Below, one piece after another: positions 1 through 64,000 of a stretch of 64,000 nucleotides of DNA (position 1 is the stretch's first letter; every line of letters begins with the position of its first letter). The stretch covers positions 3,038,001 through 3,102,000 of the forward strand of contig CM073197.1 in assembly GCA_037042915.1 (NCBI GenBank), given 5' to 3'. The notes beneath the pieces are model-generated. The model worked only from the letters and a program-made list of their open reading frames with translations. It searched no databases and was not told where the DNA came from. The position numbers were made by a program, and so were the translations under genes. This stretch comes from Auricularia sp. M13. Lineage: Eukaryota > Basidiomycota > Agaricomycetes > Auriculariales > Auriculariaceae.

Positions 1-730
1 CTCGCCGAGGAGATGAGACGCACTACAATGACGCGCACGTCCGCCGACTTGGAGGTCTCATACAGCATCGGAAGAAGCACGCGGGTGAACGCGAAGGGCG
101 CGAGGTGACTGCGGACGCGAAGCGTCGAACCAATTTAGCATCAATATCGAGCGCGTGCTCAAGCAATATGCGCACTTGACGACCATGGTGTCTTCGAGAC
201 CGTCTGGACAGAGTGTGTACGGGTGTGGGAGTCTAAATTGTCACAGTAAGTCCGAGTGAGAGCAGCATCGAAATCGCGCATACAGGCCAGCATTGTGCAC
301 TGCGACTCGCGATCAGCATTCCCAGCGCACGCGTCAAGCCCGATGCGTACCCAGGATATGCAGCTCCTTCTCTATGCGCGTAAACTGCTCCGCACTCTCC
401 CTGGCGCCGCGGACTGTGGAGAGGTCGAGGTGCAGGAAGCGCAGGCGGCCCTGGCCCTCGAGCTCTGGAGCATCGGCCTGCATCCGCCGCACGGCGTCCA
501 GCGCGGCGTCCTCGCTGCGCGCCGCAATATACACAGTCGCGCCGTGCCGCGCAAGCTCGAGCGCGATGTGGTACCCGATGCCGCGACTGCACACACACAG
601 GATTAGCAACCCACGCGACACCGCACGGACGCCCGCGTACGCACTTGCCGCCGGTGACGAGCGCGACCTTGCCGGTGAGCGCGGGGATGTCCGTGCGCGG
701 GTCGAACTTGGACGACGACGAGGAGGCCAT
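1..730 (-). CDS. Short-chain dehydrogenase/reductase, 5' part only
   Basis: NAD(P)-dependent oxidoreductase of the SDR superfamily; substrate unknown. The start is the ATG at 728-730 (MASSSSSKFDPRTD). Exon 1 ends in a split codon that joins exon 2 to give TGGNRGIG, the classical TGxxxGxG cofactor-binding motif near residue 25. Exon 2 carries ARHGATVYIAAR and FLHLDLSTVRGAR. Exon 3 gives VHNAGL (NNAG-like), then PDGLEDTMVV, and a further splice joins to NHLAPFAFTRVLLPML. The window edge cuts the protein before the YxxxK active site, so catalytic competence cannot be judged. It is clearly paralogous to the SDR at 6354-7705, with the same intron positions. Family assignment is firm, substrate is not. 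Confidence 0.8.
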
Positions 731-1609
731 CGAGGACGGGGGGCGCGCTGCGTGGGAGAGGAGTCGAAGCGCAGCGCCAGCGCGGTGGCGGCCGCATATT
801 ATACCTGCGCGACGAGGATCATGATGCCGCCTCGGAAGAACCGCTCGGATTTCCGGATGCGGACCCCGCCTCCGCGTTTCATGTTTACCGTTGACACATA
901 GCGCCCGGCCGTCCCCGAGATTCAGCGCTGCACGGTCAGTGGTCACCGCAGGGTGTGCGATTCGGGAGTCGCGGTGCGGCGAACCTGATTCTCATGCGCG
1001 CCAACATCCTGAACGGTCGAGACTCGCTGACAGTGACAAGCGAGAACATCTCCTATGTAGATGCATGCGCATGCCGAAAATCCGAGGAGACAGCTGCACA
1101 GGCTCACTGCAATTCAGCACGCCACGAGCTCTGCTTACGTCGTGTTAGCCTGCGAAAGTTGGCGGCGCCTAAAAGTCTCAGCATTGAGCCGTGGTCTGCT
1201 TGCGCCCTCCGAGCGCAATGTTTCTCACAAAGTCAGCGTCAGCGGATCCCCTGGAGTCTGGACCTTGGCCGGTGCATTCTGCGCGCATGCCCTGTGCCTC
1301 AATATGACGTCGTAGGCGTGCAGAGTTGCTGCGCGAAGTCTGAAGCCGGACAGAGGTTGGGCGGCGGAGGCCGCTCGAGGAGAAAGTACTAGTCGCGCCG
1401 ACTATCTCGACGCGAAATCGCGACTGTCATTGTCAGCGGGCTGTCACGCAACGCGAGCACGAGACTATCCGGCTGAGGCGCCCGGGTAACAGCGCAACGG
1501 TGTGGTGGAGTGTGTTTCAGCCTGAGTCAGACACGGCGTCGCGCATGCGCTGGCAGCAATCGCATTTCGTTGCTCCGTGCATGCGCAAACTTGACCAGCT
1601 TTCAGGACA

Positions 1610-2350
1610 AGCCGATATGGAGGTTGCCACGCATTTGGTGTGAGCCAAAGTGCCACAAACAGACTCATAGCGATGCGAGCAAAGGTGAGACAGAAACGCT
1701 CGCATTTGCCGGTGTGTAGTGCGCGCGGCATGCTGAGTGCCTTTCAGTGAACTGCAGAGTGACCCGCGCAGTCGCCAATCATGCCAAGAGCAGTAGTGCG
1801 AATGCCAGTCACGGTGCCACACGCCACTGAGAGGACTGTCCGAACACTGAGCACACACACGGATTCCCTCGGATTTTCATGCAACAAGCGCTCGCTCGCC
1901 GCAGTAATACGGTGCGTTGGACAGGGCATGTCCGTCGCACCAGCAATCGCCGATCACTCAGAGCTGTCCGTGGCCGACCGCTCCATGCTGAGTAATGCGT
2001 GTGCCAGTACCACAAACTGCCGCGAGCAAAGAGGGGCCCGACCTCTTTACGATGGCTCGCCTCTCGCGCGGTGGGATACCGAACTTGAAGGTCTGACTCG
2101 GAGCACTGCAGCTGCCAACCACTCACAGCTCCAAAGAGCAAAACGCGTGCCACAGACCGACCGATTGCGAGCCAGTGGCTGAGGATGGAGGACGAGATTC
2201 TCTCGTCGGGCTCCGAGGAAGAAGCGCTCGCTTGCCGACGCGTGGGAGAATGACTATTGAATGCCTGGGCAGTCGCAGTCGCCAATCACTCGTAATGTAC
2301 TGTAGCTGCCATGCCATGCCATGAGTAGCGCCACAGACAGACTGACAGAC
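1610..2350. repeat. Degenerate tandem repeat, unit about 165-175 bases
   Basis: Recurring blocks with the core GCCAATCACTC, followed some 30-50 bases later by GTGCCAC, occur near 1624, 1766, 1947, 2112 and 2282. The last spacings are close to 165-177 bases. Several copies also share CAAAGAGCA/GAGCAAAG and CAGACTGAC-like pieces. Copies are strongly diverged, so this looks like an old minisatellite or the remnant of a repeat-rich element. Found by eye; a dot plot would settle the period. Confidence 0.4.
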
Positions 2351-3360
2351 AGAGACAGATGCGAACATCGAGAATCGAGAATCGAGATCCTCCCGAAACA
2401 ACGTGCTCGACACGAGCTGTTTTACTGTACTGTAAGCGCCTGAGCCGAGCAAGAAGTCAGCCGTCCGAGCAATATTATATTGCTTTATATTGGGGCGGAA
2501 GGAGCCTAGCAAGCTTGATCATGAAAGAGAAAGCGGAGAATTGGAACTGGAACGGCCGCGGAGAAGAGCAGCGGCGCGGGAGAAGCGGCAATCGATGACG
2601 TCACGCGAACAACATCGCGTTCTCTTGTTCGCGTTCTCCCCGTAAAATTGAGAAGACCGCTGCACGCCTCCTAGTATGAGGTGAGCGTTCTCATGCACAG
2701 GCTGGGTAGTCTGACGAGTCACACTGGCAGAGACTCCACATAATGCATGCGCGCTGTCCGTCTGAAAGCAACCCAAGACGGCCGACGCCCTGGCACGCGG
2801 GAACTTTGAGCTCTCACCAGTCCAGTCCCACTACGCTCATCAATGATCACACTGCGACCCAACCAGACGGTCCGGCGTTACACGTTTAAAGAATGTCCAT
2901 GCACCCGAGGCTGGCGGCTACTAGATAACCTATCTCGATCTGCTAGCCCTGCAGATATAGACGATGGCCTGTCATCATTTGCCACCCACCGACTCAGCAC
3001 GTCCCGTGGATTCCGAGTTAACTGAAGCAGGCTGCACCGTGCATTAATCATGAAGGACCCAATGAACAGGCCCTCCCCACCCCCGGCTTATTCTCGCGCC
3101 GCGCCGCACATCCGAGTGGCTCGTAGTCTTCTTTGCAGACTTTACGAAGGAAGATAATCGTTCCAAATGTAAGTCGCTCGTCACAGAAAGGCTGAGCCTT
3201 GCAGGCGCAGCACAATTGCAAGTTGAACTAAACGGCGAGAGACAAGCTTAAGGTAAAGGCAGGAACAAAGCTGGGAAGAGCTCTCAGCGCGCGGCGCGCG
3301 GACGCAACTATCCAGGATACTCGAACATTATATCGATCAGACATAAGACAGACACCTACC

Positions 3361-3408
3361 GAACGAACGACAAACCGAACGAACGAACAGACGAACAGAC
3401 GAACGAAG
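3361..3408. repeat. GAAC/GACGAAC simple repeat
   Basis: Imperfect run of GAAC units mixed with AGAC, about 48 bases. It has no coding meaning. Confidence 0.85.
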
Positions 3409-3526
3409 AAAGACACCACCAGAGTCCGAGCTCGAGAATCGATGAAAGACAACGCCAGAGAGAGTCCGCGGGTAACAAACAAACCGAAACCGAAAGCATA
3501 CATAACACTGTACAGTACAGATCCCG

Positions 3527-3662
3527 AGTAGTAAGTAGTAAGTAGTAAAGCAACAAAGAGGCGGCCGGATAATCTATGCATGTCGTATGTCGTATGGCAG
3601 ACGAAATCATTTTTCGTGCGTGTGCGTGTGCGTGTAGAGTAAGTGTGTGTGAGTGTGAGTGT
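3527..3662. repeat. Simple repeats: GTAGTAA and GT-rich tracts
   Basis: A short GTAGTAAGTAGTAAGTAGTA tract at about 3527-3547 is followed at 3616-3662 by a GTGCGTGTGCGTGTGCGTGT / GTGTGTGAGTGTGAGTGTGG tract that can adopt alternating purine-pyrimidine form. Confidence 0.8.
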
Positions 3663-3822
3663 GGTATACGAGCAGGAATCGCGGTCGCCCGGCAGGAAGT
3701 TGACAGTGACTGCGCCACGTGACCTGCAGGAACTTCGAAGCCAACTGTGCCACCTAACCTGCAGGAACTTCAAAGACATCATATCACGAAGGCAGGGACC
3801 GCATCACCAGCAAGCCTGCCGT

Positions 3823-5430
3823 TCAAAGCGCGCGCCCGGCCCCACGCGCAAGCATCACAGCGACCTGGCCGAGCGCAAGCGCCGCGACAACAGCCGCGGG
3901 CGGCGGCGCCAAGTGCGCCGCGCCGTTCGCGCCTTTCGAGCCGCCGGCGACCCAGTCGCGGTGCGCGGCGTGCAGGAGGAGCGTGAACGCCTGACCCTCG
4001 GGCGAGTGGCTGCCCTGCGCCGCAAACGACTCCGGGTTCACCACCGGCGCGAGCCAGCCTGTGTGTGTGCGAAGTAGCGAAGTCAGCGAGCGAACGTCGG
4101 CGGAGAAGAGAAGAATGAGATGCTAGGCTGGACAGTAAAAGAAAATGGGAGCTATTTGCGGACGCGCTGCGCTATTCCTGGATCGCGGCAGCACTGCCTT
4201 TATCGCAAGCGCTGTCCAGATAGAGATAAGAGCAGAAGCGGTGGGGATAGATCGTCGGGAAGCGATGCGCTATTCATGGACGATGGAAAAGAAAACACGG
4301 GCAGGGACAAGGGACGTACCGTCCGAATCGACGCGCGACACCAGCGCCTTGCGGACGCGCTCGGCCTGGGGGAGGTGGTGGTACGCGTTGCGCAGCAGCG
4401 CGAGGCGGTAGGTCGCCGCGGCGAGGAGCGCGCTGCTGGCGCCGTCGACGAAGGTGGTGGGCTGGTCGGCGTAGTTGTGGAACAGGCTGGACGATTGATC
4501 CTGAGTTTGTCAGTACCAGTGTCAGCCAGTCAGTTCAGACGGCCGCCGACTCACGAGACGGCTGTACATGGCGTCGAGGATCTCTGTCGTCCAGTGCTCG
4601 AGGTTGGACATCTGCTTCTTGAACGCGCCGGCCATGTCCGAGTGCTTGATGGTGGCGAGCACGCGCAGCATGCCCGCGGCGGCCCACGCGTTGCCCGTGC
4701 TCCAGTGGCCGTCGTCGTTGTGCTCGCCGAGCGCCATGTGGCGCCACAGGCCGACCTTCTTGTCGACGCGCAGCGTGCTGCGGTACAGGCTGCACTGCTG
4801 GTACGCGAGGTCCAGTAAGGTCTTGTTGCCGGTGGCGGCGCCGTAGTAGGCGAGGAAGGGCGGGGTCATGTAGATGAAGTCGGCCCACAGCTGGACCTGC
4901 TCGACGCGGTGGCTGATCGCGCCGCTGGGCGCGCGCGGCAGCTGCAGCACAAAGTCGAGCTGGTTGCGCGCGGCCTGGGCGTACTGCGTCGCGTTCGCGC
5001 CGCCCGTCGCGTTCGCCAGCAGCACCGCGATGCCCATCGACGGCGGGTCGCCGCCCGCGCCCGAGTCGAGCGGCCGCGCGCCGTCCGTGTGCGGCAGCTT
5101 CGCCACTGCGTTGCTGGCAATCGCCAGCACGTCCGCCAAGGGCCCCGCGGCGTCCTGGGCGAGCCTGGCGGCGGGCGCAGGGACCGAGCCCTCGTTGAAG
5201 ACGGAGTATTGCGGCGCGTCGAGCTCCAGCAGCGCCTGTGCGCGCGTGCCCAGCTCCCAGCTGCAACGGCGGCATCAGCACGGGCTTGGCCTGGCACTGG
5301 GTGAGACGGGTGCGGACCTCTGTTTCGCTGCGGTGGCGAGGTTGGCCTTGACCTTGGCGATCGTGTCGTCGCTGAAGTCCTGGGCCAGGGCGAGCAGCGT
5401 CAACGGCAGCACGGCGAGCACGGCGCGCAT
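3823..5430 (-). CDS. GH105-type six-hairpin glycosidase, secreted
   Basis: Predicted secreted glycoside hydrolase of the six-hairpin (alpha/alpha barrel) class, closest in appearance to GH105/GH88 unsaturated uronyl hydrolases that act on pectin-derived oligomers. The start at 5430 gives the signal peptide MRAVLAVLPLTLLALAQ. An intron follows. The main exon (about 5270-4560) carries DGARPLDSG, VEQVQLWADFIYMTPPFLAY and HNDDGHWSTGNAWAAAGM, motifs typical of the barrel. Later exons give HNYADQPTTFVDGASSALLA and, at the C-terminus, NPESFAAQGSHSPEGQAF, the usual family ending, with the stop at 3823-3825. A TTTAAA box lies about 64 bases upstream. Exact substrate is inferred from family only. Confidence 0.8.
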
Positions 5431-6353
5431 TGTCGTCGTCTGAGTGCTGGCCGCGGGAGAAGTCAAGCCAGCGTGAGGGGCCGAAACCCGCGCTTTAAAG
5501 GTGCGGGCAGGGCATGATGCAATAGACTCCGTGCGCGCGGCATTCGTCATCCATCCCGCCTGCGCAGCACTGTTCTTCCAAGCCTCCTCCAACTATTAAC
5601 CATCACCTAGTCCTAGCCAATGTCTGCGAGACTGCGCCCAGGCAGGCCCAAGAGCGCCAGTGCCCTGCTTACTTAGACTCTCGGACGATCCGACTTGGAC
5701 TTCCAAAAATGGATCAAGCGCAGGGGACCTCGCACGTGGGGATCTTCCGCCAATTGCCCGCCCAGGGCTTCAAGGCTGTCCGCTGCGCACCTCTGACATC
5801 TTGCCCGACGTCGGTCGCTTCGTTGACATTGCTCCATAGACCCACCGGTACTAGGTAAGATTCGACTCACCATTCGAAAGTCTGCCGTAGTGAAGAAAAT
5901 GCCCATCCGGGCAATGATTGCGACATTTCTGATCCTCCTAATGACTCGCAATCCAAATATCTCGCAACGTCTCAAATATATATACAGTATATTTACTGGT
6001 AGGGACATCTCTGCGAGTCAGGCAAAATGAGTGTAGGGGCGTCACCAGCGCTTATCACAAGATTAGTCATTAGTGCGCGGGATTCTCCTCACATTTTGCT
6101 CTTTTCCCCTCTCCCCAAGCTGTTTACCACCGCTCCGCAGAAGCAGAAAGTCTGAAGCTGCAGTAAGTGCTGATCCTATTTGCTTCTTGTGGATCGGCCG
6201 TCAGTAGAACGCCCCGCGGACACTTGAAGTCTACTTTTCCGTCCCTGTGGCGGGTGGCCCGTCCAACATCGCCAGGGACTTTTCATGCATGAATATGCCG
6301 CACTCTTTTATCTTGTGCTCATCCAGAATCTGGTCCAGGAGATTGCATACAGC
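5431..6353. other. Intergenic region between divergent genes
   Basis: Promoter space for the glycosidase (minus) and the second SDR (plus). TTTAAA at 5494-5499 is a plausible TATA substitute for the glycosidase. An AT-rich tract, ATATATATACAGTATATTT, lies near 5975-5994. No supported gene. Confidence 0.5.
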
Positions 6354-7705
6354 ATGGCCAAGTTCGATCCGCGCACCGACATCCCTTCGCTTCAGGGCAA
6401 GGTCGCCATCGTCACAGGCGGGAAGTACGTGCCAGCCCAACAATGTCACATATGTATGCATGTTCAGCTCACTGCCTACCTTGCATCGACAGTCGAGGCA
6501 TCGGATACCACATCACGCTCGAGCTTGCGCGGCACGGCGCGACGGTGTACCTGGCCACGCGGAGCGAAGCCGGTGCGGCGGCCGCGGTGCGCGCCATCGA
6601 GGCGGAGGCGGCCGCGGCCAGGGGACGCGTCAAGTTCCTGCATCTCGACCTGTCGACGATCCGCGGCGCCAGGACGGGCGCGGAGGCCTTCCTCCAGCTC
6701 GAGAACCGGCTGCACATTCTCGGTAAGCAGGTGCAGTCACTGGCAGGGCGGCGGCCTACGATTACTGCCAGTGCATGCTTAGTTACGCGTGCTAATACTG
6801 CACTGTAGTTCACAACGCTGGATTGCGCGTGATCTGGTTTAACTTTGCAGATGCCAGTGCTGGGCTTACGCGCGTTGCAGACTCGTACATCCATACACAC
6901 ACTCTCCCGATGGACTGGAAGATACTATGGTCGTGAAGTGGGTATAGATCCGTCCCTCCGTAAGTAGTGACAGTATGTTGACGAGGTCGTAGCCACTTCG
7001 CACCGTTCGAGTTCACTCGGGTCCTCCTCCCGACGTTAATCGAAACATCAGCAACGGCCGATGTGCGCGTTGTTGTGGTCAGTCATTTGCTGTGGACTAC
7101 CAAGCAAAATTCTCACGACGGCGTACGGCAGCACTCGTCTCGGCGGTACAAGGAAGCACCTCCAGGCGGGAAGTTCTTCACGGTCGAAGAGATAAACGAC
7201 ACGCTGGCCCCGAATGGCGGCGACTCGGCTGCTGCACAAGGGCTCAGGTACTGTCAGTCCGCGCCAGTCTCCCGCGCTGCGAAAACGCGTCTCTGAGCCC
7301 ACACCAGCTCGCAGCAAGTTTGCGAACTTGCTGTTCGCGCGGGAACTGCAGGCGCGCTTCCGGCGCGCGGGCTCGGGCGCGCTGGCCATCGCTGTCAACC
7401 CGGGCGACGTCGCGACCGACAGCGTGAAGGACATCGTGCGCGGGATGGTGCCCCTCGGCGGCGGCGTCGCGGCGTTCCTCGTCGGCTTGATGCTGCTGAC
7501 GCCCGCGCAGGGCGCCTATACCGCGCTCTTCGCCGCGACGTCGGAGGCGGTCCGTAAAGACGAGCAGAAATTCGGCGGCGCGTATCTCGTGCCGTTTGGC
7601 AAGCTCGAGAAACTCGTTGGAGATGCGACGGACCAGGAAATCGCTGCCCGTTTCTGGCAGGCAAGCGAGAAGATCGTGGACGAAGTGCTTGAGCGCCAGT
7701 CGTAG
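6354..7705 (+). CDS. Short-chain dehydrogenase/reductase, possibly defective
   Basis: Second SDR, paralogous to the partial one at the window start. Start ATG 6354-6356 (MAKFDPRTDIPSLQGKVAIV). Splicing restores TGGNRGIG. Exon 2 has FLHLDLSTIRGAR. After an intron comes VHNAGL, then PDGLEDTMVV joined to NHFAPFEFTRVLLPTL. A middle exon has RRYKEAPPGGKFFTVEEIN, and the last exon starts KFANLLFARELQ and ends DEVLERQS with stop TAG at 7703-7705. The catalytic YxxxK region is split: the obvious GT-AG join (AG|GTACTG to GCAG|CAAG) gives LSK and removes the tyrosine codon, which sits inside the intron. Either a non-canonical splice is used or the enzyme has lost its tyrosine. Confidence 0.7.
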
Positions 7706-7981
7706 TCACGGTGCTACACTATTCAGCCTACTAGTAATCGTGAGTATACGTGCGATTGAGGTGGGCACGTACATATTTCTGTACGTTCATTCCAGCCAGA
7801 GCATTGACCCAAGGTGTACAGGATCTCCTATAAGTAACTTACGTCAGTAACATGTAGGGCGCTTTACCGCTGCTGGGTCAGTTGTATTTTACGTCCGTAT
7901 CGTACCCGTCCAAAGCCTCGAGGCGACAAGCAGATCTCGGGTGTTGAGACGCTGTCTGTCTTGGCTCACCACAACTGTACG

Positions 7982-9264
7982 ATGCCGCCGCGTGGTCGTA
8001 ATCGCAACGCCCCTCGCGGTGAGCCAAAACTAGTCAGCAAGATCGATATTCCTGCTATCCCCGATAAGCTGGCGCTCGGCTGAGCAATTGTGAAAGCAGT
8101 GGCTTCGTACAGTCGGCTTGATCTCACACAGCTAACGATCGTCGTGCCAGGTAACCCTTGAGCATTCCAGCTGTATATGGTCTATCTTACGCATGGGCAC
8201 CAGGCTCGCTGCGTGTGTTGGCTGAGACGTCGGTACCGTTCACCGTCCCGCCAGACCCGAACAAGTTGAAGGACAACCACACGAAACGCTGCACGCCTCC
8301 TACCTTCCTCGAGCCTCTGATCGCCGCCGTGCAGCACATGCGTCCGGACTTCCCATTTCGCGACGTCGATATTATCTGCGATCGCGCATTCCTGCGCAAG
8401 CTTTTGCGCTGGATTGACGGCGGGGAATTGACAATTGCAAAGGTCAACGACTTCCGCTTTGACGTCCAACTGGCCGGAAAGACTATGCTCTGCACCCACC
8501 GTATCCTGGATGATTGGCAGCACGGGGACGGCTATGGCAGGAGCTTTTGAGAGCGCTGCCACCGGTGAGCCGGTCGAACACCCTTTTCTCCCCGCTCCTG
8601 TGGCAGAGCACGACCGTATTATACAATATGTGAGTAACTTATAATGACATATTATCCCTCTGTGTGAGATTGACTTACTTATTCTCGAATCTTGGTGGAC
8701 TTCGTCTTCTTGTCCGCTACGAAGTCGATGCATGTATGCCTCTGGATCAGCAGGATCAGCACTCCGAACCAGAACGTCAACTAAAAACGGTGACATCGAC
8801 AAAGCCAGCCGTGGCAAACGGCGCCCAGTCTCCAGCTGGTCACAGCGTCAAGCTCATCGAAGGCGGGACATTCGTCGAGCAGTCCAGGATTGTCGAGCGC
8901 AAATCCCGCTCGAAATACGCACGCTACGACGGCGTGTTCTGGAAGGAGACAGTCGGCCGACTTTTGCTCTCGCAGATTCCCGTACTCGTCGTCGGGATGC
9001 ATGAATCAGGGACGTTTTACAAGCTTGACGTCCATACCCTCGACTGGCCGAGATAGCCGCGGGAGGATGTACCGCCTTGGAATGGCGCTCCGCATGATCT
9101 ACAAGCTCGTCGCCGCGCAGGGGGACGGCACACCGGTCAGACTTGACTGCGTTGGCGGCGTGCTCGAGCTCTCTCAGAGGGAAACCCTGAAAACCCAGGC
9201 GCTCCCAGACAGTATGCTACAACTATTCAGACCACTGGTGCAGCCGTTGCCTGTAGCTCCGTGA
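7982..9264 (+). CDS. Basidiomycete protein of the family labelled GGPP synthetase, frame broken near 9050
   Basis: Resembles a large agaricomycete protein family often labelled geranylgeranyl pyrophosphate synthetase in databases, although no prenyl-transferase aspartate-rich motif is visible; true function unknown. The proposed start at 7982 gives MPPRGRNRNAPRG, an RG-rich head. The core exon (about 8159-8630) has DVDIICDRAFLRKLLRWIDG and FRFDVQLAGKTML, followed by an intron and LLVRYEVDAC. A later part has RKSRSKYARYDGVFWKET and GTFYKLDVHTLDW. The frame then stops at 9054-9056, and the expected C-terminal stretch (YRLGMALRMIYKLV, GVLELSQRETLKTQALP) continues in the next frame to 9264, without usable splice sites between. 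A frameshift or base error near 9040-9060 is likely. Exons 5' of 8159 are uncertain. Confidence 0.55.
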
Positions 9265-9765
9265 AGCGAGAAGCGGCAGGGTAACGGTGCACTTCTTCCC
9301 TATAGAATTTAGCCCATGGGTGGCCCGGAGAATCGATCGCACATCATGTTATTCCAGACGACGAAGCCGCTCGATTCCGACCAGACCCTCCAATTTATGC
9401 AAAAACTTGTAGACAGGAGACTTCCGTGATGGTTGACGTTGCCGCCAGTTGAGTCACAGGAGCAGACACGATAAATTGGCATTGATGGGCCAGTCCAGAA
9501 GGGTGCCCGAGAGCACGTCGCGGTAGCATTCGAATCCTACATCCCTAAAATCATCGAAGCCGAGAATCCCAAAGTGTTGCGAAACGCCCAAGAAGAAAGA
9601 AGAACATTCGGAAACGAGAGGACAGGACGTCGCGAGGTGGAGCGTGTATGAATGAGCACATCACAGAGCAGAGTTCTGATAACTCGACAGCAGGTGCAAG
9701 GGGTGGCCGCAGAATTGGGTGGCCGCGGAGGGAGAATTGAGGCCTTGATGGTTCTTTAGCTTGGC
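9265..9765. other. Intergenic, nothing recognised
   Basis: Space between two convergent genes. Only short shadow frames; no repeat or RNA-like structure was noticed. Confidence 0.5.
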
Positions 9766-10634
9766 TCAAAACACGAGCGCGAGGCTAAGGGCGAGCAGAG
9801 CGGCGAGTCCGGCGGCAGGGCGCACGCCAATCGCGCCGTTGGTGCCGTCCTCGCCCGAGTCAGGGCTGCCGTCACCGGGGAACGTCGGGGCGTCGCTGGG
9901 CGCCTGAGGGATTCCCGCGACGGGGGTCGTGGATGTCGGCTGAGTCAGAGGTGTCGTCGCCGCGCCGCTCGAGCTGAGGGTCGCGTTTGGAACTTGACGA
10001 ACACCGTATGAATATCGAAGGAAATAGTAGCGAAGCGAGAGAACATACTGCGGGTTTCCTCGATTTTGAACGGGCTGGAGGTGAATAGCACCTCATTGGG
10101 GTTGCTGGACGCAAATAATTAGTACGATGTAGATCGCTGTCAGCGCGGGAAAAGGGCGTACCCGACGGGGTGCGCCACGATGGTGTAGTTTCCACTAAGA
10201 GCACCAACACGTGTCAGCAGTACATGGCGAATAGGACGAAGACTTTGGGGCTCACCCTTCGGGTACCGCAGGCAGGTTGAAGGTGATCTTGCCGTCTGCA
10301 GTCGTCACACTGTCCAGGACATTCAGCGACCTAACATTGCAGGTGAACGTGAGCGGTTGATCCCATGTAACAAAAAACAGCATTGCGCACCCGCCAGAAA
10401 GGCTCTTCGGGTTCAGCAAGTCGACGGAGAAGGTCGGCGGGTCGCCTGGGACGGACGTCCAAGTGAGCGTGTTGAAGTCCGAGTCTGCCAGCAGAAAATT
10501 CAGCAGCAGCCGCTGCAGGCTTGACGACAGCGGGGCGCACCGTTCCAGACCCCGGGCTGTTCAAGGGTAAGGCCGTTGACGATGGCAGCCGGGAAAGCAG
10601 CAATGAGGCTGCAGTATATGGCGCGTGAGCTCAT
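9766..10634 (-). CDS. Kre9/Knh1-like GPI-anchored cell-wall protein
   Basis: Ser/Thr-rich GPI-anchored protein with an N-terminal Kre9/Knh1-like (immunoglobulin-like) domain, the kind implicated in beta-1,6-glucan or surface biology in fungi. Start 10634 (MSSRAIYCSLIAAFPAAIVNG) makes a signal peptide; an alternative in-frame ATG lies at 10688. After an intron the domain shows TWTSVPGDPPTFSVDLLN, then VTTADGKITFNLPAVPEG, NYTIVAHPVGNPNEVLFTS and FKIEE. A Ser/Thr/Pro linker follows (TTPLTQPTSTTPVAG), then a hydrophobic C-terminus, GLAALLALSLALVF, fitting GPI attachment. Stop TGA at 9766-9768. At least four short introns. Anchoring is inferred from the tail. Confidence 0.8.
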
Positions 10635-11108
10635 GAGCACAGGGGCCTTCCAACCGGTTGAAAGAACGTACGCGACGATGGGCAGCATGGCGTGAGCTCA
10701 GGTAAGGAGTGACGGCAGCAATTCGGCTGGCTAGCTTTCACGGCGACGGGGAGCAAGAAAAGATGCGGAACCTGTTGTCGGACAGACCGGCGCTCTGCAC
10801 CGACAGGTGCACAGCACCGCCACGAGCCCCGTTCTGGCCAAATCGGGCGGCGAAAACAAAGCTTATTTCGGGGCGCCTTGCCTCTGCAACCGCGGGGCAG
10901 AGCGCAGCGGAAAGTATCAGGTATAAGGCGAGTTTCAAGTAACTAACACTCAGCGACTTCGTCACAGCGAGGGCTGGAGGAGAACACTCAGGGGCTAAAG
11001 CAATATGGCGACATGATTGCCTGCTCGTTTGATTCTGCGCTGAAATTGGTAGTAGTACACTTTCGGTTTGCAACGTTACAGACGACTCGGAGGGCGAACC
11101 GGTGCGAG
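10635..11108. other. Intergenic, nothing recognised
   Basis: Upstream region of the Kre9-like gene and 3' flank of the epimerase, both on the minus strand. No supported coding signal. Confidence 0.5.
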
Positions 11109-12144
11109 TCAGATGGCAGAGATGACCTGCTGGCCCTTCCATTCCTCGCCTGGGCCCAGGGTAACCCAGTAGCTCGCCGTTCCAGGCTCCACGCACACAA
11201 ATCGTTCCCTGTACGTGCTGTTAGCCGCCAGCCAAACCCCAAGAGCAATGCGTCAATGTCGTACCATCCTCCGTCCTCCATGTCGCCAATCTTAGCTCCA
11301 GCATCCTTGCCAGGGTTCCAGACGACGACATCCTCAAAGCCGAGAGCGCGAACGTCCGCACCACCGCCTTCCCAGCGAACGGTGTACTTGCCGCCAGCGC
11401 GCTTATACACCCTGTCGGTGAACGAGCGGACGTCGACTTCCTGGCGCGTCTCCTTGCCCTCTACGCCTCCAGCAACCTTGTCGATGAACGTGAGGTTTGT
11501 GAGGGGCGCGATTGAGACCGAGGCAGATGGCGCAGCGAGATAGGTGTGCAGGAGGGCCTGGAAGTCAAAGCTCTGTCCGGACGCCGCAGTGTTCTTTACG
11601 GTGAGATCGGTGGTAAGCTGGTGTGCTGCCAGCGTGATCGTGTACGTGAGACTCCATGGGAATGCGAGCAATGCGTCTATCTCCGGGGTAGGCTTGAGAC
11701 CTGCAAGTATTACACTTAGCCGTGACGTCACGCATGACAGCGGTGCAATGTCTGACCCAATTGAACGCTGACCCCAGCGCTGGTGTCGAGCACAGTCGAG
11801 ACATAGTGCCAGTTTGAGCTGCGCGCAAACCCGTGCTGCGAGAATTTCTGATGCTCTGGGCGCGTCGGGGGGCCGAAGAATGGGAAAACGACGGGGATGC
11901 CGCCGCGCACGGGCTTAGAGCCGTCCAAGGCAGCCTTTGAGGAGACGAAGAGGCGCTCCTTTGGTGGAACGTCGTCTCTGCCTTCGCTGGGAGACTTCCA
12001 GGAGATGATCGTAGCGCCGTAGAGCAGCGCCGTGACTGATGCACCCTGGTACATTTCGTCAGCGAAACATTCATGTCTGACTGGAATAGAGCGTACGTTG
12101 GGGTGCGTCAGGGTTACCCTCGACCCAGTCACTTCTACAGGCAT
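11109..12144 (-). CDS. Glucose-6-phosphate 1-epimerase
   Basis: Hexose-6-phosphate mutarotase of the aldose-1-epimerase-like fold, interconverting alpha and beta glucose 6-phosphate in the cytosol (yeast YMR099C type). Three exons. Exon 1 from ATG 12142-12144 has SVTALLYGATIISWKSP, KPVRGGIPVVFPFFGPP and HGFARSSNW, the conserved sugar-phosphate site with its Arg and His. Exon 2 has EIDALLAFPWSLTYTITLA, FDFQALLHTYLA, VDVRSFTDRVYKRAG, VVVWNPGKDAGAKIGDM. Exon 3 ends ERFVCVEPGTASYWVTLGPG and GEEWKGQQVISAI with stop TGA at 11109-11111. Length about 300 residues, normal for the family. Confidence 0.9.
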
Positions 12145-12624
12145 AATACGATAGCGAGGTTGTTTAGGGCGAGGTTGATCTGAAAGTGAGATAGTAGATG
12201 AAAACGGAGATGCGGGCCGAGCCGTGCCGCTGTCACCCCGGACGTTCCTTCGCCAAGAATTTTATTGAACCAAACCAAACTTGCCCTGACAATCAGCTCA
12301 TGCAATAGATATAAATTTGAGATACACTGTATGGCCTATCTTCTCTTCATGTGCACGGTCGTTCCGCCGTACTCTAACCTTAGTGCTCCGCAAATGAGGA
12401 CGACCTCTAGCATTATTGAGAGGATAGTACCATGGAAAAAAGACTGCGAAGATAGTCTGGTATAACACTGTGTTTCCGGGAGTGTACTTTGGTCGTTTAT
12501 AACCCGTGGAAACGGGATTATGCCCCCATCCGGAAGCAACTACCACATCCGCGCCTCGTCTTTCCACCACGACCACCACCTCCTCCCCACTTCCATCCAA
12601 CTAGCTCTATCACTTACCAGCGTT
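12145..12624. other. Divergent promoter region
   Basis: Lies between the epimerase (minus) and the next plus-strand gene. TATAAAT at 12310-12316 is the only clear TATA-like word. No gene. Confidence 0.5.
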
Positions 12625-13539
12625 ATGACTCGCGAAAGCTCTCTCCCAGTGCCAGCCACCGGCACCGTCCACCTCTCCTATGGAAAGCAGAAGGTCACGC
12701 ACCAGAACCAGTCCATGTCGAAGCCATCGGGTCAGACAGATCGATCCTCATACCGCACGGTAAGATATGAGCTCATGTGCGCTGCAACAGGCTGAGTGTC
12801 GTTTAGTCGCAGCCGAGGTCGCACAGGGAGCCAGGCTTCCCCGAGCCGCGCGCTCAGCTCAACGAAGTGCAAGGCGAAGCTACAGTTCTCGCCCATCATG
12901 CCAGTCAACCATCCTCTACGAAGCGCTATCCGGCTATGTACAGGTACAGCGCATGGCAGACGGGGCCCGCGCTGGAGACTCTCCCCCGGCCGGCTAGTGC
13001 CTTGAACTCCCGCAACACGCACAATACTGCAGAGTACGATCGATTAAGTTCCTCTCGTACCTTCAACTTACTGTTTTCCAGTACCTTGCTGCAGAATGGT
13101 GCACCACTGCCAACTTTCAGCCCTCGGCCGAGCCCAGCACAGAAGGCCCGCGAGAGTTGGCAACGTCAGTTCGTGGAAGAACAGCTTAGGTGCACGCTCC
13201 TCGAGCTGGCCAGTATTCTTTCTCTGGACGCCATAAACCAGCCTCTCGCAAACGTCCGCCCTGTGGTCAATCAATACCGATCAGCTGCCTTGGTGCTCTG
13301 GATGCACATGACTGTTAGCGATATAAAGGGCAAAACGTTCTCGGTACACGATCTCTCGCCGACATATATCTTCGACCATTGGGCGAAGAGCTTGCTCCTT
13401 ACACGCGCCGAGCTGAATATCGTTGAGAAGGAGCTGGTGAGCACAAGGAGCCGTGTCCTTCTGGCCAAAGCGCCATGCTAACTTGAATGCGTTCTTCAGG
13501 CTCTCCTCTCTGCCAAGTGCGGCCTTCAGGCCCACTGAG
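12625..13539 (+). CDS. Uncharacterised protein, weakly cyclin-like C-terminus
   Basis: I do not firmly recognise this gene. Start ATG 12625-12627 (MTRESSLPVPATG). Intron 12760-12806 joins cleanly in phase 0 to SQPRSHREPGFPEPRAQ. A 48-base GT-AG intron (or read-through, both in frame) lies near 13035-13080. The next part has QKARESWQRQFVEEQL. The last joint gives TYIFDHWAKSLLLTRAELNI followed by VEKELALLSAKCGL, then stop TGA at 13537-13539. That segment resembles the TxxxxxWAxxxGLxxxELNxME stretch of Pho80-type cyclins, but no full cyclin box can be traced and the protein would end early for a cyclin. Function open. Confidence 0.4.
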
Positions 13540-14169
13540 CGGCACTCGCATGCCGCACACGTCGTGGTGGAAGTCGCGCCCACTACGACAAGGCTACACT
13601 ATATGCATCTACCCCACGCCAGTACCCGCCGTCTTCGGCATTCGTGCCTACGGCCTTCGACCAGTTACACCCACAGACCTTGACCCTCGCATATCTGAGT
13701 GAAATGACACTCGCGCGGGCAAGGCAGAGCTGGTCTCTAGCTATCTTCGGACGACAAAGCCTGTGAAGGAAACTCGGACGAGTCGCCCTTCCCCAGTCGC
13801 CCGCGCTGCACCGACCTTATGACTATGCGACTCCAATTACTTCCTCTTCTTCTGACTTGCCGTGATATCCCCCGTCCTCGTCTGCTGATCGCCCACTGTA
13901 CAACCCCCCCCCCCCCCCTCCATCCCGGTCTCCCTCAACATACACGACGTCTGAATCTGGTCCACTTTCGAGCTTTCCAAAACCGACGTAAACTCTTGTA
14001 CTGCAGCAGGAAATCCTAATGCATTACTTGCTGCGATTCGTCTGAAACAAGGAAAGCTTTACGCGGGATCTATCTCATCTAATCGACTCTCCGGATCGCC
14101 GTGACGCGAATCCTGCTTAAGTCCGCTTCGGAGCGTAATCACCTTTTCCCTCGTCCTCGGTCACTGATA
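13540..14169. other. Intergenic with a 15-base poly-C run
   Basis: No gene recognised. An uninterrupted run of 15 C lies at 13904-13918 in a CT-rich tract, probably part of the promoter of the DUF7918 gene that follows. Confidence 0.6.
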
Positions 14170-16021
14170 ATGTTGACGCACAGGGGTGCGCGCTACATAC
14201 GCGCCCACGGAATATGCGAAGCTGATATCCCTTAATCTAGGCTTCGAAGCGTCCATAGTCTCCGAGGGAATCGTCCTGGACACTCACAGCCCTCAGACCG
14301 AGGACGGCACGGCGACGGGCTGGGTAGCGAGCAGGGTCAACCAGGTGAGCACGCGGCCACCGGATATTAAGGGATTAAATTAACCTTATAATGTGATTTC
14401 AAACCTAGAATTTCGCCCTGCGCGTGCACCAGAAGGACTCGCGCCGGCTGCCATTTCACGCCAAAATATTCATCGACGGCCAGCCCGTCAGCCACGGCGT
14501 ATGTGTAGGCGGCAAGCGTACCACTATACCCAGCAATTTGCTCAAGTATCCGGGCTCGGACAATGTCTTCATATTCTATGCCCTCCGTACGCCGGCGCCT
14601 AGTAGCGCCGGCTCGAACTACTACAACCCGGAGGACGCGCTCTCTGAGACTGGCACCATTCGACTGGAATTACGCCGCTTCGAGCAGCCCGAGGGCGCGC
14701 TTAACCCCAAGTGAGTCGAAGATCATTGTGGCGAACTCCTTTCATGACTCTTGCACCCCAGTATACACCCAGTGACCTCAAATCCTTGCGCCGTATTTTT
14801 GTTCAGGTATCGTACGCTATGTAAGTCGTCTAAAATTGCTCTGCTATGTACTGATTGCTATGAAATTTAGCATTCTTGAAGAACAATGGGCTCATCACCC
14901 CACAAACTGAAGATCTGTCGGTCGATGACGGCGCAGACGACGACGGAGACTCGATTAGAACGGAACGCCCAGCAAATATTGACGTGGACGAGCCTGTGCA
15001 GGACATGGACATCGAGATGGAAGGGGAAGGGCAGCAGAGCAGCCCAACCGACAGCTCGGCCTACGACCCCGCCCTGTTCGAGGACCATCCGACCTTCCCG
15101 CAATCTGGAGCAGCGGGTGACGCTGTGGACGAGTCCGCGACGTCTGTGGACAGCGACGACGGCCCTGTCGTCGACCAGGATGTGCAGCTCCCGCAGTCGA
15201 CCGCGTCCGAGATATTCCAGCGCTCAGTCGCCGATGTGAGTTTGTCTCAGCTCAATTTCTGCACACCTTAGTCGCTTATTCTTGTTCAGTCGCAATGTGA
15301 CATGGCCTCGTTCATGCAGAACCTGCGCAAGGGCGAGGGTCATCTCTTCGATCACGTCGGCCGCTGGCAAGCGGGCATGCAGCTGTCCGAGGCGCATGCG
15401 GCGGCCGAGAGCCATTTCCAGGCGGCGAGCCCTGTCGTCGTCCATGCGCCAGCTCCAACTATACCCGGTTATCCGCCGCTCTTCGCGCACCCGCCCAAGC
15501 CAGACGAGGAGCTGCGCGATGATCCAGACCTGCTCGAACTAGAGGTATCTGCAGCCGTGTCCACCTGTATTGTGGATGATACTGACAATGACTGCAGGTC
15601 GAGCATGACGACCAGCGTGTGGCGCTTGAGCGCAGGCTGCTCACCAACGGCCAGAAGCGGCAGCTGAACGAACTACGAGAGTCGAAGCGGCGCGATGTCC
15701 GCCGCCGCTTTAACCGTGACATGTCGGAGGAGAATCTCTGCCTGGACGCCGTGGAGGACGACGCGGAGGTGCAATTGCTCAAGGTGGGTTTCAACATCCT
15801 TGCATTCGTTATGCTGACCGCTTGCAGGAGAAGCACGCGCAGGAGCAGGCGAATTTGGAGCGCCATATCCTGTTGCACACGCAGAAGCGCGACATGACCC
15901 GGCTCGTGGAACGCAAACGCGCGGAACGCGAGTCTGCGCACGGGCGTCTGCGCCGCAGGGAACGCATCGCGCTGTCGATGCACGAGGCCGCCGCGCGGCA
16001 GCGCATCAAGCGCGAGCCTTG
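14170..16021 (+). CDS. DUF7918 domain protein 1, with basic coiled-coil tail
   Basis: DUF7918 is a basidiomycete-expanded domain of unknown function. The start at 14170 was chosen because a 60-base intron after MLTHRG joins to FEASIVSEGIVLDTHSPQ, giving the family's ML...GF..I opening; the paralog at 42881-44175 has the same intron. The domain continues TGWVASRVNQ, FALRVHQKDSRRLPFHAK, IFIDGQPVSHGVCVGGKR and ends SETGTIRLELRRFE. A long acidic, low-complexity segment follows (about 14880-15230), then FMQNLRKGEGHLFDHVGRW, and finally a basic helical tail rich in Arg/Glu (15600-16018, RLVERKRAERESAHGRLRRR) that could form a coiled coil. Stop TGA 16019-16021. At least six short introns. Nuclear role is only a guess from the basic tail. 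Confidence 0.75.
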
Positions 16022-16327
16022 ACGGTCTTTCTTATGTCCTGCATATGCTCCCATGTTCTTGCTACTCATGAAACTTCCCATTACTCACATAGCTGCCGAT
16101 CCAACCAAACAGACATGCCTATTAGCCTAAATTCAAATCTGCATGCCCTTCCCTTCCTCCAAATCTCCTCCTCGAATACTGATAAACCAAACTCACCCGC
16201 CCTCGAGCGTACTGTACCTACAGTGTACCTTGCAATCCTAAATTATCAACATCGCAGTGATATGATATGATCTGCAGTGCTGCGACGCATGTGAATTCCA
16301 ACACCGCGTCTCTTGACCTCGTCAACC

Positions 16328-18349
16328 ATGTCGACGCCGTCGCCGACTCCAGAGTCTCCCAGCTGGCGCAGCTATCTGCGATGGCTTCCCAGGCGGCTTG
16401 TACCAGCCCAGTACGACGAGCTGCCCGACACACACCCAGTCAAAATCGCGGCGCGTACCTACGCGCTCGCGCTGTCCCTATCGCTGGCCCCCGCCATATT
16501 ACCCCAGATCCTCTCAGGCAAGCTCACGCCGTCGCCCAAGCTGCGCGCCGCGCTCGCCAGGGAGCTGTCGATCACGGGGTTCCCCACGGCCATGGTCGTC
16601 GCGCTCGGCGGCGGCGCCGCGCTCGAGCAGTGGTGGACGGGCAGCAGCGGCTCGGATACCCGGCGCAAACGCGACTCGCTCGTCGCGCACGCGCTCAGCT
16701 CTGCTCTGGCTATGGGCCTCATGGATTTGCAACGCAAGGCCTCTACGCATGGCATTCTGGCGGCACCGAGGAAAGGCGCTGCACGGAGCTCGCCCACGCT
16801 GGACTTGACTCTGTTGCTTCTTGTTCGTGCGCTCGACTCTGCCGTTCAGGGATGGATACGCAGGCAGCAGGCCAAGTCGTCCAACCCGAAGCACGCTCAG
16901 CGCATAAAGTGGCTGGACGCGCAGCTGGATGGTCTGCTATTCTGGTTGTGCTCAACAAGGTACGAAGTTTTTGGTTGTGCTATATGTGGGGGGTATCACG
17001 GTGCCCGCAATGACGCTCAATGCGAGGGTGACGATGGGCTGCAACACGCTATCGCGACCTGTGGCGGCGTAACGCGTCTCCGCGTCGCAACGGCTCGCAA
17101 CTGTATCATTGCGAATTTTCATTGCGAGCATCGTGACATCGTCTTGCGAGGTCGCTGTGATACTCTCTTATGGCTTCACCAACGCTCATAGATCGGTTAC
17201 TGACGAGTTATGCGCAGAATCATGTGGTCATTCCTATATGCGCCGGAGCGTCTGCCGAGGTCCTACGTGCGATGGTGAGCAGTCAAGCAACGATTCTAAC
17301 AGTTCGCTCATTACTATACAGGATAAATGCGTTGGCTCGTATAGACCCTCGATTGCTGCTCGTTCTGAGGGCCGTCAAGGACCGCAAATGGGTCTACGGC
17401 CGCGCAGCGAGTCCCCCTGAATCCGAGCTCATAACATCCCTCGCGACGTCCATGGGCCTCCCAGCGGACTGGGGAAACCCTCGTCTGCTGCCTGACCATT
17501 CCGGTCCGTCGGCGGACGTCGCGTGGGCGAAACTGGGCGTGACGAACCGCGCGGGCGTGGGCGGCCTTCCCTGCGAGCTCATCCACGGGAGCCAGTACGG
17601 CTCGTCGTGCACGTACAACGCGACCGCGCGCGCGGCGCACAGCTTCTTCCAGGCGCTGGCGATCTACGCGCCGGTGCACGCGCTCCCCGTGCTCCTCGCG
17701 CCCGCGCGCCGCGCGCGTCTCCTGGCGAACCCGAGCGGCGTGCTGGCACGCACGGCGCTGAACGCGACGCGCAGCGCGGCGTTCCTCAGCACGTTCATCG
17801 GGCTCATCTGGGTGGCCATCTGCGCGGGGCGCACGGTCGTCGTCCCGCGCGTGCCTGGCTTGCGGCTGCGCGTCGGGCACCAGTTCCTCGACGGGCCGTA
17901 TGGCGCGATACTCGCGGGCTGCGCGGCGTGCGGCGCGAGCATCTTCATCGAGACGCCTGGCCGGCGCGGCGAGATCGCGCTGTATGTCATGCCGCGTGCC
18001 GTGCGCTCGCTGCTCCCCGGCTCGTGGGTCGCGCGAGATAACCGACCTGCGCGCTTGGCTGAACGGTATGTTGCTCGCTGCTCATACGCGTGCGGATGCG
18101 AACTGATTCTCTTCTTCTAGGACTGTTGCCGTCATCAGTCTCGCGTGGCTTGCGATGGCTGCGACGCACGACTCCGGCTCTTTGAGAGGGTTGTCACGCT
18201 GGGCGTTGACCTTCATCTACCGCGGCAGGGCGCCCAATGGTGCAGTAACACCCAAGGGTACAGTGACGCCTGCAGGAACAGTAACACCCAAGCGCTCCGA
18301 AGTTGAGCGACCCGCAATTATCGTCCAGGAGGCTTCGCCAGCCAACTAA
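16328..18349 (+). CDS. TMEM135-like multi-pass membrane protein
   Basis: Resembles fungal proteins carrying the TMEM135 N-terminal/Cys-rich type regions; the animal protein sits in peroxisomes and mitochondria. Start ATG 16328-16330 (MSTPSPTPESPSWRSYLRWL). Exon 1 ends at LFWLCSTR. A long intron of about 250 bases (about 16961-17215) precedes IMWSFLYAPERLPRSYVRW, followed by a short intron and the main exon. That exon has DPRLLLVLRAVKDRKWVYG, the Cys-containing GGLPCELIHGSQYGSSCTYN, then hydrophobic stretches ALPVLLAPARRA, STFIGLIWVAICAG and FIETPGRRGEIALYVMPRA, the last typical of the family. Final exon ends VQEASPAN, stop 18347-18349, after a short TP-rich repeat (VTPKGTVTPAGTVTPK). Function inferred from family only. 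Confidence 0.7.
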
Positions 18350-19313
18350 ATTATCTGCGGCACTCGTGTATAGACGGCACACCTTCGCTCATGGATCTCG
18401 AGGCGTCCACAACGGACTGCCAAAAGCAGGGTTTCGCCTTTCTTTGTAACTTTGGGCTGGTTCTTGCGTGTTTCCCACGGTACGCTGGTCTGTGTATTCT
18501 CCTGCACATCATGGCTGACAATAACTGCTGCAGGCCCGTAAATACCGTACAAAAGCCCAAGTATTAATGATGGAACTCGTAAATAGACCACATTGCCATG
18601 CACTTGCTACGTGGAGACCTCAGGGGACTTGAAGACGAACCGTCAAAACCTCAGTTTCCCCTTCCATGGAATTCGGCATCGGCTCTTCTGACTTTCTCCA
18701 GTTATCTTTAGCTGACCTTTTTCGAGACCCTGCTCCTGCCTGCCGATGTTGCTCCTCAGGTGGACACGAATGACGCTCGCTCCCGAGTCGCATGATGAAT
18801 GTGTCAACGCTTCCTGAGGCGCAGCTGACCCTTGGGCGAGTGCTAACAGAATCCACTGCGAGTTAGCGGCACTGCTTGCGTGGCACGCTCTCAGCCGCCT
18901 CTCCCTCCAGGCGCTCGTTGGGCAACAAGATATACCCACGGTGAGTCGCTTCTTTTCAAAGCTCAGGTTCTCATCAGTTTTCTTCGAGGAGAATGTCGCG
19001 TTTCGACTGGAGGGACCGCGTGCGTTGTCATTCGTGCCCGCCTTCCCCAGAGTGCGGCAGCTGTAGGCTGTAATCGTAACGCGGGGGACAGGAATAAGCG
19101 TCGCCTTCTCCGCCCGGCGCCTCTTGTCCTGGACACATTCTGGTCTTGCGCACGGCTGCTCCTCGGGATTCTGGCCAGTGTGTCTGCGTGGGCGCTGTCC
19201 AGCAGCGTTCGTTGTGCCATGCATTTCTCCGTGGGGCGTATAAAACATGGCCTGCGGCCCTGCGTCGTTACCCCAGCAACACAGGCTCAATCGGCACAGG
19301 CACTCGAAGAACG
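18350..19313. promoter_or_regulatory. Cellobiohydrolase upstream region
   Basis: About 960 bases without a gene, leading into the GH7 gene. GTGGGG at 19231-19236 next to the TATA box and CTGGAG near 19008 fit the SYGGRG consensus of Cre1/CreA carbon-catabolite repressors; such short words occur often by chance, so their role is inference. Confidence 0.4.
19239..19245 (+). promoter_or_regulatory. TATA box of the GH7 gene
   Basis: TATAAAA 69 bases before the start codon, in the usual position for a strongly expressed fungal secreted-enzyme gene. It supports the start chosen at 19314. Confidence 0.7.
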
Positions 19314-21085
19314 ATGTTCCCAGCAGTCGCTCTCCTCTCCTTCGCCCTCGCGGCGGTACGCGCGCAGCAGGTCGGCACGAACACGGCGGAGAGCCACCCC
19401 AAGCTCACTTGGTCGCGCTGCACTGCCTCGGGATGCACCCAGCAGAACGGTGAGTTCTAGTGCTTTAGTTGACCAGCGAGTTTCCTTACTGACGCACGGT
19501 AATAAAGGCGCTATCGTCTTGGACGCCAACTGGCGCTGGCTGCACACCACGACGGGCTACACGAACTGCTACACCGGCAACTCGTGGAACACGACGCTCT
19601 GCCCCGACGGCGCGACGTGCGCGGCCAACTGCGCGCTCGACGGCGCAGACTACTCCGGCACCTACGGCATCACGACCAGCGGCAACGCGCTCACGCTCAA
19701 GTTCGTGACGCAGAGCCAGCAGAAGAACATCGGCTCGCGCGTGTACCTCATGGCGAGCGACACGGAATACGAGATGTTCAACCTGCTCAACTCCGAGTTC
19801 ACCTTCGACGTCGACGTGTCCAACCTGCCCTGCGGTCTCAACGGCGCCGTCTACTTCTCGGCCATGGACGCCGACGGCGGCATGTCCAAATTCTCCACCA
19901 ACAAGGCTGGCGCCAAGTACGGAACTGGCTACTGCGACTCGCAGTGCCCGCACGACATCAAGTTTATCAACGGCGAGGTAGGCGACACGACCTTCGGCTT
20001 CCTGCTTGCTGCTGACATATCTTCCAGGCTAACGTCGCCGGCTGGACTCCTTCGCCGAGCGACAGCAACGCCGGGTCGGGCACTGCTGGAGCTTGCTGCG
20101 CGGAGATGGACATCTGGGAGGCCAACAGCATCAGCGCTGCTGTATGTTCTTTTCAATTCCTCCACGCGAGGCAGTGCTGACTTTCGCGAAGGTCACCCCT
20201 CATCCTTGCACTGGTACCGGTCTCCAGAAGTGCACTAGCCCGACGGAGTGCGGTGACGGCGACAACCGCGCGACTGGTATCTGCGACAAGGACGGGTGCG
20301 ACTTCAACTCGTTCCGCATGGGCGACAAGTCCTTCTACGGCCCTGGCATGACCGTCGACACCAAGCAGAAGATCACCGTCGTCACCCAGTTCCTGACCAC
20401 CGGCAACTCGACCACTGGCCCGCTCACTGAAATCCGTCGCCTGTATGTCCAGAACGGCAACGTAATCCAGAACTCCAAGACCAACATCGCCGGAATGGCT
20501 ACCTTCGACTCTATCACCGAGGACTTCTGCGACGCGCAGAAGACCGCGTTCCAGGACACGCAGAGCTTCCAGAACCACGGTGGTCTGGAGCAGATGGGCG
20601 CCGCCATGGCGAAGGGCATGGTCCTCGTTCTCTCCGTCTGGGACGACCACGACGTCAACATGCTGTGGCTCGACTCGACCTACCCCACCGACCAGGACCC
20701 CACCAAGCCCGGCATTGCGCGCGGCACTTGCTCGACGACCTCCGGCCAGCCCACTGATGTCGAGGCGAACGCCGCCAACATCCAGGTCACGTACTCGAAC
20801 ATCCGCTTCGGCTCCATCGGCTCGACCTATACCGGCGCCGCCGCCAACCCCGCGCCCCCGACGTCGACGTCGTCGACTGGCAACTCCGGCACGACCACTT
20901 CGTCCGCTCCCCAGCCTACGCAGACCAAGTTCGGTCAGTGCGGCGGCACAGGCTTCACGTGAGTCCTCTTGAGTCTGTTCCACGAGCTTACGGGCTGACT
21001 CGACTTGTCCAGCGGCCCAACTGTCTGCGCTGCGGGCTCGACCTGCACGCCGGTCGCCCCGCCATACTATAGCCAATGTCTGTAA
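19314..21085 (+). CDS. cbh1: GH7 cellobiohydrolase with C-terminal CBM1
   Basis: Secreted exo-acting cellulase (reducing-end cellobiohydrolase I type) releasing cellobiose from crystalline cellulose. Five exons, all with GT-AG introns (about 19449-19507, 19978-20028, 20141-20192, 20959-21012). Signal peptide [19 protein letters not shown], then [20 protein letters not shown]. Catalytic motif EMDIWEAN in exon 3 holds nucleophile Glu, assisting Asp and acid/base Glu. [20 protein letters not shown] and TYPTDQDP are typical of the tunnel-forming CBH subgroup. A short Ser/Thr/Pro linker ([17 protein letters not shown]) leads to a CBM1, [20 protein letters not shown] to PYYSQCL, with its four cysteines. 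Stop TAA 21083-21085. Length about 510 residues, as expected. Intact. Confidence 0.97.
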
Positions 21086-21303
21086 ATGCGACGGTCGCAA
21101 GACGTGTCTTGTATAATAATGCGTCGTTTGTACATATCGGCTTGGCTATTAACCATCTGAAAGCGCTACATAAACGTAAACCTAGAGGGCATGAGTGTTC
21201 AGAGTGCAGCGAAAACAAGAATAATGGTGCAATTCTATGCTACAGTCTATGATTGACAAATCTTGTACATGACTGTCCGTGATGTTCGATGAAGGCAAAA
21301 GAG

Positions 21304-24300
21304 CTACTTGTCTACACGTCTGCGTGCGTTATACTGTCGGACGACGCGCGATATTTGGTTGAAGAACCACTCCTTGCTGGTGGGCTTCGGAATGTGTACA
21401 AATCGGTCACGGTACGAGCCTTCCTTGTCCTTGAACAAGATACCGGTGTCCTCGATGTTGACCGCCGTCACACTCGAGAAGGGCATGTCCCACTCGAGCT
21501 TCAGTCTTCGCGACCAGAATGCTAATACTCGAGACGTCGTGAGTAACACGACACTGTCGCCCTCTGGCAATTCTGCGTGGGTGTCTATCTGAGCGTGACG
21601 AAAAGCAAATGACGAGTTGTCCATACCGATATGTGCGACGTATGATTCACGCTTGTATCTCCCGTGCTCCAGGTCGCGAAGCCAAGACTGACCGAGCGCC
21701 TCTCGAGGCGAATACGGCTATAGCATGCATTAGAAATTCTAGTAGAATCAGCAGACATTGAAAATGCACCACTAAGACGCCATCTGCAGGTACGAGCCGC
21801 GCCTGTCACCCAATTGTCAGCATAGTGTTAACGAGCCGACAAATTGAAGACGACGTACATATCTCACGCGATCGCGATTTGGACGGTCAAATACCGTCGT
21901 CGTGTTTCGGATGCCTGTATGTATTTTAGAGGACTCTACGCTGACGCGATGCAGGCTAACCCTCGGCCACGTTTGAGGCGAGATCGAAAACGCCAACTAC
22001 AGGCTTCGTTACTGCTCCGACGAGGCCTTGACCAACGCCCTTGAAGAAGCCAAACGCTCCGCCAGATTCTGCTCCCTCGATGGGTTTGAGCTGCATCAGG
22101 CATCAAATTATTTATCTAGAGACCAACGGAGTGAGGAAGCGCACCACCAAGCCTTCGGCGCCGCTTCTAACACTCGTGGCAAAGGCTTCTGCGCCGGCCG
22201 CAACGCCGTAGCTGGCAGACGGTGAGTCAATGAAACGCAAATCTGCGGAAACATACATTGCGTGACGAGGTTTGTTGCGCCGTTGATTCAGTCGCCGCTG
22301 GTTCTGATACTCCGAATCCAACGTAGCCGCAGATATCCCTACCAAGGCTTAGTAACTGTGACAAAGCCTCGAGTCTACACTCACCCTTGCCTATGCTACC
22401 CGTGACCTTCGTGACAGTATCAGACAGCCCAAAGACCGTCTTCTTGACAAAGCTTGCGGCGCCCTTCGCGATGCCAGCTCCAAGGTCTGTATTGCCGTGC
22501 ACGACGCCATGGAACGGCTCGTAGAAGACGTCCTTAACACCGGAGCTGACATTCGTGAAGAGCCCAACGGGGTTGCCAATGATATCTGCGGAGAACAGAA
22601 CGCGATAGAGCTGTCGAAGTACTTCCTGCTTGTAGTGGTAAATAATGCGGGTCTGCAGCTCTGGCACTGTTAAGCGCATGTCCTTGATGGCCAACGCGTT
22701 CATCCGGAGGGCAGCATCGTTTATGTTGCCGGCAGCCATGGTCAGAGCGTTCAAGATAACAGCCAAAGGATTGTCAGTCGCAAGTCTTGGAATTCCGACA
22801 TTAGCCAGGCTGACGACAGGCAAGTTCAAACTGACTTTTCATCTGCATTGACGTGTTCGGTGCGCATGAACGAGATCGAAAGCTGAATTGGCTGCAGTTC
22901 GAGAACCTCGAAGTAGAGTTCTTGCCCATCTTTCGATGGACCTGAAGGCTCTGGAATATCACCGGCGCTTTGAATGAGGACGCTGAGGTATGGTGAGCAA
23001 TATGCAGTATGAGGTGAGGTTGATATACCTCTCCTGCTCCTGCTCCCACGAAGCCCCCTTCAGCTTGGTGAGGTCATACACGGCAAAGAGGAAGTCTTCG
23101 TCCAACTGGATGGACAAAGCTTGCAGCAGAATAGACGCATATTTGACGAAGGTTACACCGTGATCTTTGGCATATCAGTCTGTATCAGCCAAGGTCTATT
23201 GGCGCGGACTTACCCTGATCATTGAGCACAATGAGAGACACCTGGATGGTCGGCGGCGCTCCAATAGGGCTATTATTCCGCGAGAGAGGCGTCGGCTGGA
23301 GAACAACGGGGTAAAGAGCCTCTTGGAGTTGGTTGTCGAGCTGAATGTTTTGGCAGCTGAACCTGATTCCCTGCGACGTGGACGACATCGAATATTCGAC
23401 GTGGATGCCTTGCAACGTGAGATAGACGACTTCTATTAGCCGTTTGTTGATGAGGGAAATCCCAAGCCCGTCGAAATCAACCTTGAAGATGAAGGTCGGT
23501 AATGCATCTTGTGTTACGGCCTCGAAGCCTTCTACGCTCGACAGTGTATCTTGACGACTCAACGTGCCAACGGCAGATCGTCGTGGCTTGTATAAGCTCG
23601 TTTCCGCACGGTAAGGGGATATCGTCAGAATCTGACGCTTGCCATCGGCACGGACATCGATGGAAACTGCTGCGCGGCGCCTGTCGCCCCTAGCGTCGGG
23701 GGGTAACTAGAGCAGAGTATAGCTCAGTACTACGCTCGATGTACTCAGCGTAATCGGCTTACAGGGAATTCGAATGGAGGCAGATTGCCAATTTCCAAGA
23801 TGTCGACCTCGCGGACGCGTCCGTTGATGAAGAGCGTGAGTTTCTTGTCGGGGGAAGCGGGGAAGTCCCAAGCGTAGTCAAGAGCCGACTTGGGAGGAAG
23901 GATGTACGTATGTGCAAGCCTCGGCTTCTGCCAGTCAGCCAACGTGAGTTGCCTATCTTCGTCCTATGGCCGCAGTGAGCAGGTATTCCAGAATATCATG
24001 TAGATTTTGCACTAACTGTTTGCGCCATCTTGATCGTATATTGGCTGTGATTTTCGATCGTGAAGGGCCATCGGCTCGTCTCGCGATGCAGGACGATGAA
24101 AATTGTTGCGCCTTCGACCAGAACATCTGCACGAAGCAAGTGCTCGTTGTCCTGATTGCCAGGCGACGTCATGCGCATGTGCACAGACCCAATATTTTCG
24201 ATGTTGATTGGCGAACACCTGCGCTACGGGTGAGCAAGCTTGTTGAACTCGTGCTCAACAACTACCATTTGGTATTGAGGCCAGGGTAAGCAAATGTGAG

Positions 24301-27300
24301 CAGCCGTTCTTGTTCCGGACGGAAAGTCATCAGGGGTCTGCGCTGGCCTGGCTGAAGAGAGTTCTGATCTTGGGGCGCCATGCCGTGCTCTCGGAAACAG
24401 ATGACCTCGTCGAGCATATTCTTGAGAATGAAGCGCGGGGAAAGCGTGACAACTTTCGAAAGCTTGTATTTGCCAACTCCTTCAGTCCAAGACAGCCCGA
24501 GATTGTATTCGGAGGCTCTGTTGACGCTGGAGGGGATCGAAACGCCGATGTCGGCACCAGGCGCTTCAAGATTGATGAACTAATGCACATGTTAACTCGA
24601 TGGTGCCCGAGTAATGTTTTTGCTTCACCTTAGACCACGCTGAGTTGCCGATCCGAAAGCTGAACTCGTGTCCCTTGTCGTACGGATGCGAGAGAACTAC
24701 CAACAATGAGTATGCATTAATAAGACGACCAAACGAGCTCACGGATCGGCTTGGTATTATTCGCGCTCTCTGGCAGAATGGCCATGAACACACATCCACG
24801 CAGACTAATTCAGCGTACCTTGACCTGAGACACCAGCGACCTCCTTGCCGCCCGTCGCCGCACGACCCGCACGGATGGCAAATGGCATCCCACTCTTGTT
24901 GACTACGACATACTGTGAATAAATTTGTGCGCGGAAGGCGCCGCCAGCATTCGGGTGCCGCCTGTATGATAACGAATTTCAGTACAGACGCAAGCACGAA
25001 CGTGCAACAAAAGTGGCGCACATGTAGTTGATGCGTAAATCCACCTTACGTCCTTGAGCATCTTGTAAGACGAGGCGCTTCTCGACCTCAAAATCTGAGG
25101 GGCTGTCTGTATTGATGATAGCAAAATCGCTCGGCTTGACACCTTCGCAGATCAGTACAAGTCGAGCGAGTGGAAGAAAAACCCACCAGCATCCTGAACC
25201 TTGACGTTCATGAGGACGAGGTGGCTCAGTTGCACCGAGTGTACGGGCATAATCCCTCCTTTACGCAAGAAGCTACCCCAGCTCTGGTTGGAATGCTTGT
25301 CGAAAATGAGGTATTCCAAGTCGAATGGCAGAAGATTCTCCAATTCAATGGGCGCATGTAGCTTAAGAGTCATCTTGGGGTATTTGCTAGCCATCACAAT
25401 CATCAGCAGCTAGGAGAGCAATGCTGGTTGAACACACCGTGCGGCGGGATCGTTGACGTCGAATTGGGCCCATGCGTGGAAATGGAACGGCGGCTCCTGA
25501 TGCTTTGGTGCAACGCTGCTGCCACGTGCGACGCTCTCATGTAGACACGAAATTGTTTGCGTTGGGTTCTTGACCAGGCTTTCCCAACGGATAGGTTGAG
25601 AAAAGACGTAAGCGAAGCCAGCTGCGATGTACAGGGTCAGTGCTGTTAACGATTGTGAGGCGAGGACTACACACGGTCTGGCCGCACGCGAACGTTATGC
25701 ATAACGGCGTCGATGGGAAGCGCATAATCCTGGCCCGGCGCTGAAACGAGAGTTAGGTTTAACACGAGATAATCGGTCAAGCAACGTACCAAGCTTCTGA
25801 ACCATATACGGTCGTGCATCGATGTCGACGGATAACTCGATGGGATAGAGTGTCTTATTTTCGATCTTATAAGTTGACCTGAACGTGACGACCTTGACGT
25901 TATTCTCGACCGTGATTTCGCATAATAAACGAGTCGGCTGCGGTTCGATCTTTGGGCGGAGAACGTATGTGAACTCGCCCTCACGGTCCACCGGAACAGC
26001 CGTGAGAGCCTCCCACGGCTTGCCATCCAAGAGAATGCTGATAGTATTGTGGCGCCCGACAGTCGACACGTGCTGGACGTCATCAAAAACTGAGGGCGGC
26101 CTATCTACCGTGCCATTGCATACCTCGCGCATAGTCTTCCAGTCGTCAAAGCGCCAATCGCACGAATCGCCATCGGCAAGTCGCAAAGCTTCTCCTGGTT
26201 CTTGGGTCAACCCACTGTCGCTGTCGGTCCAAACCCTCATGGGACAGCCGGTGCGGTTCCGAATCTTGTAGGGCGCATCTCCACCGCGAGCTTTCTTGAG
26301 CACACGATCCCCTGCAGCCGTCATCGCAGATGCCGTTGCTAGGCCGAGCTCCACAGCCGTCGAGCTGATGTTGACATCCAAGCGAGCAGTCGCCGTCCAC
26401 GAGATGCTCAATGCCTCTGTCGCAGTGTCCTTCGAAACCTGGGACACATGAGCAGCGAACGGTGGTGAAAAGGAAACCCCCAACCAGTACGGAGAAACCC
26501 CATGGCTCAATCAATGGCTCCCAGTGCGAGTTTGTGATGTTCCAGTATTCGACCGTGGTGGAGATCGTAGTGGTCGCATGCAGCTGCTACGGCATAAGAT
26601 GTTGTTACAAAGAGGAGCAGGCCCGAACCTCCGCAGACCAGTCTTTGGCCGCCATTACGAACGGCTTCGTCTTGAGATGCAAAATGGGCATCTCGTGCAC
26701 ATCACCAATCAGGATGAGACGGAAACCTTCGAACGTGGCCTTGAGCTGCAAATAAAATGTCACGAACGCGTAGTGAAGTATCGCTGCATTGAGCATACCT
26801 GCTCCTTCGTCATCAACAACTGCGGTGCGTCGCCTCCCGAAAACCGCGCGGAAGCCAGAGCACGCTTGGAAGATCGCGCGGTGACCTTCTTCGACGATGC
26901 GCTCTTGTTGCTCAGCGCGGGGCGCGTTTGCGGTTTGCCTGCGCTATCCGAGGTCGATAGGGCGATAGCTCTGTTCACAATTGTCATAATGAGATTGATG
27001 TCACGGTAGGACGCCCGCAACACAATCGGCTTTATGTCCAATTCGATGCTCGTCAGCTGCTGCTCGATTACGTTACGGCCATCGATGGTCAACGTGAGGT
27101 CCAAATCATCGAGGAAGCTGACTCTTTCGGAAGGATGGCCCATCCGAGTCAACGACATGCCCAGTTTCTCTATCGTGAGCGCGAGAACGCCCTGCTCATC
27201 GTTAGTGCATGAGGAATGCAGCAGAAAAACTTACCTGCTGTGACATGAGTATCTGTTTGATGGACAGGTGGATAGCTTGCGCGTCGCTATCAGTGTCGCT

Positions 27301-30300
27301 TTCCAGGATGATGACCGAGACATCGTGCAAGTCGACGCGGAAATCTAAAGCATTTGAGGATGTCGCTGATTGCGATTGAGACTGGGCTTGGGCAGAAACG
27401 TCCTGCTCAACGGGCTTGGAGCTGGAAGTGGACTCTCCGGTGGAGGTGAAGAAGTTCATCAACGCGAATATTGGATCAACCGCAAAGATAACCTGTGGGG
27501 AATCGACGGTCACGATTGCGAGAGCAGAACTGCTAGGCCCTCCAGACGCAGTATAGAGGATCATGAACTGGTTCCTGTCGTGCTGGGCTGCGGGGATGAT
27601 TTCTCTGAAGCGCGAAGGTCCTGGGAATGTGTTGCCCATGGTGAACGATTTGAGTACGACCTCAGCCTCCATTGAGCCATCTGAAAGCATCTTGAGTCGC
27701 ACAGCGTTATTGTTAAGAGCAAACCGTGCGATGCCACAATTCTTGAGGCTGGCGGTATCCGTCGCGTTCGCGTCGTAAAGGTGGAGCTTGACGGCGCCGA
27801 TGGTGACCTCTAGATCCACTGTGGGCCATGGACGTTGCTCTGCGCTGGCAGATGGGGCAAGCTCAGGTTGCAGATCCGTCGATGGTTGCGTAGCCATGAG
27901 CGTATCATCTTCTGGACGCGGCGGCGGCGGCGGAGTTGGCGTTGCCGGCGTACTTGACAAGGAAGCTTCAGCAGACGAGTCCAAGGCGAATACACGGGGG
28001 ATAGACTGTAAGAGCGCCAGAAGCAGCTGGTATTGCGTCTGAGTAAGAGCAAGCTTGATGTCCGAAAGGTGCACAGAAACCTTCATATGGTGTGAGGTCA
28101 ATTCATGACGGTAAGCCTTCGCAGTGAGCGCACCCTTGTGTCAGGCAAGTCCATATCACTGTCGCGGTTGATCGCCAGCGGTTGAATAATATCGGCAATT
28201 ATCTCGACGTCGTCCACGACTTTGAGCGTGCTCGGCTCTTCGTTGTAATGCAGCGTCGACGACATCTGAATCCCACGTAAAGAGGCCTTGAACCTGTTTT
28301 CGTTCATTTCGAAATGATTGCTTGCACCTATCTCGCCGAGCTTGACGGTCAAAACGTCCCGGGGAGCGCGCGTGTTCCACGGGAAGATGACAATGGGTGA
28401 CTGCACATGAATGTCAAACTTCATGCGCTGCACCTCCAACTCAGATGCGCGTTGGACAGCTGCTTGCGTCGCCGCGTCGTATAGGCCCTTGAGCCGCGCG
28501 AGCTTAATGAGGAAGGCGTAGATGTCGTGAAGCGGCTTCTCGACAAAGCGGAATTTGAGCGCGCCCGCGTGGAACGTGATCGAGGAATTGACGGTGTCGT
28601 TCGCGGGCTGCTTGCTGATGTCGAAAGTCTCGTAGATGACGTTGGCGACCTCCTTCCCTTCAATGGATAAGAGCTGCGAATTGGCGGGGTCTTTATCCAC
28701 TTGCGCGTCGTCGGTCAAAGATATATTCTCGAGGCGCGCCGCAACACGCATGGTGGGGCCGTTGATCAAGACAGTGACGTCTGCTGCGGAGAGCGAGAGC
28801 GTTGCAAACTGGCTCGATGCATTGACCAAGAAGACTGAGCCTCGTTAGTTAAGCAAAGCAGACGATACGTAACGCACCCAAGAAGCTGTCGAGCTTGACA
28901 TGCACAAACAGCTTGTCCGAGGTCGACGGCTGCTGCTGCGCTGGCCGGGGTTCTGGCAATACGATGGCGGTAGACAGCTCGGAATCTTGTCGCGGGCCGG
29001 GCGCTGGGCGAGAGGAACCATCGTTCCCAGGTACAAAAGTTGACATGATGAAGTTGTAGAGCGTGATCACCGGTTCCGGCTCAGCATGCACGACAAACGT
29101 CGAGAGGGCAACGTCCACGCTCTGGTTGACGCCTTCGAACACAGTCAAGAACTCAGGCGACTCGGCCTGAACGCGCTTGTAGGTGACAGTCAACAGGTCG
29201 CGCTCCTGATTTGCTTCGCCATCTCGAGACGTTAGGAGCGTCATGGACTGGCCATCTGCTCTGAATGTGTCAACCGAGAGCGACCTACGCACAGGTTCAG
29301 TACGGAGCGACTCAGCAATCAATGACGAACCTCAGCCTGACATCGACTTTCATATCGAACTTCGCAAGCGCAAAGTTCAGCTCGAACTGTTGGAGGACAA
29401 GGTCTCCAAGAGCCTTCTCCTTGCCATCCCGCGCAGCCTGAGCGATCGAAGCCTCAAGCTTGTCGACCTTGAAATTGAACTCGAATGTGTGCTGATGGAT
29501 ATCCGCCATGGGGCCTTCAGACGCCTCGAAGAACTCTTCGCCGTCGGCGCCTTCTTGTTGCTCCTCATCGTCCTCAATCGTATACTCCTCGGGGCCGAGC
29601 GAGAACACCGGCGGCAAGCGGAAGCTTGGACCGGTGGACTCGCCTTCCTTACGCGTCGCTGGTGCGGGCGAAGGAGCAGATGTATCCGAGCCGAGCTTCG
29701 GAATGGCCACGTCGATGAAGCGCATCAGCGCCTTGTACTTGACGTCGGAAAGGTTAGCCTTGAGCGTTGGCAGTCGACCCGACACGCGGAAGCGCGCGAG
29801 GTTGACAGCACTCGGCAAGATGGACTTATGCAGCGCGAGGTCGATGTTGATGCGCTCGAGGAGGTGGAGGTTTTGGGCTTGAGTGTTCTCGGCGCGCAGG
29901 GCAGCCAGGGAGGAGTCCAGATCGTTGCCAATTACGAACTGGGTTCGACGTCAGCAGCAGACAAAAGCGGCGTGTTCCAATATACATACCTGCGCGGACT
30001 TGAGCTTCAAGAAAAACTTGTCGTACATCAGCGCCTCCAGCTTCTCCAGGTCCTGGTCCGTGAAGACCCGGTTGCGTTTACGCGAGAGCGATTTCAGCGC
30101 TGCTTTATCCGCCAGATCGCTCTCAACGGAAATGTGACCTGCGTCGACGAGCAGGTGACGGCAGTGGGTGGTCGTGATACTAGATAACACGGTCAGTGCG
30201 ATCCATGGCGATAAAAAATCGGACCTACTCCTCCGGGATGATAATGATGGGCGCGTTCATATCCAACTTCACGTCCAGGGTCTTGTGGGTCTGCAGCGCG

Positions 30301-32612
30301 TATTCCAAGCCCGCGCGCGTTTCGCGCCGGAATCCCTCCAGGGTATTGCTGGCAGCATCCTATAATAGCGATGAGATTCTAGACGCTTTCCGATGCGAGA
30401 ATACTGAAAACTTACGAGAAGAGCCTCAACAGACTCAAGTTGGCTTTCCGGAGGATTCAGGAAATTGTACATGGCCTCGACGAACTCCTTGTGGTAGATG
30501 ATTTCCATGTAGCGCATCTTGACGGTGAGCGCAGTATCCGCGCGCTCGTCGAGCGGGTTCTTCTCGAACTTGGCGAAGAAGAATCGATTGGAGAATTTGT
30601 CGTCGGCCGTCTCATTCTGGTCGACCATGCTCATGGCGCGAGTGTGTTCGTCCTTCACGCGCACGATCTGGTGATACGGCGTGTTGTCCGTCGTGCCGTC
30701 GAAAACAGCGAGGCCGCCGAGCGAGAGCTTGACCTCGAAGTTGTCCGGGCGCTGCACGAAGCCCGCGCGGAAAGAGTCGAAGATGATGCTCAGCACCTCA
30801 GCATTTCGTCCATGCGGGTCGCTGCGAAGCTCGAACGTGCCCTTGTTGAGCTCCGCGCGCACGCGCAGCTTCATCGCGTCGCGCGCGGTATTGAAAGACT
30901 CGGCGATTGCGGCCTTCTCGTCGTACTCAATAGCGTCGTAAAGCTCCTGGCGCTGTTGCGCCGTCATCGTATCGAAGGTCGTGTCGTCCGACTGCGTCTG
31001 GGTGGTGGAGCTGCCCCACGCCCAGGCGAGCCAGCCGCCGTCGCCGCTCTGCTTGGGCTGCTCGCGGCGCCGGCGCTCCTCAAGCTGCCGCCGCGCCGCC
31101 TTGTCCTTGGATACTTGCGAGCGCGCAATGGAACGATAGAACCGGATATCCTCGTACGATAGCTTGCGTTCAAGTGCTGCGAGCTCGGCCGTTTCCTCTG
31201 CGGAGAGCTGGGAGACCGTTTGCTTCTTGAACAGCTCGACGTATTTGCGCCTCTCGTCGCGTCGTTCCGCGAAGTAGGCCCACGACCAGCGTTTGTTCTT
31301 ATCGTGGACCTCGGCCAGAATCGCGCGGCCTGCAAATCGCAGCAGCGCCTTCGCCCGGTTGGACTGCTCCGCGATAGGGTCGCGGTACTTGCGGTACTGG
31401 TTGTAGCGGATGTAGAAGTGGAACATGTCCACCATCGAGATGGCGTCGCGGTATTGCGCGTCGTCGACGCAGACACCGATCGTGTCGAACGAAAGGTTCA
31501 AATCGATCTTGGGGGTCGACGTGTCCAGGTGCGGGTTTACGACGACCTTGCCGACGCCGGACACGGGCTTGAGGATGAACTGGTGGGAAGGCAGTTTCTC
31601 GTCGCCGCTCTTGGCGATGAGCGAAGTGAACTTCGCGATGGCTTGGTCTGTAGGCAGGCCAGCCAAACTTTCTGCGTCGGTATCGAAGTAGACGGCCATG
31701 GAGTCGAGCGTCGCGAGCTTGTGCACAGCGTCCTTCGTGCTTTGGATGAACTGAGGCATCCAATCCTCGTTCGTGGAGATAACCGTGAAGCCGGCGAGCG
31801 TGACGCCGGCGGCGAAGGGATGTCCTGGGCAGCTCAGCTTGTCCTCGTACCGGACGTGAATGTTCTTGACGGTAATTTGGATGTTGTTGAGCAGCTTGGT
31901 GATCAAACTCGCGAGGAAGCCCTGGGACTTTGCGTCCTCTGCGACAGCCTAAGCAGAGAAACCTCGCAATTGAGATCGGACGTACCGTTCTCGGCAGGAG
32001 CCTTGGTAGCTTGCTGGATAGCCTCGGCGCTCCTCAAGCGCTCTTGCTTGGCCTCTTGCGAACGTCGTTCGTCTTCCTCGGGATCGAACTATCCGGACGT
32101 CAACTAATGTTTTCATGCGAACAATGCACGGACCTTGCTACCCGCAGCTGGAACAACGAGCAGATAGACGTTGTCGATGTAAATTTCGATGGGCTTCGTG
32201 GTGATGTTGGCCCAGGGTACTTTCAGAGTTAACGTGCCCAAGAATCCTAGTCACGGATTACGATCAGCGCGCTCTTAGACTGAAGATGTAGTATACCTTC
32301 TTGAACGTCGACTGGCAATCTGAATTTGTCAAAAACGCCCTTCTTGAGGCGAAGTTGGGACATCGTGGCGACACCTACGACGATGACGATGGATCAGCGT
32401 TGCTAAACGGGTGGTTTTCATGATAAGTGAACGGAATAACCTTGGCCAAGTCCATATTCGAGACCTTTGAGATCGAAGTTCTCGATGTACGGTGCTGCGA
32501 CAGAATTAATTACCTGCGCGCGCGGAACGTGTCAGTGAATCCTCGCCGCTCGTGCATGAACGCGCGGACGGACAGTATTTAGGGTATTCTTGATGGGCGT
32601 TGAGAACCACAT
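21304..32612 (-). CDS. VPS13: VPS13-family lipid-transfer protein
   Basis: Very large bridge-like lipid-transfer protein that moves phospholipids at organelle contacts (vacuole, mitochondria, endosome, prospore membrane in yeast). The ATG at 32610-32612 starts MWFSTPIKNTLNT. Spliced exons give INSVAAPYIENFDLKGLEYG, LRLKKGVFDKFRLPVDVQEG and FLGTLTLKVPWANITTKPIE, the N-terminal chorein domain. Long exon blocks follow (31906-30269, 28829-28098, 28101-27202, 26510-25695). The SHR-BD/DUF1162 region is at about 26500-25700 (RNRTGCPMRVWTDSD). The C-terminal region has SGGAFGFFKGVGQGLVG (about 22080-22030), YSPREALGQSWLRDLEHG (about 21720-21665) and a PH-like end with VVLLTTSRVLAFWSRRLKLE, stop TAG 21304-21306. 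More than 20 short introns; about 3,000 residues, normal for VPS13. No break seen. Confidence 0.93.
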
Positions 32613-33403
32613 AGTGGTTGCTCTCGTATGGCGTAGTACAAAGTCTGGGTGCGCCCACTGTGACGGAAAGGCTGCAGGTTGGTGGTTGGACGCGGTGGAG
32701 ATCGTTCGGCGGCTCCCGGAAGCAGTGATGACGCCGACAGGGGCGCGTGCGAAAATATTTGCACCGTCAGCTCAAATTTCAGATTCCTCGATCTTTAAGC
32801 CCATATTCTTCATTCATATACTATGGTATATTACTCCAGGTATTTCTCATAGAGGGCCTAGTACCACCGTCTCTCAGTTACAACGGCCGGTATTTGACGT
32901 CATCAGCACATCACGGTGAGCGGCGTGGCTGTACAGAAACCTCCTGAAGTCAGCGCACGAGTGAGATACATAAGAGAATAGCGCAGATAACTGCGAGTAT
33001 ATATCTCACGTTGTCTTGGTGTATTGGAGGATCATAATCCGTGTAGCAAGAGAAATCGGGAATTCATGTTTACAGAGTGTGTACACTCAGTGCCACAGTG
33101 GCCCTATAACTGACTGCTATCTGACAACGTGCACACATACCAAGTAGAACTTTGCAGGAGCACCATCGCATCGCTCGTGTCCTGCGGTTTGACTAGACTA
33201 GTCTTGACGAGTCGACCTTGATTCGATACCTTGTACTGGAAAAAGACTTTGACGATAGATCCACGAGTTCCAGCATGCAAAATCTTGCACACTTTCTATC
33301 TCTTGATATCTGGGGTACGCTCTCGGTTTGACCGGTAGGTTGCTGGAAGAAGCTGAGAAACAACGCGTGTTCGAGCTCCGCCGTTCCCGCCTCAAGCTTC
33401 TCC
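32613..33403. promoter_or_regulatory. Divergent promoter, VPS13 and HIT-finger genes
   Basis: About 790 bases between two divergently transcribed housekeeping-type genes. Contains AT-rich words (TATATCTC, ATATACTATGG) but no clear TATA box near either start. No gene recognised. Confidence 0.5.
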
Positions 33404-34684
33404 ATGGACGACGCCCGGAGCGTTTGCGGCGTGTACGTACCAGATCCAACTGTGACCGTCCTCCGTCTTATTCTACCCATTCTAGGTGTCGGCGACAAGT
33501 CGCTAAATACGCATGCCCGCGCTGCAATCTTCCTTATTGCTCGCTGTCATGTTTCCGCTCTGAAGTCAGCACGTCAAACGATTGTCAATAGAGGCTTATA
33601 TACGTCACCCTAGGCGCACCTCCAATGCTCTGAAGCCTTCTACAAGAAGGAAGTCGAAGACGAAATCCAGGCAGCACCGAAAACAGCCTCGGAACGACGC
33701 GAAATGCTGGAAATGCTGAAGCGATTCGAAGAGGAGAACGCGCAAGAACAAGAAGGCGGCGACTCAGAAGACTTGGCTACGCGCATTGCGGATCTCGATA
33801 TCGGTCAGTCATTATATCTTGCTCAGATATTTTCGATTTGCTAAATCAATTCTTTTACAGACGCCGCTGAACCAGACGTGCTGTGGGCCGCCTTGAATGA
33901 AGAGGAGAAACAACGATTTGCATCCATACTGCGAGACGCAGACGGCGTCGTAGCACAACAGCTACTGGCAGAGGAAAGCAAAGCCATTCCCTGGTGGACC
34001 GACTACGAGAGCGATGCGCTACCGCCGCCCGATGCGCTGCAGGTCGATCCTGTACTGGTCGAAAAAGCACGCGGCACGAAGGGTCCGCCGCTTTTGTATA
34101 ACATTCTTGGGCTTAGGTACGATGGACTGAATAGTTGCGACGTCTATCTGACGACTTTACTCTCAGCCTTGCATACGCGCACACTATTCGAACATATGCA
34201 CTATCCGCACTGTCCACCGCCGACGACGACGCTGCTTTACAACTACTGTCTGAGCTGGCTCCGTTCCTCGTAGAACGGAAGTCAAGCCAGGTCTTCCAGA
34301 GCGTCGAAGAAGCAGTCACCTTTCTCTGGTCTCGTATCGTACCTGTGAGCATCGTTGCAACCTATCTACACGTAGACTAATTCCAACGTACTGCAGACGA
34401 ACACGCATATGGTACAACTCCTAGACGACGCGCAGCGCCTCTTACTCCCCGTGTCTGTTTACGACGCCGAAAGCAGCGGCCCGCACCACCGCGCATTGCG
34501 CATGCTTTCTGATATAAGCACATCTTACGCTTCGACCTCTTCCAAGCGCAAGCTGAGCCACGTCCCGCCCAAGCTGCTCTTCTACGCCGCACACGTCCTG
34601 GCCCAGCCGCTGCAAGTTTACTCGCTGCTACGACTTGAAATCGAAGCGCAACGCCAGGCATGCGAAACCAGGGATACTGCATAG
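33404..34684 (+). CDS. HIT-type zinc-finger protein (ZNHIT2-like)
   Basis: HIT-finger protein, probably of the ZNHIT2 class that works with R2TP/HSP90 in assembly of large complexes such as U5 snRNP. Start ATG 33404-33406. Splicing at GT|GTACGT...TCTAG|G fuses MDDARSVCGV to CRRQVAKYACPRCNLPYCSL, and a second join adds SCFRSE to AHLQC, giving eight zinc ligands: Cys 8, 11, 20, 23, 28, 32, His 38, Cys 41. Downstream are an acidic-helical part (EEENAQEQEGGDSEDLATRI), ALNEEEKQRFASIL, and WWTDYESDALPP, which resembles the middle region of ZNHIT2 proteins. The last exon ends LRLEIEAQRQACETRDTA, stop 34682-34684. About 350 residues, five or six exons. The finger is certain, the subclass probable. 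Confidence 0.8.
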
Positions 34685-35587
34685 GCCTATCGTTCAGGGA
34701 ACGACGCCTGGGCCACCGCAGTACTTCGTCGGCCCCGCGCTCCGCGTCGTGGGTCATTATACTTTTCTGCGCCCACTCGCCCAGATCTTGTAAGGCACGG
34801 CTAGCGGTCCTGTCCAAGGGTGAAGTACCCTTAGGACCTGAGCTTGCTCGCAGAGAAACGCTCGCCCAGTCTCCTGGAAGTGCGCTCCAGATCGCTGGCA
34901 TGAAGGCTGCTCTCTGGGCATGACGGCGATCTTCTAATATCAACCCAAAACGTTCAAGGCGACTTCCGCTGGAGTTCCGTGAGGCTGCGAAGGGATCGGG
35001 CACGAGGAAGTAGCGCACCACGTCTATCCACTCTCCTCATTCGTCAGGGTCAACGATGCGGCAACAATATTTCACTCCAGCCTTGCAGACTTTGGCATCG
35101 GAATCTCTGGCATCTGCTGCGTGAGTAGATGTACTTCCAGCACTCCTTCAATGTTAGGAATCCACGTCGATCCCGCGCGCAGCCCGTACCTTGCGATCAA
35201 TGCCAATGTTTGCCCCCACGTGAGCATTCCTCCGAAAATCCGGATCGCGGGACCGTGTACATCTGTACATACCCCGCATCGACGCACGGACTCCAGCGCT
35301 GTATCTCTTTCTGCCCTCTCTATCGTCGAACGCGGTCTGCGGGACGGTCTGCAGGGCGACCCGAAGGCAAAATTAGGCTGACAACGGCCTGAACGAATAT
35401 CCCATCCCTCGCGAGAAGCAGGTTGCACCTCCGGTCATATCCACGCGCTCGGTTGCCGACTTCGGTGGGTATTCGATGTTGGTGCCAGCTTGCAACGGCT
35501 CCAACATGGATATAAATCAAACACGGGTCCTGTCTGCCCCGCCTGCTTTGCATCTGCCCTCTACAGCGTAACGAGCACGCACGAAGG
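34685..35587. other. Intergenic, nothing recognised
   Basis: Between the HIT-finger gene and the transporter. Frames on both strands are short, lack family motifs and do not splice into anything recognisable. Confidence 0.5.
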
Positions 35588-37629
35588 ATGGCAGACACTC
35601 CGAACGCCGCGGCGGCGACCACGGACTTGGCGCAGGGCGGGCGCCCGAAGCACTTTCTGCGCAGGTCAGTGCGCCACCGCGCGGATCGCCATTGAACGTG
35701 ACAACCAGTACTGACGCGGACTGTATTCAAGCCATGCGCACGAAGGCGACATCCCTGGCACCGTCAACGTCAAAGCCGTCGGTGCGCGTCACGATCGTAT
35801 TTTATATTCCCAGCCACGCTCATAGTGCCTGCAGAGGGTGACGATACGTATCTCGGCCAGGCGCTGTACCCCGTACCGGCGGAGGACCCGAACGACCCTC
35901 TGCAGTGGCCGAACTGGAAGAAGACGATGATCCTCATCGTCTGCTCGCTCTATTCTTTCCTCGGCAACTCAGCGCTCGTTGGGCCGTCGGTATACATTGG
36001 CATATACTCGAACGACTTTGGGGTTACGCCAACCATCGCGTCCAACCTCATTTCGTATCCCAATCTTGCTTTCGGCTTTGGTGAGTGCTGGGTGCTGGGC
36101 GCTCGCCGCTTCGTGACTGACGCGCGGAATGACAGGCTCTCTAATTCTCGTACCATTGTACCTGAAGTTTGGTAGACGGCCTGTCATGTTGGGATCCATC
36201 CTCATTGTAAGCCTACAGGCGTATCTGTGGGAGTAGCTCATCTCATCACGTTGCAGTTCATTGCGGGATTGGCGGGCGCCTCGAGATCGACGACCTACGC
36301 CGGTCTTATGGTTGCGCGAGTAATCCACGGCTTTGGCTCGGGCGTATGCGAGGCCCTTCCAGTGCAGCTTGTGAACGACATTTTCTTCCTACACGAGCGT
36401 GGCAAGCGCATAGGGTATTATACCGGTCCGTGCACCGTCAGGCAATGTCAACTTCAGCCGCCTGACATCTTCCACAGTATGCCTTTGCCTTGGGTCGACC
36501 GGGCCATTATATGCAGGCTACATGCTTGCAGGCGGTTTCTCGTGGCGGCTGTACTTCTATGTCGAAATCGCCTTTGCCGGCGCGCTCTTCCTCCTCGCCT
36601 TCTTCTTCGTCGAGGAGACCATGTACAAGCGTGTACTCCCCGCACGGTCCTCTACCCCATCCATCGACGAGGACAATGAAGGCAAGAAGGCGAAGGACGC
36701 CGAAGTGAAGGATGTAGAAAGCTCCAACCACGCAATTCCCGCGCGCAAGACGTTCTGGGAAACCCTCAAGCCATGGAGCTATGTGGACCACGAAGCCGAG
36801 TTCTTTATGACGATGCTTCGGCCGTTCACATATTTCTTTGTTCCAGCCGTATTCTGGGTCATTACAACGTGAGTAACAAGCATGTCCTTCCCGACTCAGG
36901 TTCTGACTGAGTACATAGGTATGGGATCTACATCGGTCTCGGCGCCCTGAGTATGTTTTCCACTTTTCCGTACCCCTTGGAGGTACTAAATCGACCGACT
37001 CAGCCTTCAATTTCACTTTCCCCATCTTGATCACAAGTTCACCTTATAACTGGTCGGAAACGAACAGTGGTCTCATCGCAGTTGCCACGATCATTGGCTA
37101 CTTCCTTGCCATCCCGTTCACAAGTTCCTCGGACAGACTGGCAGCATATCTCACTCGGAGGAACAACGGTATTCGCGAGGCGGAGATGCGCCTCGGTGTC
37201 CTCCTGCCAGTCATGTTCCTCGCACCCGCCGGGCTGGTTTTGTACGGCTTCACCGCCGAGAGGCACCTGCACTGGTTCGGCTACTTCGCAGGCGTCGCTT
37301 TGAACCAGTTCTGCAGCTACTTCTACTTCACATTCACCGTCAGCTACGCGGTGGACTCATACTACGCCAACACGTCAGAGATGCTCATCGCCATGAACCT
37401 GGGCAAGCAGGCTATCTCGTTCGGCATGGGCATCTTCCTGCTCGAGTGGATCATGGAGCACGGATACGCCGTTATGATCGCCGGCGCGTTTGGCTCGCTC
37501 GTCCTCGCCAACAACCTCGCTGTGCTCATCTTCATCTTCTTCGGAAAGAAAATCCGCATCCTCACCTCCACGACGTGGCTGGCGAAGCTGCACAGGAGCA
37601 CAATGGGGAACCAGCCCATGACACATTAA
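35588..37629 (+). CDS. MFS transporter, DHA1-like
   Basis: Twelve-helix major facilitator, likely a proton-coupled exporter of drugs, polyamines or metabolites at the plasma membrane; substrate unknown. Start ATG 35588-35590 (MADTPNAAAATTDLAQGG). Exons then give EDPNDPLQWPNWKKTMILIV, the DPxxPxxWPxWxK motif in front of helix 1 common in DHA1-type fungal MFS; GRRPVMLGSIL (loop 2-3 motif A); MVARVIHGFGSGVCEALP (helix 4 region); AGYMLAGGFSWRLYFYVEIA; a central hydrophilic loop about 36600-36780; then helices from MLRPFTYFFVPAVFWVITT to VLANNLAVLIFIFFGKK. Stop 37627-37629. Around seven introns. About 530 residues, complete. Confidence 0.85.
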
Positions 37630-37852
37630 CTGCATAACGTTGCTTTCGTACACCGCGCGCGTTTTCAGGTTGTATTTTGGATCCTGTAACATAGTAGTAA
37701 ATGAACAAAACGGGGAAACGGACAGCGTGTGAGTAACTCGTGATGAATTAGCTAGATTGCCAGATACAAAATGCCCGCAGCCGAAGACGATATAAACGCA
37801 AAATAAATGTCGACGACCTGAAGGGAGGTCATAGTATTCCTGACGCTTTCCC

Positions 37853-39503
37853 TCACAGCTCGGCGGCTCCGGTGTAACCATGATTTGCCACCGGCTGCGC
37901 CTGAGGTGGATATGGCTGCAGCATGGAAGGGGGTCTACTTCGTATTATTAGTCTCCTCCACTTGTGCGACAATGCACGCACGTGTACTGCTGGTGTTGTG
38001 ACACAGGTCGGGGTGAGGGCGTATGCATGTCATAAGGCGTGCCCGGGTTACTGTACATCGAATGTGTGTTCGGCGCCGGGTCTTCACATCACAATCATCG
38101 GTGAGGTCCAGGTTTTTGTGCCAGCATACTTACCGTAAAGATTCGGTGCTCCCATATTACCAGACTGAGAGTAAGAATACGGTGAGGACTGATCGACCGA
38201 TGGTTGGTTCTGATGCTGATACGGCTGCGCGTCTCCGAGGAATCCGGGCTGGTGGACCATGGCAGGCTCGTATGCAGGTCGAGCGGTGGTGCGGCGGTGG
38301 CGGAGACAGAAGAATACGAGCACAGCGGCGACGATGCCGATGAATGCGAGCCCACCAATGACTCCTCCGACAATCTACCACCGCCAGTAATGAGATAGAA
38401 TGTCGGAAGTGATGAAAAGCTCACTAACCGCGCCTACTGGTGTGCTCTTCTTCTTGACGGACCCTTGGGCGCCGATGTCGGGCTTCTTCTGATCTGCAGT
38501 CGGTGAGACAAACGCACGCTCTTTCACAGTATGACCCACTGGCGAGAGTATTCGCGCTCTGCAAATCAAACTCATCTGAGGTGACAACATCGACAAACGC
38601 CCACGCCGGAATGCGAGTCTGTGCTGGAATCGCGTGGCTGAATCTGTCGGCGGCGTCAATGCGGCTGATGGCGCGCGCGCTACTGAACCCTGCGCGAACC
38701 CGCTCTTGTTGATGTCGCCTGCAGAACAGTTGGTTATCCAACTAGACCACCTACAGGACCAACGTCTCAGTCTTCTACATAGCCATGCGAAAAATTCGCG
38801 CGCGCTTTTGCCATTCCGTGCTGCCCTGACATGCACCGCATGCTGCCTCGTGTATCAGCCGGGCTGTCCGCTGGTGCGCTAGTAAAGCACGCACCAGAAA
38901 CTAGCGAGTATGTGACTGACGAGCAGGCCTACGCGCGGGACTTCCATGAGTTTCAACGACGGGGAGGCGTGCGGAGCGCTTTACGCACGCATCTGCGAAG
39001 GGAAGGCGAGGAAGCGTGTCAGATGCCATCTCCGAGGCTTCCCTGCGCGAGCAGTAGTACGCACGGCGTTGAAAGCGCTGGGTCGCCTGGGCCAACATAG
39101 TGCTGTCCCGCAGGCAGGGAATTTATATTGAATACTGGACTGTCAGTTTTAGTAGTACTTTTGCATCAAGCATAGGGAATCGCGCACCGGTGTCAATACA
39201 GGCGCCCTCGAGGTAGCTAGGCTGCCATGAGCGCACAATCGGGCACGCAGTTGCGGAACACACGAGGCAACTTGGCAAGGACTTTGAGACAGGGAGTTGA
39301 ACATCTAATGCAGCGGTCAATAGTCGTACAAGCTGAAATCGATGCCGCCTCGACATACCCACTCGAATCCAGACATGCATACTGCGTTCGTCTGAGTATC
39401 TCGTGGCGTCAGTACAGCATGCCAGAGTATACAGACTTTTCCCAACCTTCTGCGCGGCTACAAAACGCAGCACGAAGAGCAGCGCCGGCAGGACGACGTT
39501 CAT
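37853..39503 (-). CDS. Secreted-domain, single-pass membrane protein with Cys-rich ectodomain
   Basis: I recognise the architecture from basidiomycete genomes but know no named function. Start 39503 gives the signal peptide MNVVLPALLFVLRFVAAQ. Short exons then spell a Cys-rich ectodomain: a SQSPCQVAS block, HYVGPGDPALSTPC, EAACGACQGSTEWQ, WSSWITNCSAGDINKSGF, and RIPAWAFVDVVTSDEFD. After an intron comes the membrane helix IVGGVIGGLAFIGIVAAVLV followed by FFCLRHRR (positive-inside stop). The cytosolic tail is rich in Pro, Gln, Ser and Tyr (QPYQHQNQPSVDQSSPYSYS; APNTHSMYSNPGTPYDMHTP) and ends QPVANHGYTGAAEL, stop 37853-37855. Could act as a wall or surface sensor; that is inference. Exon borders in the ectodomain are uncertain. 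Confidence 0.6.
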
Positions 39504-40065
39504 CTTGGAGAAAGAGCTAAAACTCGGCCAAACACGGACTCGCGCATGCGGAGTTACCGCACCGGGATCGACACGATAATGCACAGCCACCGGTGCCTGA
39601 GATGTTATATGTATGTACATAGGCGATCCTATGATCAGCATTCTGCGCTGCCCCATCCAGCTCCATTCGTTCCGTGCAAGCGGTGACACTCCTTAATAAC
39701 CATCCCAGGAGATCCCTAATCATTTTTCTTACGAGATTGCATTGCTCGACGAGTTGACCGTCCGAACAGAGTGATATTGTTGAAAAATCCTCTATGACAT
39801 ACTATACTCCTAGTGAAAAGACATGGCGGGGTAAATCCCCGTGAAAAGAACCGACGTATGAACAAGAAGAGTCCAGAGCGATAAGAAAGCCTAGCCTAGC
39901 GTCGACGGACGCGTAGTGTCAAACGAGAGATTACGGACCAAATGAGTGAGTATGCTTAGTGAGAGGGGTTCTCGGAGGAGGTCAGGACCTGAAAGGTCGT
40001 GTTGCAGAAGCCCGGCGCGAAATGACTGCGCTGCTTCGAGATATCCATCGGACCGTGAGAGAAGT
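39504..40065. other. Intergenic, nothing recognised
   Basis: Upstream of the membrane-protein gene and downstream of the priA-like gene. No gene or notable repeat was seen. Confidence 0.5.
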
Positions 40066-41448
40066 TTAGAGGGGCACGCAAGCAGTCGCGTTAGCGGCGA
40101 CGGTGAAACCCCGCTCGCAGGAGGAGACTGAACAGGGAGGATCAGAGTCAAATCAGAAACCTAATTCATGACAACTCACCAACGCAGGAGCCGCGATCGC
40201 AACCGACGTTCCATGCGTGGGGGATGGCGGTGCAGTCCTTGCCCTCGCCCGTAGCCACGCAGCCGCCGCACGACTCGAGCTCGACCTTGGTGTCCAGGCT
40301 AGGCAGAAAAATGAGTAACTGACTCAAACAATCTCGGAATGTCGACTAACCACTCGTATTCGCCACCAAACAGACCCGGAATCGGGCATGCCTGGAGACC
40401 TTTCGGGCACTCGGTCGTGTCGACGCGCTTCTTCTTAAGCGGGCTGGCGCGCTTGGAGGGCTCAGGAGCCGGGGGCTCGCAAGTACAAGGGCGAGGGTTC
40501 CAGCGCCAGCGGCCTGGGCAGGTCGGCTTCGGGGGTGCGGGGAAGTGGGGGACACAGCAGCCCTTGCCGTTGTGCCACGACCAGTCGCTAGGGCACTGAT
40601 TTCCAGGACTGTACAACGAAGATGAGCCTCACCATTGACGACCGCCCAATGATATCCTACTTACGGAGGAGTAGGAGGGTGAGGCGGGCCGCCGTGGGGC
40701 AGGCAGCAGTTGCGCTCGCCCCAGTAGAACTCGCCGCCCTTGCAGGTAGGCTTCGGTGGCGCGTGGCAGCACTGGTCGCTGGGAGACCAAACGTCCGTGC
40801 CGCAAGACGGCGGGCTCTGGAACCCGGGCTGCTTGGGAACGCAGATGCTGTTTGCCTCGCGCCAATACCAGCCAGACGGGCACGACGATCCACGGCTATA
40901 TGAAGGAGCAGATAAGCAGCCAATCTCATTGGTGGATGCGAGGAGAAAATCGACTCACGGAGGTTGGGGAGGGTTGGTCGGGCCACCCTTGACGATGCAA
41001 GTGCCGAGGAAGTCATACCAAAATTTGTTGTTGCCGCACTTGGGAGGCTTGCAAGCGAAGGCGGAGACGTCCCAGACATAGTTGTTGCCGCAGGACACGG
41101 CGTTTGCCACTTGGGCGTTCTTGGGCGCACAGGAGTTAAGTGAAGGCGACCAGTACCACTTGTCCGGGCAGCCGGTCAGAGCGCTATCACGAAACGATAT
41201 GAGAGACCATGACAATTCCAAGCGAGGGAGTCGTAACTCACGGAGGATCCACGATGTTAGCGGGACCGCCCTTGGGAAGACTGCGGAACGAATCAGCACT
41301 CTCGCCGTTGGCGATGCGATGCGAGCGAGTCTCACCAGATGTTCTTGGCCGTCCATAAAAACTTGTTGGTACCGCAGTTGGTGGCGATAACCGATCCGGT
41401 GAGAGAGGCAATGAGTGCGAGGCTGGAAAGAGAGTGGGGGCCGACCAT
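40066..41448 (-). CDS. priA/CPL1-like Cys-rich secreted protein
   Basis: Secreted Cys-rich protein related to Lentinula priA and the Cryptococcus CPL1 type; in those fungi it is linked to fruiting or to capsule/host interaction. Start 41448 ([20 protein letters not shown]) is a signal peptide. It then runs through repeated modules of the form CG...W...C.PK...[95 protein letters not shown], each ended by an intron in a Pro-Pro turn. The C-terminal CPL1-like domain starts [13 protein letters not shown] and continues [52 protein letters not shown], stop 40066-40068. Complete. Confidence 0.88.
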
Positions 41449-42880
41449 GGCTGCCGGACACAGAGAGGGAAAGAGGGAAGGAACCGAGGAGGGTGAGAGC
41501 GAGAAAACTCTCTCGCGTTTCTGGTTATAAACCTGTAGCTTCGGAGCCGCTCTGGATCCTCTCAGGGTGAACGCGGTGCTTGACCGTTTCGTGTTGAGCG
41601 CTACGCTATGTCATTAGCGCCAACCTCCTTTTCCTTCGCTGCGGCGCCTTCCCTTTCAGCCCACAGAAATCCTCAATGCGAAAAGAATCCTCCTCTGTCC
41701 CTCAGTGCGGTTTTCCAGGTTATAAGGACAGTTCTTGAGCAGGATGCCGGATACTCGGTTTCCGAAATCGGCCGGGATTGTCGCTTGCATCGCAGGAATA
41801 GACCGCGCCAAGGCAAAATCCAGTCTAATGCTAGCACGGCAACCAGGCGTGAGTTCGTGTCAACAGCCCTTTGAGCGATCGTGTCGCGGGTTGCCAACTC
41901 GCGTGCCTGAGGACTGGGCTTCAGGTGCCACGCAGCGTCGCCGTTGAGGTCCGCAACCAGAGCGGCAGCGGCAATTAATATTCGGCGCTTATGAAACATG
42001 ATAGGAGAAAGCCCTGGGAAAAACACGTCGATGTACAGCTTCGACAACCAGAAGCCATGGATCCGACGACCAGACCGACGACTGACAGGTCGATCCCGGA
42101 TACTGAGAACGCCGTTAAACTTCTTGTCCTTTCCGATTCCGAATAAGCTACCAGCCTGCATTGATGCGGTTTAGTAGCTGTGTGTGTACTTCGGGGAGCT
42201 GTGCGTTGTCCAACTCGAGGAGGCTCCGCCGAACGAGAAACAGCGGATGTACCGAGGCATCAGCGTGGGCCACAGGGTGTACTGTTCAGCAACGTAGGAA
42301 CCGACGACAAGAGTCGTGCCTGAGTTCCTGGGAGAGCAGTGCATAGCGTAGAACTTAGCGGGGCTTCAGTCTAGGCCACAAAGTTCCATCGACGACAACG
42401 TATCCGTTGCATGCATGGGCAGTTGAAGCTATGAGCCAGAGCAGATTCTCCGGGGCCGGCAAAGCTCATGGCAGGCAGATGCAAGAAAGGAACATCGAAA
42501 TAGGCTCGCTGGACTACTCGGAGTCACTCGACGAGGCAGCGTGTGTCATTTGCCCTGGCATGCACCAGCAGCGCTAACCTCCTATGAGGACAAGACCCTG
42601 AGTTATCTCGAGGCGAGCGTTGAGCGCGTTGAACAAAACACAGCGCAGCCTTCGTAGAAGAGAGGTGACCGTAACCAGAAGAGCGCAGTGCGCTCGGATG
42701 TATATCCCCCAGCCCCGGACTTAGCATGAGCAGTGCGAAACATTTCCCGCCCCACGTGTAGTTAGTTGCATCACGAATCGGTATATCATGCAGCAGAACA
42801 GCATACAAATTCGGAAAACCAAGGAAACAAAGTACTAAGGTCGCGAGGTACATAGAGCTAGGGTAGTGCGCACGCAGCTC
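41449..42880. other. Intergenic, about 1.4 kb, no supported gene
   Basis: Several short frames only. A minus-strand frame at 42524-42853 begins with a hydrophobic stretch but has no family motif, and another short stretch reads NGYVVVDGTLWP without a surrounding frame. Possibly a decayed gene; not supported further. Confidence 0.45.
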
Positions 42881-44175
42881 TCAATCGTCCGTCAGATCTA
42901 TGACAGTACCGGCAGCGGCACCGACTTCGATCTCCGAGGGTACTTCGCGCTTGACAGCGCGTCGTGAAGAGCCGGGCTCGTCATCAGCCGTGAGGTCTAC
43001 GACCGCCCCTACAGCGAAGGGAAAGGGCTCGCGCTTCACGTTTGGCGGAGGCTGGCCGAGATCATCTGCCAGTCGCGCTTCGATGTTGCGCATCTCATCC
43101 TACAGCAGATGAGCATGTCAGCATGGAGAGATACAAGCGACTGACCTTGAGCTCTCGCAAACGCCGACGCGCTTCATCGTGCTCCTCAACGCAAATGCGC
43201 TTCGCTGGCTTCACATCTTCAGGCTCAACGTCTGCGCCTTGTGAGGCGTCGCGCTGCCGTTTATCGCCCAATGCTGCAGGTCGTTTGACTTGAATAATAT
43301 CCTGGGCGACAAGGTAATCTGATCAAGCTCAGTCTAGAAATTGCACGGGGAGCGAGCGCCGACCGCACCTCGGGATCTATACTTGAAGACGAAAGCGACG
43401 TACGGAATAGGATCGCTGGATTTATATGGTCGCGATTTCACCAAATGGGTTCGTTTCGCTTCCTCCAGCTCGCCCGTGCTATGGCCCGGTCAAAAGCACG
43501 TTAAGACACGTATACGTGCACGCACGACACAGATTGACCCCCGAGGACGCGCTTCTTGTTACGTTCATGCACAACCGGTTTCGGAATGTCGTAACGATGC
43601 GTGCTATAATCCAGTTCGTCCTCTGAATCGACCTTTCTTCGGTCAATGACGACTTTGATAGTGCCGAGGTCGTCTTCTTTGCCACCAGGAGCACTGTATT
43701 TGGGGTCGTCTAAGCTGGGTAAGCCACTGTCGCGGTGTTCCGGTGGCAGAGTGGTTACACACCTGTTACGTGAAGAGGTGCGAATTGAAAACGCGTGTAT
43801 GTGATGGGGGTAGGTCTGAACCCAGCGTGCGTGTGGTCTGTATCATTTGGAACCCAACGTTTGACCACGGCCCCGTCTATGTGAATGACCTGGCGAGTTC
43901 TTGGACGACGTCCTTCTCGAACCTGTCGAACGGCGATGCTGAATGGCTGCCGTATGCTTCATTGAGCGCGGGTCACAATAGAAACAAGAATAGTGTACAA
44001 TACCTTTCCCACTTCGCTTGCAATCCAGCCGGTAACGGTACGCTCATCCACATTGGGCAAGTAGGTTTCGAGTTCCTTGCCCTCGCAAACAATGGCGGCC
44101 TGGTAGCCTGAAGTGTAGATTAAACATCAGGTCACGGATATTTCATGACTCTGGTGTACCGTGCAGTTCGAGCAT
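42881..44175 (-). CDS. DUF7918 domain protein 2, with SUMO-interaction-like motifs
   Basis: Paralog of the gene at 14170-16021. Start 44175: MLELHG, an intron, then YQAAIVCEGKELETYL and ERTVTGWIASEVGK. The next join gives EVGKPFSIAVRQ, then VIHIDGAVVKRWVPNDTD. Later exons give LPSLDDPKYSAPGGKEDDLG with TIKVVIDRRK, YDIPKPVVHERNKKRVLGG, GELEEAKRTHLVKSRPYKSS and DPIPYVAFVFKYR, which is the complete DUF7918 domain. The tail has DYLVAQDIIQVKRPAALG, a basic/acidic segment DEARRRLRELK, and two hydrophobic-acidic motifs VVDLTADDE and VIDLTDD at the very end, which match SUMO-interaction motifs. Stop TGA 42881-42883. Biochemical role unknown; the tail suggests nuclear SUMO-linked partners (inference). 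Confidence 0.8.
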
Positions 44176-44475
44176 GCGCGCAACGTCGCACTTGTACGTA
44201 GACAACGGTGGTGCAAGGTGAAAGACAGCTTGGAAGCGCCGGCTCGGAGAATCTCCGCGATAACGGGTTTAACGCTACCAAGAGCTCGGCGCCTTTTGAA
44301 AGACAAAAATCGTCTCAGTTGAACGGCAAGGTACCCAACCCTAGAGTTCTGATGACTTGGCCATTGTGTTTTAGGTGATGCATCGCATTAAATTGAGTAA
44401 CCAAGGTCTGTAATACATGGACAATTTCAGTGAGCACTTCAATCTGAGTTCAATCGTTCGTGGCAAAGGAACCAA

Positions 44476-45483
44476 TCAGTCACTCGAATTTAGGGGGCTC
44501 CAGATGGGCTCGTCGTGTGCCCAAAGGCTTTCTTGCCGCGAAATATGACGCTGCCAGGCCTCCACGGCGCATTTAATGCCGAGCGGGTCGCGGCCCACGA
44601 CGACGTTTCGAACACGGCGCAGGAAAAGTCGCTGGTCCCGCCACGTGGCCAAATTCATAAAATCATTGCGCCGCGGCATGCGCGGGCTACTTGAGGACGA
44701 TACCAGCGGCGCGGGGATGCGGCACGTCATCGCCTCAAGCGCGGGCAAGTGCAAGTGCCACCCGGCCATGGCGTTGTAGCTGGAGATGTAAACGCCGTAG
44801 GACCCCCAATAGGCCGGCTCGTCGTAGCTGAATTGCGTGACGTGCGCGAACGGGTTTTCCTCCCCGGTTCGGTCGCGGTCTTCGTTGTAGAAGACGTCGA
44901 GACCCGTGAGTGCCGCCGAACTCGCCATGTGGAGATGCGTGAGGCGCAGAGGCCGTCGAAGGGCCAGGCGCTGGAAGAACGCGTCGAAGCCGCCGTTTCC
45001 AAAGCCGAGGCGCGACTCTTTGTCCAGCACGGGCTCCCAGAAGACCGCGAGCGGGCAAAGAATCGAGACGTGTGTCAGCGATTTTAAGTCGGCATCGCTC
45101 TTGCGCACGATGATCTCGCAGAGGATGTCCAGCGGGGCCTGGATGGCCCAGATCATAGAACCCGAAGCGCAGAATTTCACGAGAGAAACCAGAGCGGCCA
45201 CGAGCGCCGGGTAGTAATCCCAGCTCAACGCCCTGCCGAGGTTGATTGATATATCCTGGACATATTTCGCTGCTGGAGTAGGTGCATTCCTGAATGCAAG
45301 CACTTTGTGTTCAGAATCTAGGGCGATAGAGCGGTACAGATGCAATAGAGCGATGGAATTGAAACTGCGGGATGCGCGTGCAGTCCTGGCAAGTGTTGGT
45401 CCGTCGTCGTGCGCATGTAGTAGAATGAGGTCCACGAGTTCAATTGGCAGAGGTGGTACAGTGCGAATGCCTCGGATGTTCAT
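44476..45483 (-). CDS. F-box-like protein, single exon
   Basis: 335-residue uninterrupted frame starting MNIRGIRTVPPLPIELVDLI. The segment LPIELVDLILLHAHDDGPTL followed by ARTARASRSFNSIALLHLYR fits the degenerate F-box plus first linker found in the many expanded basidiomycete F-box-like proteins, usually SCF ubiquitin-ligase adaptors. The rest (ADLKSLTHVSILCPLAVFWE; THLHMASSAALTGLDVFY) suggests irregular leucine-rich or similar substrate-facing helices, not assignable. No intron needed, which is unlike its neighbours. Partner and target unknown. Confidence 0.7.
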   Translation of the reverse strand: MNIRGIRTVPPLPIELVDLILLHAHDDGPTLARTARASRSFNSIALLHLYRSIALDSEHKVLAFRNAPTPAAKYVQDISINLGRALSWDYYPALVAALVSLVKFCASGSMIWAIQAPLDILCEIIVRKSDADLKSLTHVSILCPLAVFWEPVLDKESRLGFGNGGFDAFFQRLALRRPLRLTHLHMASSAALTGLDVFYNEDRDRTGEENPFAHVTQFSYDEPAYWGSYGVYISSYNAMAGWHLHLPALEAMTCRIPAPLVSSSSSPRMPRRNDFMNLATWRDQRLFLRRVRNVVVGRDPLGIKCAVEAWQRHISRQESLWAHDEPIWSPLNSSD

Positions 45484-46338
45484 TTGCAGGCCAAGTAGCA
45501 GTTTGGCACATCACGCAGCGCTGCTTATTCAGGCGATAATTATAACGCCATTCTAAACTCCGCTCCAACTTCCAGGCACGCGTCAAATCGTGCCAACTCC
45601 GACCGGATGTGCTTTTCTTTCCCCGTCCATCTTCGATCTTCACCTGGTTCTTGTGGCCCCTGGCTGTGATGATCTTTGCCTCGAAAGCCTTGGCATCGCC
45701 AACCGATTAGATTGCTTATTGTCTACCTGTGAACTGTGTTCCACTAGGATCTTTCTTGGCAGTGTCCAACCACGACTGTCGGTGTGGATACATGCATATG
45801 CCTCGTTCTTATGCCGTACTCCGTTCCGGCGATATGTACTGTGCACCTCTTCAGGTCACGATGACTCGACTCTATCAAAAACCTGGTGATCCGTGACAAA
45901 CGTTGGGCTCGGCGAACAGCTGCAGGCGAACCTGGTAGTCGGCCCAGTCTCCCCTTCATGCCTGCTGTCACGTTGTGTCACGAAAACCGAAGCTACAGTC
46001 CGTACCAGCTAACCACATCTTGCTGTATGGAATCATCTCGACTTGAAGACTTGAAAGCTCTCGAATAACGGAGCCTTCAGCGCTGTGCTTGCTGTGCCAT
46101 CGTGACGGCCAACTGCATCTGACTGGAAAGCACAGCAATGGCGACAACATGGCTGATCCCTTGGTACTTCCACGCAGCATATATAAATCCCTGCCATGCA
46201 AAGTGGGGCACCCACGATTTTTCTCTTTCACTTTCGCCTTCGTCCCTGACACTTTTCTTCTTTTCTTTCGCCTTCGCCGCTCAAAGTGCGCTGCTCTCTA
46301 ATTACGCCCACTGCGGTGGCATGCTCACCGTTCCCCAG
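45484..46338. other. Intergenic, promoter of the next gene
   Basis: No gene supported. It holds the divergent upstream regions of the F-box-like gene and of the small secreted protein gene. Confidence 0.5.
46180..46188 (+). promoter_or_regulatory. TATA box
   Basis: TATATAAAT about 150 bases before the start of the small secreted protein, followed by a CT-rich stretch (TTTTCTCTTTCACTTTCGCC) typical of fungal transcription starts. Confidence 0.55.
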
Positions 46339-46946
46339 ATGCACTTCAACACCCTCGCTGCCTTTGCCCTTGCCGCTGCCGCTGCCGTCAGCGCTGCGCC
46401 CATGAAGCGTCAGGATATTCAGCTTCCGGTACGCCCTGGCATCCACCTGAGTGTTCATCCGCATTGACATGCCGGCAGACGACCGCCAGCATCTGGCTGG
46501 AGCGCTCTGAAGAGCTGGCGAAGCAGTCGGCGCCGGAAGCGACGGGCGCGTACCTGATGAAGGACGGCCTGCTCTTCCAGTACTCCTCCGCGCCATCCGT
46601 GGACGAGTCCGAAGGCGCAGAGCTGCCCGCGGCCGAGGCGTACACCATTATCCCGCTCGGCGGCCCCGCGCCGGACGACCAGGTCGTGCGCGTCCAGTAC
46701 AACGGCCACACGTGCCGCAAGCGCGGTGGGATGTACCTCGACTGCCTCGACCTCGACGGCACGCTGCCCGAGTTCCTGCTGCGCGCCAAGTATCGCGCGG
46801 AGCAGGGCAAGTGGCAGCTGCTCGGCGGCGAGCGCTCCTTCTCCACCCTCCCGACGCAGGACGCGAATGTCATGCAGGTCGCCTCGAAGCCCGAGCACGT
46901 CAGCGGCTGGACGATGTGGCTCGAGGAGGCGGGAAAGACCCTGTGA
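46339..46946 (+). CDS. Small secreted protein, unknown family
   Basis: Two exons. The start at 46339 gives a clean signal peptide, MHFNTLAAFALAAAAAVSAA, followed by PMKRQDIQLP with a possible KR processing site; an upstream in-frame ATG at 46321 adds six residues. The intron (about 46430-46480) joins LP to TTASIWLERSEELAKQS. The mature part of about 155 residues includes GAYLMKDGLLFQYSSAPS, AYTIIPLGGPAPDDQVVRVQ and CRKRGGMYLDCLDLDG with two cysteines, and ends MWLEEAGKTL, stop 46944-46946. I do not recognise a domain. Intact, likely secreted. Confidence 0.7.
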
Positions 46947-47988
46947 ACTCAGGGTTTATCCGTTTAGTGCGGATTGCGAGCTCGTTGGCGTAGGACAACG
47001 CTGTTCACACCGTGTAACTCGTTGCTCCACTTTTTATCAATTTTATTTATTTGGTCATTATCGCTCGCTCCTTGCGTTTGTGCTAAGCGTTGGACGTGCA
47101 GGGACCCGGAGGCACAAGCGTCACTGTCTTGAAGTAACATGTCGTCGCGTTCACCATGGAGAGGCCGGACGGGATCGCAACACCATTCCCGTCGTTCTTG
47201 ACATTCTGCGACGCCTGGCACGCAGCTTGCACTCCAGTGGAAGTCTTCGCCGTGAGGTAGACGTCCGAGAACGTGATGTCGTATGCCCACTGGTCAGACT
47301 GCGAGCCGTAAAGCCTGGAGAGTATGAAGATCAGCAATTCGCGCGTCTAACCGCGAGTCTGCCACACGCACTCGGATTCACACAGGAAGAACTGCGCGTT
47401 GGAATCGCCCGCCGCGTTCGTCGCAAAACCCAGCTCTGGGAACTCATTAAATACGGTTCATTGCGGTGTCAGTAGCTACGTACTGCTCGCGGCCTCGTTC
47501 TGCTGGATTGACAGGCCAGCGGCCTTACCGGACGAGACGCGCGCCGTCTGCGTCCAGTTACCGCTCGCGTATTTGGCGGTGCTGACGACTTTGTCGCCCT
47601 CTCCCAGCCAGATACCATTGCTCTCGGCGACCTGCCCGGCGTTTCCAACCATCCAGAGCTGACAAGCCGGTGAGTTCTGCGCAACGTGTTAGAAGATCGT
47701 TACTACATACTGCAATGGCCCAGATGGTGCCGAAACTTGGGTTCGGGTTCACGTAGGACGGCGCGCTGGAGCGGTACTGCAGCACGGGTTGTACGACGCC
47801 CGGCCTGCCCTGTGCCCATCCCGGTTCGACGCCGCACTATGTGGTCGGAAGGTCAGGTGACGCGGCAAGGTGGTGTGGCTTGCATACCCAGAAGTACTAC
47901 AGGCTTATGAGGACGTGTCAAGGCAAGGTGAAGCATACTAGACATACCCAAGGCCCCGTCGTCACCGACGCGGGCGGCTGCGCGGGGA

Positions 47989-47997
47989 CAGTCAGCG
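47989..47997. repeat. Target-site duplication of the DNA element, left copy
   Basis: CAGTCAGCG, identical to 53506-53514. Because of base identity at the edge the true duplication may be 8 or 9 bases. Confidence 0.8.
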
Positions 47998-48007
47998 GGG
48001 GGTAGAG

Positions 48008-48045
48008 AAAGTGACGCGCAGAGACGCGCAGAGACGCGCAGAGCA
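48008..48045. repeat. Left terminal GACGCGCAGA array
   Basis: AAAGTGACGCGCA followed by three tandem GAGACGCGCA units. Mirror image of the right end (53455-53495). Confidence 0.85.
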
Positions 48046-48180
48046 TATCTCCCTCAAATCTTTACATAATCACACGATCCTTACCTCAATAGATAGCCAA
48101 TATTTTTCCAAATATTATAGTGATTTTAGCTGAGTTTTAAAGGCCCTAAATCCGGCAATGTTCGTTAATATGTCTAAATG

Positions 48181-48233
48181 TGCGCGTCACTCTTGCGCGT
48201 CACCGCGCATCTCCCTGCGCGTCATGCGCGTCT
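48181..48233. repeat. Left subterminal GCGCGTCAC array
   Basis: Four to five copies of GCGCGTCAC/GCGCGTC in 53 bases, in the orientation opposite to the left terminal array; likely transposase binding sites by analogy with other DNA elements. Confidence 0.75.
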
Positions 48234-49047
48234 GCCCCTGGGAGGTATGTAACTACATGAAATCATATTATAAGCCTGTAAGATGGCTTACTACACCAGA
48301 ATTGCCTCTTGGACAGTCACTGTCACACGTGAGTTGAATGCAAATGCACAATCTCAACTTCGAGCTCAGACCTTCTGGCTAACCTGCATCCAGACGCATA
48401 CAATGAGCTATGAAGGATGAGTTCCTAAGTGAGGCTTGTCATGCATTGGGAGGGAAGTGGTCTTGCAGTGTTTCTGTCCTATGAATGGCTGACCTTGAAT
48501 CTGAGTATAATTTCGAAGTCAGCTGTTTGCTCCTTGTCTTCCTACCACCACCATCGCTTCCCTGCTTCCACTCTACCTCAAACTTGTCACCCCTCAGGGT
48601 AAAATCACTTCGTGTGGTTTATCCTTAGTTGCTCTCATTTGAGAACGATTAAAAATCTTACTGTTCTCATTTGAGAGCGGTTAATCCTACACCTTGTGGA
48701 CCGGCTTCTGATTCGTGGCGCTCTGTGCTCATCCCAGATTTTGGTGATAGAGTACTATATTCCTGCTCCTGACTTTGCCTGTGTCTCTGTGCTGGGGACA
48801 GGTGGTAACCTTTGCAGCGCCTTGTTTAGGATACTACTGCGTATACTGGCAACAATCCTTGTCTGCACTCTCTGTTGGGCTCTGGTCTTGTGTCTCTGCT
48901 CTGTTAGCTTCTGTGTCTAGTATCTGGATACTGCTGTCTTTACTTTGTGGTTATGCTCGCTCCAGGAACCTGCTAATCGCTTTATTGATTCTGGTAATTA
49001 TCTCCTGTGGAGGTATCTATTAATCTGACCATATTATAGGTTCTGTG

Positions 49048-52000
49048 ATGTTTCTCTTCCAAAAGTTCTTCCCAAAAGCCAGATCTGAGCCACGTGGTAA
49101 GTAAAATCATGGACCCTTTGCTTTATATCTCAAACTTTTCCAGCTCCCATCACACCGGCGCCCAATCACTACGTCAACATAATTGATTCTGTTGGTAAGA
49201 GGTGGTCACCACCTTCTGAAATATATCATTCTTACACAAACAAGGGTCCTTAATTGCACAGCTTCCAGAGCAACAAGGTACGGAAATCGTGACATTTTCC
49301 CCAAGGTTATCTAAAGAGTCTCTAGTTATTCAGTTCCTCAAAACCAAAAGCCACTCCTTTACAGGCCTCTCATCTTGTAGGCTACATCAATGCCATTCTT
49401 ACAGATGTATTAATGCTTGCATAACAGCTATAGCAACCTACCCATCAGGTGGATTTGTGACGTGTGTCAATGCACTGGGTATGCCTCATTACTTCCTTTC
49501 AGACTCTTATTCATCTGTATCTTTGCAGGGCACTCCTTGGCTGTTCTCCCTCTCCTCGATGGTATATTTCATTAAGTTTTGAGTTGACTTTCGATTCACT
49601 TATGTGTATAATGTAGTGGATCGCTGCGTTCCCATGTACTCTCCCAATCCAAGAGCAAGGCACCCTCTGTATTATCTGGAAATCATCATGGGTCCCATAG
49701 TAAGATAGAATCCACTAGCATGTCTAATTCTAATGTCTACTTCCAGACTCCAAAGTGCCAATATCCAACAACATCTCCATTGTAGTTGGCCATCCACCGG
49801 CGCAAACACAAACTTTGGTTGCACCTTCACACGTCCATCCTGGTGCCAAATGGTCGGCCAACTCCTGCTGGCTGGACTCGTCCTCACATCTCCTATATTA
49901 TGCGTGTCTGCGTGACATGGACTACCTCTCACCACTCCTTGCGCTTTCTCCACCTGAGAGTCCCCTCTCAGTGCTTTTGAAGCTCTTCCAACTGCGCTCT
50001 GAAGTTCTTCAGAGTCCACTTCTGCCTTTATTACTCGCCAGCGTGATGGCCTTAGGCAAACACTTGTTGAGCATTCCACTGGTCAGGCTATCAAAGACAG
50101 AGCTCCAGGTGGCATGGACAGTCCATGGGTATGTTGAGTAATCTATTTTCCTTTAGGAGGTACTCATTATTTTGTAGTCATGGCTTTACGATCTAGCAAA
50201 CTACGAGCGTGCCAAGTTTCCTAAGACGTCAGGTCTAGCTGCATACTTTACAGTACAATCCCTGGTCTTTGCGCTTTGCGGTGACATTGTCAATCTCAGT
50301 GGTCTTACCTACAAGTCCTCTTATCGGTTTCAAAACGATGTGGACGGCTTCTTTACTCGCTTCCAAGGCAACATCACCAGCTGGTTCCATGAGGCCCTTA
50401 CCTGGAATTCACCTTCATCCTGCGCAGTCAATCAACATCCATTCCCAGAACGCTGTTCTACAACCCATCGCATCATCGTTGAACTGCCACATATACTTAT
50501 TCTGGATCTCGAAGAGCCAAACACAAAGCATGTTTGGTACTTCAGTACTCAAATCTACCCTTTGGGAGAGGATGTTGGTGTCTCCCATGGGCTTGTCTAC
50601 GACTTGATTGGATATCTTTCGGGTTCTGGTGACTCTGCAGCTCTCCACTATACTGCGACCTTTTCTTCACCTTCTGGTTCGGCCTATTACTATGACAGCA
50701 TGAGGAATAATGGGGATTCTGTTATCCTCAGCTCCATTCTAGATGACAACCACCTCTTGCATGCCTCAGAAGATCACAGAATTTGGTCAGCAGTATATCA
50801 CCTTCGAGGTGGCAAATCAGCCAGAGACTATTTCGCCGACCACCAGTCACAGTATGTCTTGCGCGAATTTGGCATACATCTTTCTCGCTCAGATGCATCA
50901 TCTCATACTGCTACGCTGGACCCCGACATCTGGAATCAGCCTTTACATGATCCCCAGTTGGATTGCGTTTATGGACATCGAAAGGTTGAACAAACCTCGA
51001 TTACTGTTCGTAGCAGCGCTACCCACAAAGCATGTTCACTTCGACGACTTGCACTGTCGCTGTGGAGCTCGTCAAACTTTGGCGAAGGATGGCCCCTTGG
51101 TTCACTGCATTACATGCAAGCATCCCTCTCACTTGGCTTGTCAACTCGGTGGATATGTTACGATCCTTGGGAAGGAGCAGGAGTTCAGATGCCACAAGTG
51201 CCTCAGTACTACTCACCGCCATACAGAAAGTTTGGCCAAGTGAGTGTCTTTACTGAATCATGAAATCCATCTGACTATAATGATCAGAGAACTCAAGAAG
51301 GCTATTCCATTGATGAAGGACTTGCCACTCATTCAGCGTCTTCAGTATGTGTTATAGTATTTCATTTTCTAAGTACTAAGCATATGATAGCCCAGGAATG
51401 GCCATCCTTGCAGCATATACAGTAGAAAGCGGGCTCAGCAAATACCACTATCCTGCTCGCCTGATATCCAAGGGAAAAGATGCAGCACATCGCTCAATAT
51501 GGCATGTTGTATGGTACCCATCCTCCAGATTTGAACCTCCTGGGTTCTTCCCCCCCTCGATTGTCCTAGAAGATCACATTGTGGACTGCCTATTTGGAAG
51601 ACAGGCTGAGAGACGTCAGATTCGCGTGAGTAAATATTTTCTATACTATTTCTCCACTAACAAGAATTGCCATAGCTTGGTCGATGGCTCCCTGCCAGCG
51701 AGGTGGAGGAAAGCAAACCTGATCAGAATTACCTTCGTCACCCACCCTCTCAGGAGATCAAGGATCTTCTGGAGCCCCACAGCGCTATTTTGCATGCTCT
51801 GTGCCATGGTGCATCTCAGGCTGAGAAATCGCTTCTCAAGTCTGCTCTACCTCCAGTGGCTTCATATCAGGCCAAGCACCGTGGCAAGCTTCCAGACTAT
51901 CCCTCTTATGGCACTTTGACTTCTATGGATGCGGCCCAGATCATGCATTGGCTGCGGCTCAATGTGTCTGACAATCCTGCTATCTTCATGAAGGCGCCAC

Positions 52001-52653
52001 TCTTCCACGCGATTAATCTGGTGCTTGCTTCACGCAATAGTCTATCAGTGGATGAGGCCTGGGACTCATATCAGATCCACGACAAAGGATTGGGGCGGCA
52101 GCAGAGTATTGATCTCGACGTGTTTGCTTTGGCTATTCTTGAACATCTAATGCTGGACCAGACAGCAGAACTTGGACTGTTTGCTTGTTCTCAGTGGGGG
52201 CGCGATGCTGGACATCACCAGCATCACTGGAACCCATATCTCTATGGTCCAACTGAGGGTAGAGAAGAAGAGGCTGGCTGGGATAGCCTGTCAACAGAGT
52301 ATGAGCTCGCTATGACAGTAGGTCTGAATAACTGCGATGAGTGGTAAATCTGATTTATTTTATAATTTAGAATGGGCCAAATTACAAGGAGGACTCTCCA
52401 AAACGTGATATGACTCCTGACATAACCCCTTTGGAACGCCAAATAACTCTCAAACGAAAGCAGTAAGTCATAATCACTCAAATGACACAACAAGGAACTA
52501 AATCATCAAAGGGAGTTCGATGCAGAGATGGAAGAGGAAGATCGGATGCAGGAGGCAAAGGCAAACATGGATGAGGCAAAGGAACCAGTCAAGAAGATGC
52601 CTAGAGTTTCTAGCATCCAAACACGTGCTACTAGAAGGAAATCTCGCAAATGA
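49048..52653 (+). CDS. USP-like cysteine protease with PHD-like finger, transposon-borne
   Basis: Intron-rich gene; exon borders partly unresolved. It probably starts MFLFQKFFPKARSEPR and, after an intron, APITPAPNHYVNIIDSV. A block at about 49830-49930 has SANSCWLDSSSHLLYYACL, like the catalytic Cys box of ubiquitin-specific proteases (C19). The block at 50340-50860 has RIIVELPHILILDL, YDLIGYLSGSGDSAALHYTA and SAYYYDSMRNNG, like the His box with its His and the following Asp. A Cys/His cluster at about 51050-51215 reads CRCGARQTLAKDGPLVHCIT, CKHPSHLACQL, RCHKC, a PHD-like finger. The C-terminal part has YTVESGLSKYHYPARLIS and ERRQIR to LGRWLPASEVEE, then a basic end TRATRRKSRK, stop 52651-52653. 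Predicted role: ubiquitin removal near chromatin (inference). Confidence in the fold is moderate. Confidence 0.6.
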
Positions 52654-52781
52654 TGCATCCCCTGCTGGCTCTAGACACTATTTCCATTTCAGATTCCACC
52701 TCCAAACACTAGTACATATCACCAGTTGATGAGTTAAATCTCCGTCTGATATTTATACATTTAATAGTTTTAACTCATATA

Positions 52782-52855
52782 CGCGTCTCTTGCGCGTCAC
52801 TGCGCGTCACTCTGAGCGACTTGGTCAGAGTGACGCGCGCAACAGACGCGTCTGC
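52782..52855. repeat. Right subterminal GCGCGTCACT array with perfect hairpin
   Basis: Contains ACGCGTCTC, two GCGCGTCAC copies and a perfect 14-base inverted repeat, GCGCGTCACTCTGA / TCAGAGTGACGCGC, separated by 9 bases (52802-52838). Confidence 0.85.
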
Positions 52856-53291
52856 ACAAATGCAACCCGTTCTGCTCAGAATCTCAAGGAATCAACAAAA
52901 TGTGTGTAGAAACAACTTGAAATGCCATATGGAAGAGTATAGACATAATGATATCGCCAGGGTGGTGGTAACTGTATTTACGACTGACTTTGAGATTTTG
53001 GACTGAGTCTCTAGGTGAATTCACCCTCTCACAAACTAGGGTAATTGTGCCAAATATGTGTACTGTGTAAATGGATTGTCACATGTGGATAGATTGACCC
53101 AGTAGTGACTGGTGGCAGTGTGTAGAAAGCTATTATTTACGAGTGTCACATATTGAGTATGCATTGTTTATTTGAGCAATAATTTCAATCGAAATAACAC
53201 GAAAAAGAGTATAGACTATGTCTTACCTTCCTTACACATGGCATTTGCTCCAAATGTCTGTATTTATTACAATCTGCAATGACATGCAGGG

Positions 53292-53310
53292 GACGCGCAA
53301 GAGACGCGCA
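53292..53310. repeat. GACGCGCAAGA pair inside the element
   Basis: Two tandem GACGCGCAAG units about 185 bases before the right end. Confidence 0.7.
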
Positions 53311-53454
53311 AGCCTTTTGGTACTATTACAACTTTGCCTGGTTAACTAAGACCCTGGGCTGATGGCACCTGCCCAATTGTTTTGGAGGCCTCAGTGGATA
53401 TGGTCCATGTTATCAGACCTCACAAGGGTTAGTATTGGGTACAAAATGGTGCTG

Positions 53455-53495
53455 CGCGTCTCGCGCGTCACTGCGCGTCACTTGCGCGTCACTTT
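53455..53495. repeat. Right terminal GCGCGTCACT array
   Basis: Four tandem units (GCGCGTCTC, GCGCGTCACT, GCGCGTCACTT, GCGCGTCACTTT), the inverted counterpart of the left terminal array. Confidence 0.85.
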
Positions 53496-53505
53496 ATATA
53501 GACCG

Positions 53506-53514
53506 CAGTCAGCG
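53506..53514. repeat. Target-site duplication of the DNA element, right copy
   Basis: CAGTCAGCG; together with 53515-53540 this is the small stretch of host exon left between the two transposons. Confidence 0.8.
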
Positions 53515-53540
53515 TGTACTGGATGTCCATCCACACGTTG

Positions 53541-53851
53541 TGAGAAAGGTCACGAGGGCGACTGAGATAGCGCGTATAGCGCGGAAGGCTCAGTCGCGTG
53601 TGCAAAAGACAAGAGCGAACTAGTATATACCTGAGATAGCGCGTATAGCGCGGAAGGCTAAATACAGTGAGCATACGGAATACATGCGGTAGAATGGATG
53701 GAGTCTCACCTCAGTCGCGTGTGCAAAAGACAAGAGCGAACTGAGGTGGAGTACAAGCGAGGGCGCGTATATATGAGTCGAGAGCGCATAATAGAAGGAA
53801 ATGAAACTGAGGGTGGCACGAATGTGCCACTCGATGGTTCAAGTGCTGACA
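53541..53851 (-). repeat. 3' LTR of the Copia element
   Basis: 311 bases, matching 58508-58818 throughout by eye. Contains internal duplications: CTGAGATAGCGCG... at 53562-53590 and 53631-53659, and CTCAGTCGCGTG... at 53589-53621 and 53710-53742. The polyprotein stop codon lies inside this LTR. Confidence 0.97.
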
Positions 53852-56800
53852 CCCCCACTCGCACGAAGACGAAGACCCATTGCGCGGCAGAACTTGCGAT
53901 GCTTGTCCTCACAGAGCGCTTTGGTGAAGATGTCTGCGACCTGGTCGTGCGTTGAGACATAGCGTACGGCGGCGTGACCCTTGAGAACCAGATCATCGCG
54001 AATGAAATGGTATTTGCGGGCTATGTGCTTCGTTCGCGCGCGGAACTGCGGTTCCTTGCTGAGGATGATGGCGGCTTCGTTATCGCAGTTCAAGTCTGTC
54101 GGGCGCTGCTGCGGGTGGCCGAGCTCAGCGAAGAACGAACGCAGCCAGAGGAGATGTTGGCCGGCTGCGGTGAGACCGACGTATTCAGACTCGGTGGTGG
54201 ACAGGGCGACCATAGTTTGCCGTTTGCTAGACCAGGAGATCGCGCCGGCGTTGGTGATGAAGACATAGCCCGAGGTAGAGCGCGAGTTGTCGGGATCACC
54301 AGACCAGTCAGCGTCGGAGAACCCATGGAAGTCCATGTCGCAGTTCACGTCCGACCCCTCGAAGTGTAGAGCCATCAACGAAGTTCCACGCAGGTACCGG
54401 AGCACGCGCTTCGCAGCTTCCCAGTGGCAACGTTTCGGGTTCGCTGCGTAGCGGCCGAGTACCCCCACTGCAAAGGCAATGTCGGGGCGAGTGCCAAGCA
54501 TAGCGTACATGAGTGAGCCAACGACTTGCGGGTAAGAGACGACGCAGTTGGGGCTGATCTCGAAGCGGGGAAGGGTGGTGTTGTCGCGAGGATCGTCAAC
54601 GGAGAGCCGTACGTTGTGGTGCATCGGCGTAGTGTACGCGCGCGAGCTCTGCATGCCAAAACGGTTTAGCACGGTCTCAACGTACTGTTCCTGGTCAAGC
54701 GCGATGGTACGGGCTTTGCGGTCACGGGAGATGCGAATCCCTAGGACGCACGACGCGGGACCGAGATCTCGCATTTTGTAGAGTTTGCTGAGGCGGGCCT
54801 TGACAGAATCCAGGAAGGCGCGATCGGTTGCGGCTAGCAGTAGGTCGTCGACGTAGACCACCAGGAAACAGATCTTGCCGTTCTCGCGCAGAACGTAGAG
54901 GCAAGTCTCTGCATTCAAGCTGATGAATCCGAGGCCGGTGAGTGCCTTATCGAACGTCTTGTTCCATGTGCGTCCGGCCTGTTTGAGACCGTAGAGTGAA
55001 CGCTTCAGGCGCCAGCATTTGCCTGCGGGAACGTCAACGCCATCAGGAGGAAGGAGGTACAGCTCTTCGTCGAGCTGGCCATTGAGAAACGCCGTAGAGA
55101 CGTCCATCTGGTCCAGCTCGAGGTCGTACTTGGCTGCCAGAGCGCATATGACGCGGACGGAGTCGAGGTTTGCGACGGGAGCGAATGTTTCCTCGTAATC
55201 GACACCTTCTTTCTGGACGAAGCCGCGGGCTACGATGCGGCCTTTGTAGCGTTCGATGTTGCCGTTTGCGTCGTATTTGATGCGGAAGACAATCTTCGAA
55301 GTGATAGGCTTGACACCGTCAGGAATATCGACGAGTTCGTAGACATCGTTCTCTTGAAGCGACCGTAACTCCTCGTCGAGCGCAGCTTCCCATTTTGCAG
55401 CGTCAGGGCTGGCCCGGGCCTCGCGCATGTTGCGAGGGACAGCGTGCGGCTGTGGGCTGTCATTAGCAATGCCTGCGAAAAACTCGTCACTGTCTTCGCG
55501 CAGCTCGGACATAATGTCGGCGAGACCAGCGATCGCGTCGTCATCGAGCTCATGGTCGGGTACGTTGCGCTTCGCCTTCATGTCGTCAAGTCTTGCACGC
55601 CATTCACGTTGTGTGCGGTGTACGTCGCGTTCCGGGTCGGCCTGCTTGCGTTCGCGATCTGGATAGCGGCGCGCGGGTGGCGGATCGGGATTTGCGGCTT
55701 GTGGATCAGGTACCGGATTTGCGGGTGGCGGTGCAGCGGGAGCCGGAGGTGGCGGTGCAGCGGGAGCCGGAACGTCCAAATGGGGATTTTGCGCGCGCGG
55801 AGGAGGAGCGTCTTCATCGTCGACCTCTTCGACCCAGGCGCGTTGCGGAGCAGTCTTGCGGGCGTCTGCGGGCTGTTCAGCGGTTGGCGATACATCAGTG
55901 GCGAGGCGGAGGAGTTGATCCCCCCACTGCTCCGGCGATAATCGCTCTTCTGCGGGCGCAATCTTGAAACCGGCCATTTTGCTTTCGTCGAAGAGGACGT
56001 GATAGCCTGGTATGATCTTGCGCGTGTGCAGGTCGAACAGACGGTAGTCTTTGCTGAGCGGGTTGTGGCCGAGCATCACGCAGCGACGCGCTTTTCGTCC
56101 CATTTTCCAGTCGCGGTGCGGCTTGTCGATGAGCTTGTAGGCGAGGCAGCCGAAAGGGCGGAAACGAGAGACGTCTGGCTTTCGCTTGAACAGCACCTCG
56201 TACGGCGAGAGTCCGCTGGCCGATGAGGTCGGTCGTCGCGCAACAAGGTCGGTGGCGTACCGCACGGCTTCAACCCACAGCGACGGTGGGAGACCAGACT
56301 CGATGAGCACAGTGGTTGCGGTCGTGAGTATCGTCTGGTTCATACGCTCCGCGACACCGTTTTGCTGTGGAGTGTATGGCGAGGTCGTTTCGTGCTTGAC
56401 ACCATCGGTGGCGAGCTGAGCTTCGAAAGCTTTGGAGGTGAATTCACCGCCGTTATCGCTGCGCAAGAAGGCAACAAACTCTGGAGAAAGCTCGAGTTCG
56501 AGGAGCTCCTCCTTGAAGTAAGCTTCGACGTCCGCTTTCCACTGGCGGTACATGACGAGGGACTGGCTCTTGCGCTGCAGGAAAAGCGTCCAGGGGTGGC
56601 CCGAATAGTCGTCTGTGAACGTCATCGAGTAGAGTTCGCCTTTTGGCCCGGGGTGCTTCATCGGACCGACGAGATCGACGTGAACCAGCTGGAGAGGTCG
56701 AGTCGCGCGTTGACGTCCAGTGGGGAACGGCAGCTTCTTCATCTTGCCCATGATACAGTGCTCGCAGATCTCGGGCTTGCCGGAGAGTTTGCTAACACCT

Positions 56801-58401
56801 TCGACGCGTCCATCGTTGACCATGCGTTTGAGGGCGTCGAAATTCAGATGACCCATGCGACGATGCATCAGGTTAATCTCGACGGTCTTCCCTTTCTTCG
56901 GCGCCTTGACCTTGGCAGCGTGGGCGTGCGCATCGGTTTGGTCAGACTGCACGGTAGATAGCGGACGGGGGCATGCGTCGGTTGGGAATTGAAGCGCTGT
57001 GCCGTTGAGGTGGTACAGGCCACGTCGGGGATCGCCGTCGAGGATGCACTTGGTGCCTTTGAGGATTCTGCAGCGACCGCGGGCGAAACGAGACTCAAGT
57101 CCCTTCTCATCGAGTGAGCCGACTGATATCAGGGTGAGCTTGAAGCGTGGGACGAAGAGGACGCCCGAGATCGTGAGTTCGTAGGCTTGCTTCTTGACTA
57201 CGGTCCGCAGGACAATTTGGCCTTCGCCCAACGCCTCGGTGAATGAATTGTCGCCAAAGCGCACGCGTTTGGGTTTTTCGAACGCTTTGTACGACGATGG
57301 CTTGAACCAAGAGCGGTGCGGACAGATGGTCGCGGAGGCGCCGGTGTCCAGAATCGTGACTTGCGAAATCTGGCTTGCGTTCACAGCGTTTATGAGGATC
57401 TCACGATCAGGAAAATAGAGGGAAAGCTTCTTGATTTCGGAGGCCGAGAGCGTTACATGCGCCTCGTCGTCGTCGGAGCCTGCGTTCGTCTCGTCGTCGC
57501 TGGCTACGCGATGGGCAACGGCCTTATCCTTCTTCTTCCCGCCTCCCCCACTGCTTCCCGAACCCTTCTTGCTCGACTTGTGCGCAGCGACCGCGTTCTT
57601 GAGCTCCTTGCAGTCAGCGGTATCGTGGAAGCAGACGCCGTGGAAGGCGCAGTACTTGTCGCCCTTGCTGCGGCTGCCAGACGGCTTTGCAGACTTCTGG
57701 TTCGAGGGCGCGTGCACGTTGTTGGCCGATGCGTCGGTAGAGACGCGTAGAGCGCGTGAGAGCAGCGCGTTCTCGACTTGGGCGAAAGTCAGCGGGTTGG
57801 AGTCGGTGACGGGAGCAAGGAGCGGCGTCTGGAAGACCTCCCACTCGGGCGTGTCTGGGAGCGAGAGCAGCAAGATGAGAGCGCCGATCTGGTCCTTGAA
57901 CGGCGATTCGAGGTCTTGGAGTGTCTGGAGGACGTTGCGAACGCTGTTGACGTGCTCTTGCATCGGCGCGCCGTCCTCGTAACGAATGTTGAAGAGCTCC
58001 TTCAGCGCGCGGAAGATGCGAATAGCCTTGTTCGTCGTGAGATAACGGTCCTCGAGCGACTTGAGCAGCGTGCGGGCCGTGTAGCCGCGTTTGGTGATCG
58101 TGGACTGCACAATGCTGAGTGCGGAGCCGCCGAGGTGCTGCGCGACGAGGCTGGCGGCCTTCTTCGCCATAGTCTTGTGCTCGCGTATTTCAGCGTCACG
58201 GGCGATGACTTGCGCAGCGTTCTTGCCGTCAGAATCGAGCTTGATCGCGGCGGGCTCGGTCGGTTCTGGGTCGTGGAGGAAGTCATCGACGCCCAGTCTG
58301 AGAGCTTCGATCTCGACCTTCGTGCGCCAGAAGGAGTAGGTCTCCATGTCATTGAGGATGGGAACGCGTGTGAGAACGCCTGAGTCCGTGGTCGACGCCA
58401 T
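53839..58401 (-). CDS. Copia gag-pol polyprotein
   Basis: About 1,520 residues from MASTTDSGVLTRVPILND (58401); an in-frame ATG at 58503 would add 34 residues. Order: gag (YSFWRTKVEIEALRLGVDD; a Cys/His cluster CAFHGVCFHDTADC); aspartic protease TILDTGASATICP (about 57365-57327); GAG-pre-integrase zinc region MHRRMGHLNFDALKRM ... CEHCIMGK; integrase core with the D-D-E triad (LVHVDLVGPM; FLRSDNGGEF; QQNGVAERMN); a Pro-rich linker; reverse transcriptase RVT_2 with YVDDLLLA (about 54858-54835); and RNase H (SDADWSGDPDNSRSTSGYVF; ALSTTESEYVGL; CDNEAAI). The frame is unbroken and all catalytic residues I can check are present. Stop TGA 53839-53841 in the 3' LTR. Confidence 0.97.
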   Translation of the reverse strand: MASTTDSGVLTRVPILNDMETYSFWRTKVEIEALRLGVDDFLHDPEPTEPAAIKLDSDGKNAAQVIARDAEIREHKTMAKKAASLVAQHLGGSALSIVQSTITKRGYTARTLLKSLEDRYLTTNKAIRIFRALKELFNIRYEDGAPMQEHVNSVRNVLQTLQDLESPFKDQIGALILLLSLPDTPEWEVFQTPLLAPVTDSNPLTFAQVENALLSRALRVSTDASANNVHAPSNQKSAKPSGSRSKGDKYCAFHGVCFHDTADCKELKNAVAAHKSSKKGSGSSGGGGKKKDKAVAHRVASDDETNAGSDDDEAHVTLSASEIKKLSLYFPDREILINAVNASQISQVTILDTGASATICPHRSWFKPSSYKAFEKPKRVRFGDNSFTEALGEGQIVLRTVVKKQAYELTISGVLFVPRFKLTLISVGSLDEKGLESRFARGRCRILKGTKCILDGDPRRGLYHLNGTALQFPTDACPRPLSTVQSDQTDAHAHAAKVKAPKKGKTVEINLMHRRMGHLNFDALKRMVNDGRVEGVSKLSGKPEICEHCIMGKMKKLPFPTGRQRATRPLQLVHVDLVGPMKHPGPKGELYSMTFTDDYSGHPWTLFLQRKSQSLVMYRQWKADVEAYFKEELLELELSPEFVAFLRSDNGGEFTSKAFEAQLATDGVKHETTSPYTPQQNGVAERMNQTILTTATTVLIESGLPPSLWVEAVRYATDLVARRPTSSASGLSPYEVLFKRKPDVSRFRPFGCLAYKLIDKPHRDWKMGRKARRCVMLGHNPLSKDYRLFDLHTRKIIPGYHVLFDESKMAGFKIAPAEERLSPEQWGDQLLRLATDVSPTAEQPADARKTAPQRAWVEEVDDEDAPPPRAQNPHLDVPAPAAPPPPAPAAPPPANPVPDPQAANPDPPPARRYPDRERKQADPERDVHRTQREWRARLDDMKAKRNVPDHELDDDAIAGLADIMSELREDSDEFFAGIANDSPQPHAVPRNMREARASPDAAKWEAALDEELRSLQENDVYELVDIPDGVKPITSKIVFRIKYDANGNIERYKGRIVARGFVQKEGVDYEETFAPVANLDSVRVICALAAKYDLELDQMDVSTAFLNGQLDEELYLLPPDGVDVPAGKCWRLKRSLYGLKQAGRTWNKTFDKALTGLGFISLNAETCLYVLRENGKICFLVVYVDDLLLAATDRAFLDSVKARLSKLYKMRDLGPASCVLGIRISRDRKARTIALDQEQYVETVLNRFGMQSSRAYTTPMHHNVRLSVDDPRDNTTLPRFEISPNCVVSYPQVVGSLMYAMLGTRPDIAFAVGVLGRYAANPKRCHWEAAKRVLRYLRGTSLMALHFEGSDVNCDMDFHGFSDADWSGDPDNSRSTSGYVFITNAGAISWSSKRQTMVALSTTESEYVGLTAAGQHLLWLRSFFAELGHPQQRPTDLNCDNEAAIILSKEPQFRARTKHIARKYHFIRDDLVLKGHAAVRYVSTHDQVADIFTKALCEDKHRKFCRAMGLRLRASGGVST
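53852..53860 (-). other. Polypurine tract of the Copia element
   Basis: GAGTGGGGG on the minus strand directly before the 3' LTR; site of plus-strand priming. Confidence 0.7.
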
Positions 58402-58494
58402 GGCAGTCAGAGGCAATGGAGTCTGGGACAAAGGATGGCGGAGTTCGAAAACGCGTTTGAATGCAAGCACGAGCGGGGTGTCAGTGGCAACTGA

Positions 58495-58507
58495 CGGGCT
58501 CATAACC
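58495..58507 (-). other. Primer-binding site, half-tRNA type
   Basis: GGTTATGAGCCCG directly after the 5' LTR on the minus strand. It is complementary to the anticodon stem-loop of initiator tRNA-Met (GGGCTCATAACC), not to a tRNA 3' end, as in Drosophila copia, which primes from a cleaved half tRNA. Confidence 0.7.
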
Positions 58508-58818
58508 TGAGAAAGGTCACGAGGGCGACTGAGATAGCGCGTATAGCGCGGAAGGCTCAGTCGCGTGTGCAAAAGACAAGAGCGAACTAGTATATACCTG
58601 AGATAGCGCGTATAGCGCGGAAGGCTAAATACAGTGAGCATACGGAATACATGCGGTAGAATGGATGGAGTCTCACCTCAGTCGCGTGTGCAAAAGACAA
58701 GAGCGAACTGAGGTGGAGTACAAGCGAGGGCGCGTATATATGAGTCGAGAGCGCATAATAGAAGGAAATGAAACTGAGGGTGGCACGAATGTGCCACTCG
58801 ATGGTTCAAGTGCTGACA
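58508..58818 (-). repeat. 5' LTR of the Copia element
   Basis: 311 bases, matching the 3' LTR. It should carry the element's promoter; no separate TATA box was assigned. Confidence 0.97.
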
Positions 58819-58912
58819 CGTTGCCGTTCGTCGAGCTCAGGTCCACGCCCCACGAGATGGCGCTGGCGGCACGAGCAAAGACCAGCAGCGAGCTGAGCGC
58901 GGCGGCAAGCAT

Positions 58913-59407
58913 CGTGACGGTGAAGGCGCGACCCTCATCCCTCCAGCGAAGCAGGGCAACCCATTCTTATCCTGTCTCCGGTGAGCAAGCTGCGTATGCA
59001 CGCCGATCAGCTGACGAGACCGCGCCGGATGTGAATCCCAAGCACGTGCAGGATTTGAATATGTTACGCGCGCGCCTGCTGTGGCTGAATGCGCGCGCCT
59101 GTACGAATGGAGTAGGGGGATCGGGCGCGCAGTGCGTCAGCTCGGAAATATGGCCAACAACATGACTGCGAGTGCGGTCGTTCAGGAGGAGCGTCCTAGG
59201 AGTTATCCCTTATCGAGGACGCCTGTAAGCCCTCGCTTCGATTCGAGAGGTTTGGATGATGGCCGTGCTGAGCAAGATGACAGGGACCATATGGAAGTGG
59301 CATTCGGAAGCGCACGTGCAGATGCGTGGGCGCGCGAAGGCGTATACATAGCAGGCTGGCCAGCAAAGCACCGGTTGCTTGCTTGCGGCCCCCGCGCGAG
59401 AGTCGAC
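58913..59407. other. Divergent upstream region
   Basis: Former promoter of the split secreted-protein gene (minus) and upstream region of the CVNH gene (plus). No additional gene. Confidence 0.5.
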
Positions 59408-59871
59408 ATGCGCTTTGCTGGTGTCAGTGTCCTCGTAGCCCTCGTCGCTGGCGCCGCGGCGCAGAACTTCCAGGCGTCGTGCTCGTCCTGGTCGCTGTCC
59501 AGAGACTCGCACTACCTGATAGGCAAGTGCAGCGCGGTGGACGGCTCGAAGCACGACGCAGCGTTGGACCTCAACTCCTGCATTGGAAACAGCGAGGGCA
59601 CACTCGGACCAGGGTGAGATGGCTACCGGTGGTTTGGTTGCACCGGGTCTGACGGCCCCATCGTAGAACAGGCTTCAGCTTCTCTTGCAGAAACTGCGCA
59701 GTTGGCTGCGGTGCGACGACGCTCTCCTGCGCGTGCTCGACGAGTGCTGGCGCCCAAGTTAATACGACGCTGAACCTGGGTGAGTTGTTTCCAAGAGGCT
59801 GGCCAGTCCACGGCTGACATTCCCCAGCGACAAAGGTCGGAAACAGCAATGGCGCCCTGGTTTGCGTTTGA
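59408..59871 (+). CDS. Secreted CVNH-domain (cyanovirin-N-like) protein
   Basis: Small secreted lectin-like protein with a CVNH domain, a fold that binds mannose-type glycans in some members; role in fungi mostly unknown. Start ATG 59408-59410, signal peptide MRFAGVSVLVALVAGAAAQ. First half: NFQASCSSWSLSRDSHYLIG, AALDLNSCIGNSEGTLGPG. The intron, best spliced as GG|GTGAGA...CGTAG|AACAGG, leads to FSFSCRNCAVGC and TTLSCACSTSAGAQVNTTLN. A last intron leads to VGNSNGALVCV, stop TGA 59869-59871. The two-part repeat (SCxxxxL ... LDLNSCIGN) is typical. About 115 residues, complete, extra cysteines in the second half. Confidence 0.8.
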
Positions 59872-60527
59872 TGTACAAGTGCCCATCGAGTATTTCGAAA
59901 GTGCAGGCCCAGGCAATGATGATTACGCTTCCACCAGTTTTTTTGGGGGCTGCGTTGCGCATCCATGCGCCTCGAGCGCTTCACTAAACTTTAGAACGGG
60001 TGCAAAAACAGACAAGGACGCGCACCACAGTATCCTGCATTCCTTGATGTCAAGGTTAATCCTGGCCGCCGATCCCGAAAAATCCCGAACGCCTGAAATA
60101 TGCCAAACAATGGAACAACGGGGCTCCAGAGCCGATTTGGCTCTTACATAGGACACCGCGTAATCCGGGATAACACCGTTAAGCTGTAGAGCGACCGGTA
60201 TGCTCCTCAAGAGTGCGGACTTGCATCTCCACGGACCAGCGGAGGTGGATGGAGGTCAACAGACGGCATGCGATCCGCCGCTCCGATCCGACACGAGCTC
60301 AAGTACAACAAAGAACACAAAGGGAATATCGCCTAGCAACGCGTCTTGTCTGCTACTCCCCCGCATCGTGAAGTTTCGGAGTGCCACGAGCCCACGAGCT
60401 TCTTCTGTGGGCTCTTGCTTCAATACGCAACGGCGATAACCTCCGAGCCATCATCAGTATAAAGCCGGAGTGTCAGATGAGATACTCCGCCAGGCCGCTT
60501 TCTCTCCTCGACCACAACACTCGCGCC
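59872..60527. other. Intergenic, with TATA box of the next gene
   Basis: TATAAAG at 60458-60464, 64 bases before the next start codon. Otherwise nothing recognised. Confidence 0.5.
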
Positions 60528-61222
60528 ATGTTCCCGCAGTTCCCCTCCCAGCTGTCCACCATCGATTCTCCCGTCGCGCGGCTGCACTTACTGAATCGCC
60601 TCCACTGGCTGTTCTACGAGCAGGTCCGGCTTTCTAACCTCATGTGGCACCTGCTCAAGCTCATACCACGCAGACCCAGACCGAGCAGATCCCCTTCGTG
60701 TTTAACGGGGAGGCTACCTCTCAGGAAGCCGAATTCGAGCACGAATGGGCCTCGCCTGCTGCCCTGGCCGACGTACGCAGTCGTTAGCCACCGTTCATGT
60801 GCACAACACTCATCATGCTCCGATAGCGCGCAGAGTTCGCCAGATGGGCCGAGGAGGACGAGATCGTCGTTCCTCCTCGGGGTTACACCCCTCCGCCCAC
60901 TGTCGGCGTTATAGGAAGCAAGCCGACCCGCCCTTCGACCCCCGAGGTCAACTCCAAGACCCAGCTCGATGCACAGCGCCAGAATCTACTCGAACTACTG
61001 CTCTATGGCCCCAGTGCAGCTGCCTCCATGGCGACTTCCACTTCGAGCCACACTCGTAGCTCCAACCCGTCCGTTGCGACCTCATTCCTCAACACACCGG
61101 TGCACAATAGCCCAGGAAAGGCGAAGAACCCCCCTCTCAAGGGCGATGACAACGCTGAAATCTTCAAGAAGCTCGAGGATTTCCTCGATACCATCGTCGC
61201 GGACGATGTGGACGTTGTTTAG
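60528..61222 (+). CDS. Uncharacterised small protein
   Basis: Not recognised. Three exons. Start ATG 60528-60530 (MFPQFPSQLSTIDSPVARLH) and LLNRLHWLFYEQ; a 51-base intron (from GTCCGG to CACGCAG) joins to TQTEQIPFVFNGEATSQEAE and FEHEWASPAALAD; a second intron ending GATAG joins to RAEFARWAEEDEIVVPPRGY. The tail is Ser/Thr/Pro-rich and disordered-looking (PSTPEVNSKTQLDAQRQN; SMATSTSSHTRSSNPSVATS), closing with an acidic helix, EIFKKLEDFLDTIVADDVDV, stop TAG 61220-61222. No signal peptide or membrane segment. The TATA box upstream and clean splicing argue for a real gene. Confidence 0.55.
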
Positions 61223-62064
61223 GTCGATCCACGCAACCACGTTATGGTTACCTTCTGCACTTCTCTCGGCATACCATCTCGTCTGACCGCCAGTTTACGC
61301 ATCGTGACCCCTGACCGCTCTCAATTATGCGATGCTTGTTCTTGGAGCTTCCCTGTCCCGCGTCCCGCGTCCCGTGCCCCGTGTCCCGTGTCCCGCGTCC
61401 GTGTCAGCGCAAGAGCGCATTCATTCTCCCCAGGATTGATGTGCCTCTCGAATCCCCCCCTGTAGAGCCAGCTTTAATTCCCTTTTGCTTTTCCTGTTGG
61501 ATTCTCCGGTCCCCACCCACAATCCCCTGTTGTTTGTGTTGCGTTGTAACCTGTACACCAGTCCTGCTTTCTCGCTTTCGTCCGCTGTAGTCCGCTGTTT
61601 GCTATTTGCCGCCAATTTGATTTGCTGCTCGCGCTGTCGACTCCGAGAAACCTCCGTGTCATGTGTGACTCGCCTTCGCGTTCTTTGCCATGCGTTCAAG
61701 CGCGCAAACTGCTTTGAAGCGCCTCCTGAAATGTGGTTCGTCGAACAACGAAGTCGCACCGCCACCACTCCCGACCCTGGGGATGAAACTGATCATCATG
61801 ATCACTGACTCGCGTTCCGCAAGTTTTTCCGGCGCACAAGATAACATGTCCACCATGATTCGTGGGCAATTACTGTATTGCGGGTTTGTGACTCGCAGGG
61901 TTCGGTCTTCGATATGAACAGGAAATCCCAGTAACCTGTCGCCAGATATTCGTATTGCACTGCGAGCGCCGAGCGCCTCTGGCCAATGACGTTGACATGG
62001 ACAGTGCCGAGCACGTGTAAGACCGGGGTCATGACCAGATCGGCATTTCTGTCCTCTTCGCGAG
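61223..62064. other. Intergenic / possible LINE 5' leader
   Basis: Contains a CCCGCGT minisatellite (61355-61405), a T-rich stretch and no supported gene. The part next to 62065 may be the 5' untranslated region of the retrotransposon; its left boundary cannot be placed from one copy. Confidence 0.45.
61355..61405. repeat. CCCGYGT minisatellite
   Basis: Seven or so units of the 7-base word CCCGCGT / CCCGTGT / CCCGTGC in tandem. Confidence 0.8.
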
Positions 62065-63351
62065 GTGCCCGCAAGTGAGCGCCCGCTGCTTTCCATTACG
62101 ATACCGGCAGTCCGCCCTCTCGCAGCTGCGGCGCCTGCGCCCTTGCTCCCCTCGGCGCCTGCTCCGGCGCCGCCTGCCCAACCGCTCACGGTCCCTCCTG
62201 CCGTCGCCGTGCCAACGGTCCCGCTGCCGTCGTCTCGCCGATCCCTGGCCAGACAGTCCAGCCGCGCGAACCTGCAGGAAGAGCACGGCTCGCCGCCCAA
62301 GCAGTCCAAGAATAAGGGCAAGGATAAGGCTGCGATGCCTGATGCTGGCCCAAGCGGTCCGCCGCCGTCCTTCGCTGTCACGGGCTTCACGCCGCCGTCG
62401 CTCGACGCCTCGACAATCAAGGCCTTGACGCCGATGATCGCGCAGGGCTTCGCGGACTCGAATGATGCCCTTGCTCGCGTCGTCAGAGACACCACTGCCC
62501 GCCAGGCGGAGCTCGCGTCGCAGATGGAGCACATGCAGGCACAGCATGTCGCGCTCATCCTCGAAATCCGCGACGAGATCCGCATCGCTGCCGCAACAAG
62601 GCAAGGCTCGCCTGAGGCGCCCCAGCAGTATGCGCTGCTTCTCTCGGACGTCGTCCTGGGCCATAACGCAGTCGTTGAGCGCGTGGATACCATATCCGAC
62701 TCGCTCGAGCAGATCCGGGCGACGCAAGAGCAACTCCTCGCCCTCGTCAACCGCCTGGGGTCAAACACTACCGACGCTCCAGCCCCGACCATGGCTACGG
62801 GCGGTGGTAACGGCGCCCCAGTCGTGCGCCCACTCAAACGCGCTCGGCCTGACGAGGACTGGCACCAGTCAACGGACATGGGCGTGCTGCAGAGCCAGCT
62901 CCACGTCTCGACCTTCGCCGCTGCCCAACCGGGCCCTCTCGCTGCCGCGGCCGCTGCTGCCGCTCACCTGCCAGTTGCCCCAGCGCCGCTGGCCCTGGCA
63001 CCGGCAGCGCTCCCTGCTCCCATCCACGCGCCCAACGCGCAGGCTGCTCATATGCCGACCGCGCCGCCGCCGTTGTCTGCTCAGGCTGCTGCGAGTGTTG
63101 GCCCAGCGCCGGGCCTCTCTGCCACCATCGGCCCGATGAAATGGGCCAAGGACATCACGGGCCAGGTGCGCTCGCTCATCGCCATCATGCCCCGCGGTCA
63201 AACGGTCGCTCGGAACATCCGTGCTACGAGGGCTGGCTCAAACTTCGTCTACGTTACGTTCCAAAGCGCGGCCGATGCCCAGCACTTCGTGGCGATGTGG
63301 AACATGGCCCGCCCATCGGGCTACGAGAATGTACAGGCCACGTTAAACTGA
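62065..63351 (+). CDS. LINE ORF1 protein
   Basis: 428-residue frame, uninterrupted. The N-terminal third is Pro/Ala-rich (PAVRPLAAAAPAPLLPSAPA) with a basic patch SKNKGKDKAAMPD. A central helical stretch, ARVVRDTTARQAELASQM, EHMQAQHVALILEIRDEI and RVDTISDSLEQIRATQEQLL, is probably a coiled coil for trimerisation. A second Ala/Pro-rich segment is followed by a C-terminal domain, RSLIAIMPRGQTVARNIRAT to SNFVYVTFQSAADAQHFVAM, that resembles an RRM-like nucleic-acid binding fold. The start at 62065 is the first in-frame ATG of the long frame. Stop TGA 63349-63351. Confidence 0.75.
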   Translation: MPASERPLLSITIPAVRPLAAAAPAPLLPSAPAPAPPAQPLTVPPAVAVPTVPLPSSRRSLARQSSRANLQEEHGSPPKQSKNKGKDKAAMPDAGPSGPPPSFAVTGFTPPSLDASTIKALTPMIAQGFADSNDALARVVRDTTARQAELASQMEHMQAQHVALILEIRDEIRIAAATRQGSPEAPQQYALLLSDVVLGHNAVVERVDTISDSLEQIRATQEQLLALVNRLGSNTTDAPAPTMATGGGNGAPVVRPLKRARPDEDWHQSTDMGVLQSQLHVSTFAAAQPGPLAAAAAAAAHLPVAPAPLALAPAALPAPIHAPNAQAAHMPTAPPPLSAQAAASVGPAPGLSATIGPMKWAKDITGQVRSLIAIMPRGQTVARNIRATRAGSNFVYVTFQSAADAQHFVAMWNMARPSGYENVQATLN

Positions 63352-64000
63352 GTAGGGCAGCTAGATTGCCAGTCTCCCAAAACCCGCTTCCCACTGTACT
63401 CTCTGTACCACGGTCTCGGGGCCCCCAAAATAATACCAGCGGTCGCTCACTTCTCCTTGACCTGAGCATACTGAGTTGGAATATCCATGGAGACTTGAAG
63501 GTCAAACTGAGCTGCCCGGATTTCTTGAAACTGCTCAACCACAAAATTGTCTCTCTCTCTGAGACGTGGCTTCGGCCGTCGGAACACTTGACAATAACGC
63601 CGCCTCGTGACTACAGCATCGCTTGCCGCTCGCGCCCCGGCTCGACAACCCTGCGACGCCCAGGAGGTGGCATCCTCGTGCTAATCCATAAATCTCTTGC
63701 ATACTCGGTCTGGGAGGAACTATCAGGCCCAGACATCCTGACGCTGGACTTGGGCTTCATCGTCCTTGCTGCGGTCTATATCCTGCCCCGCACCAGCGCA
63801 GTGCCGATGGAATGGCAACACACCCACCCATTCGATATCCTCAAAAATAGGCTGGCCGCGCTGGCGGGCCTGAATCGCCCAGTAATCGTACTGGGGGACA
63901 TCAATGCACGGATCGGTCTTCAGAGAGCAGCTGATGATCATCCTGCACGTGAGTCGTCCGACGCTACGACCGATCAGCGTGGCAGGGAGTTGCTTGCACT
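63351..64000 (+). CDS. LINE ORF2, endonuclease domain, cut by window end
   Basis: APE-type endonuclease of the exonuclease-endonuclease-phosphatase fold. Clear motifs: LSILSWNIHGD (Asn of the active site) at about 63462, IVSLSETWLRPSE (metal-binding Glu), RRPGGGILVLIH, DILTLDLGFIVLAAVYILPR, VIVLGDINARIG (Asp/Asn), and RGRELLAL at the edge. It is in a different frame from ORF1. The frame is open back to the ORF1 stop but has no ATG between 63351 and 63462, so translation would need frameshifting, re-initiation or a non-AUG start. Reverse transcriptase lies beyond the window. Confidence 0.9.

Follow-up and report, generated by a model that had tools for sequence, protein, structure and literature searches.

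A MULE-like transposon of Auricularia with a putative USP-like protease and a PHD-like finger on its transposase chain

On balance, we interpret the DNA element found in the stretch of 64,000 nucleotides of Auricularia sp. M13 analysed here (the window) as a member of a family of fungal MULE-like cut-and-paste transposons in which a transposase, a USP-like protease, a PHD-like finger and a C-terminal region are made as a single chain with a putative deconjugating role. A first-pass annotation had postulated a transposon-borne deubiquitinase-like protein joined to a PHD-like finger; since it had one copy to work from, it could see neither the fusion to a transposase nor that this copy is broken. 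The 5.5-kb DNA element that it had mentioned was borne out by imperfect inverted ends and by a 9-bp target-site duplication, CAGTCAGCG, on both flanks:

47989..47997, no strand: left target-site duplication, 9 bp, same letters as the right one
47998..53505, plus strand: whole element, an internally deleted MULE-like transposon of 5508 bp, defined by its ends, the 9-bp duplication and copy comparison
47998..48019, plus strand: left terminal inverted repeat, imperfect
53452..53494, no strand: GCGCGTCAC array adjoining the right end, with related units at 48013-48043 adjoining the left end
53484..53505, minus strand: right terminal inverted repeat, imperfect
53506..53514, no strand: right target-site duplication, 9 bp, same letters as the left one

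Searches for these ends over the whole genome (52.1 Mb, 14 contigs), with up to three mismatches allowed, returned six left and seven right ends, all without mismatch, which amounts to seven copies. Both ends were recovered in six of them (window, C9:3.30 Mb, C7, C6, C9:0.11 Mb and C3), each flanked by a perfect 9-bp duplication different from all the others, and the left end of the C4 copy was not found at this tolerance. The combination of a 9-bp duplication with inverted ends, which serves as criterion for MULEs, is thus present in every copy with both ends, and duplications of this length agree with those given for Mutator-like elements in the relevant part of PMC6446971. The first-pass annotation had asked whether orthologues would occur only at fixed syntenic loci devoid of element ends; the six different duplications answer this question and, together with the open frame kept in three copies (see below), rule out a host gene at a fixed locus. 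When the flanks of the window element are joined, an open reading frame on the minus strand (...SHNVWMDIQYTLTVPAQPPASVTTGPW...) spans the insertion point (47989-47997/53506-53514), so that the insertion may have split an exon of the host; the four ORFs neighbouring the insertion gave no Pfam match at E <= 0.01. A Copia-type retrotransposon with an open frame of 1,612 codons (RVT_2, E = 1.3e-67) lies beside the element on the minus strand, at 53839-58677.

The protease region occurs in five copies (window, C6, C9, C7 and C4) that are 98-100% identical at the DNA level. Three of these, C9, C7 and C4, hold 2,266 bp of extra DNA between window positions 49837 and 49838 that are absent from the window and C6 copies, and the window element is therefore a deletion derivative, the remnant of a transposase gene. 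Besides the 2,266-bp deletion, the window and C6 copies have a 10-bp deletion in common, and they differ at only 2 of 3665 aligned positions over 49838-53505. These common lesions, found between different target-site duplications, indicate that it was the broken form that transposed, presumably by means of a transposase made elsewhere. The C6 copy has in addition a 19.3-kb insertion inside the element near the deletion junction (C6:3688643-3707950; L009, L011, L010), and one ORF out of the five long ones scanned there contains a CxC2 cluster (E = 6.4e-34) of the kind associated with KDZ transposases. Two short copies of 4.3 and 4.1 kb (L016, C9:0.11 Mb, and L017, C3:2.60 Mb) retain both ends and 9-bp duplications but have unrelated DNA where the transposase-protease coding middle would be; the stretches that match between the two show 97.5-99.6% identity.

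The gene model was established on the C9 copy, where ten exons (B to K), separated by introns of 46-53 bp with GT/AG borders, make a single open frame that extends from a point ahead of the transposase to the stop equivalent to window position 52653. The spliced frame of 4,746 bases including the stop (1,581 codons) is open and gap-free in 3/3 copies (C9, C7 and C4), with all splice sites kept. The order of modules in these intact copies is GCM-like region and transposase, Cys box, His/Asp box, PHD-like finger and conserved C-terminus. No consistent model of coding exons was found upstream of exon B (49048-49746). In the window copy the features are as follows:

49048..49746, plus strand: 5' part of the gene, with an ATG at 49048 and N-terminal similarity to the C11 lineage
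49747..49837, plus strand: start of exon B, upstream of the transposase
49837..49838, no strand: junction of the 2,266-bp deletion (GCM-like region and transposase lost); the DNA is present in C9, C7 and C4
49838..50128, plus strand: exon E with the Cys box, Cys codon 49866-49868, and the 10-bp frameshifting deletion near 50016
50178..51239, plus strand: exon F with the rest of the protease domain, His of ALHYTA at 50646-50648, Asp of YYYDSM at 50694-50696, and a 2-bp deletion near 51015
51055..51201, plus strand: PHD-like C4HC3 cluster inside exon F (Pfam PHD, E = 0.0089, 16.5 bits, cut-off 24)
51288..51344, plus strand: exon G
51391..51625, plus strand: exon H, C-terminal region, resembling L029 (59% over the aligned exons)
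51676..52317, plus strand: exon I, C-terminal region
52371..52462, plus strand: exon J, with a similar stretch in L053
52512..52653, plus strand: exon K with the stop

All the sequence marks picked out by the first-pass annotation were located here, namely the Cys box, ALHYTA, YYYDSM, a Cys/His cluster of PHD spacing and a conserved C-terminal part ending at 52653. Its suggestion that the element itself makes a stand-alone protease-PHD protein shielding it from silencing could appeal to the deletion junction, across which exon B reads on in frame to the Cys box within one ORF (49734-50141). The 10-bp deletion in common with C6, however, shifts the His box into another frame than the Cys box, and the 2-bp deletion, present in the window only, lies ahead of the PHD-like cluster. 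Near 49622 the window also lacks a single base relative to C9, C7 and C4. Because the transposase is lost and a frameshift separates the Cys and His boxes, the window and C6 copies should not make the proposed protein; the claim of one working protease-PHD protein had to be abandoned for this copy, whose motifs are split over frames, and we consider the stand-alone protein extremely improbable.

The three complete copies have kept the frame under selection. Comparison of three modules in the three pairs of C9, C7 and C4 gave nine non-independent dN/dS values (Nei-Gojobori) of 0.06-0.36. Over the whole frame, nonsynonymous changes made up 13/35, 13/33 and 16/34 in the three pairs, which departs from neutrality with P = 7.6e-7, 5.5e-6 and 1.9e-4, respectively. 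For the protease and PHD exons taken alone, the departure was found for C9-C7 (P = 0.007) and C9-C4 (P = 0.009), and neutrality was not rejected for C7-C4 (P = 0.09).

Conserved blocks in the extra 2,266 bp suggest that this DNA encodes a DDE, MULE-like transposase. An SDA-H block is conserved in 3/3 aligned sequences, MDFS and NNAxES in both of the sequences that cover them, and TTNAEES is read in the divergent lineage L029. Cys and His ligands also occur in a region encoded by the same DNA; GCM matches it weakly in 2/3 transposase sequences, with E = 0.08 in C9 and 0.018 at best in another one, short of the cut-off; in one sequence an unlikely type-IV secretion family outscored GCM (E = 0.0076). 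Scans of the transposase sequences returned no match to Pfam MULE, DDE or other transposase families, nor to KDZ or CxC domains.

Two divergent lineages in the same genome bear on the nature of the protease domain. The first (L029, C6:1.50-1.51 Mb) has the same order of modules, including the PHD-like cluster and the C-terminus, in a degenerate copy whose pieces lie in several frames with about 4 kb of other DNA inside; the second (L031, C11:1.08 Mb) has transposase and protease, and inspection of its frames by eye revealed no PHD-like cluster. Their protease sequences are 31% and 28% identical to that of C9, respectively. In all three lineages the catalytic-type Cys, His and Asp are invariant, as are the W, N, S and D of the Cys box and three further Cys, and the order Cys-His-Asp is kept with a spacing of 16 between His and Asp. 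This invariance of the triad, along with the frame maintained in three full copies, places the motifs first noticed in the window beyond chance resemblance. In Peptidase C19 (USP), Asp lies some 16-17 residues behind His (17 in USP7), and the order and spacing seen here agree with this. With Cys coming first, the order is unlike that of Ulp1 (Peptidase C48), which is His - Asp - Cys. The Cys box reads NSCWLD in two lineages and NSCAWD in the third (C11), and is thus not of the GNTCY type; the boxes KWSANSCWLD and RWYRNSCWLD are close to that of USPL1, WKNAYALCWLDC (PDB 7p99, 7zju). The residue following His makes a His-Phe pair, as in USPL1, in one lineage and His-Tyr, as in ubiquitin USPs, in the other two, so that a change of substrate in the course of the lineage's evolution is conceivable. 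A C2 copy (L033) is 97% identical to L031, and both carry a transposase-protease gene with CAWD, not CWLD, the C11 member having a different C-terminus. In this related lineage, which also takes in partial relatives (L032, L034, L035, L036 and C8:1660k), part of the 5' region is shared at 84-90% identity. No confirmed relative was found in viral and genome contig collections, which are not meant for fungi.

Neither of the profiles against which the first-pass annotation had proposed to check the protein, peptidase C19 and PHD, reached its cut-off (UCH, 10.9 vs 23.9 bits; PHD, 16.5 vs 24 bits). UCH was nevertheless the sole Pfam family on the protease sequences at E <= 10, matching one of the three with E = 0.35, equivalent to about 1.4e-5 for one family named in advance (0.35/24,736); the match covers residues 198-281, including the His box (His at 270), and no UCH match appeared when the exons were scanned apart. 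OTU, Ulp1 and C98 gave no Pfam match on the protease sequences at E <= 10 in searches whose HMMER filters drop most weak matches, C98 was likewise absent at E <= 10 from the genome scan, and these three identities were dropped. VTD was also discarded, its Asp-x-His motif, as given in the relevant section of PMC9741609, being unmatched by the motifs here. An hhalign comparison with three true USPs (one from the host, two from PDB) was not significant (0.1% probability). A profile made of three USP sequences aligned its own GHY to the LHY of the protease sequences; it scored as high or higher on 8/300 shuffles for C9 and 78/300 for L029, and did not report the L031 sequence. CxxC pairs occur in 0/3 protease sequences, so no four-Cys finger site of the USP or USPL1 type was seen, and a single-sequence fold prediction of the read-through window protein had a pLDDT of 36.8. 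In view of the sub-threshold UCH match, the hhalign and shuffling results, the lack of CxxC pairs and the low pLDDT, we describe the domain as probably acting in the manner of a USP or USPL1 and assign it to neither group.

The same results allow other readings of the domain. Chance motifs in an unrelated accessory region of the transposase would account for the failure of every search to pass its cut-off and for the non-significant comparison with true USPs, but they would hardly produce the Cys-His-Asp order with a spacing of 16 in three lineages, a UCH match covering the His box and a USP profile laying its GHY on LHY, and we hold this explanation to be improbable. A catalytically dead papain-like module retained only for binding would likewise fit the low profile scores, the change of CWLD to CAWD in the third lineage and the lack of CxxC finger pairs; the retention of Cys, His and Asp in all three lineages at 28-31% identity argues against it, and it seems to us unlikely. 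Recent capture of a host USP as cargo is unlikely too, as the one host USP read has a GNTCYLN box and the domain is common to three diverged element lineages. Accordingly, of the original proposal of a USP-like protease and a PHD-like finger on a DNA transposon, motif conservation, selection and element structure speak in favour, whereas no profile places either domain above its cut-off.

All eight C4HC3 ligands of the PHD-like cluster are present in the window, C9 and L029, with the spacing C-x-C, C-x2-C (C-x4-C in L029), H-x2-C and C-x2-C. The match of the window ORF covers positions 4-47 of the 47 of Pfam PHD; C9 (E = 0.045, 14.2 bits) and L029 (E = 0.31, 11.5 bits) also match below the cut-off of 24. 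The C-terminal region that follows is the most similar part of C9 and L029 and has no credible Pfam family, with one match at chance level (E = 0.13). A genome search with this region gave 22 matches, the weakest with E = 0.07, of which five belong to the full-family copies, two to the L029 locus and 15 to 14 other places. These extra matches suggested an independent module, but at the one place read among the 14, L053, nothing of the coding part is left except its 3' end, and 566 bases there match L029 at 95% identity; this locus thus looks like a deletion derivative of the L029 lineage.

Taken together, the chain of the intact copies would begin with a GCM-like zinc region and a DDE nuclease, continue with a USP-like Cys-His-Asp protease, most like USPL1, and end with the PHD-like finger and the C-terminal region. 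In this reading the protease would strip ubiquitin or SUMO off the transposase or, at the donor or target site, off proteins of chromatin or repair. The PHD-like finger would help to position the protein on chromatin, and deconjugation would stabilise or un-silence the transposition complex. The window copy would be a frameshifted derivative that is non-autonomous and presumably relies for its movement on transposase supplied from elsewhere. As judged from sequence, protease activity and a substrate of this kind are predicted, and the effect would be either to stabilise the transposase or to alter chromatin or repair at the site. The presence of all modules in one open frame could also mean that the protease acts not on ubiquitin or SUMO but on its own chain, which it would cut so as to separate the transposase from the PHD-like finger and the C-terminal portion. 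Polyprotein processing is known from other elements. However, the enzymes of the USP group, to which the Cys box, the spacing of His and Asp and the weak UCH match all point, cleave behind ubiquitin-like C-termini, and we regard self-processing as improbable. We retain the deconjugating transposase as the preferred interpretation.

Several known systems come close to the one described here. USPL1 is a SUMO protease of the USP fold with 14-16% identity to two USPs and a triad of Cys236-His456-Asp472, that is, with a spacing of 16 (parts of PMC8983731); the fungal domain resembles it in the CWLD Cys box, in this His-Asp spacing and in its low similarity to other USPs. USPL1 is, however, a human host protein in which, as in USPs, four Cys hold zinc in the fingers (same parts of PMC8983731), whereas the fungal sequences have no such site and no Pfam C98 match. 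Among transposons, the sections concerned of PMC2836005 describe Ginger1 transposases with a C-terminal Ulp1, Ginger1-9_HM with Ulp1 and PHD, and Mutator elements with Ulp1, all of which, like the present family, join a transposase to a ubiquitin/SUMO-type cysteine protease, with a PHD besides in Ginger1-9_HM; there, the proteases are of the Ulp1 or OTU type, the hosts named are animals and plants, and the Ginger1 transposase is integrase-like. The same source gives a Trichomonas vaginalis protein with transposase_11 and Peptidase C19, which is alike in combining a transposase with a USP-type domain and differs in transposase class and in its protist host, PHD not being mentioned in that section. 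Transposases with Ulp1 and PHD, and with Peptidase C19, are thus already described, and the parallel is closer than the plant Kaonashi elements cited by the first-pass annotation. As judged from motifs, the difference would lie in the pairing of a fungal MULE-like transposase with a USP/USPL1-like enzyme and, behind it, a PHD-like finger. The open-licence literature, which leaves most subscription papers outside, yielded no description of a fungal protein uniting a transposase with PHD and a USP-like domain, and absence is not proven by this. The Rehavkus and MULE groups of PMC6446971 are alike in their 9-bp duplications and single gene; Rehavkus comes from arthropods and annelids, and the terms ubiquitin, protease, peptidase and Ulp1 are absent from the main text of that paper. 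As for function, Helitron-borne VTD and OTU are deubiquitinases proposed, in the relevant part of PMC9741609, to protect proteins needed for transposition, and the functions put forward for the Ulp1 and OTU of Ginger1 are comparable (PMC2836005, section concerned); the Asp-x-His arrangement of VTD differs from the fungal domain, where Asp comes 16 residues after His. It is tempting, if tentative, to go further and suppose that a fungal transposon joined transposase and PHD-like finger with a USPL1-like SUMO/ubiquitin-cutting enzyme, as a convergent swap for the Ulp1 of animal and plant elements; local deSUMOylation or deubiquitination would then be a working step of transposition. With Ulp1, OTU, VTD and now a USP-like domain, such domains turn up repeatedly in unrelated transposons, and intact, selected copies of a single-chain fusion make it possible to examine directly whether ubiquitin or SUMO must be removed for transposition or for escape from silencing.
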